Shown here: in pieces, positions 1 to 64,000 of the stretch | How positions within the stretch are numbered: the first letter of the stretch is position 1 | How the letters are laid out: every line of letters starts with the position of its first letter | NCBI RefSeq assembly: GCF_009812055.1 | Contig: NZ_WQNH01000019.1 | Coordinates: 1-64,000, forward strand | Source of the DNA: Chelativorans xinjiangensis | GTDB lineage: Bacteria; Pseudomonadota; Alphaproteobacteria; Rhizobiales; Rhizobiaceae | Length of the DNA stretch: 64,000 nucleotides | Reading direction: 5' to 3' | Program-made: the position numbers and the translations under genes | Notes under the pieces: model-generated | The model's input: the letters and a program-made list of their open reading frames with translations, nothing else | Told to the model about the DNA's origin: nothing | Databases searched by the model: none

Positions 1-690
1 GCCGCCGCTCGTCCCGCCGCCGGTGTTGCCGCCGCTCGTGCCGCCGCCGGTGTTGCCACCGCTCGTGCCGCCGCCGGTGTTGCCGCCGCTCGTCCCGCCG
101 CCGGTGTTGCCCCCGCTCGTGCCGCCACCGGTGTTGCCGCCGCCGCTGTTGCCGTCACCCGTGCCACTGCCGGTGTTGCCGTCGCCCGTGCCGCCGCCCG
201 TGCCACTGCCGGTGTTGCCGCCGCCGGTAGAAGAACCATCGCCTCCAGATTTCTTGCCGTCGCCGGAACTGGCCACCGCGGCTCCGCCGACCACTGCGCC
301 CGCGAGCGCCATCAGCCCCACCGCAGCCGACGCGCCCACCTGGCTCTGACCGGAAATGACGGGCTCGACGATCCCCTTGGGCGCGTTGTGAAACGACGCG
401 TCGGCGAAGTGGACATCGCCGCCGCCCACGTGCCCCCCGTCAACGAACCTGAGATTAGGCTCGCCGTCCGCATCGCTTCGGAAGAAGTCCTCGAGGCGGA
501 TCTTGCTGCCATCCGCCAGTGTCAGGACCAAGTCGTCGCCTAGCCTCTCGTAAACGACAACATCGGCCTCCGGAATGAGCAGCGTGATACGCGCGGCGTC
601 ACCCGCTTTCAGGAGAGAGGACGGACCGGCAAGCACCGTCGCTTGAGGAGTGAAAGAACCGGTATGAATGACTTCAGCCTGGATATTCAT
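1..690 (-). CDS. Bap/BapA-type large repetitive surface adhesin, N-terminal part (runs off the window)
   Basis: The 230 visible residues start at an ATG preceded by an AAGGAAC Shine-Dalgarno and have no stop before the window edge. Residues 1-115 resemble the prefix domain found at the start of BapA-like biofilm adhesins, with a beta-rich segment, an LEDFF motif and a conserved-looking VEPVISGQ stretch. A hydrophobic Ala/Gly/Val segment follows (about 119-141), then a low-complexity Gly/Thr/Ser/Asn linker with 9-residue repeats from about 158 on. Proteins of this kind are normally thousands of residues long and are secreted by a dedicated type I system. That system is encoded just upstream on the same strand. 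The adhesin call is inference from the N-terminus and context, because the repeat body and C-terminal secretion signal lie outside the window. Confidence 0.7.
   Translation of the reverse strand, partial: MNIQAEVIHTGSFTPQATVLAGPSSLLKAGDAARITLLIPEADVVVYERLGDDLVLTLADGSKIRLEDFFRSDADGEPNLRFVDGGHVGGGDVHFADASFHNAPKGIVEPVISGQSQVGASAAVGLMALAGAVVGGAAVASSGDGKKSGGDGSSTGGGNTGSGTGGGTGDGNTGSGTGDGNSGGGNTGGGTSGGNTGGGTSGGNTGGGTSGGNTGGGTSGGNTGGGTSGG
2..217. repeat. 27-bp in-frame tandem repeats in the adhesin gene
   Basis: Five near-identical 27-bp units lie at 2-28, 29-55, 56-82, 83-109 and 110-136, differing only at scattered bases. A 15-bp short unit and degenerate units continue to about 217. On the coding strand each unit encodes nine residues built from Gly, Asn, Thr and Ser (GNTGGGTSG type). 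All units are multiples of 3, so copy-number changes keep the frame. This makes it a length-variable linker and a likely site of slippage or assembly collapse. Confidence 0.9.
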
Positions 691-938
691 GATAGTTCCT
701 TAATAAAACTATTATATTTAAGTATGCCAGATAGTAAACGATGCGCCGGCAAAATCCCGGCCGCGAGCATATCCGCGGCGGCGCCGGGCGCATGAACAGC
801 GCCCTCCCGCCTCGCGGTCACCGGAGCACCAAAAATTCCTTGCGCATTGCATATACATGACACATCCTACTGTATCCTCGCTCTCCCTGCCGAACCGCAG
901 GAAAGCGCGGGAAGGGCGCAAAAGGTGTGCATCCCCCG

Positions 939-1005
939 GCTAGGCCACGACAAATCCTTCTTGTCAAGCATAATGTTTACATAATTTTGCCTGTATATGT
1001 ATACA
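939..1005 (-). promoter_or_regulatory. Putative sigma70-like promoter and palindromic operator upstream of the adhesin gene
   Basis: The 348-bp gap 691-1038 between the HlyD-like gene and the adhesin has no convincing gene. On the minus strand it holds TTGACA (967-962), a 17-nt spacer and CCTAGC (944-939), a plausible promoter about 250 nt upstream of the adhesin start. Just upstream lies a perfect palindrome, TGTATA-TG-TATACA (992-1005). This suggests the adhesin has its own regulated promoter in addition to any readthrough from the secretion operon. The boxes are read by eye only. Confidence 0.35.
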
Positions 1006-1038
1006 CGCGCTACACAAGACAGATACTGGGCGATCCCC

Positions 1039-2247
1039 TCATCGCTCCCCCAGCGCCTCCTGGCCTTTCAGGAGCGGCTTCAGCAGATATTCGAGCACGG
1101 TCTTGCTCCCGGTCTGGATGTCCACCTCGGCGACCATGCCCGGCTTGATCGGCAACAGGCCCTCAGGGCCCTTCAGTGCGGCCGAATCGGTGAGCACCCG
1201 GACGCGGTAATAGGGTTCACCGTCGCGGCGGGTCTCGTCCCTGATAGTGTCGGCACTGATGAAGACAAGCTTGCCGCTCAGCGCGCCGTAGATCGTGTAA
1301 TCATAAGCGGTGATCTTTACCGTTGCCGGCAGGCCCGGCCGTAGAAAGGCAACGTCCTGCGGGCGGATTTCCGCCTCCACGTAAAGCTGATCGTCAAGCG
1401 GCACAATTTCCATGATCGTCTCGCCAGGCGCGGCCACGCCGCCACGGGTCGTTACCTTCAGGTTCTTGACGATGCCTCGGACAGGCGACTTCAGCTCCGT
1501 GTGCTCCAGCGTGTCGCGTTTCTGGGCGAGCTGCTGTTCGAGGCTCGACAGCTCGGCGCCTTTCTGCGCGATCTCGCCGCTGATGTCCTGGGCGTAGCTG
1601 TTCTCCATTTCAGTCAGCTCGCCCTTCAAATCCGCGATGGTGCGCTCCAGCTGGATCTCGTCCACCGCGCTCACCGCGCCCCGCTCGGCCATCGGGTGGA
1701 CGAGGTCGAGCTGGCTTTGGGCCAGCGACAGTCGCTCACGCAGGGAGGCGGTGGATTCGGCCAGCTTGCGCCGCCGGGCCTGGAAAAGCTCCCGCTCCGC
1801 TTCCACCACCTCCTTGTTGTCGGCTACCTCGGCATCGAATTCGACTGTTTCGGCACCGGCCTGTTCAGCATGCAGGCGGGTGAGGGTGGCGCGCAGCGTG
1901 ATCGTCTGCCCCTTCAGATCCTGGAAAGCCGCGCGGAAGCGCGTGTCGTCCAGCACCGCCAGCGTCTGCCCGGCGGCAACCTCCTCGCCTTCCTGCACCT
2001 CGATGAACCTGACGATGCCGCCTTCCAGGCTCTGGATGATCTGCCCGTGGCTCAGCGGCGCGACCTTGCCCATGCCGCGGGTCACCTCCTCGAGAGGTGC
2101 ATTCGCCGCCCAGACGAAGAAGGCGACAACCGTAAAGGCCGTCAGCCAGAGCACGGGGCGTTGCAGGCCGCGCGTTTGAAGGGGTCTGGTGACGAGCCGA
2201 TTCTGATCCGGCCCGTCGCCCGCCACGTCCCTGAGACCGTCGGTCAT
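1039..2247 (-). CDS. HlyD/LapC-family periplasmic adaptor of the type I secretion system
   Basis: The 402-residue product has a short cytoplasmic N-terminus and one membrane segment (about residues 32-49). A split lipoyl/barrel-sandwich domain follows, with its halves at about 65-105 and 255-290, around a long alpha-helical coiled-coil hairpin (about 110-250). A C-terminal beta-barrel ends with the LPIKPGMVAEVDI signature typical of HlyD/LapC adaptors. It would bridge the inner-membrane ABC exporter and the TolC-like channel. The ATG lies one base after the ABC gene's stop, so the two are translationally coupled. An in-frame start further upstream would extend into the ABC gene and is rejected. 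Confidence 0.92.
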   Translation of the reverse strand: MTDGLRDVAGDGPDQNRLVTRPLQTRGLQRPVLWLTAFTVVAFFVWAANAPLEEVTRGMGKVAPLSHGQIIQSLEGGIVRFIEVQEGEEVAAGQTLAVLDDTRFRAAFQDLKGQTITLRATLTRLHAEQAGAETVEFDAEVADNKEVVEAERELFQARRRKLAESTASLRERLSLAQSQLDLVHPMAERGAVSAVDEIQLERTIADLKGELTEMENSYAQDISGEIAQKGAELSSLEQQLAQKRDTLEHTELKSPVRGIVKNLKVTTRGGVAAPGETIMEIVPLDDQLYVEAEIRPQDVAFLRPGLPATVKITAYDYTIYGALSGKLVFISADTIRDETRRDGEPYYRVRVLTDSAALKGPEGLLPIKPGMVAEVDIQTGSKTVLEYLLKPLLKGQEALGER

Positions 2248-2248
2248 C

Positions 2249-4447
2249 CTACGTTTCCTCGGCTGGTGCGACGGCGATCCGCGGCCGGTTGGAGGAAAGG
2301 GCGGCAAGAACGCCTTCCACCGGGCCGTCCGCCACCGGCCGTCCGTTCTTGACGACAATCGCCCGCCGCACGAGGGAGAGAACCGGCTGGCGGTGCGTGG
2401 CCACGACCAGCGTACGCCTGGTGAGCCACACGCGCATATTGTTGATGACACGCATTTCGAGCGTCTGGTCCATGGCCGCCGTCGGCTCGTCCAGGAGCAC
2501 GATCCGCGGGTCGCGCAGCCATATGCGGGCAAGCCCGATCGACTGGCGCTGCCCGCCGGAAACGCCTGCTCCTCCTTCGCCGATCTGCCGGTCAAGGCCG
2601 AGCGGATGGTCCCGCACCAGGTTTTCCGCACCGACGAAGGCCAGCGCCTCCAGAAGCTCCTCGTCCCCGCGCGCCGTCAGCCCCAGATTCAGATTGTCGC
2701 GCAAGGTGCCGTAAAACAGCCGCACGTCCTGCGGCAGGTAGGCAATGGCTCGACGAGCGTCGGCCGGGTCGATCTGGCGGATATCTGTACCGTCGAGCAG
2801 AAGCTGCCCCTGCGCAGGCTGATAGAGCCCGGCCAAAAGCTTGAGCAGCGTCGATTTGCCGGAACCGTTGGCGCCGAGCAGCGCCGTCGCCGTGCCGGGC
2901 TCGAAGGCGAGGGCTGGGATCCGCAGAGCCGGCTCGCTGTCCTGATCGTAGCGGAACGCCATCTCCTCGAGCCGATAGGCACCGGCAAGACGGGGGCGAT
3001 GAACGAACTTCCGCTCCGCCGGCCGGTCGATCGGCGCCTGCATGATCGCCTCCATCCCCTTGAGCGCCGCACGCATGTGCTGCCAGCGCGAGAAAATGCC
3101 GGCAAGCTGCGTCAGCGGTGCGGTCGTGCGCGAGGACAGGATCGCACAGGCCAACAGCCCGCCCGACGTCATGTGGCCGGCAGCGATCTGATAGACGCCG
3201 ACGACCATGACCAAGACATAGGAGGCCTGCTGCACCGCCGTGGCCGAATAGGTGAGCGTGCTGGACAACGCTCGCATACGTGCACCGTTACCGGCGAGGA
3301 GCGCGGTGTACTCCTCCCAAAGCCGCTGGAAATGCCCCTCGCCCTGCAGCGTCTTGACCGTTTCGGCACCGGACATCGCCTCAATCAGCAGGCCGTTGCG
3401 GATCGAACCTTCCTTCAAGTGCATGCGCGACATGCGCGATAGCGGCCACTGCGCCAATAGGCCAGGAAGGACGATGCAGGGTACGGCGGCAACCAGAACC
3501 CAGGCCACCGGTCCGCCGATCATGGCGATGATGCCGATGAAGAGAAGGACGAAGGGAAAGTCGCTGAGTGCGCCGATCGTCGTCGAGGTGAAGAACTCGC
3601 GGACCGAGTCGAACTCGCGCACCTGGTTGGTGAAAGAGCCGGTCGACTTCGGCCGCGCCTCCAGCCGCATGCCGAGCGCCCTTTCGAAAACCCGCGACGA
3701 AAGCGCGAGATCGAGCCTGCGGCCGACGATATCCACCAGATGGCTGCGCACGATTCGCATCACGGCTTCGATGAAGATGGCAAGCCCGACGCCAATGGCA
3801 AGAACCCACAGGGTGGCGAAGGCCAGGTTGGGCACCACGCGGTCGTAGACCTGCATCGAAAAGAGCGAGGTAGTCACCGCAAGCAAGTTGGCGACGGCGG
3901 CTGCGAGGGCGACTTCCACCACGTTCCACTTGTAGCGCGCGAACTCTCCCCAGAACCAGTGCCGCCTCGGCTCCCCGGCAAAACCCTCCGCGCGACCGTC
4001 GGTACGCACCAGCGGCGCGGCAAGGACCACGAGGCCGGAATGCTCCTCCTCGAGGTCCTTGCGCGACACGACATGCTCGCGGCTTTCCATTTCCGGTAGC
4101 AGGATCGTGCAACGACCGTCTTCGATTTTCGACAGCACGCATACGGTCCCGTCCCGCTGGACCAGGAGAACGGGCAGCAGTTCCGCGGCGATGGAGCCGA
4201 GCCTCTTCTCGTGCTTTACCCGGACGTCGAGATCCGCCCGGGCACCGGCGCGCCGCAGGAGAGCCAGCGTCATACGGCCGTCCGCAAGCGGAAGGCCCGC
4301 GGTCAATTCGCCGGCCGTGGACGGGCGATCATAGAGCCGGCAAAGCAGCAAAAGGCCCTCGAGCAGATCGTCCTGCGGACCGCGGCCAGAGGCCACGAAA
4401 CGCTCCGGCCGCCTCGCCGTCCAATCATGGCTTTCACCGGCGGTCAT
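2249..4447 (-). CDS. LapB/HlyB-family type I secretion ABC exporter (permease fused to ATPase)
   Basis: The 732-residue product has an N-terminal C39-like domain (about 20-145) without an obvious catalytic Cys-His pair, as in LapB and HlyB exporters that only bind their substrate. A six-helix exporter domain follows (about 165-450). The C-terminal nucleotide-binding domain carries Walker A GANGSGKST, signature VSGGQRQ and Walker B IVLLDEPTAAMD. It powers one-step secretion of a large protein, most likely the adhesin encoded downstream. Its ATG overlaps the TolC gene's TGA (ATGA), the usual coupling in this operon. Confidence 0.93.
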   Translation of the reverse strand: MTAGESHDWTARRPERFVASGRGPQDDLLEGLLLLCRLYDRPSTAGELTAGLPLADGRMTLALLRRAGARADLDVRVKHEKRLGSIAAELLPVLLVQRDGTVCVLSKIEDGRCTILLPEMESREHVVSRKDLEEEHSGLVVLAAPLVRTDGRAEGFAGEPRRHWFWGEFARYKWNVVEVALAAAVANLLAVTTSLFSMQVYDRVVPNLAFATLWVLAIGVGLAIFIEAVMRIVRSHLVDIVGRRLDLALSSRVFERALGMRLEARPKSTGSFTNQVREFDSVREFFTSTTIGALSDFPFVLLFIGIIAMIGGPVAWVLVAAVPCIVLPGLLAQWPLSRMSRMHLKEGSIRNGLLIEAMSGAETVKTLQGEGHFQRLWEEYTALLAGNGARMRALSSTLTYSATAVQQASYVLVMVVGVYQIAAGHMTSGGLLACAILSSRTTAPLTQLAGIFSRWQHMRAALKGMEAIMQAPIDRPAERKFVHRPRLAGAYRLEEMAFRYDQDSEPALRIPALAFEPGTATALLGANGSGKSTLLKLLAGLYQPAQGQLLLDGTDIRQIDPADARRAIAYLPQDVRLFYGTLRDNLNLGLTARGDEELLEALAFVGAENLVRDHPLGLDRQIGEGGAGVSGGQRQSIGLARIWLRDPRIVLLDEPTAAMDQTLEMRVINNMRVWLTRRTLVVATHRQPVLSLVRRAIVVKNGRPVADGPVEGVLAALSSNRPRIAVAPAEET

Positions 4448-5808
4448 GGGGCCTCTCCCGGGACAGCCAGTTGCAGCGAACCGAGCAACGTGCCGACGGC
4501 CCCCGCCGCCGCGTACTGCAGATCGAGAATGTCGTAGCGCACGTTTACGCGGCTGCTCTCGATGCGGAAGATGTCCGCCTGCATATTGACGAGATCGGCA
4601 ACTTTTCGCTCGCCGATCTTGAACTGATCCTCGTAAAGTGCGCGCAACGCGCGGGCTCTCTGGAGCTCGGCGCCGAGAATTCCCAGCCGGCTGCGCAGTG
4701 TCGGCTCCTGGTCCAAAAGCTGGCGCACCTGAAGGCTGGCACCGCGCCGCGCCGTCTCGGCAGCCCATTTCGCGCTATCGGCCTGCAGACGCGCCGCCTC
4801 GACTTTGTTGAAATTGCTCAACCCGACCACGGTCGGCCCGGTTATACGCAGGCCGAGCCCGGTGTCGGCTCCGCCGGAATTCTGGTCGCCGCGCACGAAA
4901 GCTTCCGCGCTCACCTTGGGCAGAAGGCCCGCCTGCTCCGACTTCACCGCCTGACGAGCCGCCGCCTCGCGGGCGCGCGCTGCCTTTACTGCCGGCGCTT
5001 CGGAAACTGCTGCATCGACGCCGGTATCCAGCGTCAACGGAAGCTCCGGCACCTCCGACAGACCATCGGCCTCGGCACCAACGCGCAGAAGGTAAACGCT
5101 GCGCGCCTTGCGCAGGGCGCCGCGGACATCCTCAAGGGCCGATTCCGCCTCTCCCTGCCGCACGCCGACGAGTTCAAGGTCTGTCGCATCGCCGACGCCG
5201 CCACTGGCACGCTGCTTGGCAAGCGCCGCAAAGCGGCGATAAACGGCGAGATTTCTTTCGGCCGCCGCGATCAGCCCCTCGCTGCGCTTTACCGCGATAT
5301 GGGCGGCCGCCGCCTCCAGAGCCGCCGTTTCGCGGGCATCCGTATATTCCGCCAGCGCCCCCGCCTGACCGGCTTTGGCCTGATCGACCTGTGCGCCGGT
5401 GCGCCCCCAATCGTAAAGCGGCTGGGCGAGCGAGACGCGATAGTCATAGGAATCTCGTGTTCCCACGGCGGCGCTGCTTTGCAACGACGGCTGATAGCCG
5501 GAATAGGCGATCTTGACGTCGACATCGGCAACGGAAAGGTCGGCCTGTGCACGCCGTATGGTGGAGCTATGGCCAAGTGCGGAGATAACCGAGGCCCGCA
5601 AGCTTCCCGCCTCTGCCGCCGCGGCACCGCCGCGGTTTACCGCGGACCGTTGCATGGGCGTGGCAGCGGCATCGGGCGGCTCTGTCTGGGCGATGGCAGC
5701 CGAAGTGCTCGCCCGCCCGCTGGAGGGGCCGGGCTTCTGAGCCGCGGGCATGCCGCCGGCGCATGCCTGCAGCACCAAACCTGCCATGAGGGTGAACACT
5801 ATGGGCAT
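4444..5808 (-). CDS. TolC/LapE-family outer membrane efflux lipoprotein of the type I secretion system
   Basis: The start chosen (454 residues) gives a lipoprotein signal peptide ending in an LQAC lipobox, with an AAGAGAG ribosome site upstream. The in-frame upstream start would bury this signal. The mature protein shows the duplicated long-helix plus beta-strand pattern of outer membrane efflux proteins, with many Ala/Gln/Arg-rich amphipathic heptads. A low-complexity Ala/Ser/Pro segment follows the signal. It is the first gene of the secretion operon, so it would supply the outer membrane channel. Lipid-anchored versions are common in this family. Confidence 0.88.
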   Translation of the reverse strand: MPIVFTLMAGLVLQACAGGMPAAQKPGPSSGRASTSAAIAQTEPPDAAATPMQRSAVNRGGAAAAEAGSLRASVISALGHSSTIRRAQADLSVADVDVKIAYSGYQPSLQSSAAVGTRDSYDYRVSLAQPLYDWGRTGAQVDQAKAGQAGALAEYTDARETAALEAAAAHIAVKRSEGLIAAAERNLAVYRRFAALAKQRASGGVGDATDLELVGVRQGEAESALEDVRGALRKARSVYLLRVGAEADGLSEVPELPLTLDTGVDAAVSEAPAVKAARAREAAARQAVKSEQAGLLPKVSAEAFVRGDQNSGGADTGLGLRITGPTVVGLSNFNKVEAARLQADSAKWAAETARRGASLQVRQLLDQEPTLRSRLGILGAELQRARALRALYEDQFKIGERKVADLVNMQADIFRIESSRVNVRYDILDLQYAAAGAVGTLLGSLQLAVPGEAP

Positions 5809-6463
5809 CGGACGCTCTCTTGAGCCGGAGTGGCTTCGTAGAGGGATCAAATTCTGCTCCTGCTTGATGACGGTATGCATGGCCAACGAGGAGAGGACGA
5901 TGTCGCGGATGAGCCGACACGAACCCGGCACCACATCCCCACGATGAGGATGCGCTGCCGCTGTCATGAATGGCGCCAGCAGCCAGATCGTCTGAACCCG
6001 CTCGACGCGGAAAACCGAACTCTGTTGCTGTGACTGCCCGTTTACGGGAAAAACGGACCATACCTGCGAGGCGATTTTCGTTTATCTATGCGCCAACTCA
6101 GATACCCGCTCTTCATAGGGCCAAATGCGTTAAGATACCTATAATTTTCCATAATAGTTATGAGTTATACCGGGATTATATATACGTTTGCCATAAACGA
6201 AACATCTGCACTTGTCGAGTGCCCACGCAGTCAATTTTTGCTGGACGCTTCTATTTGGGTGCGAACGGACGCCCCGCCGCTCTTCCAGTGGGTTCGCAAA
6301 CGGCCTGCCGCACGTCGTGACCCTCTGCCCCCTTTCCTCGGTCGCCTCGAATTGCTTCAGCTCAGGCTGACGGCATTGGGATTGAGCGGGCGGTCGTCCC
6401 GTTATAGCGGGATGTCCAACAACCTCACACGGCGGGGGAGGCGAACAGCGGTAGCGCTGTTTC
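5809..6463. other. Intergenic region, no convincing gene
   Basis: These 655 bp lie upstream of the secretion operon and downstream of the zinc-ribbon gene. Open frames here have poor composition and no family resemblance. An AT-rich stretch at about 6070-6210 stands out from the GC-rich surroundings and is the likely location of the secretion-operon promoter. No clear -35/-10 pair or palindrome was identified. Confidence 0.5.
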
Positions 6464-6742
6464 TCACCCGGCTCCGCGAATGGGCCGAGCATCAACGAGG
6501 CTGTCTGCCAAGCCGGTGCTCGCATCCGTGTCGATGCCGGACCAACGCATCGGGTCGGCTTGCCGAACAAGGCGGAGCTGGCAGTGCGGGCAGAGCTGGC
6601 ATTTTCGGGAGAACCGGGTTTCTCCGGGCCCTGATGTGATGACGATGGCGACGATCCGGTGCTCATCGATCTTACGAAGCGTTCGTTCGTCGCCGCATCC
6701 GTCGCAGCGCCAAACCTGTTTCGCCTTGGTATCCTCCGCCAT
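6464..6742 (-). CDS. Small zinc-ribbon protein of unknown function
   Basis: This 92-residue protein has Cys at 13 and 16 (CDGC) and at 48, 51 and 54 (CQLCPHC), spaced as in a zinc ribbon. Between them is a strand-rich segment containing IVAIVIT. An AGGAA ribosome site lies about 6 nt before the ATG, which supports translation. It sits about 200 bp downstream of bhcD on the same strand but is probably a separate unit. I do not recognise a family; a nucleic-acid-binding or metal-binding role is only a guess. Confidence 0.5.
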   Translation of the reverse strand: MAEDTKAKQVWRCDGCGDERTLRKIDEHRIVAIVITSGPGETRFSRKCQLCPHCQLRLVRQADPMRWSGIDTDASTGLADSLVDARPIRGAG

Positions 6743-6938
6743 CGCTTTCCTACGTGTCGGCCAGCCGCTTCGGGCGTTTCGCCACCCACAGGCTCAGGCA
6801 CATAGGCTTGCAAAGCGCTCCGGTTTCACAGGCCCCCGCCCATGCATACACCCGGAAACAGTGCAGCCCCCAATTCCTGAATGTAAGGCAGGAACCTTGC
6901 GCGCGGCTTGCGCTTGGCAGAAAGCGCATTGGGTTTGG

Positions 6939-7904
6939 TTAGAGGGACAACTCGGTTGCAAGGCCTCTGCTGCGGGCGCCGGATGCGGCGACGGAGGCAA
7001 GGGCCAGATCCTGCAGACCGACGCCGGTGCCATCGAACAGGGTGATCTCGTCCGACGACGAGCGCCCGGGGTGCGTGCCGTTGACGACGGCACCGATAGG
7101 CGTGATCCGCGCTTCCTCGATCAGGCCGGCCTCTACCGCGTGCTGGCACTCGCCGATGCTGACCGCCTGGGCGACTTCATCAGTGAAGAGCTTTGCTGCG
7201 GCAACGAGTTCGGCGGCGACCTCCTGCTTGCCCCGGGTGTCGCTTCCCATGCAGGCCAAGTGCACGCCCGGCCGCACGTGATCGCGCATCAGGATCGGCG
7301 CAAAGCTCGAAGTGATGGTGATGATGACGTCGGCCTCCGCTCCAAGCCGCTCGAGCGGGACCGCCTTGAAGGGCAAACCCAGCTCCGCCGCGGTTTCCTC
7401 CAGCCGCGAGAGCATTTCGGGATGCGGGTTCCAGCCGATCACTTTCTCGAACTCCCGCTGCGCCGCTGCCGCCCGCATCTGGAAGGCGGACTGGAAGCCG
7501 GCGCCGACCATGCCGAGCACCCTGGCATCCGGGCGCGCCAGATAGCGGATGGAGACGGCAGAAGCCGCCGCGGTGCGCATGGCTGTCAGATAGTTGCCAC
7601 CGACCATCGCCTGCGGTCGCCCGGTATCGGGATCGAAGAGGAAGACGGTCGACTGATGATTGGTCAGACCCCGCTTCTCGTTGCCCGGCCAATAGCCGCC
7701 CGACTTCAACCCCAGTACGCCATGCGCACGGTCGAAGCCGGACTTGAAGCCGTAGAGCGCGTCCGCATGGCCGATCGCCTCGCGGATGACCGGGAAGTTG
7801 CAGGCCTCGCCGCTGGCCATGGCGGCGAAAACACCCTCCACGGCCGCAAAGGCGTCCTCGCGTGTGATGACGTTGCGGCAGGTTTCCTCCGTGACGACCA
7901 GCAT
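6939..7904 (-). CDS. bhcD: Iminosuccinate reductase of the beta-hydroxyaspartate cycle (ornithine cyclodeaminase/mu-crystallin fold)
   Basis: The 321-residue product has the ornithine cyclodeaminase/mu-crystallin fold, with a Rossmann motif VLGMVGAGFQSAFQ at about 130 and GGNYLTAMRTAAASA before it. In the beta-hydroxyaspartate cycle BhcD reduces iminosuccinate to L-aspartate with NAD(P)H, regenerating the amino donor for BhcA. The specific call rests on its place as fourth gene after bhcA, bhcB and bhcC. On sequence alone it would be labelled a generic ornithine cyclodeaminase family protein. It begins 9 nt after the bhcC stop. Confidence 0.85.
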   Translation of the reverse strand: MLVVTEETCRNVITREDAFAAVEGVFAAMASGEACNFPVIREAIGHADALYGFKSGFDRAHGVLGLKSGGYWPGNEKRGLTNHQSTVFLFDPDTGRPQAMVGGNYLTAMRTAAASAVSIRYLARPDARVLGMVGAGFQSAFQMRAAAAQREFEKVIGWNPHPEMLSRLEETAAELGLPFKAVPLERLGAEADVIITITSSFAPILMRDHVRPGVHLACMGSDTRGKQEVAAELVAAAKLFTDEVAQAVSIGECQHAVEAGLIEEARITPIGAVVNGTHPGRSSSDEITLFDGTGVGLQDLALASVAASGARSRGLATELSL

Positions 7905-7913
7905 GGCGGCGCC

Positions 7914-9068
7914 TCAGTAGGCCATGCCGCGCGCGGTGACCGGCCACAGGCATTCCACCTTGCCGTCGCGGATACCGACATACCAGTCGTAGATATTGCA
8001 GGTGGGGTCGCTATGGCCGGGCACGAGCTTCAGCTTGTCATTGAGCTTCAGCACGTTGCCGGGATCGGCGATAACGCCGTGTTCGTCGGAGCATTTGACG
8101 TATTCGACATCGTCGCGCCCGTAGATGACCGGCAGGCCGGAATCCACGCTCTGCGCCTTGAGGCCGGCGTCGCAGATCGCCTTGTCGGTCTTGGTCTTGG
8201 ACATGATCGACGTCCAGATGAACAAGCTGTTCTCGAACGCATGAATGAAATCGCCATCCTCGTCCCGCACCCTCTGGTAGTCGGCATCCATGAAAATGTA
8301 GGAGCCGCATTGCAGCTCGTTGTAGACGCCGGACGTGCCCTCGAAATAGTAGGAGCCCGTGCCGGCACCGCCGACGATCCCGCACTCCAGGCCTTCCAAC
8401 TTCAGCATGGCGACGGTGGCAGCGACCTGGGAGATGGCGGCGTCGATCTTCGCCTTGCGCTCCCTGTAGTCGTGAACGTGCTGGGCCGCGCCCTGGTAGG
8501 CCTGCAGGCCGGAGAATTCCAGCCCGGCGGCGGCGGCGATCTTCTTTGCCAGGTCGACTACCGGCTCGCCCCACTGCACACCGCAGCGCCCTGCCCCGCA
8601 ATCGATCTCGACCAGGCACTCGATCGTCGTGTCGTGCCTTTGTGCCGCCTTGGACAGGTCGTCGACATTGCCGAGATCGTCGACGCAAACGAGTGTGCGC
8701 GCCCGGCCTGCAAGCCGCGCCAGACGGTCGATCTTCCCGGAATCGACCACTTGGTTCGAGACAAGGACATCCCGCACACCGCCGGCGACGATCGCCTCGG
8801 CTTCCGACACCTTCTGGCAGCACACGCCGACCGCCCCGCCGAGTTCCATCTGAATGCGTGCGATATCGGCGGATTTATGCGTCTTGGCATGCGCTCGGTG
8901 GCGAACGCCCATCTCCTCGGCAAAGCGGCGCATGCGCTTCACATTGCGCTCGAAGGCGTCGAGGTCGATGATTAGTGCCGGCGTCTGCACCTCCTCCAGA
9001 TTCATGCCGACGGCGGCCGGAACGTTCAGGCCGACGACGGGCGCGGCGGTCTTGTTGAGGGCGTTCAT
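7914..9068 (-). CDS. bhcC: beta-hydroxyaspartate aldolase (D-threonine aldolase/alanine racemase fold type III)
   Basis: The 384-residue protein belongs to the PLP fold-type III D-threonine aldolase-like family. The PLP lysine lies in HAKTHK (about residue 63) and the C-terminal metal-binding region contains HSDPTCN. BhcC condenses glycine and glyoxylate to (2R,3S)-beta-hydroxyaspartate, the carbon-carbon bond-forming step of the cycle. The neighbours bhcB and bhcA on one side and bhcD on the other match the described order. A stand-alone reading would be D-threonine aldolase, but the full operon makes the BHAC role much more likely. Confidence 0.88.
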   Translation of the reverse strand: MNALNKTAAPVVGLNVPAAVGMNLEEVQTPALIIDLDAFERNVKRMRRFAEEMGVRHRAHAKTHKSADIARIQMELGGAVGVCCQKVSEAEAIVAGGVRDVLVSNQVVDSGKIDRLARLAGRARTLVCVDDLGNVDDLSKAAQRHDTTIECLVEIDCGAGRCGVQWGEPVVDLAKKIAAAAGLEFSGLQAYQGAAQHVHDYRERKAKIDAAISQVAATVAMLKLEGLECGIVGGAGTGSYYFEGTSGVYNELQCGSYIFMDADYQRVRDEDGDFIHAFENSLFIWTSIMSKTKTDKAICDAGLKAQSVDSGLPVIYGRDDVEYVKCSDEHGVIADPGNVLKLNDKLKLVPGHSDPTCNIYDWYVGIRDGKVECLWPVTARGMAY

Positions 9069-9099
9069 GGCATTCCTCCTTGTCCTTCAGGCGCGGTGC

Positions 9100-10053
9100 T
9101 CAGGCCGCCATCCAGGGCAGCTTGTCCAGGTCGACATTGCCGCCAGTGAGGACGACGCAGACCCGTTTTCCGGCAAAAATGTGCTTGTTCTTCAGGATTG
9201 CCGCCAAGGGGACGGCGCTCGATGGCTCGACGACGATCTTCATGCGCTGCCAGATGAGGCGCATCGCCTCGACGATTTCGTCTTCGGTGGCGAGGAGGAT
9301 GTCTTCCACGTAGCGGGAGACGAAGTGCCAGGTAAGTTCCTTGAGCGGCACCTTCAGCCCGTCCGCCACCGTCTGCGGCGCGTCGTCGGCAATGATATGG
9401 CCTGCCTTGAGGGAGCGGTGTGCATCGTCGGCGTTCTTCGGCTCGGCCGCATAGATCTTCGCTTGCGAGGCGATGGCCGACAAGGTCAGGCAGCAGCCCG
9501 AGATCATGCCGCCGCCGCCGATGGGGGCGATGACGGCATCGAGCGGGCCCAGTTGCTCGACGATTTCCTTCGCGCAAGTGCCTTGGCCGGCAATCACGCG
9601 GGGGTCGTTGTACGGGTGCACGAACTCGGCACCGGTCTCGGCCACCACTTCGGCGAGCATGGCCTCGCGCGAGGACGTGCTGGGCTCGCATTCGACGATC
9701 CGACCGCCATAGCCGCGCACCGCCGCCTTCTTGGGCTCCGGCGCTGTTTTCGGCATGACCACGGTTACCGGAATTCCGCGCTTGCCGGCAGCATAGCTGA
9801 GCGATAGCGCGTGGTTGCCCGATGAATGGGTGGCAACGCCTGCCGCCGCCTTCTCCTCATCCAGGCCGAACACGGCGTTGGAGGCGCCACGCACCTTGAA
9901 GGCACCGGCCTTCTGGAAATTCTCGCACTTGAAGAACAGGCTGGCGCCGGTGAGACCGTCGAGGAACGTGCTGGTGAAGATCGGCGTGCGGTGGATGTGC
10001 GGCGCGATGCGCGCATGCGCGGACACGACATCGTCGTAGGTGGGGATTTCCAT
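9100..10053 (-). CDS. bhcB: beta-hydroxyaspartate dehydratase (threonine dehydratase-like, PLP fold type II)
   Basis: The 317-residue catalytic domain has no C-terminal ACT regulatory domain. PLP-binding features are visible: the Schiff-base lysine in FQKAGAFKVRGA (about 53), the SSGNHA loop (about 78), the GGGG phosphate-binding glycines (about 178) and a C-terminal LTGGN motif. BhcB eliminates water from beta-hydroxyaspartate to give iminosuccinate, the substrate of BhcD. It would otherwise be called serine/threonine dehydratase. The operon position between bhcA (15 bp away) and bhcC decides the assignment. Confidence 0.88.
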   Translation of the reverse strand: MEIPTYDDVVSAHARIAPHIHRTPIFTSTFLDGLTGASLFFKCENFQKAGAFKVRGASNAVFGLDEEKAAAGVATHSSGNHALSLSYAAGKRGIPVTVVMPKTAPEPKKAAVRGYGGRIVECEPSTSSREAMLAEVVAETGAEFVHPYNDPRVIAGQGTCAKEIVEQLGPLDAVIAPIGGGGMISGCCLTLSAIASQAKIYAAEPKNADDAHRSLKAGHIIADDAPQTVADGLKVPLKELTWHFVSRYVEDILLATEDEIVEAMRLIWQRMKIVVEPSSAVPLAAILKNKHIFAGKRVCVVLTGGNVDLDKLPWMAA

Positions 10054-10068
10054 CCGTTCCGGCCCCCT

Positions 10069-11277
10069 TCACACTGCAGCGGGGACGGCCGAGGCGTCGT
10101 CCCCGCTGTGACCGGCACGATAGAACTCCTGCGCGGCACGTACGCCGGAGCCAAGTTTAATCGAAAGGCCCAGATCGGCCATGACCATTTCGGCGGTGGC
10201 GATGCCGGCGAGCGCCATGACGTCCGTCATGCTGCCCAGATGGCCGATGCGGAACACCTTGCCGGCCACCTCGCCGAGGCCGACGCCAAAAGCGACCCCG
10301 TATTTCTCGGCGGCGTGGGTGACGATCCTGGTAGCGTCGAAACCCGCAGGCACGATGACCGCGCTCACTGTGTCGGAGTAAAGGGAGGGCTCTCTTGCGC
10401 AGAGCGAGAGGCCCCACGCCTCCACCGCCTTGCGAACGCCCTCGGCGATCCTGCGATGGCGGCTGAAGACGCGAGGCAGCCCCTCCTCCTCCAGCATGGC
10501 GATCGACCGGCCGAGACCGCGAATGAGATTGACCGGTGGCGTGTAGGGAAAGCCGCCGGCGGCAGCGCTTTCCAACATATCGCGGAAATCGAGGAAGCAG
10601 CGGGGGCATTGCGCGGAGGCCATCACCTCCATGGCCTTCGGGCTGGCGCCGAGGATAGCCAGGCCCGCCGGCAGCATGAAGCCCTTCTGCGAGCCGGTGA
10701 TGGCGATGTCGACGCCCCATTCGTCCATGCGGAAATCCATGGAGGCGATGGAACTGACGCCGTCGACATAAAGGAGTGCGGGATGCTTCGCGGCATCGAT
10801 GGCGCGTCGCACGGCGGCGATGTCGCTTCGCACACCGGTGGCGGTTTCGTTGTGGCAGGCGAGCAATGCTTTGATCCGGTGCTCTCTGTCGGCCTTCAGC
10901 GCGCGCTCGATTTCCTCTGCCGGAGCGCCGGCACCCCACGGCGCCTCGATGACCTGGACATCGAGGCCGTGCCGCCGGCAGAGGTCGATCCAGCGGTGCG
11001 AGAACATGCCGTAGCGCGCAGCGAGAACCTTGTCGCCAGGAGAGAGCGTGTTGGTGACCGCCGCCTCCCACGCGCCGGTGCCGGTGGCGGGGAAAAGGAT
11101 GATTTCCGCGCTCTCCGTCTTGAGGACGCGCCGCACACCCTCCAGCGCCGGCTTATACATCTCCGCGAAGGCGGGCGAGCGGTGGTCGATCGACGGATAG
11201 TCCACGGCACGGCGGAGCCTTTCGGGGATGTTCGTGGGGCCCGGAACGAAAATCGGGTTTTGTGTCGACATCGGCAT
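10069..11277 (-). CDS. bhcA: Aspartate-glyoxylate aminotransferase of the beta-hydroxyaspartate cycle (class V)
   Basis: The 402-residue class V aminotransferase resembles serine-glyoxylate aminotransferases. It has the N-terminal VPGPTNIPE motif, the FPATGTGAWE cofactor loop (about 63) and the PLP lysine in SQKGFMLPAG (about 194). BhcA transfers the amino group of L-aspartate to glyoxylate, giving oxaloacetate (the cycle's product) and glycine (the BhcC substrate). It is the first gene of the operon, divergent from bhcR, with GGAG 3 nt before the ATG. A second in-frame ATG two codons on is also possible. Confidence 0.88.
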   Translation of the reverse strand: MPMSTQNPIFVPGPTNIPERLRRAVDYPSIDHRSPAFAEMYKPALEGVRRVLKTESAEIILFPATGTGAWEAAVTNTLSPGDKVLAARYGMFSHRWIDLCRRHGLDVQVIEAPWGAGAPAEEIERALKADREHRIKALLACHNETATGVRSDIAAVRRAIDAAKHPALLYVDGVSSIASMDFRMDEWGVDIAITGSQKGFMLPAGLAILGASPKAMEVMASAQCPRCFLDFRDMLESAAAGGFPYTPPVNLIRGLGRSIAMLEEEGLPRVFSRHRRIAEGVRKAVEAWGLSLCAREPSLYSDTVSAVIVPAGFDATRIVTHAAEKYGVAFGVGLGEVAGKVFRIGHLGSMTDVMALAGIATAEMVMADLGLSIKLGSGVRAAQEFYRAGHSGDDASAVPAAV

Positions 11278-11355
11278 TGTCTCCGAGACCTGGCCGCGAG
11301 CAGCGGCGTTTCAACAGGCAGATTAAGGCAGGCACTGGGGCGAAGGCAATTTTTT

Positions 11356-11444
11356 TGGAAAATATTTTCATTTTCTCGATTTACGGTTCAACCATCTGAT
11401 TTCATTGGTATTTAATATTTTGCGCCCTGTGCAAATCATTTCTG
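11356..11444. promoter_or_regulatory. Two IclR-type operator candidates between bhcA and bhcR
   Basis: The 223-bp divergent region holds TGGAAAATATTTTCA (11356-11370), whose core GAAAATATTTTC is a perfect 12-bp palindrome. It also holds TGCAAATCATTTCTG (11430-11444). Both fit the GAAAT-N-ATTTC pattern of several IclR-family operators. One lies 79 bp before the bhcA start and the other 57 bp before bhcR, so BhcR binding could control both directions. This is inferred from motif and position. Confidence 0.5.
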
Positions 11445-11500
11445 AAATCTTGACGCCGCGGTGAGGACGCATAACTCTGTGCGGCAATAGGGAGAAGATC

Positions 11501-12325
11501 ATGCCGCCCCATATCAGCCGCGCGCGGGGAAGGCCGCGCTCGTTCAACGACACATCGAAAAGCACGCTTATCCAATCGCTGGATCGCGCAATGGACGTGC
11601 TCAAGGTGGTGGCGAAGGGCCGCGGGATGTCGCTGACGGAGATCGCCGAGGCGTCCGGCCAGTCGGCGTCGACGGCTTACAGGATCCTGATTACGTTGGA
11701 GAAACATGGCATCGTCCAATTCGATGAGCCGGCGCAGCTCTGGCAGGTGGGATTGGAGGCATTCCGCATCGGCAGCAGCTTCCTTGGCCGCACGCACGTC
11801 GTCGAGCAAAGCCGGCCGGTCATGCAGCGGATCATGACGGCAACGGGGGAGACCGCAAATCTGGCCATCGTCGATCAAGGCGAGGTGATCTTCGTCAGCC
11901 AGGTCGAAACGCATGAGCCGATCCGCGCCTTCTTCCGGCCCGGCACGCGCGGCCCGATCCACGCCTCGGGCATCGGCAAGGCCTTGCTCGCCTTCTTTCC
12001 CGAGGCGCAGATCGAGGTGGTTCTCAAGAGGCGGGCGCTCACCGCCTTCACCGACAAGACGATCACCTCGAAAGAGGCGCTCCTTGCGGAACTCGAGCGC
12101 ATCCGCGTCCGCGGCTGGTCGATCGACGACGAAGAGCGCACACCCGGAATGCGCTGCATCGCCGCCCCCATCTTCAACCAGTTTGGCGAGGCGACGGCCG
12201 GCATCTCGCTGTCCGGCCCGTCGGTGCGCGTCACGCCCGAGCGCGACGCCGAATACGGCGCCCTCGTGCGCAAGGCGGCCGACGAGATCACCCGCGCCAT
12301 CGGCGGGAGCTGGCCGCAGCTCTAG
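11501..12325 (+). CDS. bhcR: IclR-family transcriptional regulator of the beta-hydroxyaspartate cycle
   Basis: The 274-residue protein has a winged helix-turn-helix (about residues 25-85, containing SLTEIAEASGQSASTAYR) followed by the IclR effector-binding domain (about 100-265, with RFF/HASGIGKALLAF and RGWSIDDEE motifs). In Paracoccus denitrificans BhcR is an IclR regulator that senses glyoxylate and controls the bhc operon; the divergent arrangement here is the same. A GGGAGAAG ribosome site precedes the ATG. The effector is inferred from that precedent. Confidence 0.87.
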   Translation: MPPHISRARGRPRSFNDTSKSTLIQSLDRAMDVLKVVAKGRGMSLTEIAEASGQSASTAYRILITLEKHGIVQFDEPAQLWQVGLEAFRIGSSFLGRTHVVEQSRPVMQRIMTATGETANLAIVDQGEVIFVSQVETHEPIRAFFRPGTRGPIHASGIGKALLAFFPEAQIEVVLKRRALTAFTDKTITSKEALLAELERIRVRGWSIDDEERTPGMRCIAAPIFNQFGEATAGISLSGPSVRVTPERDAEYGALVRKAADEITRAIGGSWPQL

Positions 12326-12358
12326 CATATCCAGCCCCCGCTGTTCGGACAGGCTTCA

Positions 12359-13651
12359 CTATTCGGATACGAAGGCGAACCGCAGGACGAAAAGTGCCGC
12401 GACGCTCCAGGTCGCCGGATGCACGGCGCGCGGGCGCCCCGCCAAGGTATTGATCACTGCGTAGCTGACGAAGCCGAAGGCCAGCCCGTTGGCAATCGAA
12501 TAGGTGAACGGCATCATCATCGCCGTCAGCACGGCCGGCACCGCCTCGGTCGTCTCCTCCCACTCGATCTCGACCAGTTCACGCATCATCAGAGCGGCCA
12601 CGTAAAGAAGCGCGGGCGCCGTCGCATAGGCGGGCACCGAACCGGCGAGTGGCGAGAACATCAAGGCCGCAAGGAACAGAACGGCAATCACCAGCGCCGT
12701 AAGCCCCGTGCGGCCGCCTGCCTGAACGCCCGAGGCGCTTTCGGCGTAGGCCGTCGTGCTGCTCGTTCCCAGCAGCGAGCCGGCAACGATCGCCGTACTG
12801 TCGGCCATCAGCGCGCGGCCGAGACGATTGGGCCGCTCGGGCTTCATGAGCCCGGCGCGTTTGGCCACGCCGATCAGCGTGCCCGTGGCGTCGAAAACCT
12901 CGACCAGAACGAAGACGAGGATGACATGCAGGAGCCCAGCGGAAAGCGCACCCCAGACGTCGAGCTGCATGAAGGTGGGCAGGATACTCGGCGGGGCCGA
13001 GACCACGCCCTGAAACTCGTTGATGCCCAGCAGCATCGACAGGACGGTCACCGCCAGAATGCCGATGAGGATGGCGCCGCGCACGTTGAGGGCGTCCAGC
13101 CCGGCGATGATGAAGAAGCCAAGAATGGCAAGCATGGGGCCAGCCTGGGAGAGATCGCCGAGGGTGACGAAAGTGGCCTCCGAGGCGACGACGATGCCGG
13201 AGCTCTTGAGCGCGATGATCGCCAGGAACAGCCCGATGCCGGCAACAATGGCGCAACGCATGGATTGCGGAATGCCCGAGATGAGCCAGCGCCGAACGCC
13301 GGTCACCGTCAGGATCAGGAAGATGACGCCGGAAACGAAAACCGCCCCCAGCGCCTGCTGCCAGGAAAACCCCATGGTGCCGACCACGGTGAAGGCGAAG
13401 AAGGCGTTTAGCCCCATGCCCGGCGCCATGCCGATCGGCCACTTCGCAAACAGCGCCATGATGAGAGTGCCGAGTGCGGCGGCAAGGCACGTCGCCACGA
13501 AGACGGCGCCGCGATCCATCCCCGTCGTGGAGAGGATCGCCGGATTGACGAAGATGATGTAGGCCATCGTCAGGAACGTGGTGACGCCGGCGATCACCTC
13601 GATGCGCACCGACGTGCCGTGGGCCCGCAGATCAAAGAGCTTTTCGAACAT
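12359..13651 (-). CDS. AzgA-like NCS2 family purine/nucleobase permease
   Basis: The 430-residue membrane protein has about 12-14 hydrophobic segments. The first helix motif GVTTFLTMAYIIFVNP and the GMGLNAFFAF motif are typical of the AzgA branch of the NCS2/nucleobase-ascorbate family, which takes up adenine, guanine or hypoxanthine with protons. A strong GGGAGGAGA ribosome site fixes the start; an in-frame upstream start lacks membrane-protein character and is rejected. It converges on bhcR with a 33-bp gap. The exact substrate cannot be read from sequence. Confidence 0.85.
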   Translation of the reverse strand: MFEKLFDLRAHGTSVRIEVIAGVTTFLTMAYIIFVNPAILSTTGMDRGAVFVATCLAAALGTLIMALFAKWPIGMAPGMGLNAFFAFTVVGTMGFSWQQALGAVFVSGVIFLILTVTGVRRWLISGIPQSMRCAIVAGIGLFLAIIALKSSGIVVASEATFVTLGDLSQAGPMLAILGFFIIAGLDALNVRGAILIGILAVTVLSMLLGINEFQGVVSAPPSILPTFMQLDVWGALSAGLLHVILVFVLVEVFDATGTLIGVAKRAGLMKPERPNRLGRALMADSTAIVAGSLLGTSSTTAYAESASGVQAGGRTGLTALVIAVLFLAALMFSPLAGSVPAYATAPALLYVAALMMRELVEIEWEETTEAVPAVLTAMMMPFTYSIANGLAFGFVSYAVINTLAGRPRAVHPATWSVAALFVLRFAFVSE

Positions 13652-13970
13652 TTCTCCTCCCGCCTGCGCGCGGCGAACCGGCTGCAGCGTTTGCGTTGGT
13701 GATAGGCCTGCCTCTCGCTTGCGAAGCGGAACGCCGCTCCTCAGGCGCCTCACCTTTCCGGCTTCGTATCCTCATCTCCCGAAGCCGCATGAGCGACGCC
13801 CCGGACGACCTCCGGGGCATCATCGCGCCGGACAAACCTCCAAGGTTGCCAGCAGCGCGAAGCTAAAGCCGTTCGCGCAAACGGCAAGAGCGTGGAGGTG
13901 GAAGGAGTTTCAAAAAAAGATGGTGGGAGGCGGGGTGGTGGTGGGGAGGAAGCCTCTTGATCTGGGCGAG

Positions 13971-14176
13971 ATGGAGATGCCGGCGCCCCTTCGCGCCCCC
14001 TCTGTCCTGCCGGACATCTCCCCCACGAGGGAGGAGATTACGTTGGCTGCTTGCCTCCGGCACCTAATCTGCAACGCCGATGATTGAAGAAAATCGTCGT
14101 GAAGGCTGATCTCCCCCCTCGTGAGGGAGATGTCCTGCAGGACAGAGGGGGCGCGAAGGGGCGCAGACATCTCCAT
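13971..14176. repeat. Long imperfect inverted repeat (two 70-bp arms)
   Basis: Left arm 13971-14040 and right arm 14107-14176 are inverted copies differing at only a few positions, with a 66-bp spacer. Each arm contains CGCCCCTTCGCGCCCCCTC and an inner small palindrome of the ATCTCCC...GGGAGAT type. Such sequences recur between genes in Mesorhizobium-like genomes and are probably non-coding palindromic elements. Transcribed, it would fold into a very stable hairpin downstream of the sugar ABC operon and upstream of the permease gene. The rest of 13652-14203 shows no gene. Confidence 0.85.
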
Positions 14177-14203
14177 TTTCCAGTTCGACCCCGGAGGCGA
14201 AGA

Positions 14204-15058
14204 TCAGCCGAGCGTCAGCCCCGCCTGCCGCGCCGCGTTGCGCAGGAACGGCAGTCCGACGTCGATGACATCCTGCGGATTTTCCGCCACCGGCCGCCAC
14301 ACGGCGAGCCCTCTGGCGATGTCGGCATCGACGTGGTTCATGCTTTCAAGCGCGATCGGCCCCTCGTAGCCGATCGCGGCCATGGCCCCGAAAGCAGCCG
14401 GCCAGTTGACCATCCCGCGGCCGGGGACGCCGCGATTGGCTTCCGAGACGTGGACATATCCGAGATGGGGGGCGGCGGCGCGGAAGCCCGTTTCGAAACT
14501 CTCCTCCTCGATATGCATGTGGTAGGTGTCGAGATGGATGAACAGGTTCTCCGCACCCACGCGCTCGATGATCCGTGCCGCGTCGGCGCCCCTGTTGATC
14601 AGGTGCGTCTCGTAGCGGTTGCACGGCTCGATGCCAAGGCGCAGGCCGTGGGCGGCGGCCTGCGCGGCCGCGCGTTCGAGGAAGCGGCAGATGCCGTCGA
14701 TCTCGACCTGCGTGGGAGCGCGGCCCGTGGTCTTGCCGATCGTGCCATAGGTAACGCCGCAAAGCGCGCCACTGCCCACGGCCCGCGTTGTGTGGAACGC
14801 GGCTTCCAGAAAGGCCAGCGCCTCGTCGGGCCGCTCCACCACGTCCAGGCCTGCCGGCAGGCCGAGCGAGCAGATGAGCTCGACGTCGTGCCGTGCCGCA
14901 AAGGCGGTCGCGGCGGCAACGTCGAGTTCCTCCGGTCTGAGCAAGGGGATCTCGAACAGACCGACGCCATGCGCCTTGAGCGCCTCCATCTGCGGTTCGA
15001 TGTGCGCGACCTCCCATACGGGTGAGATCGCGAAGGTATGCAGTCCGAACGTGTTCAT
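14204..15058 (-). CDS. Sugar phosphate isomerase/epimerase, ketose 3-epimerase-like (TIM barrel, AP endonuclease 2 family)
   Basis: The 284-residue TIM-barrel protein contains IEPCNRYETH (about 142), HLDTYHMHIEE (about 174) and HVSEANRGVPG (about 202). These match the metal-binding and catalytic motifs of the D-tagatose/D-psicose 3-epimerase branch, which uses two glutamates and a divalent metal. It starts 2 nt after the stop of the sugar ABC ATPase gene. It is therefore the last gene of the transport operon and probably interconverts the imported ketose. Which sugar is unknown. Confidence 0.82.
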   Translation of the reverse strand: MNTFGLHTFAISPVWEVAHIEPQMEALKAHGVGLFEIPLLRPEELDVAAATAFAARHDVELICSLGLPAGLDVVERPDEALAFLEAAFHTTRAVGSGALCGVTYGTIGKTTGRAPTQVEIDGICRFLERAAAQAAAHGLRLGIEPCNRYETHLINRGADAARIIERVGAENLFIHLDTYHMHIEEESFETGFRAAAPHLGYVHVSEANRGVPGRGMVNWPAAFGAMAAIGYEGPIALESMNHVDADIARGLAVWRPVAENPQDVIDVGLPFLRNAARQAGLTLG

Positions 15059-15060
15059 CG

Positions 15061-15834
15061 TTATCCTCTTGCTTCGTGGGAGGCAGCCGCGGCCATATCT
15101 CCGCCGCCGACGATCCGGCTCACCACCTCGCTCATGTTGGTCTTGCCGGTGACGAGATCGGCTTCGGCCCGTCCATGGCGCAGGACGACGATCCGGTCCG
15201 TCACCGAAAGCACGTCGTTGAGGCGGTGCGATATCAGGATGACCGCGATACCTTCCGATTTCAGCCGGCGGATCAGGTCGAGCACGCTCTGCACTTCGCG
15301 AACGGCAAGCGCGGCCGTCGGCTCGTCCATGATGACGAGCTTCGGGTTGAAGGTGAGCGCCCGGGCGATGGCGACTGTTTGCTGCTGGCCTCCCGAGAAG
15401 GAGCCGACAGCGCGGTTGATCGACGGCAGATGTGCGTTGAGCCGCTCGATCATCTGCGCCGCCTGGCGGTCCATCGCCGCCTTGTCGACGAAGGGGAAGA
15501 GACCGAAGAGCTTCCTTGTCGGCTCGCGGCCGAGGAAGATGTTGCTGGAGACGTCCTGTTGCCTCGCGAGCGATAGGTCCTGATAGATCATTTCGATACC
15601 CAGCCGCCGGCGCTCGCCGGGATCGAGATCGAGGATGCCCCGGCCGTCGAAGGTGATCGAGCCGGCGTCCGCCTGATAGATACCGGTGATCGTCTTCATC
15701 AGCGTGGACTTGCCGGCGCCGTTGTCGCCGACCAGCCCGACGACCTCGCCGGCTTTCACGGCGAGATCGACCCCGTGCAGCACGTCGATCGCGCCGAAGC
15801 TCTTGCGGATGCCCTCAAGCTTGAGAAGGGTCAT
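15061..15834 (-). CDS. FrcA-like sugar ABC transporter ATPase (single ABC domain)
   Basis: The 257-residue protein has a single nucleotide-binding domain with Walker A GDNGAGKST, signature SGGQQQ, Walker B LVIMDEPTAAL and H-loop ISHRL. CUT2-family sugar importers usually carry a double-domain RbsA-type ATPase (about 500 residues). The single-domain form is that of FrcA (fructose) of rhizobia, so the protein would work as a homodimer. The ATG overlaps the permease stop (ATGA). An in-frame open region upstream lies in the permease gene and is not part of it. Confidence 0.9.
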   Translation of the reverse strand: MTLLKLEGIRKSFGAIDVLHGVDLAVKAGEVVGLVGDNGAGKSTLMKTITGIYQADAGSITFDGRGILDLDPGERRRLGIEMIYQDLSLARQQDVSSNIFLGREPTRKLFGLFPFVDKAAMDRQAAQMIERLNAHLPSINRAVGSFSGGQQQTVAIARALTFNPKLVIMDEPTAALAVREVQSVLDLIRRLKSEGIAVILISHRLNDVLSVTDRIVVLRHGRAEADLVTGKTNMSEVVSRIVGGGDMAAAASHEARG

Positions 15835-16823
15835 ACCCGGCTCTCCTTCCTCACTTGGTACTGGTCGATGAAGACGGCGAGGATAAGCACGGCGCCGATG
15901 GCCATCTGCTGGTAGTAGGACTGCACGGCGAGCAAGTTGAGGCCGTTCTGCAGCACGCCCATGATGAGGGCGCCGATCATGGTGCCGAGGATGGAGCCGC
16001 GCCCGCCGAACAGGTTCGTGCCGCCGATGATGGCCGCCGTGATCGCCGTCAGCTCGTAGTTGAGCCCGGCGGTCGGATCGCCCGAATTTATGCGCGCGGA
16101 AAAGAGTAGGCCGGCAAGGCCGGCGAGCGCCCCGGAGAGCGTGTAGAGCATGCGCCGCTGCCGCTCGACGCGGATGCCGGCTGCCCGCGCAGCCCCCTCG
16201 GAATCGCCCAGCGCCAGCGTGTGCCTGCCGAAGTGCGTATAGGCCAGGACGCAATGGGCGATGAACGCCGTGGCGACGAAGATGATGACCGGCATTGGTA
16301 CGCCGAAGGGCCGGCCCTGGCCGAGATAGAGCATGAATTCCGGCAAGCCGTAGATGACGCGGCCGCCCGAGATGACGAGCGCCAACCCCCGCGCCAGCCC
16401 CAACATGCCGAGCGTGACAATGAAGGCCGGGACGAAGGCGCGCGTGACGAGCTGGCCGTTGATATAGCCGGCAATGCCGCCCGCCAGGATGCAGGCGATA
16501 ACGCCCAGCACCGACGGTGCCCCGAGATTGACGGCGACGAAAGCGCCCACCACGCCCGAAAGCCCCATCACCGAACCGAGCGACAGGTCGAGACCGCCCG
16601 AGCCGATGACGAAGGTCGCGGCGATGGCCAGGATGCCGATCGTCGAGGTGGCGAGCAGGATGTTGAGGAGGTTGCTGAAGGACAGGAAATACGGGGACAG
16701 GACCGCCATAAGGGCGCTGAGGGCCACCAGCACCAGGAACGACTCGAGCCTGATGTGCAGGCGTTCGACCGAGGCGCGCTGGGCCCGCGTCCACACGCCC
16801 GGTGTTGCAAGATCAGAAGACAT
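15831..16823 (-). CDS. FrcC/RbsC-like sugar ABC transporter permease
   Basis: The 330-residue integral membrane protein has about 8-10 hydrophobic helices and CUT2 permease motifs: GSGGLDLSLGSVMGLSG in the first third, AITAAIIGGTNLFGGRGS near the C-terminus, then LGTMIGALIMGVLQNGLNLL. It forms the membrane channel with the adjacent ATPase and binding protein. Its stop overlaps the ATPase start by the ATGA arrangement. Confidence 0.92.
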   Translation of the reverse strand: MSSDLATPGVWTRAQRASVERLHIRLESFLVLVALSALMAVLSPYFLSFSNLLNILLATSTIGILAIAATFVIGSGGLDLSLGSVMGLSGVVGAFVAVNLGAPSVLGVIACILAGGIAGYINGQLVTRAFVPAFIVTLGMLGLARGLALVISGGRVIYGLPEFMLYLGQGRPFGVPMPVIIFVATAFIAHCVLAYTHFGRHTLALGDSEGAARAAGIRVERQRRMLYTLSGALAGLAGLLFSARINSGDPTAGLNYELTAITAAIIGGTNLFGGRGSILGTMIGALIMGVLQNGLNLLAVQSYYQQMAIGAVLILAVFIDQYQVRKESRV

Positions 16824-16880
16824 TGTGCCTCGACCGGAAAAGGGGCTGGCGCTTCCCGCGCCAGCCAGGTTTCGGGAGGA

Positions 16881-17858
16881 TTATTTGACGTATTCGAGCA
16901 GCGGCTCGCTGCCGTCCTCGAGCACCTCTTGCGTGAGAACGAGGGTCGGCACGGCAATGTCCGCCGGCACCTCTTCGCCGGCCAGCGCCTTCTTGACGTT
17001 CTCGACCGCCTGCTTGCCGACGAGATAAGGGAGCTGAGCGACGGAAGCGTTGAGCCGCCCATCCTTGATCGACTTCACCGCGTCGGAGTTGCCGTCGACG
17101 CCGATGATGACGATCTGATCGCCCTTGCCGGCGGCATAGGCCGCCTCCACCGCACCCAGCGCCATACCGTCGTTGGCAGCGAAGATGGCGACGAGGTCTG
17201 GATTGCGGGTCAGGATGTCGTTGGTGATGGATGCCGCCTTACCGCGGTCCCAGTCGCCTGGCAGAGAGGCCACGATCTCCAGCCCCGGCGCCAGCTCGGC
17301 GAGCTTCCCGGCGAAGCCTTCCGCACGCATCTGGCCGGTGATGTTGCCCGACAGGCCCTCGATGACCAGCACTGCCCCCGTGGCATCGGCGCCGAGCTGG
17401 GAGACGAGATACTCCGCCCCTTGCGCGCCGGCCGCCACGTTGTCGGAGCCGATGCGGAACGTGATCTCGATCCCTTCCTTGTCGAGAATCGCCTGGTCGA
17501 GATTGCCGTCCAGGTCGACCACCTTGATGCCCTGTTCCTGCGCGGCCTTCAGGCACGGAAGCAGGTTGGTGGAGTTGATGGCGGCGGTGATCATCGCCAC
17601 CGGCTGGCGCTCGAGCATCGTGTTGCACACGTTGAGCTGCGGCTCTGCCGCCTGGTCGCTCTCGACCGCCTGCACGAAATAGTCGACGCCTGCTTCCTTG
17701 GCACCGTCCTCGACGCCCTGCCCCATCGCGCCCCAGAAGGGGTTGGAAAGCGTCTTCATCAGGACACCGTACTGGCCATCCTGGGCGTGGGCCGCCAGCA
17801 CGGAGAGCGACAGCACCGCCGCCGAAATCAAGTTCACTCTCAGCATTTTACCTATCAT
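16881..17858 (-). CDS. Periplasmic sugar-binding protein of the CUT2 ABC transporter
   Basis: The 325-residue lipid-free binding protein has a cleavable signal peptide (about residues 1-25, ending AAHAQ) and a type I periplasmic binding fold. The opening segment GVLMKTLSNPFWGAMGQG and the late VIIGVDGNSDAVKSIKDG are typical of ribose/allose/fructose-binding proteins. GGAGGAG lies just before the ATG chosen; an upstream GTG would overlap this ribosome site. It starts 31 bp after the lacI-type gene. The ligand is not determinable, but the 3-epimerase gene in the operon suggests a ketose or rare sugar. Confidence 0.9.
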   Translation of the reverse strand: MIGKMLRVNLISAAVLSLSVLAAHAQDGQYGVLMKTLSNPFWGAMGQGVEDGAKEAGVDYFVQAVESDQAAEPQLNVCNTMLERQPVAMITAAINSTNLLPCLKAAQEQGIKVVDLDGNLDQAILDKEGIEITFRIGSDNVAAGAQGAEYLVSQLGADATGAVLVIEGLSGNITGQMRAEGFAGKLAELAPGLEIVASLPGDWDRGKAASITNDILTRNPDLVAIFAANDGMALGAVEAAYAAGKGDQIVIIGVDGNSDAVKSIKDGRLNASVAQLPYLVGKQAVENVKKALAGEEVPADIAVPTLVLTQEVLEDGSEPLLEYVK

Positions 17859-17889
17859 TGACTCCTCCACAGACTTGCGACGCCGCCTT

Positions 17890-19017
17890 TCAGGCCGAGT
17901 GCGGCGTCATTTCGGGTTCTGACAATCGGGGGCATTGTCCTGTTCCTCCCCCCGAGTGCGGACCGCTGCTCGGCGCTCCAACGGATTCCCGCACCAATAG
18001 CTGGCATCGTTCGAGCCGCGCCGTCGGCGGCCCGGTCTCGCCGTCTATGCGGCGAAAAAGCATATCCATGGCCTGGGCGGCGATCTGGCCGACCGGCTGC
18101 ACGACGGCGGCGATCGTCGGCCACGTGACCGACATCCATTCCGCGTCGTCGAAGCCGACCAGCGAGATGTCGTCCGGGCAGTGCCAGCCGCGGCGGCGGA
18201 ACTCGCTCAGGGCGACGAGGGTCCCTTTGAGAAACAGGGAAAAAACCGCGGTCGGCCGCTCGCCACGCGAGAAGTAGTCGCGGATCGAGGCGCGCAACGG
18301 CTCCACGTCGCTCTCGCACAGGATCACGTCGATCCGCACCTTCGGATCCAGCGCTTCCGCCGTTTTGCGGAACCCTTCGAGACGCGCCCGCACGCAGGCT
18401 CCCTGCTCTCCAAGCCCGACCACCAGCACATGGCGGTGGCCACGCCCGATGAGCTCGCGTGCAACCTCCGCGCTCGCCGAGAGGCTGTCGGCCGAAACCG
18501 TGTCGAAGGATTTGTCGGAGAGCACCCGGTCGATCATCACGCCGGTCATCCCGTGCGCCTGCATCAGCTCGCCGCCCCGGCCATGCTCGTCGCGCACGGG
18601 GGCCAGCACGACACCGGCCACGCGCCAGTCCTGCATGCGCCTCAGGATTTCCGCTTCGCGCTCCTCGGACTCGCCGCTCGACGCGGCCACCAGCGTGTAG
18701 CCGCGCAGTTCCGCAAGACGCTCCAGATGCGTGACCATGGAGCCGAAGAACTCGCTTTCGAATTCCGGCAGGATCGCTCCGATGATGCGGCGCTTGGCGC
18801 GCCTCAAGTCCGAGGCAAGCGGATCCGCCCGGTAGCCCAGCCGCTCCACCGCCTCGAAAACGCGCTGTGCGTTCTCCGGCTTCACGGTCGGCACGCCGTG
18901 CATGACCTTCGAGACGGTCGCCGCCGACACGCCCGCATGGTTCGCCACGTCGTGGATCGACGGCCGCTTGTGCACGGCACCGCTCGACAAACGCTCCTCC
19001 CAAAGCTCGCTTTCCAA
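17890..19017 (-). CDS. LacI-family transcriptional regulator of the sugar transport operon
   Basis: The 375-residue protein has an N-terminal LacI helix-turn-helix (about residues 18-65: SIHDVANHAGVSAATVSKVM) with a hinge helix. A sugar-binding domain of type I periplasmic binding fold follows to about residue 345. The C-terminal 25-30 residues are low complexity. It lies directly upstream of the binding-protein gene on the same strand and divergent from the 2-hydroxyacid dehydrogenase gene. Two AAATCG-type palindromic sites lie in the 96-bp divergent gap, so it probably represses both directions until its sugar is present. Confidence 0.9.
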   Translation of the reverse strand: MESELWEERLSSGAVHKRPSIHDVANHAGVSAATVSKVMHGVPTVKPENAQRVFEAVERLGYRADPLASDLRRAKRRIIGAILPEFESEFFGSMVTHLERLAELRGYTLVAASSGESEEREAEILRRMQDWRVAGVVLAPVRDEHGRGGELMQAHGMTGVMIDRVLSDKSFDTVSADSLSASAEVARELIGRGHRHVLVVGLGEQGACVRARLEGFRKTAEALDPKVRIDVILCESDVEPLRASIRDYFSRGERPTAVFSLFLKGTLVALSEFRRRGWHCPDDISLVGFDDAEWMSVTWPTIAAVVQPVGQIAAQAMDMLFRRIDGETGPPTARLERCQLLVRESVGAPSSGPHSGGGTGQCPRLSEPEMTPHSA

Positions 19018-19030
19018 GCCAAACTATTGA

Positions 19031-19064
19031 TAAATCGATTTTTCAGTGCTGTAAATCGTTTTAT
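19031..19064. promoter_or_regulatory. Two LacI-type operator candidates
   Basis: The 96-bp divergent region between the LacI-type gene and the dehydrogenase gene carries AAATCGATTT (19032-19041), a perfect palindrome with a central CG as in LacI-family operators. A related TAAATCGTTTTAT site lies at 19052-19064. They are about 20 bp centre to centre, roughly two helical turns, so two dimers could bind on the same face. Confidence 0.55.
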
Positions 19065-19113
19065 CGTGGATGTACGCCTGATACTGTCCGCAAATCGCGC
19101 AGGGAGGAAAATT

Positions 19114-20145
19114 ATGGCCGAGACACCGAGGCCGCTGGTCATCAGCGCACCGGAACCGCGCACACTGGACCTGATCTTCACGCCCGAGGCCCGACGTCGG
19201 CTGCATGAGGGCTACGACATCCGAGAGACCGACGCCGCGCAGCTGCACCGCCTTGAAGAGGAGGTGCTCGGCCTCGCACGCTATATCATCGGGCAGCCGC
19301 CGATCTCGCCGGAAACGCTCGGCCGGATGAAGAGCCTGCGCTGCGTCTTCAACGTCGAGACCAATCTCATCAACAACATGCCCTACGAGACGCTCTTCGA
19401 GCGCGGTATCCACGTGGTGACCACCGGAGCGGTGTTCGCAGAGCCGGTGGCGGAGATGGGGTTGGCGCTGGCGCTCAACCTTGCGCGCGGCATCGTCAAC
19501 GCGGATCTCGACTTCCGTCGCGGCCGCGAGCTGTGGGGCGGTGACGGCAATGCCTCCGCACGCCTCGTCTCGGGCTCCGAGATCGGCATCGTCGGCTTCG
19601 GCGATCTCGGCCGCGCGCTCAATCGCGTGCTTGCCGGCTTTCGCGCCAGGGTCCGGGTTTTCGACCCGTGGCTGCCGCCCTCCATCCTGCGCGAAGCGGG
19701 CGTGGAGCCGGCCGCGCTCGACACCGTGCTTTCCGAAAGCGACTTCGTCTTCGTCGTCGCGGCGGTGACGACCGAGAACCGCGGCTTCCTCGGCGCCGAG
19801 GCCTTTCAGAAGATGCGGCCGGGCGCCGCCTTCATCCTGCTCAGCCGGGCCGACGTCGTGGATTTCGACGCCCTGATGGAGGCCGTGCGGCGTGGCCATA
19901 TCGTGGCGGCGAGCGACGTCTTCCCCGAAGAGCCCCTGCCCGCCGATCATCCCGTGCGCTCCCTCGACGGCTTCCTGCGCTCCGCGCATCGCGCCGGCGC
20001 CCTCGACATCGCCTTCAAGCGCATGGGCGACATGGTGCTCGAAGACATGGCGCTGATGGACCGCGGACTGCCGCCGATGCGCTGCAAGCGCGCCGAGCGC
20101 GAGACAGTCTCGCGTATGCGCTCGAAGCCGGTCGAGAGGAACTAA
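19114..20145 (+). CDS. D-isomer-specific 2-hydroxyacid dehydrogenase family protein
   Basis: The 343-residue protein has the two-domain formate/glycerate dehydrogenase fold. It has a substrate-domain N-terminus, a NAD(P) Rossmann motif IGIVGFGDLGRAL (about 160), the catalytic Arg region LLSRADVVDFDAL, the conserved acidic DVFPEEPLPADHP and a C-terminal catalytic-type His in SAHRAGALD. AGGGAGGA precedes the ATG, which rules out the much earlier in-frame start. Transcribed divergently from the LacI-regulated transporter, it probably reduces a sugar-derived 2-keto acid or oxidises the hydroxy acid. The substrate is unknown. Confidence 0.85.
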   Translation: MAETPRPLVISAPEPRTLDLIFTPEARRRLHEGYDIRETDAAQLHRLEEEVLGLARYIIGQPPISPETLGRMKSLRCVFNVETNLINNMPYETLFERGIHVVTTGAVFAEPVAEMGLALALNLARGIVNADLDFRRGRELWGGDGNASARLVSGSEIGIVGFGDLGRALNRVLAGFRARVRVFDPWLPPSILREAGVEPAALDTVLSESDFVFVVAAVTTENRGFLGAEAFQKMRPGAAFILLSRADVVDFDALMEAVRRGHIVAASDVFPEEPLPADHPVRSLDGFLRSAHRAGALDIAFKRMGDMVLEDMALMDRGLPPMRCKRAERETVSRMRSKPVERN

Positions 20146-20183
20146 GCGGCGAGCCGGGGTGCGTGCTATGCTCTACCTGAAGG

Positions 20184-20372
20184 GTGCCGACGCTCGGGCG
20201 CGCCGCGGCCCAACCGGAGGTTCCCGAGCGCGTGACGGTGACGACGGATGGCTTCGCGCGAATCGGCAAAGCCTGCGCCCACATCGGACTGCCGGCGGCG
20301 ATCATCCAGGAAGGCGGCTATCTCTGCGACGCGCTTGGCGATAACCTGCGTGCCTTTCTCGGCGGCTTACAA
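20184..20372 (+). pseudogene. C-terminal remnant of an acetylpolyamine amidohydrolase/class II histone-deacetylase-like gene
   Basis: Between the dehydrogenase and the oxidase a short frame encodes TTDGFARIGKACAHIGLP, then IIQEGGY and LGDNLRAFLGGL. This is the characteristic end of bacterial HDAC-like acetylpolyamine amidohydrolases, where the EGGY tyrosine helps catalysis. A stop lies directly upstream and none of the earlier metal-binding motifs are present nearby. The resemblance begins at about 20235. It reads as the 3' tail of a gene whose first ~280 codons were lost, and it runs out of family likeness just before the next ATG. Confidence 0.7.
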
Positions 20373-20382
20373 GACGGATTCC

Positions 20383-21492
20383 ATGAGCGAAGCGTATTCA
20401 ACCGACATCGCCGTCATCGGAGCGGGGATCGCCGGAGCGGGCATCGCCGCCGCGCTGGCGTTGGAGCATGACGTCCTCCTTCTCGAGCAGGAAGACCAGC
20501 CGGGCTATCACTCGACAGGCCGATCGGCGGCGATCTTCATTCAGAACTATGGCAACGACGTCATACGGACGTTGAGCCGCGCCAGCGCACCGCTCTTTGC
20601 CGGCGCGGACGCCGTGCTCTTTCCGGCTCCGCTTCTGAAGCGGCGCGGCATCCTCTTCGTGACCGACGAGGCGGGGCGCGCCAAGCACGAGCAATTGCTC
20701 GAAATGGCGACCGGGCTGGAGGAGATAACAGCGGATAAGGCGGTCGCCCTCGTGCCGCTCCTGAAGCGCGAATGGATAGCGGCGGCGGCCTATGAGGCCG
20801 ATGCCATGGACATCGACGTCGCGGCCCTGCACCAGGGGTGGCTGAAGGGTGCGAAACGCGACGGCGCGCGGCTTCTCACCGGTGCCGCGCCGGGCAAAGG
20901 CAAGCATTCCCACGGCAGATGGATGCTGGAGACGGCCGCGGGGGCGGTTACCGCGCGCATCGTCGTCAATGCGGCCGGCGCCTGGGCCGACCGCGTGGCG
21001 GCCGCCTGCGGTGTCGCGCCGCTGGGACTGGTGCCCATGCGCCGCTCGATGGCGGTGCTGCCGGCGCCCGAGGGTTTCGACATCCGCGATTGGCCGCTCG
21101 TCGCGGAGACGGCCGACAACTGGTACTTCAAGCCCGACGGCGGACGCCTGCTGGTGTCGCCGGCCGACGAGGACCCGGTCGAGCCGCATGACGCGTTCGT
21201 CGACGACATGGTGCTGGCGGAAGGGCTCTACCGCTACGAGCAGGCGGTGAGGAGCCCGGTCACGCGGGTCGAAACGAGCTGGGCGGGATTGCGCACCTTC
21301 GCGCCGGACGGCACGCCGGTGGTCGGCTTCGATGCCGGGGCCGAAGGTTTCTTCTGGCTCGCCGGGCAAGGCGGCTACGGCATACAGACCGCGCCGGCGC
21401 TTTCCCGGCTCGCCGCCGACATGCTCGGCGATACCACACCGCCCGAGCTTGCCACGGTCGCTGGGGCTATGTCGCCGTCCCGCTTGCGCTAG
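20383..21492 (+). CDS. FAD-dependent oxidoreductase, DAO family (glycine/D-amino acid oxidase-like)
   Basis: The 369-residue protein starts with a dinucleotide-binding motif, DIAVIGAGIAGAGIAAALA. HSTGRSAAIF (about 37) is typical of DadA/glycine-oxidase-like enzymes that couple flavin reduction to amine oxidation. A C-terminal WLAGQGGYGIQTAPALS completes the FAD-binding domain. It would oxidise an amino acid, N-methyl amine or hydroxy acid; the substrate is not readable. It follows the HDAC-like remnant, which suggests a former polyamine or amine catabolic association. The stop codon lies in a palindrome. Confidence 0.85.
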   Translation: MSEAYSTDIAVIGAGIAGAGIAAALALEHDVLLLEQEDQPGYHSTGRSAAIFIQNYGNDVIRTLSRASAPLFAGADAVLFPAPLLKRRGILFVTDEAGRAKHEQLLEMATGLEEITADKAVALVPLLKREWIAAAAYEADAMDIDVAALHQGWLKGAKRDGARLLTGAAPGKGKHSHGRWMLETAAGAVTARIVVNAAGAWADRVAAACGVAPLGLVPMRRSMAVLPAPEGFDIRDWPLVAETADNWYFKPDGGRLLVSPADEDPVEPHDAFVDDMVLAEGLYRYEQAVRSPVTRVETSWAGLRTFAPDGTPVVGFDAGAEGFFWLAGQGGYGIQTAPALSRLAADMLGDTTPPELATVAGAMSPSRLR

Positions 21493-21597
21493 ACCAATTC
21501 ATCGTTTCATGGAATCGATGAATTGGTCTACTCTTTGTTTTGTCGCAATTCCGGACGGAAAACCGGTTCCCACTTTTCCTGGAATTACTCTCTAACG
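21491..21597. repeat. Rhizobial-type intergenic palindrome, possible bidirectional terminator
   Basis: A perfect 14-bp inverted repeat (21491-21504 and 21516-21529, AGACCAATTCATCG and its complement) with an 11-nt loop sits between convergent genes and includes the end of the oxidase stop codon. A further element with CCGGACGGAAAACCGG and TTCCCACTTTTCCTGGAAT follows to about 21597. Sequences of this style are scattered between genes in rhizobial genomes. The hairpin could end transcription from both sides. Confidence 0.6.
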
Positions 21598-21609
21598 CGC
21601 CACATAGCA

Positions 21610-22689
21610 TCAAGCGGCCTCGACCACCGGGATGAGCCATCCCGACGTCAGGGCGAGCCGCGCCCGGCTGCCGGCTGCGAAGGTGACGGGGTCCGGCTGC
21701 TCGAAATGCAGGCCGAGATGCGGCGTGCCGTCCGGCTCGAACTCGATGCGCGCCGCGCCGCCGCGATAGACGGCGCGCGTCACCGTGCCATCGAAGCCGG
21801 GTTTCCTGGCAGTGACGGCCGTCAACTGCGAGGCGCGGCAGCAGATGCGTGCGTCTTTGCGGGGGCGCTCGCCCTTGCGGCAGCGCACCACCAGCTCCTG
21901 ACCGAGCACGCGCACGCGGCAATGGCCGTCGATCTCCGGGCTTTCCACAGTGGCCGGCAGGACCATGCCCTGGGAAATGAAGGAGGCGACCATCTCGTTG
22001 GCCGGCTCATGGTAGAGCGTCTGCGGGGTGGCGAGCTGCATGAGGCGACCGTGGTCGATCACGGCGATCCTGTCAGCCAGCGCCATGGCCTCCGCCTGGT
22101 CGTGGGTGATGTAGAGGATGGTGGTGCCGGTCCGTTTGTGGAAATCGGCGAACTCGTCCTCCATGGAAGCGCGCAGGTGGACGTCGAGATTGGCAAGCGG
22201 CTCGTCGAACAGCACCAGCCGCGGCTCGGCGACCAGACAGCGCGCGAGCGCCACGCGCTGCCGCTGGCCGCCGGAAAGACTGGCTGGCCGGCGTCCGCCA
22301 TACTGCTCCATGTTGACCAGGGCCAGGGCGCGGCGGACGCGCTCTTCGCGCTCGGCGCGGCTGATACGCGCCACCTTCAGCGCGTAGTCGATGTTCTCCG
22401 CCACCGTCATGTGCGGCCACAGGGCGTAGTTCTGGAAGACGATGCCGACACGCCGCTTTTCTGGCGGCACGTTGACGTGCCGGGAGGAGACCTCGCGCTC
22501 GCCGATGCGGATGCATCCGCCGGTCAAGGTCTCGAACCCGGCGATGAGCCGCAAGAGCGTGGTCTTGCCGCAACCCGACGGCCCGAGAACGGCGAGGAAC
22601 TCGCCGTCGGCCACGTCCATCGACACCCCGTCGAGCGCGCTGGCCCCGTCAAAGCGCTTGGTCACGTCCTTGATGCTCAGTCCCGCCAT
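21610..22689 (-). CDS. Iron(III)/spermidine-type ABC transporter ATPase
   Basis: The 359-residue protein has an N-terminal ABC domain (Walker A GPSGCGKTT, signature LSGGQRQ, Walker B LVLFDEPLANLD, H-loop YITHDQ). A C-terminal TOBE-like domain follows (about 270-350), as in FbpC, PotA and related importers. It overlaps the permease gene by 13 bp. Together with that permease and the binding protein it makes a three-gene importer of the ferric-iron/phosphonate/polyamine superfamily. Confidence 0.9.
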   Translation of the reverse strand: MAGLSIKDVTKRFDGASALDGVSMDVADGEFLAVLGPSGCGKTTLLRLIAGFETLTGGCIRIGEREVSSRHVNVPPEKRRVGIVFQNYALWPHMTVAENIDYALKVARISRAEREERVRRALALVNMEQYGGRRPASLSGGQRQRVALARCLVAEPRLVLFDEPLANLDVHLRASMEDEFADFHKRTGTTILYITHDQAEAMALADRIAVIDHGRLMQLATPQTLYHEPANEMVASFISQGMVLPATVESPEIDGHCRVRVLGQELVVRCRKGERPRKDARICCRASQLTAVTARKPGFDGTVTRAVYRGGAARIEFEPDGTPHLGLHFEQPDPVTFAAGSRARLALTSGWLIPVVEAA

Positions 22690-24380
22690 GGGAGCACTCC
22701 GCTGGGTAGTTTGCCTGCAAGAAGGTTGGCCAGAAGCATCAGGAGAAAGGTGCTGGCTACCATGATCGCGGAGACGGCCGCGGCATACTTGGAGTCCCCG
22801 CCCTGCTCGAAGGCGAAGATGATGACGCCGATGGTCTCCGCCCCGGATGACCACAGAAGCGCAGAGACCGTCAGCTCGCTCAACGCCGTCATGAAGATGA
22901 GCAGGCCGCCGGCAATGGCCGCCGGCGCGACCAGGGGGAAGACGATCGTGCGCAACCTTGTGAACAACGCCGCGCCCGCCACCTGCGCCGCCTCCTCCAG
23001 CGCCCGGTCGAGCTGCAGATAGCCACTGATCGTCGGCCGCACCGCCAGGACGAGGAAGCGCGCCAGATAGGCGTAGAGGATGATCCAGACGGTGTTGTAG
23101 ATGTGGATGCCGGTGATCGGCATGGGCTTCAGGAATAGCAGAAGCGAGGCGATCGCCAGCACTACGCCGGGCAACGCATAAGGCAGTTCCACAGCCAGGT
23201 TGAGCACCTTGATCCAGCGGTTTTTGCCCCAGGCGATGGCGTAGCCGAGCGGGATCGCCGCGAAGACAGCGAAGGCGGCGGCACCGAACGACAGGCACAG
23301 GCTGTTAACGAAGGCGCGCCGGGCGGCGGCGTGCTCGAGAAGGACGAAGCGGTAGTTCTCGAACGTCGCCGTATCGGCGCTCAGCGTCACGCCGTAGCCG
23401 CGCACCAGCGACGTCAGGACCAACCCGACCAGCGGCAGAACAAGGATAACGACGATCAGCAACCACATGCCCAGCTCGACGGGGCGCCGCCAGCGGCCGA
23501 GCGAATAAGGCGTGGCGGGCAGCGATGTCGCGGTGATCCGGAAGTCGCGCCGGCTGCCGATCCTGTCCTGCAGGACGATGCCGACCATGGCGATCACGCC
23601 GACCAACACGGACAGGAACGCGACTTCAGAAAGCACCGCCGGCCCACCGCCGGCGAGGCGCTGATAGATGAGCGTCGGCAGCACCGGATAGTTGGCGGGA
23701 ATGCCGAGAAAGGCGGGAATGCCGAAATTGCCGATGCAGGAAACGAAGGTGAGCGCCGCCGCACCGACGATGGACGGCGTCATCAGCGGCAGGATCACGG
23801 TGCGCAGCACGGTGAACCAGCCGGCGCCGGCCGACCGCGCCGCCTCGACCAACTCCCGCGGCAGCTTGCGCAGGCCGGCGCGCACGATGAGGAAGACCAG
23901 CGGCGCGTACTGGATGCCGAGCAGCAGAACGATGCCTTCGGGCGAATAGAGCGGGTTGGGTGCGCCGAGCGGCGGCGCCAGGCCGAGGAGATCGAGCAAC
24001 GGGCTGGAAGGTCCGAAAAGCTGCAGCCAGGCAAGCGCGGTGACCTGCGGGGCGATCATCAGCGGGGTGACGAAGCACACGACGAACGCCTGGCGCCGCC
24101 GCACGTCGGTGAGCGAGACCAAAAGGGCCACCGCTACTCCGAGGACGAGCGCCAAGGCGGTGCCGCCCAGGCCCACGCAAAGCGTGTTCCAGCTGGCGCG
24201 CCACGTGGTGCTGCTGACAAGGCCGGCGTGGACAACGTCCAGGGAAAACCTGCCGCCGGGCAGCACGACCTCCTGCAGGAGCCGCGCCATGGGCAACAGC
24301 GAGAAGACCGCGATGATCGCGACAATCCCCACCGTCAGGGCCATATCCTGGCCCTGACGCTCCTCGCGCGTAATGGACAT
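22677..24380 (-). CDS. FbpB-like fused ABC transporter permease (two BPD domains)
   Basis: The 567-residue membrane protein has about 12 hydrophobic segments in two homologous halves. Each half carries the EAA-type loop that docks the ATPase (ELVEAARSAGAGWFTVLRTVILP about 180-200; ALEEAAQVAGAALFTRLRTIVFP about 460-480). This duplicated form is typical of ferric iron (Fbp/Sfu) and 2-aminoethylphosphonate importers. One protein replaces the usual permease dimer. Confidence 0.9.
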   Translation of the reverse strand: MSITREERQGQDMALTVGIVAIIAVFSLLPMARLLQEVVLPGGRFSLDVVHAGLVSSTTWRASWNTLCVGLGGTALALVLGVAVALLVSLTDVRRRQAFVVCFVTPLMIAPQVTALAWLQLFGPSSPLLDLLGLAPPLGAPNPLYSPEGIVLLLGIQYAPLVFLIVRAGLRKLPRELVEAARSAGAGWFTVLRTVILPLMTPSIVGAAALTFVSCIGNFGIPAFLGIPANYPVLPTLIYQRLAGGGPAVLSEVAFLSVLVGVIAMVGIVLQDRIGSRRDFRITATSLPATPYSLGRWRRPVELGMWLLIVVILVLPLVGLVLTSLVRGYGVTLSADTATFENYRFVLLEHAAARRAFVNSLCLSFGAAAFAVFAAIPLGYAIAWGKNRWIKVLNLAVELPYALPGVVLAIASLLLFLKPMPITGIHIYNTVWIILYAYLARFLVLAVRPTISGYLQLDRALEEAAQVAGAALFTRLRTIVFPLVAPAAIAGGLLIFMTALSELTVSALLWSSGAETIGVIIFAFEQGGDSKYAAAVSAIMVASTFLLMLLANLLAGKLPSGVLPWRD

Positions 24381-24469
24381 GTGGATGTGTCCTCAACCGC
24401 CGAACATGGCGGAGAATTCCTCCTTGTTGGCGTCGATCTCGTCGACCACCTCCTTCACGTCGACCGACA

Positions 24470-25384
24470 TCACGTTGATCTCGATGCCCTCTGCAGCCAG
24501 TCGGGACGCCCGGCGGAAGGCTTGGCCGGCAGGTAGCCCTGGCTCAGGGCCAGCTTCTGGCCCTCGTCGGAAAGGATGAAGTCTACGAACGCCTTGGCCG
24601 CGTCGGGGTTCTTCGCCGTCGACATGATGGCCACCGGCTCGGTCACCGCCGTCACGCCCTCCTCGGGGAAGACGAACTCGATGGGCGATCCGTCCTTCTT
24701 GGCGTTCATCGCCATGAAATCGACGAGGATGCCGTAGACCTTCTCGCCGCTCGCCACCGATTTGAGCACGGCGCCGTTGCCGCGCACGCTGACCAGGCCG
24801 TTTTCCTGGAGCTTCTCGAAATAATCCCAGCCGAGATCGTCGCGCCCGACAAAGGCCGAAAGCATGTAGGCCGCGGCACCCGAATAAAGCGGGCTCGGCA
24901 TGATCGCCAGGTCCTTGTAGGCGTCTCCTGCGAGATCGGACCAGTGCTCCGGCTTTTCGGCGGCGCGGGTGTTGTAGGCAATGCCGGTGGTGATGAGCTT
25001 TGAGCCGAAATAGGTCTTGTCGGCGTCGTGGGCGGCTTCTTCGAAACCTTCGAGGTTGGCCTCGGGATAGGCCATGAGACGGCCATCCTTCTTGAGCGTC
25101 TCCATGCTGACGGCGTCGGCGATCAACAGCACGTCGGGCTGCGGGCTGCCGGCCGCGAACTCGGCGGCCAGCTTGGTCAGAAGGTCGCTGGTGCCTGAGC
25201 GGAAGATTTCGACCTCGATGCCCGGATTGGCCGCCTTGAAGGCATCGACCGTCTGGGCGGCGTCCGCATCGGGCTGCGAGGTGTAGAGCACCAGGTTCTC
25301 GGCAGAAGCCGCCGGAGCGAAGGCGACCGACGCGAGCATCGCTGCCGCCAGGGCGGCCTTGCGGATCGTATAAGTGCGTTCCAT
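24470..25384 (-). CDS. Periplasmic substrate-binding protein of the ferric-type ABC transporter, frameshifted near its C-terminus
   Basis: The annotated frame gives 304 residues: a signal peptide (about 1-28, ending ASAEN) and a type II periplasmic binding fold of the FbpA/AfuA kind (NLVLYTSQPD, SGTSDLLTKLAAEF, IMSTAKNPDAAKAFVDFILS). At about 24495-24505 the family-like frame breaks. The reading frame ends QRASRST, while the next frame continues AAEGIEINVMSVDVKEV to a stop at 24393. One inserted base would restore a protein of about 330 residues. The loss affects only the C-terminal helix region, so the protein may be partly functional, or this may be a sequencing error. An earlier upstream ATG is less likely than the one giving the signal peptide. 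Confidence 0.8.
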   Translation of the reverse strand: MERTYTIRKAALAAAMLASVAFAPAASAENLVLYTSQPDADAAQTVDAFKAANPGIEVEIFRSGTSDLLTKLAAEFAAGSPQPDVLLIADAVSMETLKKDGRLMAYPEANLEGFEEAAHDADKTYFGSKLITTGIAYNTRAAEKPEHWSDLAGDAYKDLAIMPSPLYSGAAAYMLSAFVGRDDLGWDYFEKLQENGLVSVRGNGAVLKSVASGEKVYGILVDFMAMNAKKDGSPIEFVFPEEGVTAVTEPVAIMSTAKNPDAAKAFVDFILSDEGQKLALSQGYLPAKPSAGRPDWLQRASRST

Positions 25385-25492
25385 AGGAATGACCCCTCTC
25401 GTTTGCATCTCCCGGCGATCGCATCGCCAGAACCCCTCCCGTGCATGCGCAGTATGACAACGAGGTAACAACCGCGCATGATTGGGGGGCGT

Positions 25493-25506
25493 TCAAACTG
25501 GTTTGA
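25493..25506. promoter_or_regulatory. MarR-type palindromic operator candidate
   Basis: TCAAAC-TG-GTTTGA is a perfect 14-bp palindrome in the 235-bp divergent region between the binding-protein gene (start 25384) and the MarR-family gene (start 25620). Compact palindromes of this size near the promoter are typical MarR sites, which suggests that both the transporter and the MarR-led unit are controlled here. Confidence 0.5.
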
Positions 25507-25619
25507 TACAAAACTAAGTTGATGGATCTTGGCCTTTGCCATATAGTTCCCGCCGAGGCGTGGTTCGCCGCGAGGGAGGCGCGCGGTGGAGATTGTCCCC
25601 GCGCGAAACGTCGGGAGCG

Positions 25620-26111
25620 ATGGACAAGGCGGAGATTTCCAAAGGTGGCAGCGCCCGAACCCGGGTGAAGGACGACGGCAGGCCGGTGCTGCTGGGAGAG
25701 CTGGAAAACTATGTCGGCTTTCACCTGCGGCTGGCGCAGAGCGCCTCCTTCAAGGCCTTCCGGCGGCTTACGGGTGAGAGCGACCTGCGGCCGGGCTGGT
25801 TTGCGGTACTGGCCATCATCCACAACAATCCGGGCATCACGCCGATGGCGCTCAGCCGCGCCAGCGGCCGCGACAAGTCGACCATCACACCGGTGCTGCG
25901 AGAGTTGCTGCGCGAAGAGCTCGTCCGGCGCAGCGCAAACCCCGCGGACAAGCGCAGCTACGCGCTGTTTCTGACGCCCCATGGCGAGGAGAAGCTGGCG
26001 CATCTGGCGGCCTGCGCGGCCGAGCACGACCGGGAACTGGACGAGATCGTCGGCGACAAGAAGCAGGAGCTGATCCGGCTTCTGCGCCGGATCGTCGCCG
26101 TACTGGATTGA
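25620..26111 (+). CDS. MarR-family transcriptional regulator
   Basis: The 163-residue protein has a winged helix-turn-helix (about residues 55-125) with NPGITPMALSRASGRDKSTITPVLRELL as recognition region and a wing containing NPADKRSYALFLT. Dimerisation helices lie at both ends. An in-frame start 84 nt earlier would add 28 residues without MarR likeness. It lies 10 bp upstream of the ThDP-enzyme gene and probably forms one unit with it, divergent from the ABC importer. The ligand is unknown. Confidence 0.85.
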   Translation: MDKAEISKGGSARTRVKDDGRPVLLGELENYVGFHLRLAQSASFKAFRRLTGESDLRPGWFAVLAIIHNNPGITPMALSRASGRDKSTITPVLRELLREELVRRSANPADKRSYALFLTPHGEEKLAHLAACAAEHDRELDEIVGDKKQELIRLLRRIVAVLD

Positions 26112-26121
26112 GGACGGCAAG

Positions 26122-27834
26122 ATGTACACGGCCAGCACAGCATTTCTCGAAGCGCTGAGTGAAGCAGGCGTCAGCCACATCTTCGCGAATTTCGGCAGCG
26201 ACCACCCTGCCCTCATCGAGGCGATCGCCGAGGCACGCGCACAGGGGCGCAGGGTGCCGGCGATCGTCACCTGTCCCAACGAGATGGTCGGCATGAGCGC
26301 CGCACACGGCTTTGCTCAGGTTTCCGGCCAGGCGCAGGCCGTGCTTGTCCATGTGGAGTGCGGCACCCAGGCACTTGCCGGCGCCATCCACAACGCGGCC
26401 AAGGGGCGGGTGCCCATGCTCGTCTTCGCCGGCGCCTCGCCCTTCACCCAGGAAGGCGAAATGAAGGGCAGCCGCAACGAATTCATCCAATGGATCCAGG
26501 ACGTGCACGACCAACGCGGCATCGTGCGCGGCTACATGAAATACGACAACGAGATCAGGACCGGCAGGAACATCAAGCAGCTCGTGCACAGGGCCCTGCA
26601 GATCGCCGGCTCGGATCCCAAAGGCCCGGCCTATCTTATGGGCGCGCGCGAGGTGATGGAGGAGACGCTTTCCTCGCCCGTCGAAATTAATCCCGAGGGG
26701 TGGCGTCCGCTCGCCCCTTCCCCGCTCCCCGAAGAGGCGGTGGAAACGCTGCTGACGGCGTTGGAAGGGGCGGCGCGCCCGCTCGTCGTCACCTCCTATC
26801 TCGGGCGCAATCCGAGGGCGGCGGAGCAACTCGTCCTGTTGTGCGAGGCGCTGGGTGTCGGCGTTCTGGAATCAGTGCCGAACGCGATGAACTTCCCGCA
26901 CGACCATCCCCTCTACCAGGGCAACCAGTGGAACGAGCCGCACCAGAACACCACCCTCGCCGAGGCCGACTGCATCCTGGTGATCGACAGCGACGTGCCG
27001 TGGATCCCGACCGTCAGCCGCCCGCGCGAGGAGGCACAGATTTTCCACATCGACGTCGACCCGCTGAAAGAGAACATGCCTTTGTGGTACATCGGCGCGC
27101 GGGCGAGCTTTCGCGCCCACGCCGAGACGGCGCTGCGTCAGCTAAATGCGGCGCTGGCGCGCCGCAAGCCCGACGCGGAGCGGGTGCGCACCCGTGCCGA
27201 GCACTACCGGCGCACAAGCCGTGAGCGCGTAAAAGCGCTCAATGCCCTCGAGAAGGCCGACGGCGCCATCACACCGGAATTCCTGACCGCCTGTGTGCGC
27301 CGCCATATCGATGACGACACCATCGTGCTCAACGAGGGCATCACCAACTACCCGACGATCTTCAACCACCTGGCCATGCGCCGGCCTGGCTCGATCTTCA
27401 CCGCCGGGGGCGGCTCGCTCGGCTGGAGCGGCGGGGCGGCGATCGGCACCAAGCTTGCAGCACCCGACAAGACCGTGGTCTCGCTGACGGGCGACGGCTC
27501 CTACATGTTCTCCGTGCCCTCCAGTGTTCATTGGATCGCCGCGAAGTACAACACGCCGTTCCTGCAGATCGTCTACAACAACCGCGGCTGGAAGGCGCCG
27601 CGCTTTTCCACGCTCGCCGTCCATCCCGACGGCTATGCGAGCCGTGCCAACGACATCGACGTCGCCTTCGATCCGCCGCCGGACTATGCCGGCATCGCTG
27701 CCGCCGCCGGCGCCGCCTATGCGCGCAAGGTGGAAAGGCCGGAAGAGGTGGAGGAGGCGGTGGGGGAAGCTTTCGAGACCGTGCGCAAGGGAGAGCGGGC
27801 GGCGGTGCTAGACGTCTGGCTTCCGCATTTGTGA
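26122..27834 (+). CDS. Thiamine diphosphate-dependent enzyme, acetolactate synthase/benzoylformate decarboxylase-like
   Basis: The 570-residue protein has the three-domain ThDP architecture. The N-terminal pyrimidine-binding domain has the catalytic Glu in CPNEMVGMSAAHG (about 54). A central transhydrogenase-like domain follows. The C-terminal diphosphate-binding domain carries a GDGSYMFSVPSS...YNNRGW metal-binding motif (about 455-490). It cleaves or forms a bond next to a keto group of a 2-oxo acid. The substrate is unknown, and the family includes many unassigned 'ThDP-requiring' proteins. It stands between a MarR gene and a TRAP carboxylate transporter, which fits import and breakdown of an organic acid. 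Confidence 0.85.
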   Translation: MYTASTAFLEALSEAGVSHIFANFGSDHPALIEAIAEARAQGRRVPAIVTCPNEMVGMSAAHGFAQVSGQAQAVLVHVECGTQALAGAIHNAAKGRVPMLVFAGASPFTQEGEMKGSRNEFIQWIQDVHDQRGIVRGYMKYDNEIRTGRNIKQLVHRALQIAGSDPKGPAYLMGAREVMEETLSSPVEINPEGWRPLAPSPLPEEAVETLLTALEGAARPLVVTSYLGRNPRAAEQLVLLCEALGVGVLESVPNAMNFPHDHPLYQGNQWNEPHQNTTLAEADCILVIDSDVPWIPTVSRPREEAQIFHIDVDPLKENMPLWYIGARASFRAHAETALRQLNAALARRKPDAERVRTRAEHYRRTSRERVKALNALEKADGAITPEFLTACVRRHIDDDTIVLNEGITNYPTIFNHLAMRRPGSIFTAGGGSLGWSGGAAIGTKLAAPDKTVVSLTGDGSYMFSVPSSVHWIAAKYNTPFLQIVYNNRGWKAPRFSTLAVHPDGYASRANDIDVAFDPPPDYAGIAAAAGAAYARKVERPEEVEEAVGEAFETVRKGERAAVLDVWLPHL

Positions 27835-28042
27835 GCCCGCATCTGTGGGGTTGAAAGAAGGAGGAACGGCTGAGGAGACACGACGAACGACAGGATGGAA
27901 AACCGGTGCGTCCTGTGGCAGCATAGTTTGTCCTAAAACAATTGCGGCCCGCGCGGCATCCGTGCGGGCGGCGACGAGAACCGGGCGCCAGGCCTAGCGG
28001 GAGGGGCGCCACTCGGCGCTGGAACAAAGGAGGAGGAGACAC

Positions 28043-29080
28043 ATGAAAAGGCGCGAATTCCTGATTACCACAGCTGGGGCTCTGGCAACGCCGGCGCTGT
28101 TGCGCCCCGGTTTCGCCCAGGAGGCGGAGGTGACGCTGAAGCTGCATCACCTGCTCGGCCCCCAGGCGCCCGCCCACACGCAGATGCTGGAACCGTGGGT
28201 GCGCTCCATCGAGGAGGATTCCGGCGGGCGCGTGAAGATCGATATCTATCCCTCGATGTCGCTCGGCGGCGCACCGCCGCAGCTCGTCCGTCAGGTAGCC
28301 GACGGCGTGGTGGACATCGTCTGGACGGTCAACGGCTATACGCCGGGTCTCTTCCCGCGCTCGGAGATCTTCGAGCTGCCGACCATCTTCACCAACAACA
28401 TCGCGGCGACCAATCTGGCCATGCGCGAGCTGTTCGATGAATTCCTGGCGCCCGAATACGAGGCCATGCATGTGCTCTTCAACCATGTGCACGCCGGCCA
28501 GGCGCTGCACATGGCGCGGGAGCCGGTGCACACCATCGCCGACACACAGGGCAAGAAGCTGCGCGTGCCGGGACCGACCGGCAACGAGGTCGTGAAGGCG
28601 ATGGGCGCCACCCCGGTCACCATGCCGGTGCCCGATCTGCCACAGGCACTTTCCACCAATGCGGTGGACGGAGCGCTGATCCCGTGGGAGATCATTCCCG
28701 CCCTGCAGCTTCAGGACGTGACGGACTACCAGATCGAAGGGCCGAACATGACACGCTTCGGCACCACGACGTTCCAGGTGTCGATGAACAGGGCCCGCTG
28801 GGAATCGCTCCCCGACGACCTGAAAGAGGTCTTCGCGAAGAACTCCGACGAGGAGTGGCTGCGGCAGGTGGCGCAGATCTGGCGCGATACGGATGACAAA
28901 GGCATCCAGATCGCCGTCGACGCGGGCAACGAGTACATCGTGCTCACCGAGGAGGAGATGGATACCTTCAACGAGGCGCTCGCCCCCGTGGTCGACAAGT
29001 GGATCGCCGACCACACGGACTTCGATGCCGCCGCCCTCGCCGAGGCCGCCAAGGCGGCGATAGCGAACAACGCATCTTGA
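28043..29080 (+). CDS. dctP: TRAP transporter substrate-binding protein (DctP family)
   Basis: The 345-residue protein begins with a twin-arginine-like signal (KRREFL, hydrophobic stretch to about residue 28, then FAQEAE). A DctP fold follows, with WVRSIEEDSGGRVKIDIYPSMSLGG (about 52) and an interdomain arginine region near PGPTGNEVVKAMGATPVTMP (about 175). An AAAGGAGGAG ribosome site precedes the ATG. It binds a carboxylate-type solute for the DctQ-DctM pump that follows. The 208-bp gap after the ThDP gene leaves room for its own promoter. Confidence 0.92.
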   Translation: MKRREFLITTAGALATPALLRPGFAQEAEVTLKLHHLLGPQAPAHTQMLEPWVRSIEEDSGGRVKIDIYPSMSLGGAPPQLVRQVADGVVDIVWTVNGYTPGLFPRSEIFELPTIFTNNIAATNLAMRELFDEFLAPEYEAMHVLFNHVHAGQALHMAREPVHTIADTQGKKLRVPGPTGNEVVKAMGATPVTMPVPDLPQALSTNAVDGALIPWEIIPALQLQDVTDYQIEGPNMTRFGTTTFQVSMNRARWESLPDDLKEVFAKNSDEEWLRQVAQIWRDTDDKGIQIAVDAGNEYIVLTEEEMDTFNEALAPVVDKWIADHTDFDAAALAEAAKAAIANNAS

Positions 29081-29124
29081 GTGGCGAACGCCAGTATCGA
29101 GGCCCCGGCGGCGATGGGGCGAGG

Positions 29125-29643
29125 GTGATATTCCTCCTCGCCTCGCTTATCCGCTATTGGGCATTGCTCGGCGGGTTGATCACCGCCGGGCTTGCCGTGA
29201 TGACCGCTGCGAGCGCGGCGTCGAACCTGCTCTTTGCGGCGCCCTTTCCGGCCGACTACGAGCTGGTGAAGCATTTCGTGGCGGTCGTCATCTTCATGTT
29301 CCTGCCCTATTGCCAGCTCACCGGTGCCAATGTGGCCGTCGACATTTTCACCGAAAATATGAGCGAGGGGAAAAAGGCGGCGATGGCCATGCTCTCGGCG
29401 CTCTTCGCCGCCGCGTTCGCGCTGCTTCTCCTCAGGCAGATGTGGCTCGGCTTTCTCGGCTATCTGCAATATCCGGAGATCACGCCGGTGCTTCGGCTGC
29501 CCCTGTGGACCGCCTTTCCGCCAATTCTCGTTTCGCTTGTCCTGCTCCTGGTGGCCGCGCTCATTACCTTGCTCAACGGCTGGCGGATGATGCGCAGAAG
29601 GCCGGCCTTGCCGCTTGGCGAACGCGGAAGGACGACCAAATAG
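29125..29643 (+). CDS. dctQ: TRAP transporter small membrane subunit (DctQ family)
   Basis: The 172-residue protein has four hydrophobic helices, as usual for DctQ, with a VAVDIFTENMSEGKK loop after the second. The GTG start was chosen because GGCGAGG lies right before it and the residues after it are membrane-like. The earlier in-frame start would overlap dctP with unrelated sequence. It lies between dctP and dctM. Confidence 0.85.
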   Translation: MIFLLASLIRYWALLGGLITAGLAVMTAASAASNLLFAAPFPADYELVKHFVAVVIFMFLPYCQLTGANVAVDIFTENMSEGKKAAMAMLSALFAAAFALLLLRQMWLGFLGYLQYPEITPVLRLPLWTAFPPILVSLVLLLVAALITLLNGWRMMRRRPALPLGERGRTTK

Positions 29644-29647
29644 CGCC

Positions 29648-30970
29648 ATGATGGACAGTTTCGCCCTTGGACTTGCCGGCCTCCTTGCCCTTCTGGCCCT
29701 GATCGCCATCCGCGTGCCGGTCGCCTACACGATGATCCTCGTCGGCATCGTCGGCACCATGCTGCAGACGGGGCCGGCGATCGTGCTCAACCAGCTCAAG
29801 GATCTGGCCTACGCCCAGTTCTCCAACTACGACCTGACGGTGCTCCCCATGTTCATCCTGATGGGCGGGCTTGCGGCGCGTATTGGCCTTTCGAGCGACC
29901 TGTTCCGCGGGGCGAACGCCTGGCTTGGACGCTTTCCGGGCGGCGTGGCGATGGCGGCAGTCGCCGCCTGCGCCGGCTTCGGCGCGCTTTCCGGCTCCTC
30001 CACGGCCACCGCGTCGACCATGGGTCAGGTCGCCCTGCCCGAACTCAGGCGCTACAAATTCTCGCCGGCGCTCGCCACCGGCACGGTCGCCGCCGGCGGC
30101 ACGCTGGGCATCCTCATCCCGCCGTCGGTGGTGCTGATCGTCTACGCCATCATCGTCGAGGCGAACATCGTCACCATGTTCGCCGCAGCCCTGCTGCCGG
30201 GCATCCTGGCAATGGTGCTGTTCATCGCCACCATCGCCGTCTACGTCTGGGCCGTACCGGGCGCCGGGCCTACCGGCCACAAAGTGCCGCGCGACGAGCT
30301 CCTGCAGGCGACCCTCGCTATCATTCCCGTGGTCGTCATTTTCGGTATCGTCATCGGCGGCATCTATGCCGGGATTTACAATCCGACGCCTGCCGCTGCC
30401 ATCGGCGTCTTTCTGGTCGGCGCCTACGGCATCGTGCGCGGGCGGCTCGACTGGTCGGGATTCCGCGGAGCGCTCCTGGAGACGGCACGCACCAGCGGCA
30501 TGATCTTCCTCATCCTGCTGGGCGCCGAACTATTGAAGATCTTCATGGCACGCGCCGGCGTTCCCCAGGCAGCGGCGGCGGCCTTGCACGACAGCGCGCT
30601 GCCGGCGCTCGCCATTCTCGTGATGATCATCGTCGCGTTCCTGATCCTCGGCTGCCTGATGGACAGCCTGTCGATGGTCATCCTGGCGATCCCTTTCTTC
30701 TGGCCCATCGTCTCAGGCCTCGAGTTCGGCCTCGGGCCGCAAGAGCTCAAGATCTGGTTCGGAATCATCATTCTCGTCGTGGTGGAGCTGGGGCTGATCA
30801 CGCCGCCCGTCGGTCTCAACGTCTTCATCATCAACTCCCTGGCGCCGGATGTGCCGATGCGCGAGACCTTCAAGGGGGTCATGCCTTTCTTCGCGTCCGA
30901 AATCGTCCGCGTTACACTGCTCATCGCCTTTCCGGGGATTACGCTGCTGCTGCCGCGGCTTCTTCAATAG
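29648..30970 (+). CDS. dctM: TRAP transporter large permease (DctM family)
   Basis: The 440-residue membrane protein has about 12 helices and hallmark DctM motifs: PMFILMGGLAARIGL (about 70), GSSTATASTMGQVALPE (about 118), LGILIPPSVVLIVYA (about 150) and ITPPVGLNVFIIN (about 385). It uses the sodium gradient to import the solute delivered by DctP. It starts 5 bp after dctQ; the second codon is also ATG and could be the true start. Its end overlaps the convergent LysR gene by 7 bp. Confidence 0.92.
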   Translation: MMDSFALGLAGLLALLALIAIRVPVAYTMILVGIVGTMLQTGPAIVLNQLKDLAYAQFSNYDLTVLPMFILMGGLAARIGLSSDLFRGANAWLGRFPGGVAMAAVAACAGFGALSGSSTATASTMGQVALPELRRYKFSPALATGTVAAGGTLGILIPPSVVLIVYAIIVEANIVTMFAAALLPGILAMVLFIATIAVYVWAVPGAGPTGHKVPRDELLQATLAIIPVVVIFGIVIGGIYAGIYNPTPAAAIGVFLVGAYGIVRGRLDWSGFRGALLETARTSGMIFLILLGAELLKIFMARAGVPQAAAAALHDSALPALAILVMIIVAFLILGCLMDSLSMVILAIPFFWPIVSGLEFGLGPQELKIWFGIIILVVVELGLITPPVGLNVFIINSLAPDVPMRETFKGVMPFFASEIVRVTLLIAFPGITLLLPRLLQ

Positions 30971-31869
30971 GCAGGGTTTGCTCCTTCGCCCAATTCCTCA
31001 ACGAGAAAGTCGAGAAAAGCGCGCACCTTGGGAACGACGTAGCGTCTCGACGGATAGACGGCGTAGACGGAAAGCGCGACCGCCGACCACTCGCCGAGAA
31101 CGGTACGCAGGCGCCCCTGCTCGATGTCTTCGCGGACGTAAGCCCAAGGGATCAGGCTGAGACCGAAGCCGGCGCGCAGGGCATCGCGAACGGCCAGGCT
31201 CGAAGTCACCTTGTAGCGACCGCTTATGGGGATGCGGATCTGGCGGTCAGCCTTCTCGAACGCCCATTCATCGGCATGGCCGGACAACGTGAACTGGATG
31301 CAGCTGTGGCGCTTGAGGTCCTCGGGGCTCATTGGTGTGCCGGAGCGTTCGAGATAGGACGGCGCGCCGCAGACGACATGCGGGATCGTGGTGAGTTTTC
31401 GCGCGATCAGGCTGGAGTCCTCAAGGCTGCCGCTGGCGCGGATGGCGATGTCGAAACCCTCCTCGACGATGTTGACCCGTCGATCATCGAGCCTCAGGTC
31501 GAGGGTGAGGTCGGGGTGGCGGCCGAGGAAGCCCGGCAGCGCCTGGGAGAGGCAGACCAACGTCAGCGTCACCGGCGCGCTGACCCGCAAAAGACCACTC
31601 GGGCTCTCCTGCAGCGGCCCAAGCGAGCTGTCCGCCTCCTCCAGCTCGTCCAGGATGCGCGCGACCTGATCATAATAAAGCGAGCCCGCCTCGGTGAGGC
31701 TCATGCGCCGGGTGGTGCGGTTGAGGAGCCGCACGGCGAGATGAGCCTCCAACTCGCCTACATTCTTGCTGACGGCCGCGGGCGAAAGACGGAGCTGCCG
31801 CGCAGCTTCCGCAAAGCTGCCAAGCTCCACCACTTGGCGAAAGACCTTCAATGCGGTCAAGCGATCCAT
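30964..31869 (-). CDS. LysR-family transcriptional regulator
   Basis: The 301-residue protein has an N-terminal helix-turn-helix (residues 1-60, SFAEAARQLRLSPAAVSKNVGELE) and a type II periplasmic-fold effector domain (about 88-295). It resembles the CrgA-like subgroup that often controls a divergent efflux or oxidoreductase gene. Two matching TTCAC-N5-GTGAA sites lie in the divergent region, the nearer one 6 bp from its own start codon, which implies autoregulation. The likely target is the EamA exporter and the NAD(P)-binding protein. Confidence 0.9.
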   Translation of the reverse strand: MDRLTALKVFRQVVELGSFAEAARQLRLSPAAVSKNVGELEAHLAVRLLNRTTRRMSLTEAGSLYYDQVARILDELEEADSSLGPLQESPSGLLRVSAPVTLTLVCLSQALPGFLGRHPDLTLDLRLDDRRVNIVEEGFDIAIRASGSLEDSSLIARKLTTIPHVVCGAPSYLERSGTPMSPEDLKRHSCIQFTLSGHADEWAFEKADRQIRIPISGRYKVTSSLAVRDALRAGFGLSLIPWAYVREDIEQGRLRTVLGEWSAVALSVYAVYPSRRYVVPKVRAFLDFLVEELGEGANPAY

Positions 31870-31874
31870 CGTTC

Positions 31875-32010
31875 TTCACCTTAGGTGAATAGTCTGGAGG
31901 CTGGATCGCAGATTGCCGACCGAGTGGCAACAGTACGCTATTCCGGGTAGCTTTGGAGGGGCCTCTCCGTGCCCAAAGGTGCACTGGCCGAACTCTTCAC
32001 CAATAGTGAA
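31875..32010. promoter_or_regulatory. Two LysR-type binding sites (TTCAC-N5-GTGAA)
   Basis: TTCACCTTAGGTGAA lies at 31875-31889 and TTCACCAATAGTGAA at 31996-32010. Both are 15-bp inverted repeats with the same five-base arms and both contain the T-N11-A core of LysR boxes. They are 121 bp apart centre to centre, within the region between the LysR gene and the EamA gene. The repeated match supports a real operator pair. Confidence 0.65.
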
Positions 32011-32127
32011 CAGTCTCTGGACGCATCCACGTATTATCGCGTCGCGGAAGATCAATTAGCTTTGGAGTTGCGTTGGTTGGGAAATACCCGCCCTTGCAGC
32101 GCAAGGAAGCCAGGAAGGAAGCGCGTG

Positions 32128-33072
32128 ATGACGGTGTCAGAGGTAACACAAGACGCACGCGGCACGCATGCCGGAATGCTCCTGTGGGCGCTGATCGTGG
32201 GTCTGTCGTTCCCGGCTGTCGGGCTGATGAGCGAGGGCCTGCCGCCGCTGCTTCTGACGGCGATCCGCTTCGCCATCGCGGCCCTCGCCATAGGCGCGCT
32301 CGTTTGGCGGACACCTGATCGCTGGCCGAGCCTTCCGGGGCTCACGCTCTATGCCGTCATGGGACTGTGCCTCGCCGGCTTCTTCGGTGCCATGTTCTGG
32401 GCCGCGCATCGCGCCACCGCGCTATCGATGGCGACCCTCTATGTCAGTGTCCCGCTGCTCGCCTATTGCCTCGGCCGCGGGCTTGGCGTGGAAAACCCGG
32501 CCGGGCGCCTGCTTGCCATCCTGGCCCTCGGCGCGATCGGCGCGCTGGGGCTCGCCCTTGCGGAAAGCGGCGCCACGCTCGACGGGCTGCAGTTCGGTAT
32601 CGCCGAAGCGGCATTCTTTCTCGGCTGCGTGGCTTCCGCGCTGTACCCGGTCCTGACTAAGTGGGGACTGGCGCGCGGCTGGCTTTCGGATCGAGCGGCG
32701 CTGCGTACCTTCTGGAGCCTAGTTGCCGGCGGCGTGCTGATCGGCTTTCTAGGTCTGGCCATGGAGACGCCGCGGGCGCTCGCCGCCATGACGCTTTTCG
32801 ATTTCCTGCTGGTAGCCTACCTGGGCGTGTTCTCCAGCGGCGTCACCTTCTGGCTGATGCAGCGGGCAACCGCCGTTCTGACCCCGGGCGCGGTCACGGC
32901 CTACACCTATCTCGTACCGTTCGTCTCCATGCTGCTCCTCTTTGCCGGCGAGCCCGAGCGCATAGGCTGGCAGTGGCTGCCGGGCGCCTTGATGGTGGTG
33001 CTGGCGATCGCGCTCCTGTTGCGCCGCGCACCTTCCACGCCGTCCCGATGGCGCGCGGCACCTTCTTCCTGA
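32128..33072 (+). CDS. EamA/DMT superfamily transporter (RhaT-like)
   Basis: The 314-residue protein has ten predicted membrane helices in two EamA repeats, the second ending with SSGVTFWLMQRATAVLTPGAVTAYTYLVP, a common DMT motif. Such proteins export metabolites or amino acids. An AGGAAGGA ribosome site precedes the ATG chosen. The open frame extends 53 codons upstream through the operator region and is rejected there. It is divergent from LysR and 32 bp upstream of the next gene. Confidence 0.88.
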   Translation: MTVSEVTQDARGTHAGMLLWALIVGLSFPAVGLMSEGLPPLLLTAIRFAIAALAIGALVWRTPDRWPSLPGLTLYAVMGLCLAGFFGAMFWAAHRATALSMATLYVSVPLLAYCLGRGLGVENPAGRLLAILALGAIGALGLALAESGATLDGLQFGIAEAAFFLGCVASALYPVLTKWGLARGWLSDRAALRTFWSLVAGGVLIGFLGLAMETPRALAAMTLFDFLLVAYLGVFSSGVTFWLMQRATAVLTPGAVTAYTYLVPFVSMLLLFAGEPERIGWQWLPGALMVVLAIALLLRRAPSTPSRWRAAPSS

Positions 33073-33104
33073 ACAATCCAACCGATCCAAGAGGACCAAG
33101 ACCG

Positions 33105-33743
33105 ATGCGCATCACCGTCTTCGGAGCCACAGGCAGTGTCGGGCGTCGCGTCGTGACCGAGGCGATCGAGCGCGGCCACCACGTCACCGCCGTCGCACGC
33201 GATGCAGCCCGGTTTGCAGAGCTGCCCGCCGCGGCCACCGCACGCACGGGCAATGCCGCGAACGCCGACGATGTTGCCGCGCTGAGCGCCGGCCAGGATC
33301 TGGTGATCAGCACCACCCGCCCGGCGCCCGGCAGCGAACGCGATCTCGTGACCACGGCCGAGGCGCTCCTGGACGGGCTAGCCCGCACCGGCGTGCGGCT
33401 GCTGCTTGTCGGCGGTGCCGGCAGCCTGATCGTGCCCGATACGGGCTGCCACCTCGTGGATGATCCGCGCTACATGCCCGCCGCCTACCGGGACATCGCG
33501 CTTGCCTGCGGCGACCAACTCGAAGTCTGCCGCACTGACACGGCGGTCGACTGGACCTATCTGAGCCCGCCAGCCCAGCTGGAGCCGGGGGAGCGCACGG
33601 GACACTTTCGGCTGGGCGGCGACGAACTGCTTGTCGACGCAGCCGGCCACTCGCGGATTTCCCTGGCGGACCTGGCCGTGGCGCTGCTCGACGAAGCCGA
33701 GACGCCCAGGCACAGCCGGACCAGATTCACTGCCGCCTATTAG
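33105..33743 (+). CDS. NAD(P)-binding oxidoreductase, NmrA/SDR-like
   Basis: The 212-residue protein begins MRITVFGATGSVGRRVV, a Rossmann glycine motif of atypical short-chain/NmrA-like proteins (YwnB/SDR_a5 type). SPPAQLEPGERTGHFRLG (about 153) and a C-terminal helix typical of this group follow. It lacks a classical YxxxK catalytic pair in the usual place. It follows the EamA gene, probably as the second gene of a LysR-controlled unit. The substrate is unknown and a redox-sensing role is possible. Confidence 0.78.
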   Translation: MRITVFGATGSVGRRVVTEAIERGHHVTAVARDAARFAELPAAATARTGNAANADDVAALSAGQDLVISTTRPAPGSERDLVTTAEALLDGLARTGVRLLLVGGAGSLIVPDTGCHLVDDPRYMPAAYRDIALACGDQLEVCRTDTAVDWTYLSPPAQLEPGERTGHFRLGGDELLVDAAGHSRISLADLAVALLDEAETPRHSRTRFTAAY

Positions 33744-33759
33744 CCGAAGCCGAGGGCGT

Positions 33760-34839
33760 CTATGAGACCGGTCCTCTCTCCTTCTCCGCCAAGAGGGACG
33801 AGCCTGGGAAGCGCAGGAGCATGCCGAAGAGGTCGCGCGGCTCGTCGGGGTCGGCAAGGAGGTCGAGATCGGTGTAGAGGCCCGTCTGTTCGATCTTGTC
33901 GCGCACGTAGCGCAGTGCGGAAAAATCCTCTGTGGCGAAACCGACCGAATCGAACAAGGTGATCTGCCGTGCCTCGCGCCGGCCTACAGCCTTGCCGGCG
34001 ATCAGGCGCCACAACTCCTCCACCGGATGATCCTTGTCGAGCTGCTGTATCTCGCCCTCGATGCGCGTTTGCGGCGGGTATTCGACGAAGATGTCGGAGC
34101 GCAGAAGGATGTCGCGGTGCAACTCGGTCTTGCCCGGGCAGTCGCCTCCCACGGCGTTGATGTGGACGCCGGCGCCCACCATGTTGTCGGTCAGGATCGT
34201 CGCGTACTGCTTGTCGGCCGTGGCAGTCGTGATGATCTGCGCCCCCTCCACCGCGTCCTCGCCACTGGCGCAGGCCGTCATCTCGAACCCCAGACCGGCC
34301 AGATTGCGCCGGCATTTTTCGGTCGCCCCGCGGTCGATGTCGTAGAGGCGCAGTTTCCGGATCCCGAGAAGCGCCTTGAATGCCATGGCCTGGAACTCGG
34401 CCTGCGCGCCATTGCCGATCAGCGCCATGCAGTCCGCCCCCTTCGGCGCCAGATATTTCGCTGCCAGCGCCGAGGTCGCCGCCGTGCGCAGCGCCGTCAG
34501 GATTGTCATTTCCGAGATCAGCAGCGGATAGCCGTTGCCGACATCGGCGAACACGCCGAAGGCTGTCACCGTCTGCCGCCCCTCGCGGGTGTTCTTCGGA
34601 TGACCGTTCACGTATTTGAAGCCGTAGTGCCTGCCGTCGCTCGTCGGCATCAATTCGATGACGCCTTCGCGGCTGTGCGAGGCGACGCGCGGCGTCTTGT
34701 CGAATTTCTCCCAGCGGCGGAAGTCCTCCTCGATGTAGGCGGTAAGCTCACCCATAAAGCGCTCGACGCCAATCTCGAGAACGAGCTGCATCATGTGATG
34801 CACGCTGACGAAGGGAACGAGGTTGAGATGGTCGGCCAT
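33760..34839 (-). CDS. ocd: Ornithine cyclodeaminase
   Basis: The 359-residue protein matches the long ornithine cyclodeaminases of rhizobia and Agrobacterium. Features are SREGVIELMPTSDGRHYGFKYVNGHP (about 57), ALRTAATSALAAKYLA, the NAD-binding MALIGNGAQAEFQ (about 140) and VHINAVGGDCPGKTELH (about 225, with the catalytic Asp). It turns L-ornithine into L-proline and ammonia. Its start is 5 bp after the arginase gene, so the pair converts arginine to proline plus urea, as in the Agrobacterium arc genes. Confidence 0.92.
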   Translation of the reverse strand: MADHLNLVPFVSVHHMMQLVLEIGVERFMGELTAYIEEDFRRWEKFDKTPRVASHSREGVIELMPTSDGRHYGFKYVNGHPKNTREGRQTVTAFGVFADVGNGYPLLISEMTILTALRTAATSALAAKYLAPKGADCMALIGNGAQAEFQAMAFKALLGIRKLRLYDIDRGATEKCRRNLAGLGFEMTACASGEDAVEGAQIITTATADKQYATILTDNMVGAGVHINAVGGDCPGKTELHRDILLRSDIFVEYPPQTRIEGEIQQLDKDHPVEELWRLIAGKAVGRREARQITLFDSVGFATEDFSALRYVRDKIEQTGLYTDLDLLADPDEPRDLFGMLLRFPGSSLLAEKERGPVS

Positions 34840-34844
34840 GGGGA

Positions 34845-35765
34845 TCAGTGGCTCCTTGTGGGGCGATCCATGATGCGGCGACCCATCAGGCTTGCCGTGA
34901 GGTCGACGAGAAGGGTGGCGGTGCGCCCTCTTTCGTCGAGGAATGGGTTTAATTCGACGAGGTCGAGACTGGTGACGAGGCCGCTGTCGTGCAGCATCTC
35001 CATCGCCAGATGCGCCTCGCGGAAGGTGGCGCCGCCGGGGACCGTGGTGCCGACTGCCGGCGCGATCGAGGGGTCGAGGAAGTCGACGTCGAGGCTGACG
35101 TGCAGCAGGCCGTTCGCCGCCGACGCCCGCTCCAGGAAAGCGCGCAGCAAAGGCGCCACGCCGTGCTCGTCGATGGTGCGCATGTCGTGCACGGTGACAC
35201 CGGCGGCGGCAAGCGCCTGGCGCTCGGCAGGGTCGACGCTGCGCAGGCCGAAAGTGCAGACATGGCGTGGATCGACGGGTGCAGGCAGTTCCGGGAAATA
35301 GCCCTCGAACCCCCTTCGGCCGCAGACATAGGCGAGCGACACGCCGTGCAGATTGCCGCTTGCCGTCGTCTCGAGCGTGTGGAAGTCGGGATGGGCGTCG
35401 AGCCACAGGACGAAGAGCGGCCGCCCGATCTCGGCCGCGCGCCGCGCGAGACCGGAGACGGATCCCGCGGAAATGCTGTGGTCGCCGCCCAGAAAGATGG
35501 GCGTCCCCTCGCCGCTCGCCGCGTAGGTCGCCTCGGCGATGGCGGTTGTCCAGGCGGCGATCTCCGGTAGCGCACGGAGCGCGGTGTTGCCGTGGGTAAG
35601 CGGTCGCCGCGGCGCCGGCGAGACGGTGCCGAGATCGCTCACTTCGTGTCCGAGATCGGTCAGCGCGGCGACGAGGCCCGCCGTGCGAAGCGCGCTTGGC
35701 CCCATCTCGCAGCCCATGCGGCCAGCCCCGTCTTGAACGGGTATGCCAAGGATCTTGCAGTGCAT
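34845..35765 (-). CDS. rocF: Arginase
   Basis: The 306-residue ureohydrolase has all manganese-ligand motifs: GGDHS (about 94), DAHPDFHT (about 123, with a Phe where many arginases have Ile/Ala) and SLDVDFLDPSIAPAVG (about 225). It hydrolyses L-arginine to L-ornithine and urea. The first gene of a two-gene operon with ornithine cyclodeaminase, it is divergent from a damaged AsnC/Lrp regulator gene, the regulator type that controls such operons in related bacteria. Confidence 0.92.
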   Translation of the reverse strand: MHCKILGIPVQDGAGRMGCEMGPSALRTAGLVAALTDLGHEVSDLGTVSPAPRRPLTHGNTALRALPEIAAWTTAIAEATYAASGEGTPIFLGGDHSISAGSVSGLARRAAEIGRPLFVLWLDAHPDFHTLETTASGNLHGVSLAYVCGRRGFEGYFPELPAPVDPRHVCTFGLRSVDPAERQALAAAGVTVHDMRTIDEHGVAPLLRAFLERASAANGLLHVSLDVDFLDPSIAPAVGTTVPGGATFREAHLAMEMLHDSGLVTSLDLVELNPFLDERGRTATLLVDLTASLMGRRIMDRPTRSH

Positions 35766-35870
35766 CGCCCAACTCCGCCAATGTCGCGAACGCCCGCTAT
35801 TCGACCTCGATTCTACGACAGATTGAACAAGCCAATTTGACAGATATATCGAAACTATTTATCGATTTGG

Positions 35871-35901
35871 CCATAATTGCTACCATATCGGTCAATTATG
35901 G
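35871..35901. promoter_or_regulatory. Inverted repeat at the start of the AsnC-type gene
   Basis: CCATAATTG (35871-35879) and its exact complement CAATTATGG (35893-35901) flank a 13-nt spacer. The right arm contains the start codon of the AsnC-type gene. The position suits autoregulation and control of the divergent arginase operon. The surrounding AT-rich stretch, 35815-35900, is the probable promoter area. Confidence 0.4.
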
Positions 35902-36310
35902 ATCAGCTTGACGAACGTCTCATTACGCTTCTTCGCCACGACGCGCGGCGCGGCATCTCCGACCTGGCGCTCGATCTCGGCGTATCGCGCGCCTCGAGCA
36001 GTCAGGCGCCATCCTTGGCTACACCGTCGTGCTGCGTGCCGACGCGGTCGATTCGCCCGTGCGCGGCATCATGATGGTGGAGATCGAGGGACGCATGGCA
36101 GATCGGGTCGTCCACGCGCTCAGTGGACTTGCGGAGGTCTCGGCGATCCACACGACCAACGGGCGCTGGGACATCATCGTCGAACTCGGCACGGCGGCGC
36201 TTACCGATTTGGACGCCGTTCTGCGGCGCATCCGCCTCATTCCGGGTATCATGGCCAGCGAGACCAGCCTGCTCCTGGCCACACCCCACAGCACGAAGGC
36301 GCGGCTCTGA
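35898..36310 (+). pseudogene. AsnC/Lrp-family regulator with an internal frameshifting deletion
   Basis: The frame from the ATG reads MDQLDERLITLLRHDARRGI, then LALDLGVSRA, a normal AsnC/Lrp start. It then runs out of family likeness and stops at 36074. In another frame, beginning at about 36001, the family resumes with GAILGYTVVLRADAV, then a complete RAM-type sensor domain to 36310. About 9-10 codons expected between them, covering the recognition helix, are missing and the net loss is not a multiple of three. No DNA-binding regulator can be made from one frame. An intact paralogue elsewhere may control the arginase operon. Confidence 0.82.
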
Positions 36311-36341
36311 TATTGGCGTTGCGAGCGATCGACCCCTGCCG

Positions 36342-38084
36342 ATGATCCTGGACGAAACAATTCCGCGAACGCTGGAGACCCTCGTCTCCGAACTGACGCT
36401 GCCTGCCTATCGCGGGACACGGGTCGAAGCATGGTTGTTCGAGGATGAAGCCGCACGGCGCACGGCCGAAAGCCGTCTCGCGGCCGCCGATGTGGAAGCC
36501 CGTTTGCGCAGCGCCTACAAACCGCTTCTGCATTTCTTTCTGGAGGAGGTCGACCTTGCCACCTTGGCGAGCGTCACGATCCGCTATCCCCTTCATCCGA
36601 ACGCACCGCGCCAGCGCTTTCTACTGGAAGCCTATCCCCTCGCCGCCCTCCTCAAGGAGGCGAAGACCATCTTCGAAGCCGGCGACCAGAAGGGGCCCGA
36701 ATATTTCCTCACGCTGGTCCGGAAAGATGGAACGGTGGAGGAGCATCGCGTCTTCGCGCCGAACCGGCTTCATGCCGATCCGCTCGGACAAGCCCTGCTT
36801 TCCCCGACGGGTTGGCTCAAGATCGCGGGGCGAGCGGGCGGCGGCGGCGCGGACTGCCGTCTTGCAACCGATTACGAAAGCGCACTTGAGCGTGTGACCG
36901 CCGCCGTCAGCACCCATTCCTGGCCGGCGGACGAACCCTATTTCGAGGAGCTTCGCATCAGGATCGACCTGCCTGGGCAGGACCGGCCGCTTGGCTGCGG
37001 CGACGAGGCGGTGAGCCTTCATGAGGCGCTGCACGAGGATGTGTATTTTTCGCTCCTGGAGATTTTTCAGCATCGCGCCGGGCGCACGACCGGGGACAGG
37101 ACGTTTCAGCCCGGACAGATCGTTCCCGATGTGCGCGGAGACGGTGACACGCTGCGGGTACGGGTAAGCGTCGAACCCTTAACGACCGAGGAGGCGGTCG
37201 TTCCCCCTCAGCCGCTCGCCACCGCATCCACTCCGCTTGGCACCGCGCAGATCCAGCGTGAGCTTACCGTGGTTGGCGGCACCAGCTTCGAGGCGCGCTC
37301 CCGTGGCGGACGGGCGGTTCAGGGGACTTATTGTCAGGGAACGGAAGCGGCCGTGCTGATCAGCGCCGGTCAACATGGCAACGAGACATCGGGTGTGGTG
37401 GGTGCGCTACGGGCAGCCGAAGCGCTTGCCGCGCGCCCCAGGGCCCATTTCGCCGTCATCCCACTCGAGAATCCAGACGGCTATGCCCTCCATCAGCGCC
37501 TGAGCGCGCATCAGCCGCGTCACATGCTCCACGCGGCCCGCTACACGGCCTTTGGAGACGATCTCGAATATCGGGTGAACGAGCCGTTGTACGAACTCGG
37601 CGCCCGAAGCGAAGCCTTGAGGCTGACGGGTGCGAAGCTCCACGTCAACCTGCACGGCTATCCGTCGCATGAATGGACCCGTCCGCTTTCAGGCTACATC
37701 CCGCGGAACTTCGAGATGTGGACGATTCCCAGGGGCTTCTTTCTCATCATGCGCCATCACGCGGCTTGGCGCGAACCTGCTTTAAGGCTCGTCGACGCCG
37801 TGACCGCGAGACTTGCGGCTCTTCCGGGGCTTATCGAACATAACCGGCAACAACTCTCCTTGTTCGAAACCCACACCGGCGGGACTGCGTTCACCATGGT
37901 CAACGACTTTCCCTGCTTGGTCGGCGAAGAGGATCGTCATGCCGTGCCGATGACGCTGATAACGGAGTTTCCCGACGAAACGATCTATGGAGAGGCGTTT
38001 GTCTTCGCCCATACGGCGCAGATGGAAGCTGTCCTCGCCGCTTATGGGGCCTACAATGGGCTTCGAGGCTCCGCCGCGGGTTGA
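36342..38084 (+). CDS. M14-like zinc carboxypeptidase/amidohydrolase with a large N-terminal extension
   Basis: The 580-residue protein has an unrecognised N-terminal region (about 1-310). A zinc peptidase domain follows, with the zinc HxxE pair in AGQHGNETSG (about 346) and NPDGYALHQRL. NLHGYPSHEW (about 435) supplies the third zinc His, and a Glu-containing C-terminal stretch completes it. Members cleave a C-terminal residue or an amide from a peptide or amino-acid conjugate. It follows the AsnC pseudogene and converges on the FGGY kinase gene (21-bp gap). Its substrate is unknown, but the arginine-catabolic neighbours leave room for an arginine-releasing role. Confidence 0.75.
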   Translation: MILDETIPRTLETLVSELTLPAYRGTRVEAWLFEDEAARRTAESRLAAADVEARLRSAYKPLLHFFLEEVDLATLASVTIRYPLHPNAPRQRFLLEAYPLAALLKEAKTIFEAGDQKGPEYFLTLVRKDGTVEEHRVFAPNRLHADPLGQALLSPTGWLKIAGRAGGGGADCRLATDYESALERVTAAVSTHSWPADEPYFEELRIRIDLPGQDRPLGCGDEAVSLHEALHEDVYFSLLEIFQHRAGRTTGDRTFQPGQIVPDVRGDGDTLRVRVSVEPLTTEEAVVPPQPLATASTPLGTAQIQRELTVVGGTSFEARSRGGRAVQGTYCQGTEAAVLISAGQHGNETSGVVGALRAAEALAARPRAHFAVIPLENPDGYALHQRLSAHQPRHMLHAARYTAFGDDLEYRVNEPLYELGARSEALRLTGAKLHVNLHGYPSHEWTRPLSGYIPRNFEMWTIPRGFFLIMRHHAAWREPALRLVDAVTARLAALPGLIEHNRQQLSLFETHTGGTAFTMVNDFPCLVGEEDRHAVPMTLITEFPDETIYGEAFVFAHTAQMEAVLAAYGAYNGLRGSAAG

Positions 38085-38105
38085 GGCCGGTCTTGCATCG
38101 AGCGC

Positions 38106-39590
38106 TCAGGTGGCACGATCAAGTGCAATATCTCTGACTTTTTCATATTTTGCACGACGCTCGCTCAACAGGGCAGCGAGATCGGGTTCCGGCTCGATCA
38201 TGCGATCGAGCTCCGGTTCGGCCGCCAGGAGGTCGAGCGGATCATCCAGCTGGTATGTGGCGGCCATCGCCAGCTTTGCGGCTCCCATTGCCGCCGCATG
38301 CGCGCGGCCCTTGGAGAGGATGATCGGTATACCGTACAAAGCGGCGATCATGCGTGGCCAGATACGCGATTGCGCCCCGCCGCCGACCACCTGCAACTGC
38401 GAGCAGGATATGCCGTGGTCGCGCTGAGTCTGAACCACTTCCGCGAAATGGAAGGCAACGCCCTCGAAGACCGCCCATGCCAGCATCTCCCGCGTTGTCG
38501 AGAGTGACAGCATATCCGCCAGTCCGCGCAGGCGCGCATTCTTGTGCGGTGTGCGCACGCCGTCGAGGTAAGGCAGGATCACCGGCGCGCCGGCGATCTG
38601 CCGGGCGCCATTCGGTGATGCAAGAAGCGCCTCGGCTTCAGCATCCAGCTCCGCTTCGTTCGTCCCCATCATCGCCGCCATCCAGTTGACGGCGCTCGTC
38701 GCGCTCATGACGACGCCTTGCGAGGAAAACTGGCCGGGGGCGGCGTGCGGCGGGGTTTGCACGCCTTTCCCGGGGATTGGCCGGAACGTCGGCGTCGAAA
38801 CACACAGAACGCCCGAAGTGCCGATCGTCAGAACCCCGCGTCCGGGACGGGCCGCCCCAACGCCGATCTTGCAGGCCAGATTGTCGCCGGCACTCCCGGC
38901 AACGACGACGGGTCCGCGGATGCCCCACCGCTCACGCAGGTCGCACCGCAGTTCGCCCGCCGGCTCCCAGGCGTTGATGAGCCCCGGTAATTTTTCCATC
39001 GCCAAGCCGGCGGCCTCGGCGAGATCGCGCGCAAAGGCCATCCGGCGGTTGTCGAACAGAAGCGTGCCGCTGGCGTCGCTGGGTTCGCTGGCGCGCTCTC
39101 CCGTCAGTTTCAGCCGCACATAGTCTTTCGGCAAAAGCAGGCAGTCGGTTCTTTCGATCGTCTCCGGCTCGTGTTGTGCCAGCCACATCAGCTTTGGCGC
39201 GCCGAAGCCGGGATCGGGATCGATACATGAGCGCAGCCCCATGTCGGGCACGGCCGCCTGCAAGCGGCGGGCCTCCTCCACCGCTCGTCCATCGTTCCAG
39301 AGGATGGCGCGCCGGATCGGCCGATCGTCCTTATCGATGAGGACCGTGCCCAGCATCTGGCCCGAGAGGCCGATGCCGCGCAGCGCCAACATTTCGACGG
39401 GCCGCGCCGCGGCCAATTCGTCGAACGCCGCGCAAAAAGCTTCCCACCACTCGTCGGGATGCTGTTCGGACCAGCCATCGTTGAGGCGCGTGACGGACAG
39501 GTTTCTCGCCGCCGTCTGCAGCACCTCGTGCTCGTCGCTGACCAGGATCGCCTTGACGCCCGAAGTTCCGATGTCGATGCCCGCAAACAT
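38106..39590 (-). CDS. FGGY-family carbohydrate kinase, xylulokinase-like
   Basis: The 494-residue protein has the FGGY fold: an N-terminal AGIDIGTSGVKAIL phosphate loop, ILWNDGR (about 92), LLLPKDYVRLKLTGE (about 147) and C-terminal VVGGGAQSRIWPRM for ATP binding. Xylulokinases usually show a QMHG substrate motif; here it reads QMLG (about 78), which suggests a changed sugar or polyol preference. It is the last gene of the minus-strand half of a polyol/sugar locus, 7 bp after the SorC regulator gene. D-xylulose kinase is the default reading, but the neighbouring sugar-phosphate enzymes leave other polyols open. Confidence 0.85.
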   Translation of the reverse strand: MFAGIDIGTSGVKAILVSDEHEVLQTAARNLSVTRLNDGWSEQHPDEWWEAFCAAFDELAAARPVEMLALRGIGLSGQMLGTVLIDKDDRPIRRAILWNDGRAVEEARRLQAAVPDMGLRSCIDPDPGFGAPKLMWLAQHEPETIERTDCLLLPKDYVRLKLTGERASEPSDASGTLLFDNRRMAFARDLAEAAGLAMEKLPGLINAWEPAGELRCDLRERWGIRGPVVVAGSAGDNLACKIGVGAARPGRGVLTIGTSGVLCVSTPTFRPIPGKGVQTPPHAAPGQFSSQGVVMSATSAVNWMAAMMGTNEAELDAEAEALLASPNGARQIAGAPVILPYLDGVRTPHKNARLRGLADMLSLSTTREMLAWAVFEGVAFHFAEVVQTQRDHGISCSQLQVVGGGAQSRIWPRMIAALYGIPIILSKGRAHAAAMGAAKLAMAATYQLDDPLDLLAAEPELDRMIEPEPDLAALLSERRAKYEKVRDIALDRAT

Positions 39591-39597
39591 GGCTTGA

Positions 39598-40587
39598 CTA
39601 GCCTTCTGTAGGCTCAAGGCCCGCCAACACGCCTTCCGCGGTCGCCTCATCGGTGACGAGGCCCTCGAAGGCACCCGTGAGCAGAGCGGCGCGGATGATC
39701 GGGATCTTGCCGGGTCCGCCGGCGGCAAGGATCGCATTGCCGAGGCGCCCGACATCGGCGAGCCCGATGCCGATGATGCGGTCGTTGATCGGGTGATCGA
39801 CCAGCTCGCCCCGCGCATTGAGGAACTGCCCCTGAATGTCTCCGACGGCACCCGCCTCGATCAATTCCTCTATGCTGACATCGGAGGGAAGCGCATAGCG
39901 GATCAGCAGCGAATCCCGCGACATGTCGCCCGTGCCGAGGGCGCAGGCATCCACCGAGCGGATGCGCTCGAACACATCGTCGAAAAACTCGGTGTCGATG
40001 ATCGCGTCGCGCGCCGCCTTCGACGGCGCATAGATCGGTGCGGTGAAGTAAGTGCGCTGCGCGTCGAACTGCGAGGCGAACGCCTTGACGATGTCGAAGG
40101 AGTTGACGTCGGAGCCTTGCGACAGGCCGCCGAGCAGCGAAACGAATTCAAGATCGGGCCGCGCGGTCGGGCGCAGGAAGCGCGATGCGTTGTAGATGGT
40201 CATGCCCCACGACAGGCCGAAACGCTTCACTCTGGTGTCGGCCAGGAGCGGAGACAGCTCCATGGCAAGTGCGGCGCCGACCGTCGTCTGCACCTTGGTC
40301 TTGTCCTTCGGGCTCGGCACAATCCGTACACGCTCCAGGCCGAAGCGCTCGCGCATCTGCGCCTCCAGCTCGACCGCGCGCAGGAAGGGCGACTCGATCG
40401 ATATGCGCACGACCCCTTCCCTGCGCGCATCGCGCAGCGCCTGGTTGATGCGCAGCCTGTTGGTTGCCAGCCTGTCGGCCACCGCCTGCTGATTGATGCC
40501 CTCAACGTAATAATGCCAGGCGACGCGGGCCAGGAAATGCGCTTCCTCGTCGGGCGGGATGGCTTCCTCGACCATCAGATCTTTCAT
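39598..40587 (-). CDS. SorC-family (DeoR-like) sugar-responsive transcriptional regulator
   Basis: The 329-residue protein has an N-terminal helix-turn-helix (about 20-62, INQQAVADRLATNRLRINQALRDA) and a long SorC sugar-phosphate-binding domain with a GLSWGMTIYNASRFL motif (about 123). Such regulators, e.g. EryD and SorC, sense a phosphorylated or free polyol. The ATG overlaps the HAD gene's stop (ATGA), so it is co-expressed with the catabolic genes. Its likely operator is the TTTACA repeat between the two divergent halves of the locus. Confidence 0.88.
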   Translation of the reverse strand: MKDLMVEEAIPPDEEAHFLARVAWHYYVEGINQQAVADRLATNRLRINQALRDARREGVVRISIESPFLRAVELEAQMRERFGLERVRIVPSPKDKTKVQTTVGAALAMELSPLLADTRVKRFGLSWGMTIYNASRFLRPTARPDLEFVSLLGGLSQGSDVNSFDIVKAFASQFDAQRTYFTAPIYAPSKAARDAIIDTEFFDDVFERIRSVDACALGTGDMSRDSLLIRYALPSDVSIEELIEAGAVGDIQGQFLNARGELVDHPINDRIIGIGLADVGRLGNAILAAGGPGKIPIIRAALLTGAFEGLVTDEATAEGVLAGLEPTEG

Positions 40588-41384
40588 TCCCTGACCTCCA
40601 GCAGTGCCGCGGCAACCTCACGAAACCCAGTAGCGTTCTTGCTGGCGGTAATCCAGCGAGGAGGGGTTTCCAGCCGGAAGTCGCGCACGTTGGCAACGCC
40701 GATGCTGTTGCGGAAGAAGGCGAACATCGGCTGGTCATTGGGGCTGTCGCCGACGAAGACCACGCGTGCGTTCGTGTCTGGATCGTCGATAGAGACGCCG
40801 AAGTTCTCCTTGAGGCAGATGCGCGCCATGGAGAGCTTGTCATAGGCGCCGAACCAGCCGTTCACATGGATCGAAGACACCTTGGCGGTGGCGCCGGCCT
40901 CTTCGAAAAGCGCGACGATGCGTTCCACCGCCTTGTCATCGAGCGGGGCGACGTCCTCGCGAAAGTCGATGGCGAGGTCGGCAACCCGATAATCCTGATC
41001 CGACGCGATCCCGGTTCCCTCCACTTCGGAAAGGATACGGTGCCGCAGCGCCTTCAGACGCTCCCTGTCCGCCTGCCGCTCCGCATCCGTCTTGGCAAAG
41101 CCGCTGCGCATCGTCCGGCTCTCACGGTCATAGGAGAACCAGAATGCGCCATTCTCTCCCACCACGGCATCAACGGGCCACATACGCGCGATGTGGTCGC
41201 ACCAGCCGGCGGGCCGGCCTGTAACGGGGATAATCCTGAGCCCCGCCCCCGACAGCGCTTCCAGGGCTGCAAGGCTGCTGCTCGGCAGAAGACCGTCCGT
41301 GGTCATCGTGTCGTCGATGTCGGTCAAGACAAAGCGCGCCGCGGCGCGTTCGGCGGCCGGAAATTCGCGCAACGGCCGCATCAT
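40584..41384 (-). CDS. HAD-superfamily (Cof/IIB type) sugar phosphatase
   Basis: The 266-residue protein has the HAD motif [11 protein letters not shown] (about 22), a Thr in PVTGRPAGW (motif II, about 54), a cap domain of the IIB type and motif [15 protein letters not shown] (about 210). The order and length fit Cof-type or mannosyl-3-phosphoglycerate-phosphatase-like sugar phosphatases. It is ATGA-coupled to the upstream permease gene and to the SorC gene after it. It may dephosphorylate a dead-end sugar phosphate formed in the pathway. Confidence 0.82.
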
Positions 41385-42211
41385 TTCACGGCGCCCATCG
41401 TCAGCCCGCGCACAAGCTGTTTCGAGGCGATCAGCGCGAAGATGATGACCGGCACGACGATCAGCGTCGACGTGGCCATGATCTTGCCGTAGGGCAGCGA
41501 GTAGCCCTCCATGAAGGAGACGGCGACGGCGGGTGCCGTCTTGGCGACGTTGCGCGTCAGCACCAGCGCGTACATCAGCTCGTTCCACGAGAAAATGAAG
41601 GAGAAGATCGCCGACACGGCAATGCCCGGCGCGGCCAGCGGCAGGCACAGCGAGAAGAAGATGCGCCACTGCGAGGCGCCCTCCAGGATCGCCGCCTCGT
41701 CGATCTCGCGCGGGATGGAACGGAACTGATCGGTGCAGATCCATATGACGATCGGCAGGTTGAACGTCAGATAGATGAGGATCAGCACGATGTGCGTATC
41801 GAGCATGTCGAAGCTGCGCACGATCAGGAAAAAGGGCAGCGCCAGCACGATGGGGCTGACCATGCGGTTGGTGATGAACCAGAACCACAACTCCCTCTTG
41901 CCGCGAAACTCGAACCGCGCCAGCGCGTAGGCCGCAGGCGTGCCCAACAGGATCGCCAGGAAGGTGGTGCTGACGGCGACGACGAGCGAGTTGACGAGGC
42001 TCCTGGCGACCGCGTTCTCGAAAAGAACCTCGTAGTAGTTCGAGAAAGTCACGTCGAAGATCCATGCGGGCGGCGTCTGCAGCGCGACGATCTGCGTTTT
42101 CAGGCTCGTCAGCACCATCCAGTAGAACGGAAACAGGCAGAACAGGATGATTGCCGCCAGAAGGACCACCTGGGTGGCAAGGGATGGCGTGCTGGTCGTG
42201 TGTTCGCGCAT
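41381..42211 (-). CDS. CUT1 sugar ABC transporter permease (MalG-like)
   Basis: The 276-residue protein has six membrane helices and the CUT1 EAA loop [20 protein letters not shown] (about 170-190). It pairs with the MalF-like permease encoded 3 bp upstream. The stop overlaps the HAD start (ATGA), tying transport and catabolism in one transcript. Confidence 0.92.
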
Positions 42212-42214
42212 CTC

Positions 42215-43141
42215 TCAGACCTCCCGGTAGAAGAAGTGGATATAAAGCCGGCTGAGAACGATCGTAATGACGAGCAGGATCATCGCCTGGGCGGAGGCCA
42301 ACCCCTGATCGAAAGCACGGAAGCCGATGCGCTGAATAAGCAGGCTGATAAGTTCGGTGGAAGAGCCCGGCCCGCCGCGCGTCATGGTGAACACCATGTC
42401 GAACTGCTTGAGCGTGTCGGCGGTGCGCAGGATGAGAACCGCGGTGAGGCCGGGAACGAGAAACGGCAGTTGCACGTACCGCAGCACCGTCCACCAGCTT
42501 TTCGTTTCCAGCCGCGCAGCCTCCTCGATCTCTCCGGGCACGGTCGTCAACCCGGCCAGGAACACCAGCGCGCAAAACGGCGTCCATTGCCAGACGTCCC
42601 AGAAGACGATAGCCGCGAAAGCATTCGTCGGATCACCGATCCAGTTGACTGGCGTGATACCGATGAAGCCCAGAAGCTGGTTCACGACGCCGTATTTCAG
42701 ATTGAACATGATCTGGCCGAGAAGGCCGACGACGGCGTATGTTGTCGCCATGGGGATGACCAGCGAGAGCCGCGCGATCGTCTTGAGAAACGTCAGCCCC
42801 GGGCGGTGCAGGATGAGGGCGATGCCAAGCCCCGCCGCGATCTGCACGGGCAGCGCGATGATGAGCAGCGTGAAGGTGCGCCCCATCGCATCCCAGAACA
42901 CCGAATCGGTGAGCACGGTCGCATAATTTTCCAGACCGACGAAAGGCGTGCGCTGCAGCCGCGTCAGATTGTAGTCCCGCATCGAGGTCCAGATCGCGAA
43001 GGCGAGCGGAGCTATGCCGATAGCGGCCAGCGTCACCACGGCGGGGCTAAGGAAGCCGAGAAACGTGCCGCGAGGCACGGTGCCGGCGTTCATGCTCTCT
43101 TTTGGCACCGGTCGTTCAAGATCCTGTGTTTTCTGCAGCAT
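42215..43141 (-). CDS. CUT1 sugar ABC transporter permease (MalF-like)
   Basis: The 308-residue protein has six main helices and the EAA loop EIEEAARLETKSWWTVLRYV (about 205-225). The start at 43141 has a GGGAGGTCAGGA ribosome site; an earlier in-frame start would add 35 residues of non-membrane low-complexity sequence. It is separated from the binding-protein gene by 245 bp containing strong hairpins, which may reduce its expression relative to the binding protein. Confidence 0.9.
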   Translation of the reverse strand: MLQKTQDLERPVPKESMNAGTVPRGTFLGFLSPAVVTLAAIGIAPLAFAIWTSMRDYNLTRLQRTPFVGLENYATVLTDSVFWDAMGRTFTLLIIALPVQIAAGLGIALILHRPGLTFLKTIARLSLVIPMATTYAVVGLLGQIMFNLKYGVVNQLLGFIGITPVNWIGDPTNAFAAIVFWDVWQWTPFCALVFLAGLTTVPGEIEEAARLETKSWWTVLRYVQLPFLVPGLTAVLILRTADTLKQFDMVFTMTRGGPGSSTELISLLIQRIGFRAFDQGLASAQAMILLVITIVLSRLYIHFFYREV

Positions 43142-43307
43142 CGATATCCTGACCTCCCGCGCAGCGCCGGGCATGGGCCCGCCTGCAGACCCCGCATCCC
43201 CGTTCGTCACCGGGTGTTGATCCCGTTCTTCCCCCAAGCCCGGCAATACCGTGCATATTACCGGAAGATGCGGTGCGTTCCGGCCGGCGATGCCGGCTTC
43301 CGGGAAT

Positions 43308-43368
43308 GCTCAGCCGGCAAGGAGGAGAACCGGCTGAGCACCACGTCGCGGCACGGCGATCGCCGTGC
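43308..43368. other. Intercistronic hairpins between binding-protein and permease genes
   Basis: GCTCAGCCGG (43308-43317) pairs perfectly with CCGGCTGAGC (43330-43339) around a 12-nt loop. GCACGGCGATCGCCGTGC at 43351-43368 is an 18-bp perfect palindrome, just after the binding-protein stop at 43387 in the direction of transcription. Such structures between a binding-protein gene and its permease genes usually stabilise the upstream message or end part of transcription, which gives an excess of binding protein. Confidence 0.6.
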
Positions 43369-43386
43369 TGGAGAGCCGTCGTGAGC

Positions 43387-44730
43387 CTACTGTACCAACG
43401 GCTTTTCACCGTCATAGTAGCCCGCTTCTTCCAGAACCGCTTCCATCCGGTCGCCGATTTGCTTGGCACCTTCTTCCGTGGAGACCTCGCCGAGCATCAT
43501 CTTCGTACCCCACTCCTGCACGATCTCCGTGATCTCCGGCCATTCGGCAAAGCGCGGACGGAACTCCGGCACACCTTCCTGCCAGCTCTCCACCAGTGCC
43601 GGCACGAAGTCGTATTTCTCCGCAACGCCTTCCATCTTGTAGACGGACTGACGCGCCGGCACGCCGCCGAGCTCCAGATACTCCGCCGCATTCTCCTTCG
43701 AGGTGACCCACTGGATGAACAGCCAGGCGGCCGCCTGTTCGTTCTCATCGGCCTGCGAGGCGACGGCGAGCGAGAAACCGCCTAGCGCCGGCTTGCGACC
43801 GGCCGGACCTTCCGGCTCGGGCGCGACCGCGAGGCAATCGCCGATGGTCGAGGTCTCGGGGTCCTTCAGCGTCGAATAGAAGGACGACCACTCGGTGATC
43901 ATCGCCACATCGCCCTGCGCCAGGGCGTTGACGGCCTCGGCGTGGTCATAAGCGACGATGTCTTCCGGCATGTACTGCATCAGGTCCTGCCGGAATTTGA
44001 GACCGGCCTGGCTTTCCTCCGACAGCAGGTTGGATCTGAATTCATCGTCAAGGAAGGAGCCGCCGAAGGGCCACAGCACCCGCGCGAAACTATCCGCCGA
44101 CTGGGTCTCGTTGCGTTTCGACTGCAGCGCGAAGGCGTATTTGCCGTCCTTGGTCAACGCCGGGCCGTATTCGTCCTTCAGTTCGCCCCAGGTCTCCGGC
44201 GGACCATCGAAACCGGCCTCCTCCAGCATGCACTGGTTATAGAACAGAAGACCGGAATAGTTGTCGAAAGGCAGGCCGTAGAGCGTGCCGCCCCATGATC
44301 CGAAGGCATCTAGAACCAGCGGGAAGAAGTCTTCCAGATCGAGATCGGGGTCGGCGAGCGCCGGATCGTTGATGAACTTCTCGGCCGGCACGATCCACTC
44401 GTTCTCGGCGAAATTGCCGATCCACACGAGATCGACCAGCGCAATGTCGAAATCGCCGTTGGCGACGAAATCGCGCACCTGTTCGCCAAGCGCGTTCTCA
44501 TAAGGCATGTCGGTAACGTTGACCTTGATGCCGGTCTTTTCCTCGAACTCCGGCAACATCTTCTTCGCTGCCTCATAACCGGGCCTAAGCAGGAAGACGA
44601 CATCCACCGTCGTGCCCGCATAAGGCTGCGCGGCTTCCTCCAAGGACCAGGCGAAGGCGGTAACGGGCGAAAGCGCAAGCGCCAGGGCGGCACCCCCCGT
44701 CAGCCTCTTGATCGTTGACTTCATACTCAT
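43387..44730 (-). CDS. Periplasmic substrate-binding protein of the CUT1 sugar/polyol ABC transporter
   Basis: The 447-residue protein has a signal peptide (about 1-27, ending TAFAWS) and a type I extracellular solute-binding family fold (YEAAKKMLPEFEEKTGIKVNVTDMPY; LYGLPFDNYSGLLFYN). A GGGAGGAAACAG ribosome site precedes the ATG. It is the first gene of the minus-strand operon, divergent from the ATPase gene. The family includes sorbitol/mannitol (SmoE) and other polyol-binding proteins, which fits the kinase and dehydrogenase genes around it. Confidence 0.9.
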   Translation of the reverse strand: MSMKSTIKRLTGGAALALALSPVTAFAWSLEEAAQPYAGTTVDVVFLLRPGYEAAKKMLPEFEEKTGIKVNVTDMPYENALGEQVRDFVANGDFDIALVDLVWIGNFAENEWIVPAEKFINDPALADPDLDLEDFFPLVLDAFGSWGGTLYGLPFDNYSGLLFYNQCMLEEAGFDGPPETWGELKDEYGPALTKDGKYAFALQSKRNETQSADSFARVLWPFGGSFLDDEFRSNLLSEESQAGLKFRQDLMQYMPEDIVAYDHAEAVNALAQGDVAMITEWSSFYSTLKDPETSTIGDCLAVAPEPEGPAGRKPALGGFSLAVASQADENEQAAAWLFIQWVTSKENAAEYLELGGVPARQSVYKMEGVAEKYDFVPALVESWQEGVPEFRPRFAEWPEITEIVQEWGTKMMLGEVSTEEGAKQIGDRMEAVLEEAGYYDGEKPLVQ

Positions 44731-44764
44731 CTGTTTCCTCCCAGAAGCGTCATACCAATCGATC

Positions 44765-44798
44765 TTTACATTTACATTTTTTCATTTACATTTGTAAA
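44765..44798. promoter_or_regulatory. TTTACA repeat array, SorC operator candidate
   Basis: The 157-bp divergent region has three direct TTTACA copies (44765-44770, 44771-44776, 44785-44790). The last pairs with TGTAAA (44793-44798) as a perfect inverted repeat with a 2-nt spacer. The stretch is AT-rich in a GC-rich locus, lies 35 bp before the binding-protein start and 90 bp before the ATPase start, and suits a multimeric SorC-type regulator controlling both halves. Confidence 0.55.
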
Positions 44799-44887
44799 AG
44801 TCAATCGCGGAAACGTCGTCGCGCCACTACGGCCGGGAGAAGCCGCAGTGGGCTGTTTCAGGCGCTCAAATGAGGGAGGAGGAGCGG

Positions 44888-46018
44888 GTGGCGTCCGTAA
44901 AGATGCGAAACATCAACAAGTACTACGGCGACTTCCATGCGCTGATCGGCATCGACCTGGACATTGCCGACGGCGAGTTCGTTGTCTTCGTCGGCCCTTC
45001 CGGCTGCGGAAAATCGACGCTCCTGAGAACGCTTGCTGGTTTGGAAGGCAGCTATACGGGCGCGATGGAAATCGGGGGGCAGGATATCAGCAAGGCCGCA
45101 CCCTCGGACCGCGGTGTCGCGATGGTCTTTCAGTCCTACGCGCTCTATCCGCATATGAACGTGCATGACAACATGGACTTCGGCATGAAGGTCAACAACG
45201 TGCCCAGGGACGAGCGGGAAGAGCGCATCGCCAATGCCGCGCGCATCCTGCAACTCGAACCTTATCTCGATCGCAAGCCTGCGCATCTTTCCGGCGGCCA
45301 GCGCCAGCGTGTGGCCATCGGCCGAGCCATCGTGCGCCAGCCGAAGGTGTTCCTGTTCGACGAGCCCCTGTCCAATCTCGATGCCAAGCTGCGTGTGCAG
45401 ATGCGCATCGAGTTGGAGAGCCTGCACAAGCAACTCGGCGCGACCATGATTTACGTCACGCACGACCAGGTGGAAGCCATGACCATGGCCGACAAGATCG
45501 TCGTCCTGAATGGCGGCCGCATCGAGCAGATCGGAACACCGATGCAGCTCTATCACACACCGGCAACACGCTTCGTCGCTGATTTCATCGGCTCGCCCTC
45601 CATGAACTTCCTGCCCGTTTTGCTGTGCGGTTCGGAAAACAGTGCTCCGGTCGGACGGTACGGCGAAACCGAGATCAGGCTTCCCGAGGGCGTGCGAGGC
45701 AAGGCTTCAGGAAATGTCACGCTCGGCGTCAGGCCGGAGCACCTGGATATTGCGCCTGCCGATGATGGACCGGGCCTTCGCACGAATGGCCGGGCACGGG
45801 TTTCGGCCGGTGCGTTGGGCGGCACGGTCGCCGTCAAGGAAACGCTTGGCGGCGAAACGATCCTCTATGTGGATACGCGCGAGGGCGATCGCGTGACCGT
45901 GAAGGTGGACGGTGATACGGCAATCGACCGAGGGGCCCCGGTGACCGTGTCCATCCCCTTTGAACGCATCCATCTGTTCGACGCCGATGGCACCACGCTG
46001 ACCAACCGTGAAGGGTAA
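44888..46018 (+). CDS. UgpC/MalK-family sugar ABC transporter ATPase
   Basis: The 376-residue protein has Walker [10 protein letters not shown], signature LSGGQRQ, Walker [13 protein letters not shown] and H-loop YVTHDQ, plus a C-terminal TOBE domain (about 240-370) of the MalK/UgpC type. The GTG start was chosen because GGGAGGAGGAG lies just before it; an ATG 18 nt upstream falls within that site. It supplies the energy subunit missing from the divergent permease operon. Confidence 0.88.
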
Positions 46019-46019
46019 A

Positions 46020-47435
46020 ATGAACGGACAGAGTTCCCAGCGGATTGAGCGAAAGGCGCGCGCGGAAGATGTGCGCGACCGGCGTTACGCGATCCCTGCG
46101 GTCGAACAATCGAAGGCGATAGAAACCGTAGTGGTGGGCCACAGGTGCCTGCAGGAGGTCGGGGCGGTATTTCGCCGGCATTTCGGCGCAGCGCCGGCGT
46201 TGATCGTTGCCGATGAGAACACCTATAGGGTCGCCGGTGAGGCCGTGCGCGCCACCCTTGCCGAAGCGAGCATCAACGCCGAAGCGGAGATATTGCCCGC
46301 CAGGCCACGTCTGGCACCCGATCGCCTGACTGCCGAGCGCATTGCGGCACGGATTGGAGAAATGGGCGCGGCGAACGACGGCGTTCAACCGGTCCCCCTG
46401 GCGGTCGGTTCGGGCGTTATCAACGATCTGACGCGCTACGCAGCTTTCTCCGCCGGGACCCGTTTCATGAGCGTCCCGACGGCGGCATCGATGGATGGCT
46501 ACACGAGCGCCGGCGCTCCCCTGTCGGACGAGGGCTTCAAGATCACGATCCAGTGCGCCCCGCCCCGTGTCATCCTGGCGGACCTCGATGTCGTCGCCGG
46601 CGCACCGGCCAGGATGAGCGGCTGGGGCTACGGCGATCTTGCCGGCAAAGTGCCGGCAGGGGGGGACTGGCTCGTCGCCGACGCACTGGGCGTGGAAGCC
46701 CTCGATGACACGGCCTGGCCGATGGTGCAGAACGAGCTGCGCGGCTGGCTCTCGGACCCGGAGGGCGTGCGTCGTGGCGATGGCGCGGCCATCGCCGACC
46801 TGTTCATCGGGCTAGCGGTCTCGGGCGTGGCCATGGAGGTCTACGGCTCTTCGCGCCCCGCATCCGGTGCGGAGCACCAGATCGCCCATATATGGGAGAT
46901 GGAGGATCTTTCTCACGAGGGGGAGAAGGTCTCCCATGGCGCCTGTGTCGCAATCGGCAGCCTGTCGATGCTGAGCCTATACGATTGGCTGCTTGACCAA
47001 GACGTTTCAGCCATAGACCCCGAGGTGGCGGCCTCTCGCGCTGCGGACTGGTCCGCCGTTGAAACGGCCATCGACGCAGCCTTCCCCAACGCCAACATCG
47101 CCCGGCGTGCCAAGGAGGAAATGCGCCAGAAATGGGTCGAGCGCGAAACCCTGGCTGGCCGCCTGGCAAGGCTGAGGGACGGCTGGCCGGCGTTGCGCGA
47201 TGTACTGGCCTCCCATCTCATGCGCGAAATCGAGATGCGCGACCTTCTGGCGGCCGCCGGCGCACCGGTCACTACGCGTGAAATCGGACTTTCGCCGGAG
47301 CGGCATCGGGCGACCATACGCAATGCCCGCTGGATCCGCAGGCGCTACACCCTGCTCGACCTGCTCGCCGATGCCGGGCTTCTTGAACGCGCTGTCGAAG
47401 CCTGTTTTCCTGATGGGGCTCCGCTCTATTCCTGA
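46020..47435 (+). CDS. AraM/glycerol-1-phosphate dehydrogenase-family NAD-dependent polyol-phosphate dehydrogenase
   Basis: The 471-residue protein has the iron-type dehydrogenase/dehydroquinate synthase-like fold. AVGSGVINDLTRYAA (about 127) and FMSVPTAASMDGYTSAGAPL (about 145) match the NAD- and substrate-binding motifs of AraM/glycerol-1-phosphate dehydrogenases. GAEHQIAHIWEM (about 285) holds the metal His. It is about 70 residues longer than Bacillus AraM. It starts 1 bp after the ATPase stop with AAGG before the ATG. In this setting it more likely oxidises a polyol phosphate than makes archaeal-type lipid precursor. Confidence 0.85.
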   Translation: MNGQSSQRIERKARAEDVRDRRYAIPAVEQSKAIETVVVGHRCLQEVGAVFRRHFGAAPALIVADENTYRVAGEAVRATLAEASINAEAEILPARPRLAPDRLTAERIAARIGEMGAANDGVQPVPLAVGSGVINDLTRYAAFSAGTRFMSVPTAASMDGYTSAGAPLSDEGFKITIQCAPPRVILADLDVVAGAPARMSGWGYGDLAGKVPAGGDWLVADALGVEALDDTAWPMVQNELRGWLSDPEGVRRGDGAAIADLFIGLAVSGVAMEVYGSSRPASGAEHQIAHIWEMEDLSHEGEKVSHGACVAIGSLSMLSLYDWLLDQDVSAIDPEVAASRAADWSAVETAIDAAFPNANIARRAKEEMRQKWVERETLAGRLARLRDGWPALRDVLASHLMREIEMRDLLAAAGAPVTTREIGLSPERHRATIRNARWIRRRYTLLDLLADAGLLERAVEACFPDGAPLYS

Positions 47436-47460
47436 CTTCCGCGATTGAGGGAGGCGCATT

Positions 47461-48024
47461 TTGATCGATATCGCCGAGGCAGGGGCGAAAGCCACAAGTG
47501 AAATCGCGCGGTCGCTGGCGCAAATCGACGAAGACGCGGCGGCACGAGCTGTCGCCATGTGCGCCGATGCGCGGCGCATCGCACTCTACGGCGTCGGGCG
47601 CGAGGGGCTGATGATGAAGGGCTTTGCCATGCGGCTTTTCCATCTGGGCCTGGACGCGCATGTGGTGGGAGACATGACCACACCGCCGCTGGGCAGCGGC
47701 GATCTCCTAATCGTCAGCGCCGGACCCGGCTATTTCGCGACGGTCTCGGCGCTCGTGGCGACGGCGCGAGCAGCCGGCGCGAAGACCCTGTGCATCACCG
47801 CGCAGGCTGACGGTGAGAGCGCCCGCGCCTGCGATGCGGTTCTGGTCCTGCCGGCGCAGACGATGGCCGACGACACGGGCCGTGAGGCGGCCTCGGCCCT
47901 GCCCATGGGCAGCCTCTTCGAAGGCGTCGAGTATGTTGCCTTCGAACTTCTCGTCCTGGCGCTCAGGGAGCGGCTGGGCGAGAGTGCCGAAACGATGCGG
48001 GCGCGACACACGAACCTTGAATGA
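47461..48024 (+). CDS. SIS-domain sugar isomerase, 6-phospho-3-hexuloisomerase (HxlB)-like
   Basis: The 187-residue protein has a single SIS domain with GVGREGLMMKGFAMRLFHLGLDAHVVGD (about 44-70) and ends MRARHTNLE, the C-terminal signature of 6-phospho-3-hexuloisomerases. That enzyme interconverts D-arabino-hex-3-ulose 6-phosphate and fructose 6-phosphate in formaldehyde fixation. No hexulose-phosphate synthase is seen in this window, so it may act on another ketose phosphate from the adjacent dehydrogenase. The start is a TTG with GAGGGAGG upstream; no ATG fits as well. Confidence 0.82.
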   Translation: MIDIAEAGAKATSEIARSLAQIDEDAAARAVAMCADARRIALYGVGREGLMMKGFAMRLFHLGLDAHVVGDMTTPPLGSGDLLIVSAGPGYFATVSALVATARAAGAKTLCITAQADGESARACDAVLVLPAQTMADDTGREAASALPMGSLFEGVEYVAFELLVLALRERLGESAETMRARHTNLE

Positions 48025-48076
48025 CACACCGCCCGCCTATCCTGGTTTCGCGCCGGGCGAGGAGGTTCCTGCGCAG

Positions 48077-48847
48077 ATGAACGAGTGGCGCAAACGTTTT
48101 TCCATCACCGGCAAGCATGCTCTCGTGACGGGCGCGAGCAAGGGTATCGGCGCGGAGATCGCGCGGGTCTTTCTCGATGCCGGCGCCGACATCGCCGCGG
48201 TCGGGCGCGACCGTGCCGGACTGGCCACGCTTAAGGAAGACGCCGCCTCTGCAGGCCGCGACCTCATCTGCATCGAAGCCGATCTTGCAGGCGCCGAGGG
48301 ACCCGTTTCGGCGGCGCAAGAGGCACTGGCTCACTTCGGCACGATCGACATTCTCGTCAACTGTGCCGGCGTCGCGCATGTGGCTCCGATCTTCGATCTG
48401 TCCGTCGAGGATTGGAACACGACGATGAATGTGAACCTGCGCGCGCCTTTCCTGATCGCACGCACTGTCGCGCCTGCCATGATTGCCCAGCGCCAGGGTA
48501 AGATCGTCAACATCTCCTCGCAGACCGGCGTCGTGGCGCTGGAGGACCATGCTGCCTACGCCAGCTCAAAGGCGGCGCTCAACGCGCTGACAAAGTCCAT
48601 GACCGCCGAATGGGCGCGCCACAACATCCAGATCAACGCCATATGCCCGACCGTGGTCATGACGCCCATGGGACGGCGCGTGTGGAGCCCGCCGGAAAAG
48701 AGCGGTCCCATGCTCGCCAGGACGCCGGCCGGAAGGTTCGGCGAGCCGGTCGAAATCGCCGACTGTGCCCTCTACCTGTCCTCCCCCGCTTCCGACCTGA
48801 TCAACGGTGCGCTGATCATGATCGAGGGAGGCTACACCTCTCTTTGA
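48077..48847 (+). CDS. Short-chain dehydrogenase/reductase, sugar or polyol dehydrogenase-like
   Basis: The 256-residue classical SDR has the TGASKGIG cofactor motif (about 18), NCAGVAH (about 93), the catalytic Ser (about 145, NISSQTG) and YASSK (about 158-162, Tyr and Lys). It resembles gluconate 5-dehydrogenase and rhizobial polyol dehydrogenases. It is the last gene of the plus-strand half of the polyol locus. Upstream sequence in the same frame belongs to the SIS gene and is excluded. Which polyol or keto sugar it uses is not readable. Confidence 0.88.
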   Translation: MNEWRKRFSITGKHALVTGASKGIGAEIARVFLDAGADIAAVGRDRAGLATLKEDAASAGRDLICIEADLAGAEGPVSAAQEALAHFGTIDILVNCAGVAHVAPIFDLSVEDWNTTMNVNLRAPFLIARTVAPAMIAQRQGKIVNISSQTGVVALEDHAAYASSKAALNALTKSMTAEWARHNIQINAICPTVVMTPMGRRVWSPPEKSGPMLARTPAGRFGEPVEIADCALYLSSPASDLINGALIMIEGGYTSL

Positions 48848-48939
48848 GCAGCGCGCCGCGCCGGGTACCGTTCGGTTGCGAGACAATGCGCAGTTCGTGT
48901 GGCGGCGGAATGACGACCGGACCTTGATAAGGTCAACCT

Positions 48940-49857
48940 TCATCGTGAAACCGTCTGTGCAGCTTTTCGGGCCTTGAGATGCCGTAGCCTGATCGCCTCC
49001 ACGGCGGCGACCGCGCGTTCGGTGGCGCGGGCGATGGTCGTATCGGCGCTCAATTGCGGTTCCTGTTCCGCAAGCCGCTGCAGACCACGAGCGGCGGCAT
49101 GCTTCAGCGCCAGATTGAAGGGGCGCGCCACTGCTGAGCGGTCTAAGCTGCGGCTCCTGCGGCCGGTTCCCTGGCCACCCGAGAGTGCCGACCAGGCCTC
49201 GCGCGTCGTGGAGGGAAAGAGCTTGTGCGCTCTGAGCGGGACGTCCAGCGACTCGGCCCAGTCGGTCCACTTGAAGCGATGCACCTTTGCGATGGGTGTG
49301 ACGGCCACCCACGGAGTTCGCATGGCGTCGGCCACAATCGCGCCGTGCATGGATTCGGTGATGACCAGGCGCGCGCCCTGTATCTCGCTGAGCACAGTCT
49401 CCACATCGCTCGACGGATCGACGAAGCGGATTCCAGCAAGTGCGCAGGTTTCCTTCCAATTGCCCCGGTCGAGACTCTGGAAATGCGGAATGAAAATTAC
49501 AGGCGTTTCCGGCGCCGGCGGCGGAAGCTCCACCGCGCGCAAAAGCACCGCGCCATCGGTGATGACCCGGTCGCGCGGTATCTTCAGGATATCCGCCGAG
49601 CGCGGACCGCGCACGAAGGCGAACTCCCAAAAGCCGTCATGCACGTCGGGCGGGTCGGTATAACCGCCGTAGCCAGAGCCGACGACGATCTTGTGGGCCT
49701 GTCGCGGATAGTCGTCGTAGATGATCGAGCCAATGCCGACGAAAAGCTCGCGCTCATCGTCGTCGAAGAACCCCTCCTCCAGGAGCCGTGGCCAGATATA
49801 AGCGTTGAGATCGTCGCCGAAATTGGGGATCTTGCATTGGAAGTAGGTGAGCTTCAT
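48940..49857 (-). CDS. exoV: Polysaccharide pyruvyltransferase, ExoV-like
   Basis: The 305-residue protein starts MKLTYFQCKIPNFGDDLNAY, the opening typical of polysaccharide pyruvyl transferases. GSGYGGY, FVRGPRSADIL and ITESMHGAIVADAMRTPWVAV (about 195-215) follow. It would add a pyruvate ketal from phosphoenolpyruvate to the terminal side-chain sugar of the exopolysaccharide. In Sinorhizobium exoV lies next to exoU; here it sits beyond exoP and is divergent from a PPP-type phosphatase gene. The in-frame upstream start adds 118 residues of unrelated sequence and is rejected. Confidence 0.88.
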   Translation of the reverse strand: MKLTYFQCKIPNFGDDLNAYIWPRLLEEGFFDDDERELFVGIGSIIYDDYPRQAHKIVVGSGYGGYTDPPDVHDGFWEFAFVRGPRSADILKIPRDRVITDGAVLLRAVELPPPAPETPVIFIPHFQSLDRGNWKETCALAGIRFVDPSSDVETVLSEIQGARLVITESMHGAIVADAMRTPWVAVTPIAKVHRFKWTDWAESLDVPLRAHKLFPSTTREAWSALSGGQGTGRRSRSLDRSAVARPFNLALKHAAARGLQRLAEQEPQLSADTTIARATERAVAAVEAIRLRHLKARKAAQTVSR

Positions 49858-50125
49858 CCACGTCTCCTGTGAGATGTCGCGGCCGACAGCACACGCGCGG
49901 GCGTTTTCGGTGCCGTCGTCACACCCATGAAGACACCCCGGAAGGCGACGACAAGGCGCCCACCTTGTGCCGGTAGCGCGGAAGCTCGCCTTTCCGTTCG
50001 ATACAGCGTCGCTCAGGCACTGATGCATGAAACCTCCGACCAGTCGCCCATCCGGCGCGCTTGGGATAAGAAGAAACCGGGTTCCGCGAAAAGGCGCATG
50101 CCACAACAGGCCCATGAGGATGCCG

Positions 50126-50947
50126 ATGAATAAACTTGCCGGCCTTTTGAAGTTGAGCAGCCGTACGGCGCCGGAGCGACGTCCAAGGCTGCGGCTGAAC
50201 GAGCCGGACACCGCGATTTATGCCATCGGCGACGTACATGGCTGCCTGGAGCAGCTTTTGGATTTGGAGCAAAAGATCGTTGCGGATGCGCAAGCGCTGC
50301 CGGGCAAAAAGCTGATCGTCATGCTGGGCGACTATGTCGACCGGGGGCCAGCCTCCTCGCAAGTACTCAACCATCTGGAGGCGCGGCCGCCGGCCGGATT
50401 CGAGCGCATCTGTCTTACGGGCAACCATGAACTGCTCATGCTCGCCTACCTCGAAGGGCGCTGCGCGCTTTCGCAGTGGTTGGAACTTGGAGCCGGCACC
50501 ACGCTCCTGTCTTACGGCATCGATCATGGCCGTCTGTCGCACGTCTACCGCCAGCCAAGCGAGATCGATACGGTCATCCGCAAGGCAATACCGCGCTCGC
50601 ATACCGCCTTCCTCCGGTCCCTGCCGGTATTGGTCGAGACGCCGAGGGTTGTTTTCGTGCATGCCGGCTTTCGTCCCGAGGTTCCGCTCGACCGTCAATC
50701 GGACGACCAGCTTGTTTCCGTTCGCTCGGCCTTCTACGAACGCGCGCATCTGCTCGAGCGAATTGTGGTACATGGGCACACCCCGGTCTCGAAGCCGCGC
50801 CTCGAAGGCAAGCGGTGCAATATCGATACCGGCGCCTGTCTCGGAGGGCCGCTTACGGCCTTGCGCATCTGGCGGGGCAAGGGACGCTTCCTGCAAAGCC
50901 GCGCGTCCGCATCCAGGACGTCTCCTCATTCGAAGCGATCCCCGTAG
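50126..50947 (+). CDS. PPP-family metallophosphatase (serine/threonine protein phosphatase-like)
   Basis: The 273-residue protein carries the full metallophosphatase signature: AIGDVHGC (about 33), LGDYVDRGPAS (about 68) and LTGNHE (about 97). Two further His-containing motifs, FVHAGF and VHGHTPV, occur in the C-terminal half. GAGGA precedes the ATG chosen; two ATGs just upstream are alternatives. It overlaps the end of exoP by 22 bp, converging with it. The PssZ phosphatase of the R. leguminosarum exopolysaccharide region is a precedent for such a gene in an EPS cluster. Confidence 0.88.
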   Translation: MNKLAGLLKLSSRTAPERRPRLRLNEPDTAIYAIGDVHGCLEQLLDLEQKIVADAQALPGKKLIVMLGDYVDRGPASSQVLNHLEARPPAGFERICLTGNHELLMLAYLEGRCALSQWLELGAGTTLLSYGIDHGRLSHVYRQPSEIDTVIRKAIPRSHTAFLRSLPVLVETPRVVFVHAGFRPEVPLDRQSDDQLVSVRSAFYERAHLLERIVVHGHTPVSKPRLEGKRCNIDTGACLGGPLTALRIWRGKGRFLQSRASASRTSPHSKRSP

Positions 50948-53226
50948 TAGGCGGTGTAGCGGCCCATGTAGCCTTCCGCCCCGCCCGGCGCGGCATAGCG
51001 CGAGAGTTTCTTCATATCGGCCTTGTTGAGGATGACGCCGATCGTCTTCGAAGCGATCCGGCGCTCCGACAAGAGCGTGGAGCGCAGCAGGGCGCGCGGC
51101 GTGGCACCCCATTCGGCCACGACGATGAAGCCGTCGGCCATCGGCTCGAATGCCTTGGCGTCGATCACCGGCCCCAGCGGCGGCAGGTCGATCACGATGT
51201 AGGTGAACATGCGACGCGCCTCCTCGATGAGCCGCTGCATGCCGGGGCCCGAAAGAAGCTCGCTGGTATGCGCGAAGTGCTTGCCGTTGGCGGGTAGAAT
51301 GGCGAGGTGCATGCTGCGGTCTATACGCACGTAGCTCGGCCAGTGCTTCTCGCCCATCACGGCTTCGGCAAGCCCCCCGCCGGGTGTTCCCGACAGGCTT
51401 CGGCTCAGGCCGCGGTGGCGCAGGTCTCCATCGATCAGCAATGTCTTCGCCCCGCTAGCGGCCGCGAGACAGGCGAAGTTTGCCGCGGCCGTCGTCTTGC
51501 CCTCGTCGGGAAGAACCGAAACAAAGCCGATCACCTTGCTGCTTGTACCCTGCAGCACAAGATCGGCGGAAAGCCGCGCGTTGCGCATGGTCTCGGCGAA
51601 GGATGATCCCGGCGCGTCCTTGGTGACACGCAGAATGCCGGGCGAAACCGTGATCGCCTTGTCGCCCTCCGGTTTGCTCCGGGAGTTTTTTCCTCTCCGT
51701 GCGGCCCCTTGGAGAAGCGGCAGATATCCGAGGAACTTGAGGCCCAGTGCGTCCTTGACGTCCTCGCCGGTACGGAAGAAGCGCTCCCGAAACTCCTGCA
51801 GCACCGCCACACCGCCGCCGGCGAAAAGTCCTAGGACGAGCGACATGGCGAGCACCATGGTCTTGCTGGGGCTCGAAGACCCGACCGGGTTTTCGGCTTC
51901 CGAGATCACGCGCGCCTTTGCGATCGGCAGCGAACGCTGTTGCGAGGCTTCCTCGTAGCGCGCCAGGTAGGTCTGATAGAGATTGGAGAGGGTGGTCGAT
52001 CTCTGCTCGAGTTCACGCAACCTGACCATGGCCCTGCCCGTTTGTGAACTTTCATCGGCCATGGTTCCGACATTGCCGCCCAACGATTCCTCGCGGGCAA
52101 GAGCCACGTTATATTCGTTGCGATAGGACTCGGTGAGCTGTTGGAGTTCGCTGAATATCTGCCGCTCAAGCTCGGCTTGTTCGCGGTGCAGGTTGATGAG
52201 CTGCGGATGCTCCTCGCCAAAGCGATCTTCGATGTCCTCCGCGCGGCTGCTAATCGTCAGATAGCGGGATTTCAACTCATTGATGAGGGCGCTGTTGGGC
52301 TGGTCCGGGGGGATGGTGGCGTTGCGCACGGCATTCTCGGGACCGCTTTCGATGATGGACTTGTATTGCTCGTAGCGCGCGCGCGCATTTGCCGTCTCGG
52401 CTCGCGCCAGGATCAGCTGGTTGTTCAGGTCTGATAATTGCTGTTCGGAGAGCAGTTCGCCGCTGGCTGCCGTCAGCCCGTTTTCGGCCCGGAACTTCTC
52501 GACCTCGAGCGCGGCGGCCTGCGAGCTTTGCTGCAATTCGTCGAGCCGGCTCTGCAGCCACACCATGGCACGCTGAGTGGCATCGAAATTGGCTTCGAGC
52601 TGGTCGGAAAGATAGGCGTTGGCATACGCACGCGCGATAGATCCGGCCAGTTTCGGGTCGTAGGCGGTTAAAGACACTTCGAGAGCGAAACTGCGCCCGA
52701 CCCGCTCGGCCGACATATATCGCTGAAGGAGGGCAGCGGCCTTGCCGATGGCCGCCTCCTCTGCCGTCGCGCCCGTCTGTGCGGGCTTTGGCGGCGCCAA
52801 TATGCTCAGCGCCGCCTTGACCCTTGACTTCAACCACGCCACGGGAGCCTGCGGCGGATTGAGGAACACCTCGTTCTCGTGCAGGCCCTCGGCGAGGACG
52901 ACGGTGCGGGCGAGCCGTGCGGACCTGAGAATTTCCACTTCGCTCAGGATCATGGAATCGGTCCGCATGCTGTTGGCTACGGGCTGCTCCTCTTGCGTGA
53001 ATTTCGCCAGCTCCTCGTCGATCAGGATGCGGGTGACGGCGGTATAGACGGGCGGCGTAATGAGCAGATAAGCAATACCGAGCGCCAGGCCCAGCGCGGT
53101 GATGAGCGCGATCAGCCAGGCGCGCCGCCGCAGGGCGGCAAACAGAACCTCCAGATCGATGAAATTCTCTTTCTGTTCATCGCTCTGGAAGAGACTGCTG
53201 TTCAATTGCTGACTTCTTTGATGCAT
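50926..53226 (-). CDS. exoP: ExoP/Wzc-like polysaccharide co-polymerase and tyrosine autokinase
   Basis: The 766-residue inner-membrane protein has a Wzz chain-length domain. Its two membrane helices lie at about 37-58 and 455-480 around a long periplasmic coiled coil. A cytoplasmic BY-kinase domain follows, with Walker A SVLPDEGKTT (about 590), A' LLIDGDLRHRG (about 625) and Walker B VIDLPP (about 695). The tail ends YMGRYTAYYGDRFE, a tyrosine cluster of the kind that is autophosphorylated. It would set chain length and polymerisation. ATG is preferred over an overlapping TTG. Confidence 0.93.
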   Translation of the reverse strand: MHQRSQQLNSSLFQSDEQKENFIDLEVLFAALRRRAWLIALITALGLALGIAYLLITPPVYTAVTRILIDEELAKFTQEEQPVANSMRTDSMILSEVEILRSARLARTVVLAEGLHENEVFLNPPQAPVAWLKSRVKAALSILAPPKPAQTGATAEEAAIGKAAALLQRYMSAERVGRSFALEVSLTAYDPKLAGSIARAYANAYLSDQLEANFDATQRAMVWLQSRLDELQQSSQAAALEVEKFRAENGLTAASGELLSEQQLSDLNNQLILARAETANARARYEQYKSIIESGPENAVRNATIPPDQPNSALINELKSRYLTISSRAEDIEDRFGEEHPQLINLHREQAELERQIFSELQQLTESYRNEYNVALAREESLGGNVGTMADESSQTGRAMVRLRELEQRSTTLSNLYQTYLARYEEASQQRSLPIAKARVISEAENPVGSSSPSKTMVLAMSLVLGLFAGGGVAVLQEFRERFFRTGEDVKDALGLKFLGYLPLLQGAARRGKNSRSKPEGDKAITVSPGILRVTKDAPGSSFAETMRNARLSADLVLQGTSSKVIGFVSVLPDEGKTTAAANFACLAAASGAKTLLIDGDLRHRGLSRSLSGTPGGGLAEAVMGEKHWPSYVRIDRSMHLAILPANGKHFAHTSELLSGPGMQRLIEEARRMFTYIVIDLPPLGPVIDAKAFEPMADGFIVVAEWGATPRALLRSTLLSERRIASKTIGVILNKADMKKLSRYAAPGGAEGYMGRYTAYYGDRFE

Positions 53227-53280
53227 CAATCACCCGCATTGCCCTGCTTCGGCAATTCGCCGCCCGTCAGTTCGCGATGT

Positions 53281-54177
53281 TCATGCCGCGTCGCTGCGGA
53301 GTTCCTGCGCCGACACCATCTCCGTGATCGGCTCGAGCACGAGATCGCGGATGTCCGAGCGGGCGAATGCGAAAGCCACATTCGCTTGAATGAAGCCATC
53401 CTTCGATCCGCAATCGAACATCCGGCCCTTGAACGGTGCTGCGTAGAATTTCTGCGCTACCATCAGGCGATGCATCGCATCCGTCAGCTGGATTTCGTTG
53501 CCCGCGCCCCGCTGCTGATTGCCCAGGAGCGAGAAGATGTCCGGCTGAAGAATGTAACGGCCGTTGATGTAGCTGTTCGAAGGCGCCACCGACGGGTCCG
53601 GCTTTTCCACCATTTCGGTGACCTCGAATCCTGTTCCGACGGGCTTTCCCTTGCCGACGATGCCGTATTTGTGGGTCAGGGCAGGGTCGCACTCCTCGAC
53701 GGAGATCACATTGCCGCCGGTCTCGGCGTAAAGCTCCATCGCGCCGGCGAGGCATCCCCGCACGCCATAGGAGACCATGTCGGGCAAAAGGACGGCGAAG
53801 GGCTCGTCACCGACCAGGTCGCGTGCACACCAGATGGCGTGCCCCAATCCGTCCGGCGATTGCTGCCGCGTGAAGCTCACCGCGCCGGCGGGAAGCTGCA
53901 GTTCATCCAGCTCGGCAAGCTGCTTCGATTTGCCGGCTCTCTTCAGCGTCTCGCTGAGTTCAGGCTGAACATCGAAATAGTCTTCGATCGCGGTCTTGTT
54001 GCGTCCGGTCACGAAGACGATGTGCTCGATGCCGGCCTCCAGTGCCTCGTCGACCGCATATTGGACGACAGGCCGGTCGACGACCGTGAGCATTTCCTTT
54101 GGTACGGATTTGGTCGCCGGCAGGAACCTCGTGCCAAGTCCCGCCACGGGGATCACTGCTTTCCTTACCTTCCGCAT
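53281..54177 (-). CDS. exoN: UTP-glucose-1-phosphate uridylyltransferase (ExoN/GalU)
   Basis: The 298-residue protein has the nucleotidyltransferase motif [19 protein letters not shown] at its N-terminus and [11 protein letters not shown] (about 63). [13 protein letters not shown] (about 205) and the [14 protein letters not shown]-terminal region of GalU enzymes follow. It makes UDP-glucose, the donor for most residues in the exopolysaccharide repeat. It lies directly after exoO and before exoP, as in the S. meliloti exo cluster. Confidence 0.92.
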
Positions 54178-54193
54178 TGGCCTTTTTCTCCGT

Positions 54194-55165
54194 TCAAGAT
54201 TGGACTTCCCCGTGCCCTTGCGAATTTCCCCAGCTCAGTTGCGCTGCCATGCGGCGCAGCCTGACGCCGATGGGCATGCGCAAATAGCGCAGCGCCGCGG
54301 GATCGCGAACCGCGATCCGGGCCGCCTTCAGCAGCGCCTTTTCCTTCAGGTGATGAACGACTGACAGAAAGGACGCCGCCTGACGAAGGCTCCGACTGCG
54401 TTCCCGCAGCGCCTGCCGTGCCGCCGAATCCAGATCGTACGCCTGCTCAAAGCCGGCATCGGCAGCCAGCATCGCCTCCACATGCCGCATTTCGAGAACG
54501 CGGGAGATCGACCCACCGCACACGTTATAGACGTAGCCCGCCTGCGGCTCGACTGCGCAGCGCGCACCCTTGGCAAGGGCCGCCGCCAGGAAGAGATAGT
54601 CTTCGCCGATGCGCAGGTTCTCGTCATAGCGAAGACCGTGCGCTTCAAGGAACGAGCGTTGGAAGACCGGCTTCATGTAGCCGAAATTGTACTTCGCTTT
54701 GAAAATGCGGTTCGAGCGGATGAAGTCGGCGAGGGTGAGTTGCCCGAGCTTTGCGAGATCCGGCGGGGAAAACATCATCTCGTGGCGCGCTTGGTCCCGC
54801 TCCGCTACGAAAAGATTGTCGACAACCGCCTGCGCGTCGTCCCGCTTCGCCCGCTCGACCATCCGGACAAGCCTGTCCGGCTGCATTGTGTCATCGGAGT
54901 CCAGCACCGCAATCCAATTTCCCTGCGCCTGATCCAGGCCGACATTGCGCGCGCCGCCCGGGCCGCGATTCTTGGCAAGATCGATGAGCTTTACCGACGC
55001 GTCGAGAAACGAATGGGCGATTTCCGCCGTCCGGTCATCGGAAGCATCGTTGACGACGAGAATCTCGACGGCGATCTCGCGCTGGCCCAACGCGCTGCGG
55101 ATCGCACCGGCAAGCGTCGCCTCGGCATTGAAGGCAGCGATGATGATGCTGACGTCAGGCTGCAT
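54194..55165 (-). CDS. exoO: Glycosyltransferase family 2, ExoO-like
   Basis: The 323-residue GT-A glycosyltransferase has the N-terminal [14 protein letters not shown] motif, the metal-binding VLDSDDT (about 82), [21 protein letters not shown] and the acceptor-side [11 protein letters not shown] (about 172). It would add a glucose to the lipid-linked exopolysaccharide unit (the fifth residue in S. meliloti). The ATG chosen has GGAG 7 nt upstream and overlaps the end of exoM by 11 bp. The numbering of its step is by analogy. Confidence 0.88.
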
Positions 55166-56117
55166 TGCCATGCTCCGCTGCCGGAGAAACGCTGCCATAT
55201 TGGCGGATCTCACGCAGGCCGAGCAGGCCGGCCACTACCCCGACATGCATGGTGCCGCGCAGGATGGATGGATTCCGCCGAGCCGGGAACGGGCAGAGGA
55301 CGGAAGCGACAGCGAAACAATATCCGGCCTTCAGGCTTGCAAGCCCGACTTGAGCGAGCCGCGGCACCACCACCAATCTGCCGGCCAGGAGCCGCCCGTG
55401 TGTTTGGCCCGTACGAAAGCGGCGCTTGGCCAGCCATGAAAAGCGCGCACGGCTTTCCGGCACGATCTCCTCAACCCAGGCCTCGGGCGCATAGGCGATC
55501 TTGCCGCCAGCCTCGTGAAGCCGCGTGAAGAAATCGGTATCCTCGCCGCCAGAGCGTCCGAACGCCAGGACGAAGCGCCGCCCTTTCACGAACGGCGAAG
55601 AACCCGTCAAAAGGACGTTGCATGTATAGCCCGTACGGATTTCCCCCCTTACCCAGACGGGAAATGTCGAATGGCTGCCCGCCCGCCGCATCCATCCCGG
55701 CGCACCGGGACCGTAGATCGCCCTGACCGGGCCGAGCACTGCGTCGGCGCCTGTCGCCAGAGCCCTATCCAGAAGATGTCTCAACCAGGGACGCGTGACG
55801 GTTTCATCGTCATCGATGAAAGCCAGGAAATCCCCCCTACCCGCATCGAGGCAGGCATTGCGGGCGATGGAGATATTCTGGGCGGGCGCATGGATATAGA
55901 GGAGTTCGTGTGGAAAACCTTCGGCCATGGCGTCGACGCGGTCCCGCGCGCTCGGCGTCACGTCATTGTCCGCCACGATCACCCGCAGCCTGGCGCCATG
56001 CGGCACGTCGAGCCTCGCGACGGAGGCCAGCGTGTCTGCGAGCGCATGCCTGCGGAACGTGCAGATGCAGATGTCTATCAGCAGCGGCGACGGTGCCATG
56101 GCGGATGCGGTGCTCAT
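55155..56117 (-). CDS. exoM: Glycosyltransferase family 2, ExoM-like
   Basis: The 320-residue protein has DICICTFRRHALADTLASVA (about 15), the DDDE metal motif in AFIDDDETVTRPWL (about 95) and GGEDTDFFTRLHEAG (about 190), matching ExoM-type beta-1,4-glucosyltransferases. It should add the fourth residue of the repeat in a succinoglycan-like pathway. Its ATG overlaps the exoA stop (ATGA). The exoA-exoM-exoO order is that of S. meliloti. An earlier in-frame start adds 62 residues that overlap exoA and lack GT likeness. Confidence 0.88.
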   Translation of the reverse strand: MSTASAMAPSPLLIDICICTFRRHALADTLASVARLDVPHGARLRVIVADNDVTPSARDRVDAMAEGFPHELLYIHAPAQNISIARNACLDAGRGDFLAFIDDDETVTRPWLRHLLDRALATGADAVLGPVRAIYGPGAPGWMRRAGSHSTFPVWVRGEIRTGYTCNVLLTGSSPFVKGRRFVLAFGRSGGEDTDFFTRLHEAGGKIAYAPEAWVEEIVPESRARFSWLAKRRFRTGQTHGRLLAGRLVVVPRLAQVGLASLKAGYCFAVASVLCPFPARRNPSILRGTMHVGVVAGLLGLREIRQYGSVSPAAEHGNAA

Positions 56118-57142
56118 GTCGTCCGCTTCCCTCGTTTGCGGGAATTGAACATCTGCAGCCAGAAGCCGACAGACCATGCGAAATGCATGATCATCACGGC
56201 GATGCTGGCAAGCAGTGCGCGCGGATCGCGCTGTCCGATGCCCAGCGCCACGCCGTATGCGAGACAGATGATAACCCATAGCGAGAGCGGCACGGCCGCC
56301 CACCAGCGAAACAGCGCGAGTAATGCGCCCGCGGCAAGCGGCAGGACCATCGCCGGCAGGAGCTGCCGCAGCTTCGGCATCGCACTGTGCTTGAGGATGT
56401 TGAGGGCACGGCCCTGCCCATAGTTCAGATATTGGAGGAAAAGGCCGGCAACCGTGTCGCGCGGATAGTAGGTCATCCTGGTCTTATCGGTCAGCCAGAT
56501 GCGGTACCCGGACGCGCGCAAACGGTGATCCAACTCCGCGTCCTCGTTATAGCCGAAAGTCTCGTCATAACCGCCGACGGCGCGGAAGGGCTCGATACGC
56601 ATGAGAGCGTGGTGGCCATGGTCCACCCACTGCCCCTTCGCGCCTTGGCGGTGTTTCGATCCACCATTTCCAAGCCTAGAGTTCTGCGCGATGGCCGCCG
56701 CCCGCTGGAATAGGCTGCGGCCCTCGGTGAGCATCGCGACGACGACGGAATCCGCGCCCGTCGTCTCGGCCTCGGCGATCAGGCGATCACAGAAATCGTC
56801 CGGGTAGTCCGCATGGGCATCGATGCGGATCAGGCAATCGACGTCGTCGCCGACCTGCTGAACGGCAAGATTGATCGCCGCACCCTGCCGCTTCCGTTCG
56901 TTATGAAGAACGATGACGCGCGGATTTGCCTCGGCGATGCGGGCAAGGATTTCGAGGGTGCTGTCAGTGCTGCCGCCATCGGCGACGACGATCCGCATTC
57001 CCTGCCGGGCAGCCGCTGCCTCCAGTCCGTGAAGCAGGCGCTCGATATGCGCCTCCTCATTGAGACACGGTATCACCACCATGGCACGCAGCCGGCTAAC
57101 GGGCCCGGCTTTGCTTGCAATTACGGGTGCTTCACAATTCAT
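56114..57142 (-). CDS. exoA: Glycosyltransferase family 2, ExoA-like
   Basis: The 342-residue protein has an N-terminal GT-A domain with AMVVIPCLNEEAHIERL, VADGGSTDSTLEI and the metal-binding IRIDAHADYP (about 111). GYNEDAELDHRLRASGYR (about 220) is the processive-type acceptor motif. Three C-terminal hydrophobic segments follow (about 255-335). ExoA adds the second residue by a beta-1,3 linkage in succinoglycan assembly. It is ATGA-coupled to exoL. Confidence 0.9.
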   Translation of the reverse strand: MNCEAPVIASKAGPVSRLRAMVVIPCLNEEAHIERLLHGLEAAAARQGMRIVVADGGSTDSTLEILARIAEANPRVIVLHNERKRQGAAINLAVQQVGDDVDCLIRIDAHADYPDDFCDRLIAEAETTGADSVVVAMLTEGRSLFQRAAAIAQNSRLGNGGSKHRQGAKGQWVDHGHHALMRIEPFRAVGGYDETFGYNEDAELDHRLRASGYRIWLTDKTRMTYYPRDTVAGLFLQYLNYGQGRALNILKHSAMPKLRQLLPAMVLPLAAGALLALFRWWAAVPLSLWVIICLAYGVALGIGQRDPRALLASIAVMIMHFAWSVGFWLQMFNSRKRGKRTT

Positions 57143-58308
57143 GCTGCCGCCTCCAATAACGTATCCGCGGCCCCCGCCCGCTTAAGTCCCTCAAGCCGCG
57201 CTACCAGAGCACGGCAATCCTCAAGGCCGCAGACCCAGGTTTCACTAGGTTTTGCCGTCACGCGTGCGCGATGTTCGGCGAAGGACGTTGCGTCCATCGA
57301 GCCGAGCAAAGCTGCGAGCGCATCGGCGGAAGGTTCTGAAAGCAAGAGGCCAATTCCGTGTCGTTCGAGAAACCGGCCGGTCTCGGTGCCCTCTATGGCG
57401 ATCGGCACCGCGCCATGGCGGCACCCCTCATAGAGCCGGTTTGGCAACAGCCATTTCGAGTTCAGCCCATCCTCGAAGAAATCGATGGCCCAGGCGAAGT
57501 GCATTGCGCTGTAAATCGCAGCGAGATCATCCGGGTTACGGTACGGCCCTTCGAAACGCAGGTACGGCTCGGCGGCGACTGTCGCTTCGAAGTCGTCGAA
57601 CTCCGAATAGGCGGGCCGGCCGCGCAACACGATCTCGAACCGCCCCTGCATACACCGCGTGAAGGCTGACAGAAGTTCGAGCGAGCGCCGGCATCGCAGC
57701 GCGCCGAACCAGCCGATCTTCCACGGCTTGCTCGGCGCCGCATCCGGTACCGAAGAAAACCGTGCGTCGCTGACCTCCAGAACCTTGTTTTCGAGGAGGA
57801 GAACCGGAGCATCGACCTGCCCGTATGGCCCGAAATACTCGCGCAAAAAGGCCGGCGAACTGGTGATGAGGAGCGCGGCGGCACGACCGAGCCGGCGCTC
57901 GGCCATGCGCATGGCAAGGCCGGCCGCGTCCTGCCTGAGCAACAACCGGTGAATGTCGAGACACTCGTAGACGATCGGGATATCGCCGCCGAATTGCGCG
58001 CGCAGCCGTCTGGCGAGAACCAGCATCTCCAGATTGCGCGCGACAATCACATCGGGCTTGCGGGTGTGCTTGAACTTCGAGCCGAGCGCCAGATTTGCGC
58101 GGGCAATCGCGGCCAGCCGTTGGGCGAACCTGCCATCATGCGTCATACCGAGGTCGATCGGCCTGGCGCCTCCGACTTCGGCGACGGGCTCGCGGTTTCG
58201 GCGGAAGCCGGCGGGCACCACGTCGGCGCCACCCGCCTGCAACATGGCCACGCGCCGCGCGGTCGCAGGGTCCGACAAGTCGTGCACGAGATAGAGGACG
58301 TGCAACAT
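57139..58308 (-). CDS. exoL: Glycosyltransferase, ExoL-like
   Basis: The 389-residue GT-B-like protein begins MLHVLYLVHDLSDPATARRV, very like rhizobial ExoL. PDVIVARNLEMLVLARRL (about 85) and IGWFGALRCRRSLELL (about 200) are internal motifs. In S. meliloti ExoL adds the third sugar, a beta-1,4 glucose. An in-frame TTG 33 nt upstream is a weaker start. It lies after exoK on the same strand and before exoA. Confidence 0.88.
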   Translation of the reverse strand: MLHVLYLVHDLSDPATARRVAMLQAGGADVVPAGFRRNREPVAEVGGARPIDLGMTHDGRFAQRLAAIARANLALGSKFKHTRKPDVIVARNLEMLVLARRLRAQFGGDIPIVYECLDIHRLLLRQDAAGLAMRMAERRLGRAAALLITSSPAFLREYFGPYGQVDAPVLLLENKVLEVSDARFSSVPDAAPSKPWKIGWFGALRCRRSLELLSAFTRCMQGRFEIVLRGRPAYSEFDDFEATVAAEPYLRFEGPYRNPDDLAAIYSAMHFAWAIDFFEDGLNSKWLLPNRLYEGCRHGAVPIAIEGTETGRFLERHGIGLLLSEPSADALAALLGSMDATSFAEHRARVTAKPSETWVCGLEDCRALVARLEGLKRAGAADTLLEAAA

Positions 58309-58432
58309 GGGCAAAATCACCGCGATCCGCCCCCCACTCAATTGTTATCGAAGATAATAGTGCAGCGCAACATCATATATCGCACTGCAGCAAACCATCC
58401 CGCCGCTGCGGTGGCTGCACCCGTCCGAGACA

Positions 58433-59218
58433 TCAATCCAGCGCACATGCGACCGACTCCGGGAACTGACAGTCATCGCCCACTGCCGTGAAGGCGACAC
58501 GCTCGACATACGCAGACAAGGTGCCTTCCGGCGGTTCGAACGTGCCCAGCCAGGACGCCATATTGTCGCTTGCCCAAAGGCTCAGATAGATCTTGGACGC
58601 GTGCGTCGGGACGAGGGCGGGATCGTTCACGTCGTGCACAAGCTCGCCGTTGATGAACCAGCGGATGCGGCCCTCCTCCCAGACGATTGCGTAGTCGTTG
58701 AAACCCTCGTTTGCGCCACCGGGGACCGGCACGAGCTTCTCATTTCCGCCCTTGCCTGAAATGTATTGGTTGAGCTGCACCTTCGAGGGATCCTTGCCCA
58801 GGAACTCGAAGTCGATCTCGTCCCAAGGTTGCTCGTGTGCCGGGCCGATATAGGTGAAGAAGGCGGTGTTCGTGCCGGAGCCGGCCGCCGCCTTGATACG
58901 GGCTTCGTAGGTGCCGTAGCTGAAGCGCTTGTTGGTCTGTATCTCGCCGCAGGCGTAGGCGCGGTCGCCGGTCTCGCGCTTGGTAAAGTCGAGCCTCAGC
59001 GTGCCGCCGGAGACCGCAACATGGTCCTTCGACCAAGTGCAGTTCTGGTGCTCACCGTTGGCCCAGCCGTCCGACACGTACCAGCGGGTGCGATCCATGC
59101 CGTCGAAATCCTCGACGAAGGAGGCCCCGCCTTCCTGCGCCTGCAATGGTCCGACGGTCCCGAAAGCGCAGAGAAACGCGAGCGGCAGGCGAGCTTGGCG
59201 AATAGGCGACTTATTCAT
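58433..59218 (-). CDS. exoK: Secreted GH16 endo-beta-1,3-1,4-glycanase, ExoK-like
   Basis: The 261-residue protein has a signal peptide (about 1-27, ending LQAQE). A GH16 domain follows with the catalytic EIDFEFLG motif (about 138-145, nucleophile and acid/base Glu) and aromatic substrate residues around it. ExoK of S. meliloti (similar length) cuts nascent succinoglycan to low-molecular-weight forms. The start was placed at the ATG that gives the signal; an earlier start adds 31 non-signal residues. No ExoH-like gene follows, unlike in S. meliloti. Confidence 0.9.
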   Translation of the reverse strand: MNKSPIRQARLPLAFLCAFGTVGPLQAQEGGASFVEDFDGMDRTRWYVSDGWANGEHQNCTWSKDHVAVSGGTLRLDFTKRETGDRAYACGEIQTNKRFSYGTYEARIKAAAGSGTNTAFFTYIGPAHEQPWDEIDFEFLGKDPSKVQLNQYISGKGGNEKLVPVPGGANEGFNDYAIVWEEGRIRWFINGELVHDVNDPALVPTHASKIYLSLWASDNMASWLGTFEPPEGTLSAYVERVAFTAVGDDCQFPESVACALD

Positions 59219-59348
59219 TCTTTCACATTCTCCCGTCGATGCAGCGCATGCTTCCAGTTGCGGTTGCGCTTGTCTTCGGTCCGGCCGCAGGGTGGTTGGT
59301 ATTTCGATCACAATGAGGCGAGAACTCCCCTATGGGGCCACGTGCCGA

Positions 59349-59762
59349 TCAATCATGTGCAGGCTGAGCAACATTTCCTGATGAGGTGGAATCAGTGCCT
59401 CCTTGCCGTTTTTCCGGATCGGCGCTCGCAAGCGCGTCATGAAATGCCTTCGCGTCCATCTCGGCGCTTTCCATGAACGCAATCTGCTTTTCGAGCGCGG
59501 CAACGCGTGCGTGGTAGCGCTGCATCGCCACCGTCAGATCGTCAGCTTTCGAAGAGAGCCCCTCGCTGCCGCCGTTCTCGAAGGCTTCGAGCGCGAAAGC
59601 AGCCGAGGTTTGCGCCTTTTCGTAGCGGGCCTCGAGCCCGCTGCGCTCAGCATCGATTTCCGCGCGCAACTGGCGAAGGAATTGAACCAGCCTGTCTATG
59701 CGGCCAAGGTCGGTGTCGCGGTCGCGCTGCGGATTTCGGGTCCGGAAGCTGAGTAGTGCCAT
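59349..59762 (-). CDS. Coiled-coil protein of unknown function in the exo cluster
   Basis: The 137-residue product has a charged, Ala-rich helical character, with heptad-like patterns at about 22-60 and 72-105. It has a disordered Ser/Gly/Asp tail and no signal peptide or membrane segment. AAGGAAA lies close before the ATG. It sits between exoK and a sulfotransferase-like gene on the same strand, in the place where S. meliloti has exoH-exoI-exoT-exoW. I do not recognise a family. A structural or assembly role in the polysaccharide machinery is a guess from position. Confidence 0.6.
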   Translation of the reverse strand: MALLSFRTRNPQRDRDTDLGRIDRLVQFLRQLRAEIDAERSGLEARYEKAQTSAAFALEAFENGGSEGLSSKADDLTVAMQRYHARVAALEKQIAFMESAEMDAKAFHDALASADPEKRQGGTDSTSSGNVAQPAHD

Positions 59763-59794
59763 GGAGTTTCCTTCAAGGTGGAGGCAGTGGACCG

Positions 59795-60625
59795 TCAGCT
59801 TCTGTCAGCATCTTCCCCGACTACGGCGCGGATTTCGGCAATCTGCTCCTCTGAGAGATCCTTCTTCCAGCGGTCGAGCGATTCGGACTTGACCTCGGGC
59901 TGCGGGATCGGCTCGTCCAGCCTGAGAAACTCCTGCAGCCGCACGAGTTCCCGCGTCGTTTCGGTCTGGAGTTCGTGGTAACGCATCCGGATCATCCGAT
60001 CGCCAAGCACACCCTCCAACTCATCGAGCCGGTGCAGATGCGCGCGCCATCTCACGGCGCAGCGGCCGGCAAGCGACATCCGCGCATAGTCCTCGCGATT
60101 TTCCTCGGTGACGCCAAGAAAGCGGTTCGGCACCGGGTATGCGTCCCACTTTTCCGCCCAATAGCGGACGCCCTCGTGACGCAGGCTGCTTGCCACAGTT
60201 CCGAACACGTCGCGCAGTACACCGATGAAGAGGCCGGCAGGAAAGGCTTCGGCCAGCTTCTCGGCCAGCCAGATGTTCGGATGACTTTTGTCGAGCAGCC
60301 GCTTCGGCCGCGCGCTCGCCGCTTCGAGCCGATAACGCCGCAACAGGGAAGGCAGAAGCCGGTCCTCCGCTGTCGGGTCGATGGCCATTTCGGTGACCCA
60401 CTCGAAGACGGGCGGCTTTTCGATGAGGGTATGCAGCGCCGTATGCGGTTCGAGAATCCAGGCGACCCAGTGCGTGCCCGAACGTCCCGTACCGAGCACG
60501 AAGACAGGATCAGGCTGGTAGTCGGTATCGAATGCGAGGCGGGCTCGCTGACCTGCCAGACGAAGGAAATCCGCAACCCGGTCGGGACGACCGCTAGAGA
60601 TGTTTTGCGGCAATTGAATCGTCAT
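59795..60625 (-). CDS. Sulfotransferase-family protein in the exo cluster
   Basis: The 276-residue protein has the PAPS-binding 5' phosphosulfate loop FVLGTGRSGTHWVAW (about 41-55). The 3' phosphate-binding region is RMRYHELQTE (about 213-222), with an IGVLRDVFGTVASSL stretch (about 135-148) also in the family's place. This fold transfers sulfate from PAPS to hydroxyls of sugars, lipids or proteins. Position between exoK and exoU suggests sulfation of the exopolysaccharide. No PAPS synthesis genes are in the window. Whether it is catalytically active cannot be judged from sequence alone. Confidence 0.8.
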   Translation of the reverse strand: MTIQLPQNISSGRPDRVADFLRLAGQRARLAFDTDYQPDPVFVLGTGRSGTHWVAWILEPHTALHTLIEKPPVFEWVTEMAIDPTAEDRLLPSLLRRYRLEAASARPKRLLDKSHPNIWLAEKLAEAFPAGLFIGVLRDVFGTVASSLRHEGVRYWAEKWDAYPVPNRFLGVTEENREDYARMSLAGRCAVRWRAHLHRLDELEGVLGDRMIRMRYHELQTETTRELVRLQEFLRLDEPIPQPEVKSESLDRWKKDLSEEQIAEIRAVVGEDADRS

Positions 60626-60692
60626 GTGATGTACTCCGTTTCATATTGCCCTCCCACCGCGCAGAACGCCACGCGGCCCATGTCGATCTCGC

Positions 60693-61712
60693 TCAATCCG
60701 GTATCGCCAAACGTCCTCGAAGCAGGTAGCGCGGCATCTTGGCCGAAACCGCCGATTGCCGTTGCCGGTCCCCGCGCCGGCGCATAAATCCTTCCGCCTT
60801 GTCAGCAAGGATGCCGCCGGCAATTCTCGGAAGAGACATCGGGTGTGCGCACGCATCCAGTGTCGCGGCGGCCAGCCCCGACGCGGCCTTGACGTCGAGA
60901 AACCGCCGCAGCTCGTAACGCGTGCGAACGTGGTGCGCATGGCGTTTGAAATGCTTGCTTGCTCCCTGTGGCAGGGAACGCGATTGGATAAGCGCCTGGT
61001 CTGCCTCCCACAGTCGCTTCAGATCGTCCGTGGAGTGCTGCCCGCTCAGTGAATCCGGCCGGACGACAGCGCCATAGCCGCAGGCGCGCACGACTTTGTA
61101 GCGAGCGCCTTTCACCAGCGCGCGCGCATAGAGGTCGTAATCTTCGCCGAGCCGCAACTGCTCGTCATAGCGCAGACCATGGCGCTCGAGGAAAGCACGG
61201 CGCATGACCGGCTTCAGGAAGCCGATTTCGCCGCGGCGAACACCGCGCCCGGCAATGTTGCCTTCTATGAAGGCGCGCAAATCGAGGAAGTATGGCTCCG
61301 GCGCGAAGGGCGGCACGTCCGGCTCACCGTCATCGGCGTCGATGAACATTATATTATCCGCGACGAAGTCCCAGTCGTCACCGTCGAGAAGCGCGTCGAA
61401 ACGGCCTGTCAGGAAAAAATCATCCGCGTCCAGTATGGCAATCAGAGGCGCCGTGGCGTTGGCTACCGCGTGATTGCGCGCGAAAGCTGGCCCCTGGTTC
61501 TGAGGAAGTCGCAACACTTGCAGGCGGCCGGTTCCGTCATCGGACCGCCACGCCGCTGCTGCGGTGTCGTCGGTCGACGCATCGTCGACAACGATCACCT
61601 CGCCCACCTTCGTCTCGCGCAGCGCTGACGTGATGGCACGGGCAATTGTATTGGTGGCGTTCCTGGCCGCGATGACCACACACACCATCATCTCCGGAGC
61701 CGATGAACCCAC
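60693..61712 (-). CDS. exoU: Glycosyltransferase family 2, ExoU-like
   Basis: The 339-residue GT-A protein has VCVVIAARNATNTIARAI, EVIVVDDASTDDTAA, the DxD-like ILDADDFF (about 92) and GFLKPVMRRAFLERHGLRYDEQ (about 162), a strong match to ExoU/ExoO enzymes. In S. meliloti ExoU adds the sixth sugar. The GTG start has GAGG 5 nt upstream and fits the length of ExoU; ATGs a few codons downstream are alternatives. The longer frame adds a non-GT N-terminus. Confidence 0.85.
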   Translation of the reverse strand: MGSSAPEMMVCVVIAARNATNTIARAITSALRETKVGEVIVVDDASTDDTAAAAWRSDDGTGRLQVLRLPQNQGPAFARNHAVANATAPLIAILDADDFFLTGRFDALLDGDDWDFVADNIMFIDADDGEPDVPPFAPEPYFLDLRAFIEGNIAGRGVRRGEIGFLKPVMRRAFLERHGLRYDEQLRLGEDYDLYARALVKGARYKVVRACGYGAVVRPDSLSGQHSTDDLKRLWEADQALIQSRSLPQGASKHFKRHAHHVRTRYELRRFLDVKAASGLAAATLDACAHPMSLPRIAGGILADKAEGFMRRRGDRQRQSAVSAKMPRYLLRGRLAIPD

Positions 61713-61902
61713 GTCAACCTCGTATAACGAACGTTGGACAGTGGCTGCGCCGCATAAGGCGCCACCACGACTAATGGATCGGTTCCTCCCAGAAAGTGGA
61801 GCTAGGGTGTACGCACAAAAGGGGAATTGCAATACGGCAGAGGTATGCTGCAGCTGCAGAATTGATTGGAGCGATACTAGCCGGATAAAGGTCTTTGACT
61901 AT

Positions 61903-62199
61903 CTATAGTTGCGACGACCTTGTCACGCCGGGAACCTGATCCGCGCTTCCGGCCGGCTTTCCGCTCTTCATTGAAGCCGCCGTTTTCTCGCCTTCTGGAG
62001 CTTTGTTGTCGCTTTCCCCGCCGCGAGACGGCCACAAGACCATTATCAGAATAGTTGCAAAATAGCCGATCTGGATAATGACGGCGCAAGCCAGCGTGGA
62101 GACGAACGTCGTCCATACAGATTGCGTCACGATATATGTCGTGATTGCAAATGCGGTAAGGGCAATGAGCATGCCACGAAGGAAAAGCGGGAAAGACAT
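61903..62199 (-). CDS. exoX: Exopolysaccharide production repressor, ExoX-like small membrane protein
   Basis: The 98-residue protein has two hydrophobic segments (about 6-24 and 28-56, the second with TTFVSTLACAVIIQIGYF) and a hydrophilic Ala/Lys/Ser tail. The length, layout and sequence match ExoX, which inhibits EPS synthesis by acting against ExoY. In S. meliloti the exoX/exoY ratio sets output. Here exoX is likewise divergent from exoY, so the shared 610-bp control region could set that ratio. Confidence 0.88.
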   Translation of the reverse strand: MSFPLFLRGMLIALTAFAITTYIVTQSVWTTFVSTLACAVIIQIGYFATILIMVLWPSRGGESDNKAPEGEKTAASMKSGKPAGSADQVPGVTRSSQL

Positions 62200-62809
62200 G
62201 TCTAAGCCCGGCTAAGCCTTGCGTGTTTGTGCCCGAGGCAGATCATCTCGCCTTCCTCCCGCAGCAACGCTCATGTCTTCTTGCCGCCGTCGACATCGCC
62301 GATGAGTTCCACGTCATCGACGCGGGCTCGAATACAAAGCGTCCATCACTTTATATATTGAACCAAGAGGCGTGAAGCAATACGAGGCCCCACTTCGCAC
62401 AGGATTCGTAACCCCTTTTTCAGATGGAGTCCGTGCTGCGCCGCGCTTGTCGACGAAGATGGCGCCCCGCTCAATTGAACATCCTGATCTAATCTGGACT
62501 ACCGCCGGTGGACAGCGACAAAAATTCGTTCTTCTCTTAATTTTATAGTAAAATACATTAATTTAACATAACATTAGTGGAATAAGTAAAGGTGATCATT
62601 TCAAAAATACATGAAAGGCACCAGTATCAGCCCTACCCGCTCAAGAGCGCAAGATATGTATCGATGCGTTAGATAATATGATTCCGATTTTATCATCCTG
62701 CCAAACTTTCATCGTGTGCTTTACATAAACAGCAGGCTATCATGCTGCATTGCAGCATTCGCCTCGCATTGACCGCCACTAAACCGACTGCCACTGACTG
62801 GGGACGTAC
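62200..62809. promoter_or_regulatory. exoX-exoY divergent control region
   Basis: This 610-bp gene-free stretch falls to low GC at about 62510-62600 (runs such as TTAATTTTATAGTAAAAT), in contrast to the GC-rich genes. It ends with a 17-bp palindrome, ATGCTGCA-T-TGCAGCAT (62742-62758), 52 bp before the exoY start. It must contain the promoters for exoX (minus) and exoY-exoF (plus). AT-rich upstream DNA is the type of target used by MucR/Ros zinc-finger regulators in rhizobia, but binding is not shown. I see no clear -35/-10 set. Confidence 0.5.
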
Positions 62810-63490
62810 ATGAAGCATGCGACAGGGTCAGCGGATCTATCCGTTGGAATCCGATACGGCGCCGAAGCAAAGCCCGTCCTGGGAGGCGTATTCAAACGCG
62901 GCTTCGACGTCGTCGCCGCCTTGATGGCAATCCTCTTCCTAAGTCCGCTACTCATTATGCTCGCCTTGCTGGTCAAGTTCTCCGACGGCGGGCGCGTGCT
63001 TTACGCCCACCCGCGCATCGGCCGGAATGGCAACACCTTCAGATGTATGAAGTTCCGCACGATGGTCGAGAACGGCTCCGAGGTGCTCGCCGCCCATCTG
63101 AGCCAGAATCCAGCTGCCCGCGCCGAATGGAATGCGACACGCAAACTGCAGAACGACCCGCGCATCACCCGTGTGGGCGCAGTGTTGCGCAAATTGAGCC
63201 TCGATGAGCTTCCGCAGCTGCTTAATATCCTGCGCGGCGAGATGAGCTTCGTCGGCCCCCGCCCGGTGGTGCAGGACGAGCTCGACATGTACGGTCCTGC
63301 AGCAGTCTATTATCTGCAGGCGCGTCCCGGGCTGACAGGGCTCTGGCAGGTCAGCGGGCGCAACGACGTCTCTTATGGCCAGCGTGTGGATTTCGACCAG
63401 TACTATGTTGAAAACTGGTCGCTCGCCTTCGATCTGCTGATCATCATAAAGACACTGCCTGCGGTTATTTCCTCACGCGGGAGTTATTGA
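62810..63490 (+). CDS. exoY: Undecaprenyl-phosphate galactose phosphotransferase (ExoY)
   Basis: The 226-residue protein has one N-terminal membrane segment (about 33-57). The polyisoprenyl-phosphate sugar-phosphate transferase domain follows: MKFRTMVENG, SLDELPQLLNILRGEMSFVG, GLTGLWQVSGRND and the C-terminal KTLPAVISSRGSY. ExoY starts the repeating unit by moving galactose-1-phosphate from UDP-galactose to the lipid carrier. exoF starts 4 bp after its stop. It is divergent from exoX, its antagonist. Confidence 0.93.
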   Translation: MKHATGSADLSVGIRYGAEAKPVLGGVFKRGFDVVAALMAILFLSPLLIMLALLVKFSDGGRVLYAHPRIGRNGNTFRCMKFRTMVENGSEVLAAHLSQNPAARAEWNATRKLQNDPRITRVGAVLRKLSLDELPQLLNILRGEMSFVGPRPVVQDELDMYGPAAVYYLQARPGLTGLWQVSGRNDVSYGQRVDFDQYYVENWSLAFDLLIIIKTLPAVISSRGSY

Positions 63491-63494
63491 CGCC

Positions 63495-64000
63495 ATGCCA
63501 CATCGTGCGGGTTCGTGTGCAGGAAAGGCTACATCGAAGAGGTCCATCCCACTCCTTCGCTCGCGGCTCGTTTCCGTGCTGACCATAGTTGTGACCCTTC
63601 TGCTTCCGGCGGTCGCCGGAGCCGAGGAATACCTGCTCGGGCCCATGGACAAGCTGCACATCCGGGTCGCGGAATGGCAAAGTGCCGATGCTTCCGCACG
63701 CGATTGGTCGTCGGTCAGCGGCGACTATACCGTCGGTCCGTCCGGATCCATATCGATACCCTTCATCGGGGAGCTCCCGGCAGCCGGCAAGACGACCGCA
63801 GATCTCGCCGCGACAATCGGCGACGAACTGCAACAGACGCTCGGCTTGCTCAGCCGGCCCGACGCCTCGATCGAGGTGGCAGAGTTCCGCCCTGTCTTCA
63901 TTTCCGGCGATGTCCAGGCCCCCGGCAAATACGCCTATGACCCCGGCCTGACCGTGCTGAAAGCTGTCAGCTTGGCAGGCGGCCTGCGCCGCGCGCCAAA
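63495..64000 (+). CDS. exoF: Polysaccharide export outer membrane protein ExoF (5' part)
   Basis: The visible 168 residues start at the ATG 4 bp after exoY. A basic N-terminus and hydrophobic stretch (about 22-42, ending VAGAEE) form a signal peptide. The polysaccharide biosynthesis/export domain follows (YLLGPMDKLHIRVAEW), then a SLBB-like repeat with FISGDVQAPGKYAYDPGLTV (about 137-157). It is the OPX/Wza-type outer membrane export component that works with ExoY and ExoQ. The frame stays open to the last base, so the 3' end is missing. Confidence 0.9.
   Translation, partial: MPHRAGSCAGKATSKRSIPLLRSRLVSVLTIVVTLLLPAVAGAEEYLLGPMDKLHIRVAEWQSADASARDWSSVSGDYTVGPSGSISIPFIGELPAAGKTTADLAATIGDELQQTLGLLSRPDASIEVAEFRPVFISGDVQAPGKYAYDPGLTVLKAVSLAGGLRRAP

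Follow-up and report, generated by a model that had tools for sequence, protein, structure and literature searches.

A probable beta-hydroxyaspartate cycle operon with a BhcC-like aldolase of a divergent clade in Chelativorans xinjiangensis

The bhcR-bhcABCD locus

Five open frames exactly fill positions 6939-12325 of the window, the whole 64,000-nucleotide stretch of Chelativorans xinjiangensis DNA analyzed here. Four lie on the minus strand in the order bhcA (10069-11277, 402 amino acids; L-aspartate--glyoxylate aminotransferase), bhcB (9100-10053, 317 amino acids; beta-hydroxyaspartate dehydratase), bhcC (7914-9068, 384 amino acids; a BhcC-like 3-hydroxy-D-aspartate aldolase), and bhcD (6939-7904, 321 amino acids; an iminosuccinate reductase of the ornithine cyclodeaminase/mu-crystallin family). 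The fifth, bhcR (11501-12325, plus strand, 274 amino acids), encodes an IclR-type regulator and diverges from the adjoining bhcA across 223 bp. The start of bhcA is at 11277 or 11271, and its family match begins at 11271. In all five, G+C content by codon position (0.82-0.87 at the third, 0.41-0.50 at the second) is as expected of real genes. A gene for an NCS2 (xanthine/uracil) permease, presumably of the AzgA type, is convergent with bhcR (12359-13753, minus strand; PF00860, 193.5 bits, gathering threshold 27).

For each of the five proteins the best family match was the corresponding Bhc equivalog of NCBIfam (E-values 1.7e-123 to 1.4e-217), and four of them exceeded the curated cut-off. BhcA scored 722.3 bits with NF045640 (cut-off 650; next family 181.8), BhcB 605 bits with NF045641 (cut-off 550; the runner-up, threo-3-hydroxy-L-aspartate ammonia-lyase, reached 368.7, under its own cut-off of 452), BhcD 585.7 bits with NF045643 (cut-off 500), and BhcR 411.1 bits with NF045644 (cut-off 350; next IclR family 209.1, cut-off 380); the BhcC-like aldolase fell below its threshold. 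The generic families outscored were serine-glyoxylate aminotransferase, threonine dehydratase, D-threonine aldolase, ornithine cyclodeaminase, and IclR. Among solved structures, BhcD matched the iminosuccinate reductase 6rqa best (458.7 bits; next 157.8). No BhcA, BhcB, or BhcR was named among the PDB matches listed for those three proteins, and their assignment therefore rests on NCBIfam scores and identity comparisons. An earlier note on this DNA had proposed bhcABCD with a divergent IclR regulator, and frames, order, direction, and family matches all agree with it. It had also asked whether the proteins side with Bhc or with generic clades: all five are nearest to Bhc by NCBIfam, the C and D proteins by PDB as well. 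Its expectation that automated annotation would assign five unrelated labels and miss the pathway applies only to bhcC, which is under its cut-off; the other four genes are named by NCBIfam 20.0.

The locus has the same gene set, gene order, divergent regulator, and BhcR glyoxylate-contact residues as bhcR-bhcABCD of Paracoccus denitrificans (PMC11323563; HAMBI_2443, locus L118). The match had been called exact, which holds for gene order and is otherwise too strong, because identity is 71.2% for A, 72.0% for B, 60.5% for C, 66.7% for D, and 50.2% for R, and the window bhcC, the lowest of the four enzymes, belongs to another clade. Moreover, the window does not have the purine genes found after bhcD in P. 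denitrificans, and a different NCS2 permease faces its bhcR. Chelativorans salis (L001) and the genome G001 (L123) share the operon, the same bhcC clade (type II), the convergent permease, and neighboring sugar ABC genes, and their Bhc proteins are 92-97% identical to those of the window. The type I secretion genes beside the window bhcD are also present in G001 and were not found in the C. salis stretch.

From at least 585 BhcA relatives we kept the best 80. At these loci bhcR diverges from bhcA in 78 cases (the exceptions are L004 and L076) and the A-B-C-D order is kept in 75; four of the remaining five (L021, L042, L052, and L077) stop at a contig edge, and L057 is without a bhcB match. The arrangement is not due to chance, and the locus adds one more member to a pathway already known. 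A wider set of 92 loci added P. denitrificans, ten further loci (six from the same genus, four from the same order), and the window; because 49 of the 92 belong to Paracoccaceae and Roseobacteraceae, the loci are not independent. Trees omitted seven of them (L021, L042, L052, L057, L077, L079, and L132) for missing or short genes.

We are highly confident that the window carries a complete, probably working beta-hydroxyaspartate cycle (BHAC) operon under its own glyoxylate-responsive regulator; its enzyme activities, operator function, and glyoxylate sources we infer from sequence. BhcA would transfer the amino group of aspartate to glyoxylate, yielding glycine and oxaloacetate, and the BhcC-like aldolase would join glycine to a second glyoxylate to give beta-hydroxyaspartate, which BhcB would dehydrate to iminosuccinate and BhcD would reduce to aspartate, closing the cycle. 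These single reactions are general knowledge. The net reaction turns two glyoxylate into one oxaloacetate without loss of CO2 (PMC11323563). BhcR would sense glyoxylate and switch the operon on, probably via a palindrome upstream of bhcA.

The BhcC-like aldolase and its history

The aldolase scored 678.7 bits with NF045642, for which the annotation threshold is 690, and we therefore call it BhcC-like. All nine members of its clade, termed type II, lie under this cut-off over their full length (622.0-680.0), and type I BhcC proteins score 752.1-775.3 (all four that were scored, out of 76 in the tree). Genomes with a type II gene may thus look as if they had an incomplete cycle. The window protein keeps the motifs HAKTHK and GHSDPTCN, which we take to hold the PLP lysine and the metal ligands, respectively. 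In the literature, at which we looked only briefly, we know of no assay of a type II protein.

It is highly improbable that the protein is a replacement for the original enzyme, be it a D-threonine aldolase or a different aldolase, that left the cycle incomplete. The low scores of the entire clade are compatible with such a replacement, as are 25 columns that are diagnostic of the clade, two of which are gaps. These include the stretch with the presumed PLP lysine, in which HAKTHK takes the place of HGKMHK; the homologues L155 and L156, which are more distant, likewise have HAKTHK or HAKSHK. Yet the best solved relative is the D-3-hydroxyaspartate aldolase BhcC (6qkb, 521.4 bits) and not a D-threonine aldolase, the next match being 7dib with 379.1 bits, so that by sequence the protein is nearer to BhcC. 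In addition, BhcC-like genes of genomes without a BhcA above cut-off (L152-L154) are more distant (51-56%) than type I BhcC (about 59-72%). All nine clade members reside in bhc operons, though by construction, because the loci were gathered via BhcA. We expect the BhcC-like protein to work like BhcC.

The bhcC gene looks as if it had been exchanged within an operon that is otherwise vertically related. A maximum-scoring segment, seen also in sliding identity, covers 7991-9064 (minus strand), in which 123 of 183 informative sites are type-II-like versus 52 of 270 outside, and it was apparently exchanged with a type II relative. Trees and AU tests show that the history of BhcC is discordant with that of the other operon genes. 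A clade of the eight rows of the genus had a support of 99 with BhcA (starred), 90 with BhcB, and 89 with BhcD (the latter two not starred). In the AU tests, whose p-values are optimistic because the trees were of the 'quick' kind and the two BhcC groups were designated once the identity table and the trees had been seen, the BhcC data rejected this genus clade (p = 1.15e-5, a strong result), and the nine type II rows as one clade were rejected by the BhcD data only (p = 0.027), not by those of BhcA (p = 0.072) or BhcB (p = 0.505). The non-rejection by BhcA and BhcB data counts against an exchange. By parsimony on a BhcA node with a support of 91, the exchange would have been made by three genomes and not by the other five of the genus. 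Long branches defeated the rooting of the BhcC tree with the distant homologues, of which L152 and L153 fell among type I, and the rooted tree is unreliable.

BhcR and a candidate operator

Seven of nine ligand positions of BhcR, taken from Table 1 of PMC11323563, are identical to P. denitrificans, including all five oxygen contacts, giving a BhcR-type ligand site along with the NF045644 match. IclR and AllR of E. coli share with BhcR the fold family and most of the oxygen-contact ligand residues, but BhcR is without the hydrophobic pyruvate patch and has Ile for Ala at 161, and the P. denitrificans protein is reported to be an activator (PMC11323563).

A conserved palindrome about 60-90 bp upstream of bhcA is a candidate BhcR site. 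In the window the candidate operator spans 11349-11370, where, read on the minus strand, ATTTTCCAAAAAAAT (11363-11349) overlaps TGAAAATATTTTCCA (11370-11356). Its GAAAA/TTTTC palindrome resembles the consensus of the IclR box. The motif weights were fitted on 52 Rhodobacterales intergenic regions only, and 35 of 40 held-out regions exceeded the 95% shuffle threshold, with seeds picked after sites, including those of held-out loci, had been seen; the window site had p = 0.001. Across 92 intergenic regions (96 minus four duplicates), 100 of 108 over-threshold sites lie 60-99 bp from the bhcA alignment start, which is not always the start codon. Because the sites cluster there, no conserved second site above the motif threshold was seen near bhcR in these regions, where one has been proposed for dual control (PMC11323563); a weaker or different site is possible.

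Glyoxylate sources and neighboring purine genes

As in P. denitrificans, glcDEF and a GntR regulator lie away from the bhc locus in the host genome (contig C44, divergent regulator of the GntR/FCD type), which makes growth on glycolate plausible. GlcE and GlcF exceed their cut-offs (289.1 versus 284 and 477.1 versus 333), and GlcD is under both of its own (552.2 versus 567.9 and 731.6 versus 897). A purine-to-glyoxylate gene cluster lies on contig C34. Glycolate and purines are the most likely sources of glyoxylate in the host; the earlier attribution to algae goes further than the data, purines being another possible source. The genome also encodes malate synthase G and isocitrate lyase. The best match to glyoxylate carboligase (TIGR01504) reached 364.7 versus a cut-off of 711.2, so that at this threshold the glycerate pathway is without its first enzyme, and no Ccr of the ethylmalonyl-CoA pathway was above cut-off in the host; as the assembly is in 118 contigs, a gene not found may still exist. 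EDTA or NTA as glyoxylate source, an idea that the genus name prompted, was rejected, with no TIGR03860 match in the genome. The same idea was prompted by PMC11323563.

The 5-hydroxyisourate (HIU) hydrolase gene is near bhc in 16 of 50 loci versus 0.27 expected by random placement (computed from genome sizes and copy numbers for the first 50 of the 80 loci by rank), and it is also beside bhc in P. denitrificans. Of eleven purine-related genes, two or more occur at 41 of the 92 loci, and the glycolate oxidase genes glcD/glcF occur at two loci. The identity threshold varied by query: it was 45% for glcD and glcF and 35% for the majority of purine genes, with 38-50% applied to some. The HIU hydrolase linkage is seen in 33 of 85 tree rows and requires at least 14 changes on the weakly resolved BhcA tree. 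Downstream of bhcABCD in P. denitrificans (L118), and on the same strand, come genes for a xanthine-permease-family protein, 8-oxoguanine deaminase, HIU hydrolase, and PuuD. We lean slightly towards the view that the BHAC is genetically wired to purine catabolism in many Alphaproteobacteria, including P. denitrificans, that the cycle serves as much to recover carbon at the end of purine breakdown as to use glycolate, and that bhcABCD-permease-deaminase-HIU hydrolase-puuD may form one transcription unit in P. denitrificans. The position of bhc beside purine-breakdown genes in many related bacteria is a hint that they may feed on something other than algal glycolate as well. If the tie is regular, a second substrate has to be added to the algal-glycolate picture, and surveys in which glycolate use is read from bhc genes would over-interpret them.

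For the window this raises the possibility, which we hold to be real though not the probable one, that the operon serves mainly purine/ureide catabolism, with glyoxylate from ureidoglycolate lyase as the usual substrate and glycolate secondary. Such a role is favored by the linkage counts, the P. denitrificans gene order, and the purine-type permease tail to tail with bhcR, the only purine link of the window. However, this permease is convergent and outside the bhc operon, the purine cluster of the genome is on a separate contig, and HIU hydrolase was near bhc in none of six Phyllobacteriaceae, none of six further same-family, and none of six Rhizobiaceae loci. A role of the cycle in using oxalate, in some members of the genus, is extremely improbable. 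G007, of the same genus, does have oxalyl-CoA decarboxylase (1023.9, cut-off 557) and formyl-CoA transferase (729.5, cut-off 442) genes after bhcR, but this arrangement occurs in one of 92 loci, and decarboxylation of oxalyl-CoA yields no glyoxylate. Oxalate strengthens BhcR-DNA binding in vitro, yet it does not support growth of P. denitrificans (PMC11323563). In that species, growth on glyoxylate and on glycolate requires bhcABCD and bhcR (PMC11323563), which argues against a mainly purine-directed operon.

The linked gene types that follow or face bhcABCD cover purine uptake, urate oxidation, and the breakdown of 5-hydroxyisourate and allantoin. The count of xanthine permeases depends on the method, with 36 loci by single-linkage clustering versus five at 38% identity, and relatives of the window NCS2 permease occur at 11 of the 92 bhc loci.

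The bhc locus and its host genome

The earlier note had recognised a complete beta-hydroxyaspartate cycle (BHAC) locus at 6939-12325, with bhcABCD on the minus strand and bhcR divergent, and did so correctly: all five frames are present at these coordinates and strands with a codon-position G+C typical of real genes, and the best NCBIfam match of each protein is the corresponding Bhc equivalog. BhcA (722.3, cut-off 650), BhcB (605, cut-off 550), BhcD (585.7, cut-off 500) and BhcR (411.1, cut-off 350) scored over their cut-offs, and BhcC (678.7, cut-off 690) below. Each protein scored higher with its Bhc family than with any other NCBIfam family, the next-best reaching 181.8 for BhcA, 368.7 for BhcB (threo-3-hydroxy-L-aspartate ammonia-lyase), 19 for BhcC, 197 for BhcD and 209.1 for BhcR. 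The closest solved structures in a PDB search were D-3-hydroxyaspartate aldolase 6qkb for BhcC and iminosuccinate reductase 6rqa for BhcD. Among the best 80 of at least 585 BhcA relatives, bhcR is divergent in 78 loci and the order A-B-C-D is found in 75; outside this order, L057 has no bhcB match and L021, L042, L052 and L077 stop at contig edges. Judged by the bhc locus, the nearest named relative in this sample is Chelativorans salis (BhcA 92%). We conclude that the locus is a complete BHAC locus and, as a system, ordinary.

The window comprises the first 64,000 of the 75,703 bases of contig C30, in a genome of 5.69 Mb in 118 contigs. Contig C44 carries glcD-glcE-glcF (glycolate oxidase) with a divergent GntR/FCD regulator, resembling the glcR-glcDEF arrangement described for Paracoccus denitrificans in the text of PMC11323563; the host GlcD scores slightly under its family cut-off. 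The genome also encodes malate synthase G and isocitrate lyase, and neither glyoxylate carboligase nor crotonyl-CoA reductase gave a match reaching cut-off in the 118 contigs.

Several minor observations concern the locus and its surroundings. In genome G002, bhcA and bhcR are present (L132:8392-9588) and bhcB, bhcC and bhcD are absent from the 19 kb stretch; a search of this genome for BhcC at E 1e-30 found no match. Record L068, titled Nocardioides marinus, carries a bhc locus that the BhcA and BhcC trees place with Leisingera and Roseobacter; this is possibly assembly contamination. Adjoining bhcD in the window are a type I secretion ATPase/permease (LssB type) and a TolC-type protein (2249-5967); a tRNA-Lys predicted at 2259-2341 extends over the end of the ATPase frame and is possibly spurious. 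The second half of a long frame at 18181-20145 is D-2-hydroxyacid-dehydrogenase-like (best match glyoxylate reductase, 123 bits, cut-off 455).

A divergent bhcC

The bhcC gene is divergent and apparently exchanged. The window, C. salis and a third genome, G001, share 83-86% (BhcA), 82-86% (BhcB) and 79-83% (BhcD) identity with L002, L003, L129, L130 and L131, which are their closest relatives for these three proteins. Their BhcC proteins are just 65-67% identical to those of the same five loci and 80-82% identical to those of L004, L012, L013 and L015. The BhcC tree of 85 loci separates 76 rows, including P. denitrificans, from 9, including the window, L007 and L008, with a split support of 100; we label these type I and type II, respectively. 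We treat this tree as unrooted. All nine type II proteins scored 622.0-680.0 with the NCBIfam BhcC model, under the cut-off of 690, and the four type I proteins scored all lay over it (752.1-775.3).

The genus clade of eight rows was recovered by BhcA (99), BhcB (90) and BhcD (89), the BhcB and BhcD values not being starred, and was rejected by the BhcC data (log-likelihood 157 lower, p=1.15e-5). The mirror-image tests, in which the nine type II rows were forced into one clade, were weak (BhcA p=0.072, BhcB p=0.505, BhcD p=0.027); the groups for all topology tests were named after the trees had been seen. Among informative DNA sites, the type-II-like stretch spans 9064-7991, almost all of bhcC, with 123 of 183 sites type-II-like inside it versus 52 of 270 outside. 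The best reading of these sequence comparisons is that bhcC alone would have been exchanged within the operon, in an ancestor of the window, C. salis and G001.

Further BhcC-like genes were seen elsewhere. Another genome of the genus has a second one (64% identity; G008:C14:61907-63067) on a contig other than that of its bhc operon, and L152 and L153 hold BhcC-like genes of 53-56% identity carrying the type I PLP-lysine motif. A search for BhcA-family proteins found no match in genome G015 and one, at 1e-50, in G028.

BhcR ligand site and candidate operator

We took nine BhcR ligand positions from Table 1 of PMC11323563. The window BhcR equals that of P. denitrificans at seven of them, including all five oxygen-contacting positions; the two differences, Pro for Thr at 143 and Gly for Ser at 154, lie in the hydrophobic patch. 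Across 90 BhcR sequences, Ala146, Gly160, Asp212, Met220, Ser239 and Ser241 are invariant, Ile161 occurs in 89, and positions 143 and 154 vary. According to PMC11323563, the in vitro binding of P. denitrificans BhcR to DNA is affected by oxalate. As a separate observation, oxalyl-CoA decarboxylase and formyl-CoA transferase genes adjoin bhcR in a locus of the same genus (L129:11369-14449, genome G007).

We fitted a palindromic motif, ATTTTTCnGAAAAAT, to 52 intergenic regions of Rhodobacterales and tested it on 40 regions outside the fit, with a threshold set at 95% of dinucleotide shuffles. It exceeded this threshold in 35 of the 40, and in 36 the best site began 61-90 bp upstream of the bhcA alignment. 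The window site (11349-11363) overlaps an IclR-box-like palindrome ending at 11370. For P. denitrificans, the text of PMC11323563 places a potential palindrome upstream of the -35 region of bhcA.

Purine genes beside bhc

We clustered the flanking open frames of 92 bhc loci and assigned names to representatives with NCBIfam or Pfam. The families found were xanthine permease, 5-hydroxyisourate (HIU) hydrolase, (S)-ureidoglycine aminohydrolase, ureidoglycolate lyase, 8-oxoguanine deaminase, guanine deaminase, the small and molybdopterin subunits of xanthine dehydrogenase, a PuuE allantoinase fused to an OHCU decarboxylase domain, and a Urate_ox_N protein, which we take to be PuuD. By tblastn, at least one of eleven purine genes occurs in 53 of the 92 loci and at least two in 41: HIU hydrolase in 33, PuuD in 28, the aminohydrolase in 26, PuuE in 20 and ureidoglycolate lyase in 19. 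By the same search glcD and glcF occur in two, both Ensifer.

Genome searches for 50 of the loci placed HIU hydrolase inside the bhc locus in 16 cases, where gene copy number and genome sizes predict 0.27; 48 of the 50 genomes encode it somewhere. This linkage was seen in Paracoccaceae (17/37), Roseobacteraceae (8/12), Stappiaceae (1/4), loci without family assignment (6/13) and L068, and in none of six Rhizobiaceae, six Phyllobacteriaceae and six further loci of the window's own family. We regard this neighbourhood as a lead worth testing.

A single introductory sentence of PMC11323563 mentions purines and allantoin as sources of glyoxylate; a term count of its main text gave two uses of 'purine', three of 'allantoin' and none of 'ureidoglycolate', and turned up no passage about linked purine genes. 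Among the papers listed for bhcABCD, for BhcC, for the cycle together with purine, xanthine or uric acid and for hydroxyaspartate together with allantoin and glyoxylate, and among the first 15 of 15,510 broad purine matches, none had a title dealing with this linkage; a search on purines in Roseobacter gave no match. The linkage may nevertheless be published already; these searches did not extend to the founding 2019 Nature paper.

Downstream of bhcD in P. denitrificans (L118), and on its strand, come a gene of the xanthine permease family (score 510.8, cut-off 414.15) and then those for 8-oxoguanine deaminase, HIU hydrolase and PuuD; from bhcD to PuuD the alignments are separated by 57, 12, 23 and 211 bp. 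The sole sign of purine linkage within the window is an NCS2 permease (12359-13753), convergent with bhcR and 33 bp from it, whose relatives stand beside bhc in 11 of the 92 loci (Phyllobacteriaceae-type and Paracoccus). The host's purine cluster is on contig C34, separate from C30, with ureidoglycolate lyase, ureidoglycine aminohydrolase and PuuE allantoinase on one strand and HIU hydrolase and the small and large xanthine dehydrogenase subunits on the other. In C. salis the contig that holds the same cluster has the same number and size (216,483 bases) as the one that holds bhc; the HIU hydrolase gene lies at 52.5 kb and bhcA at 106 kb.
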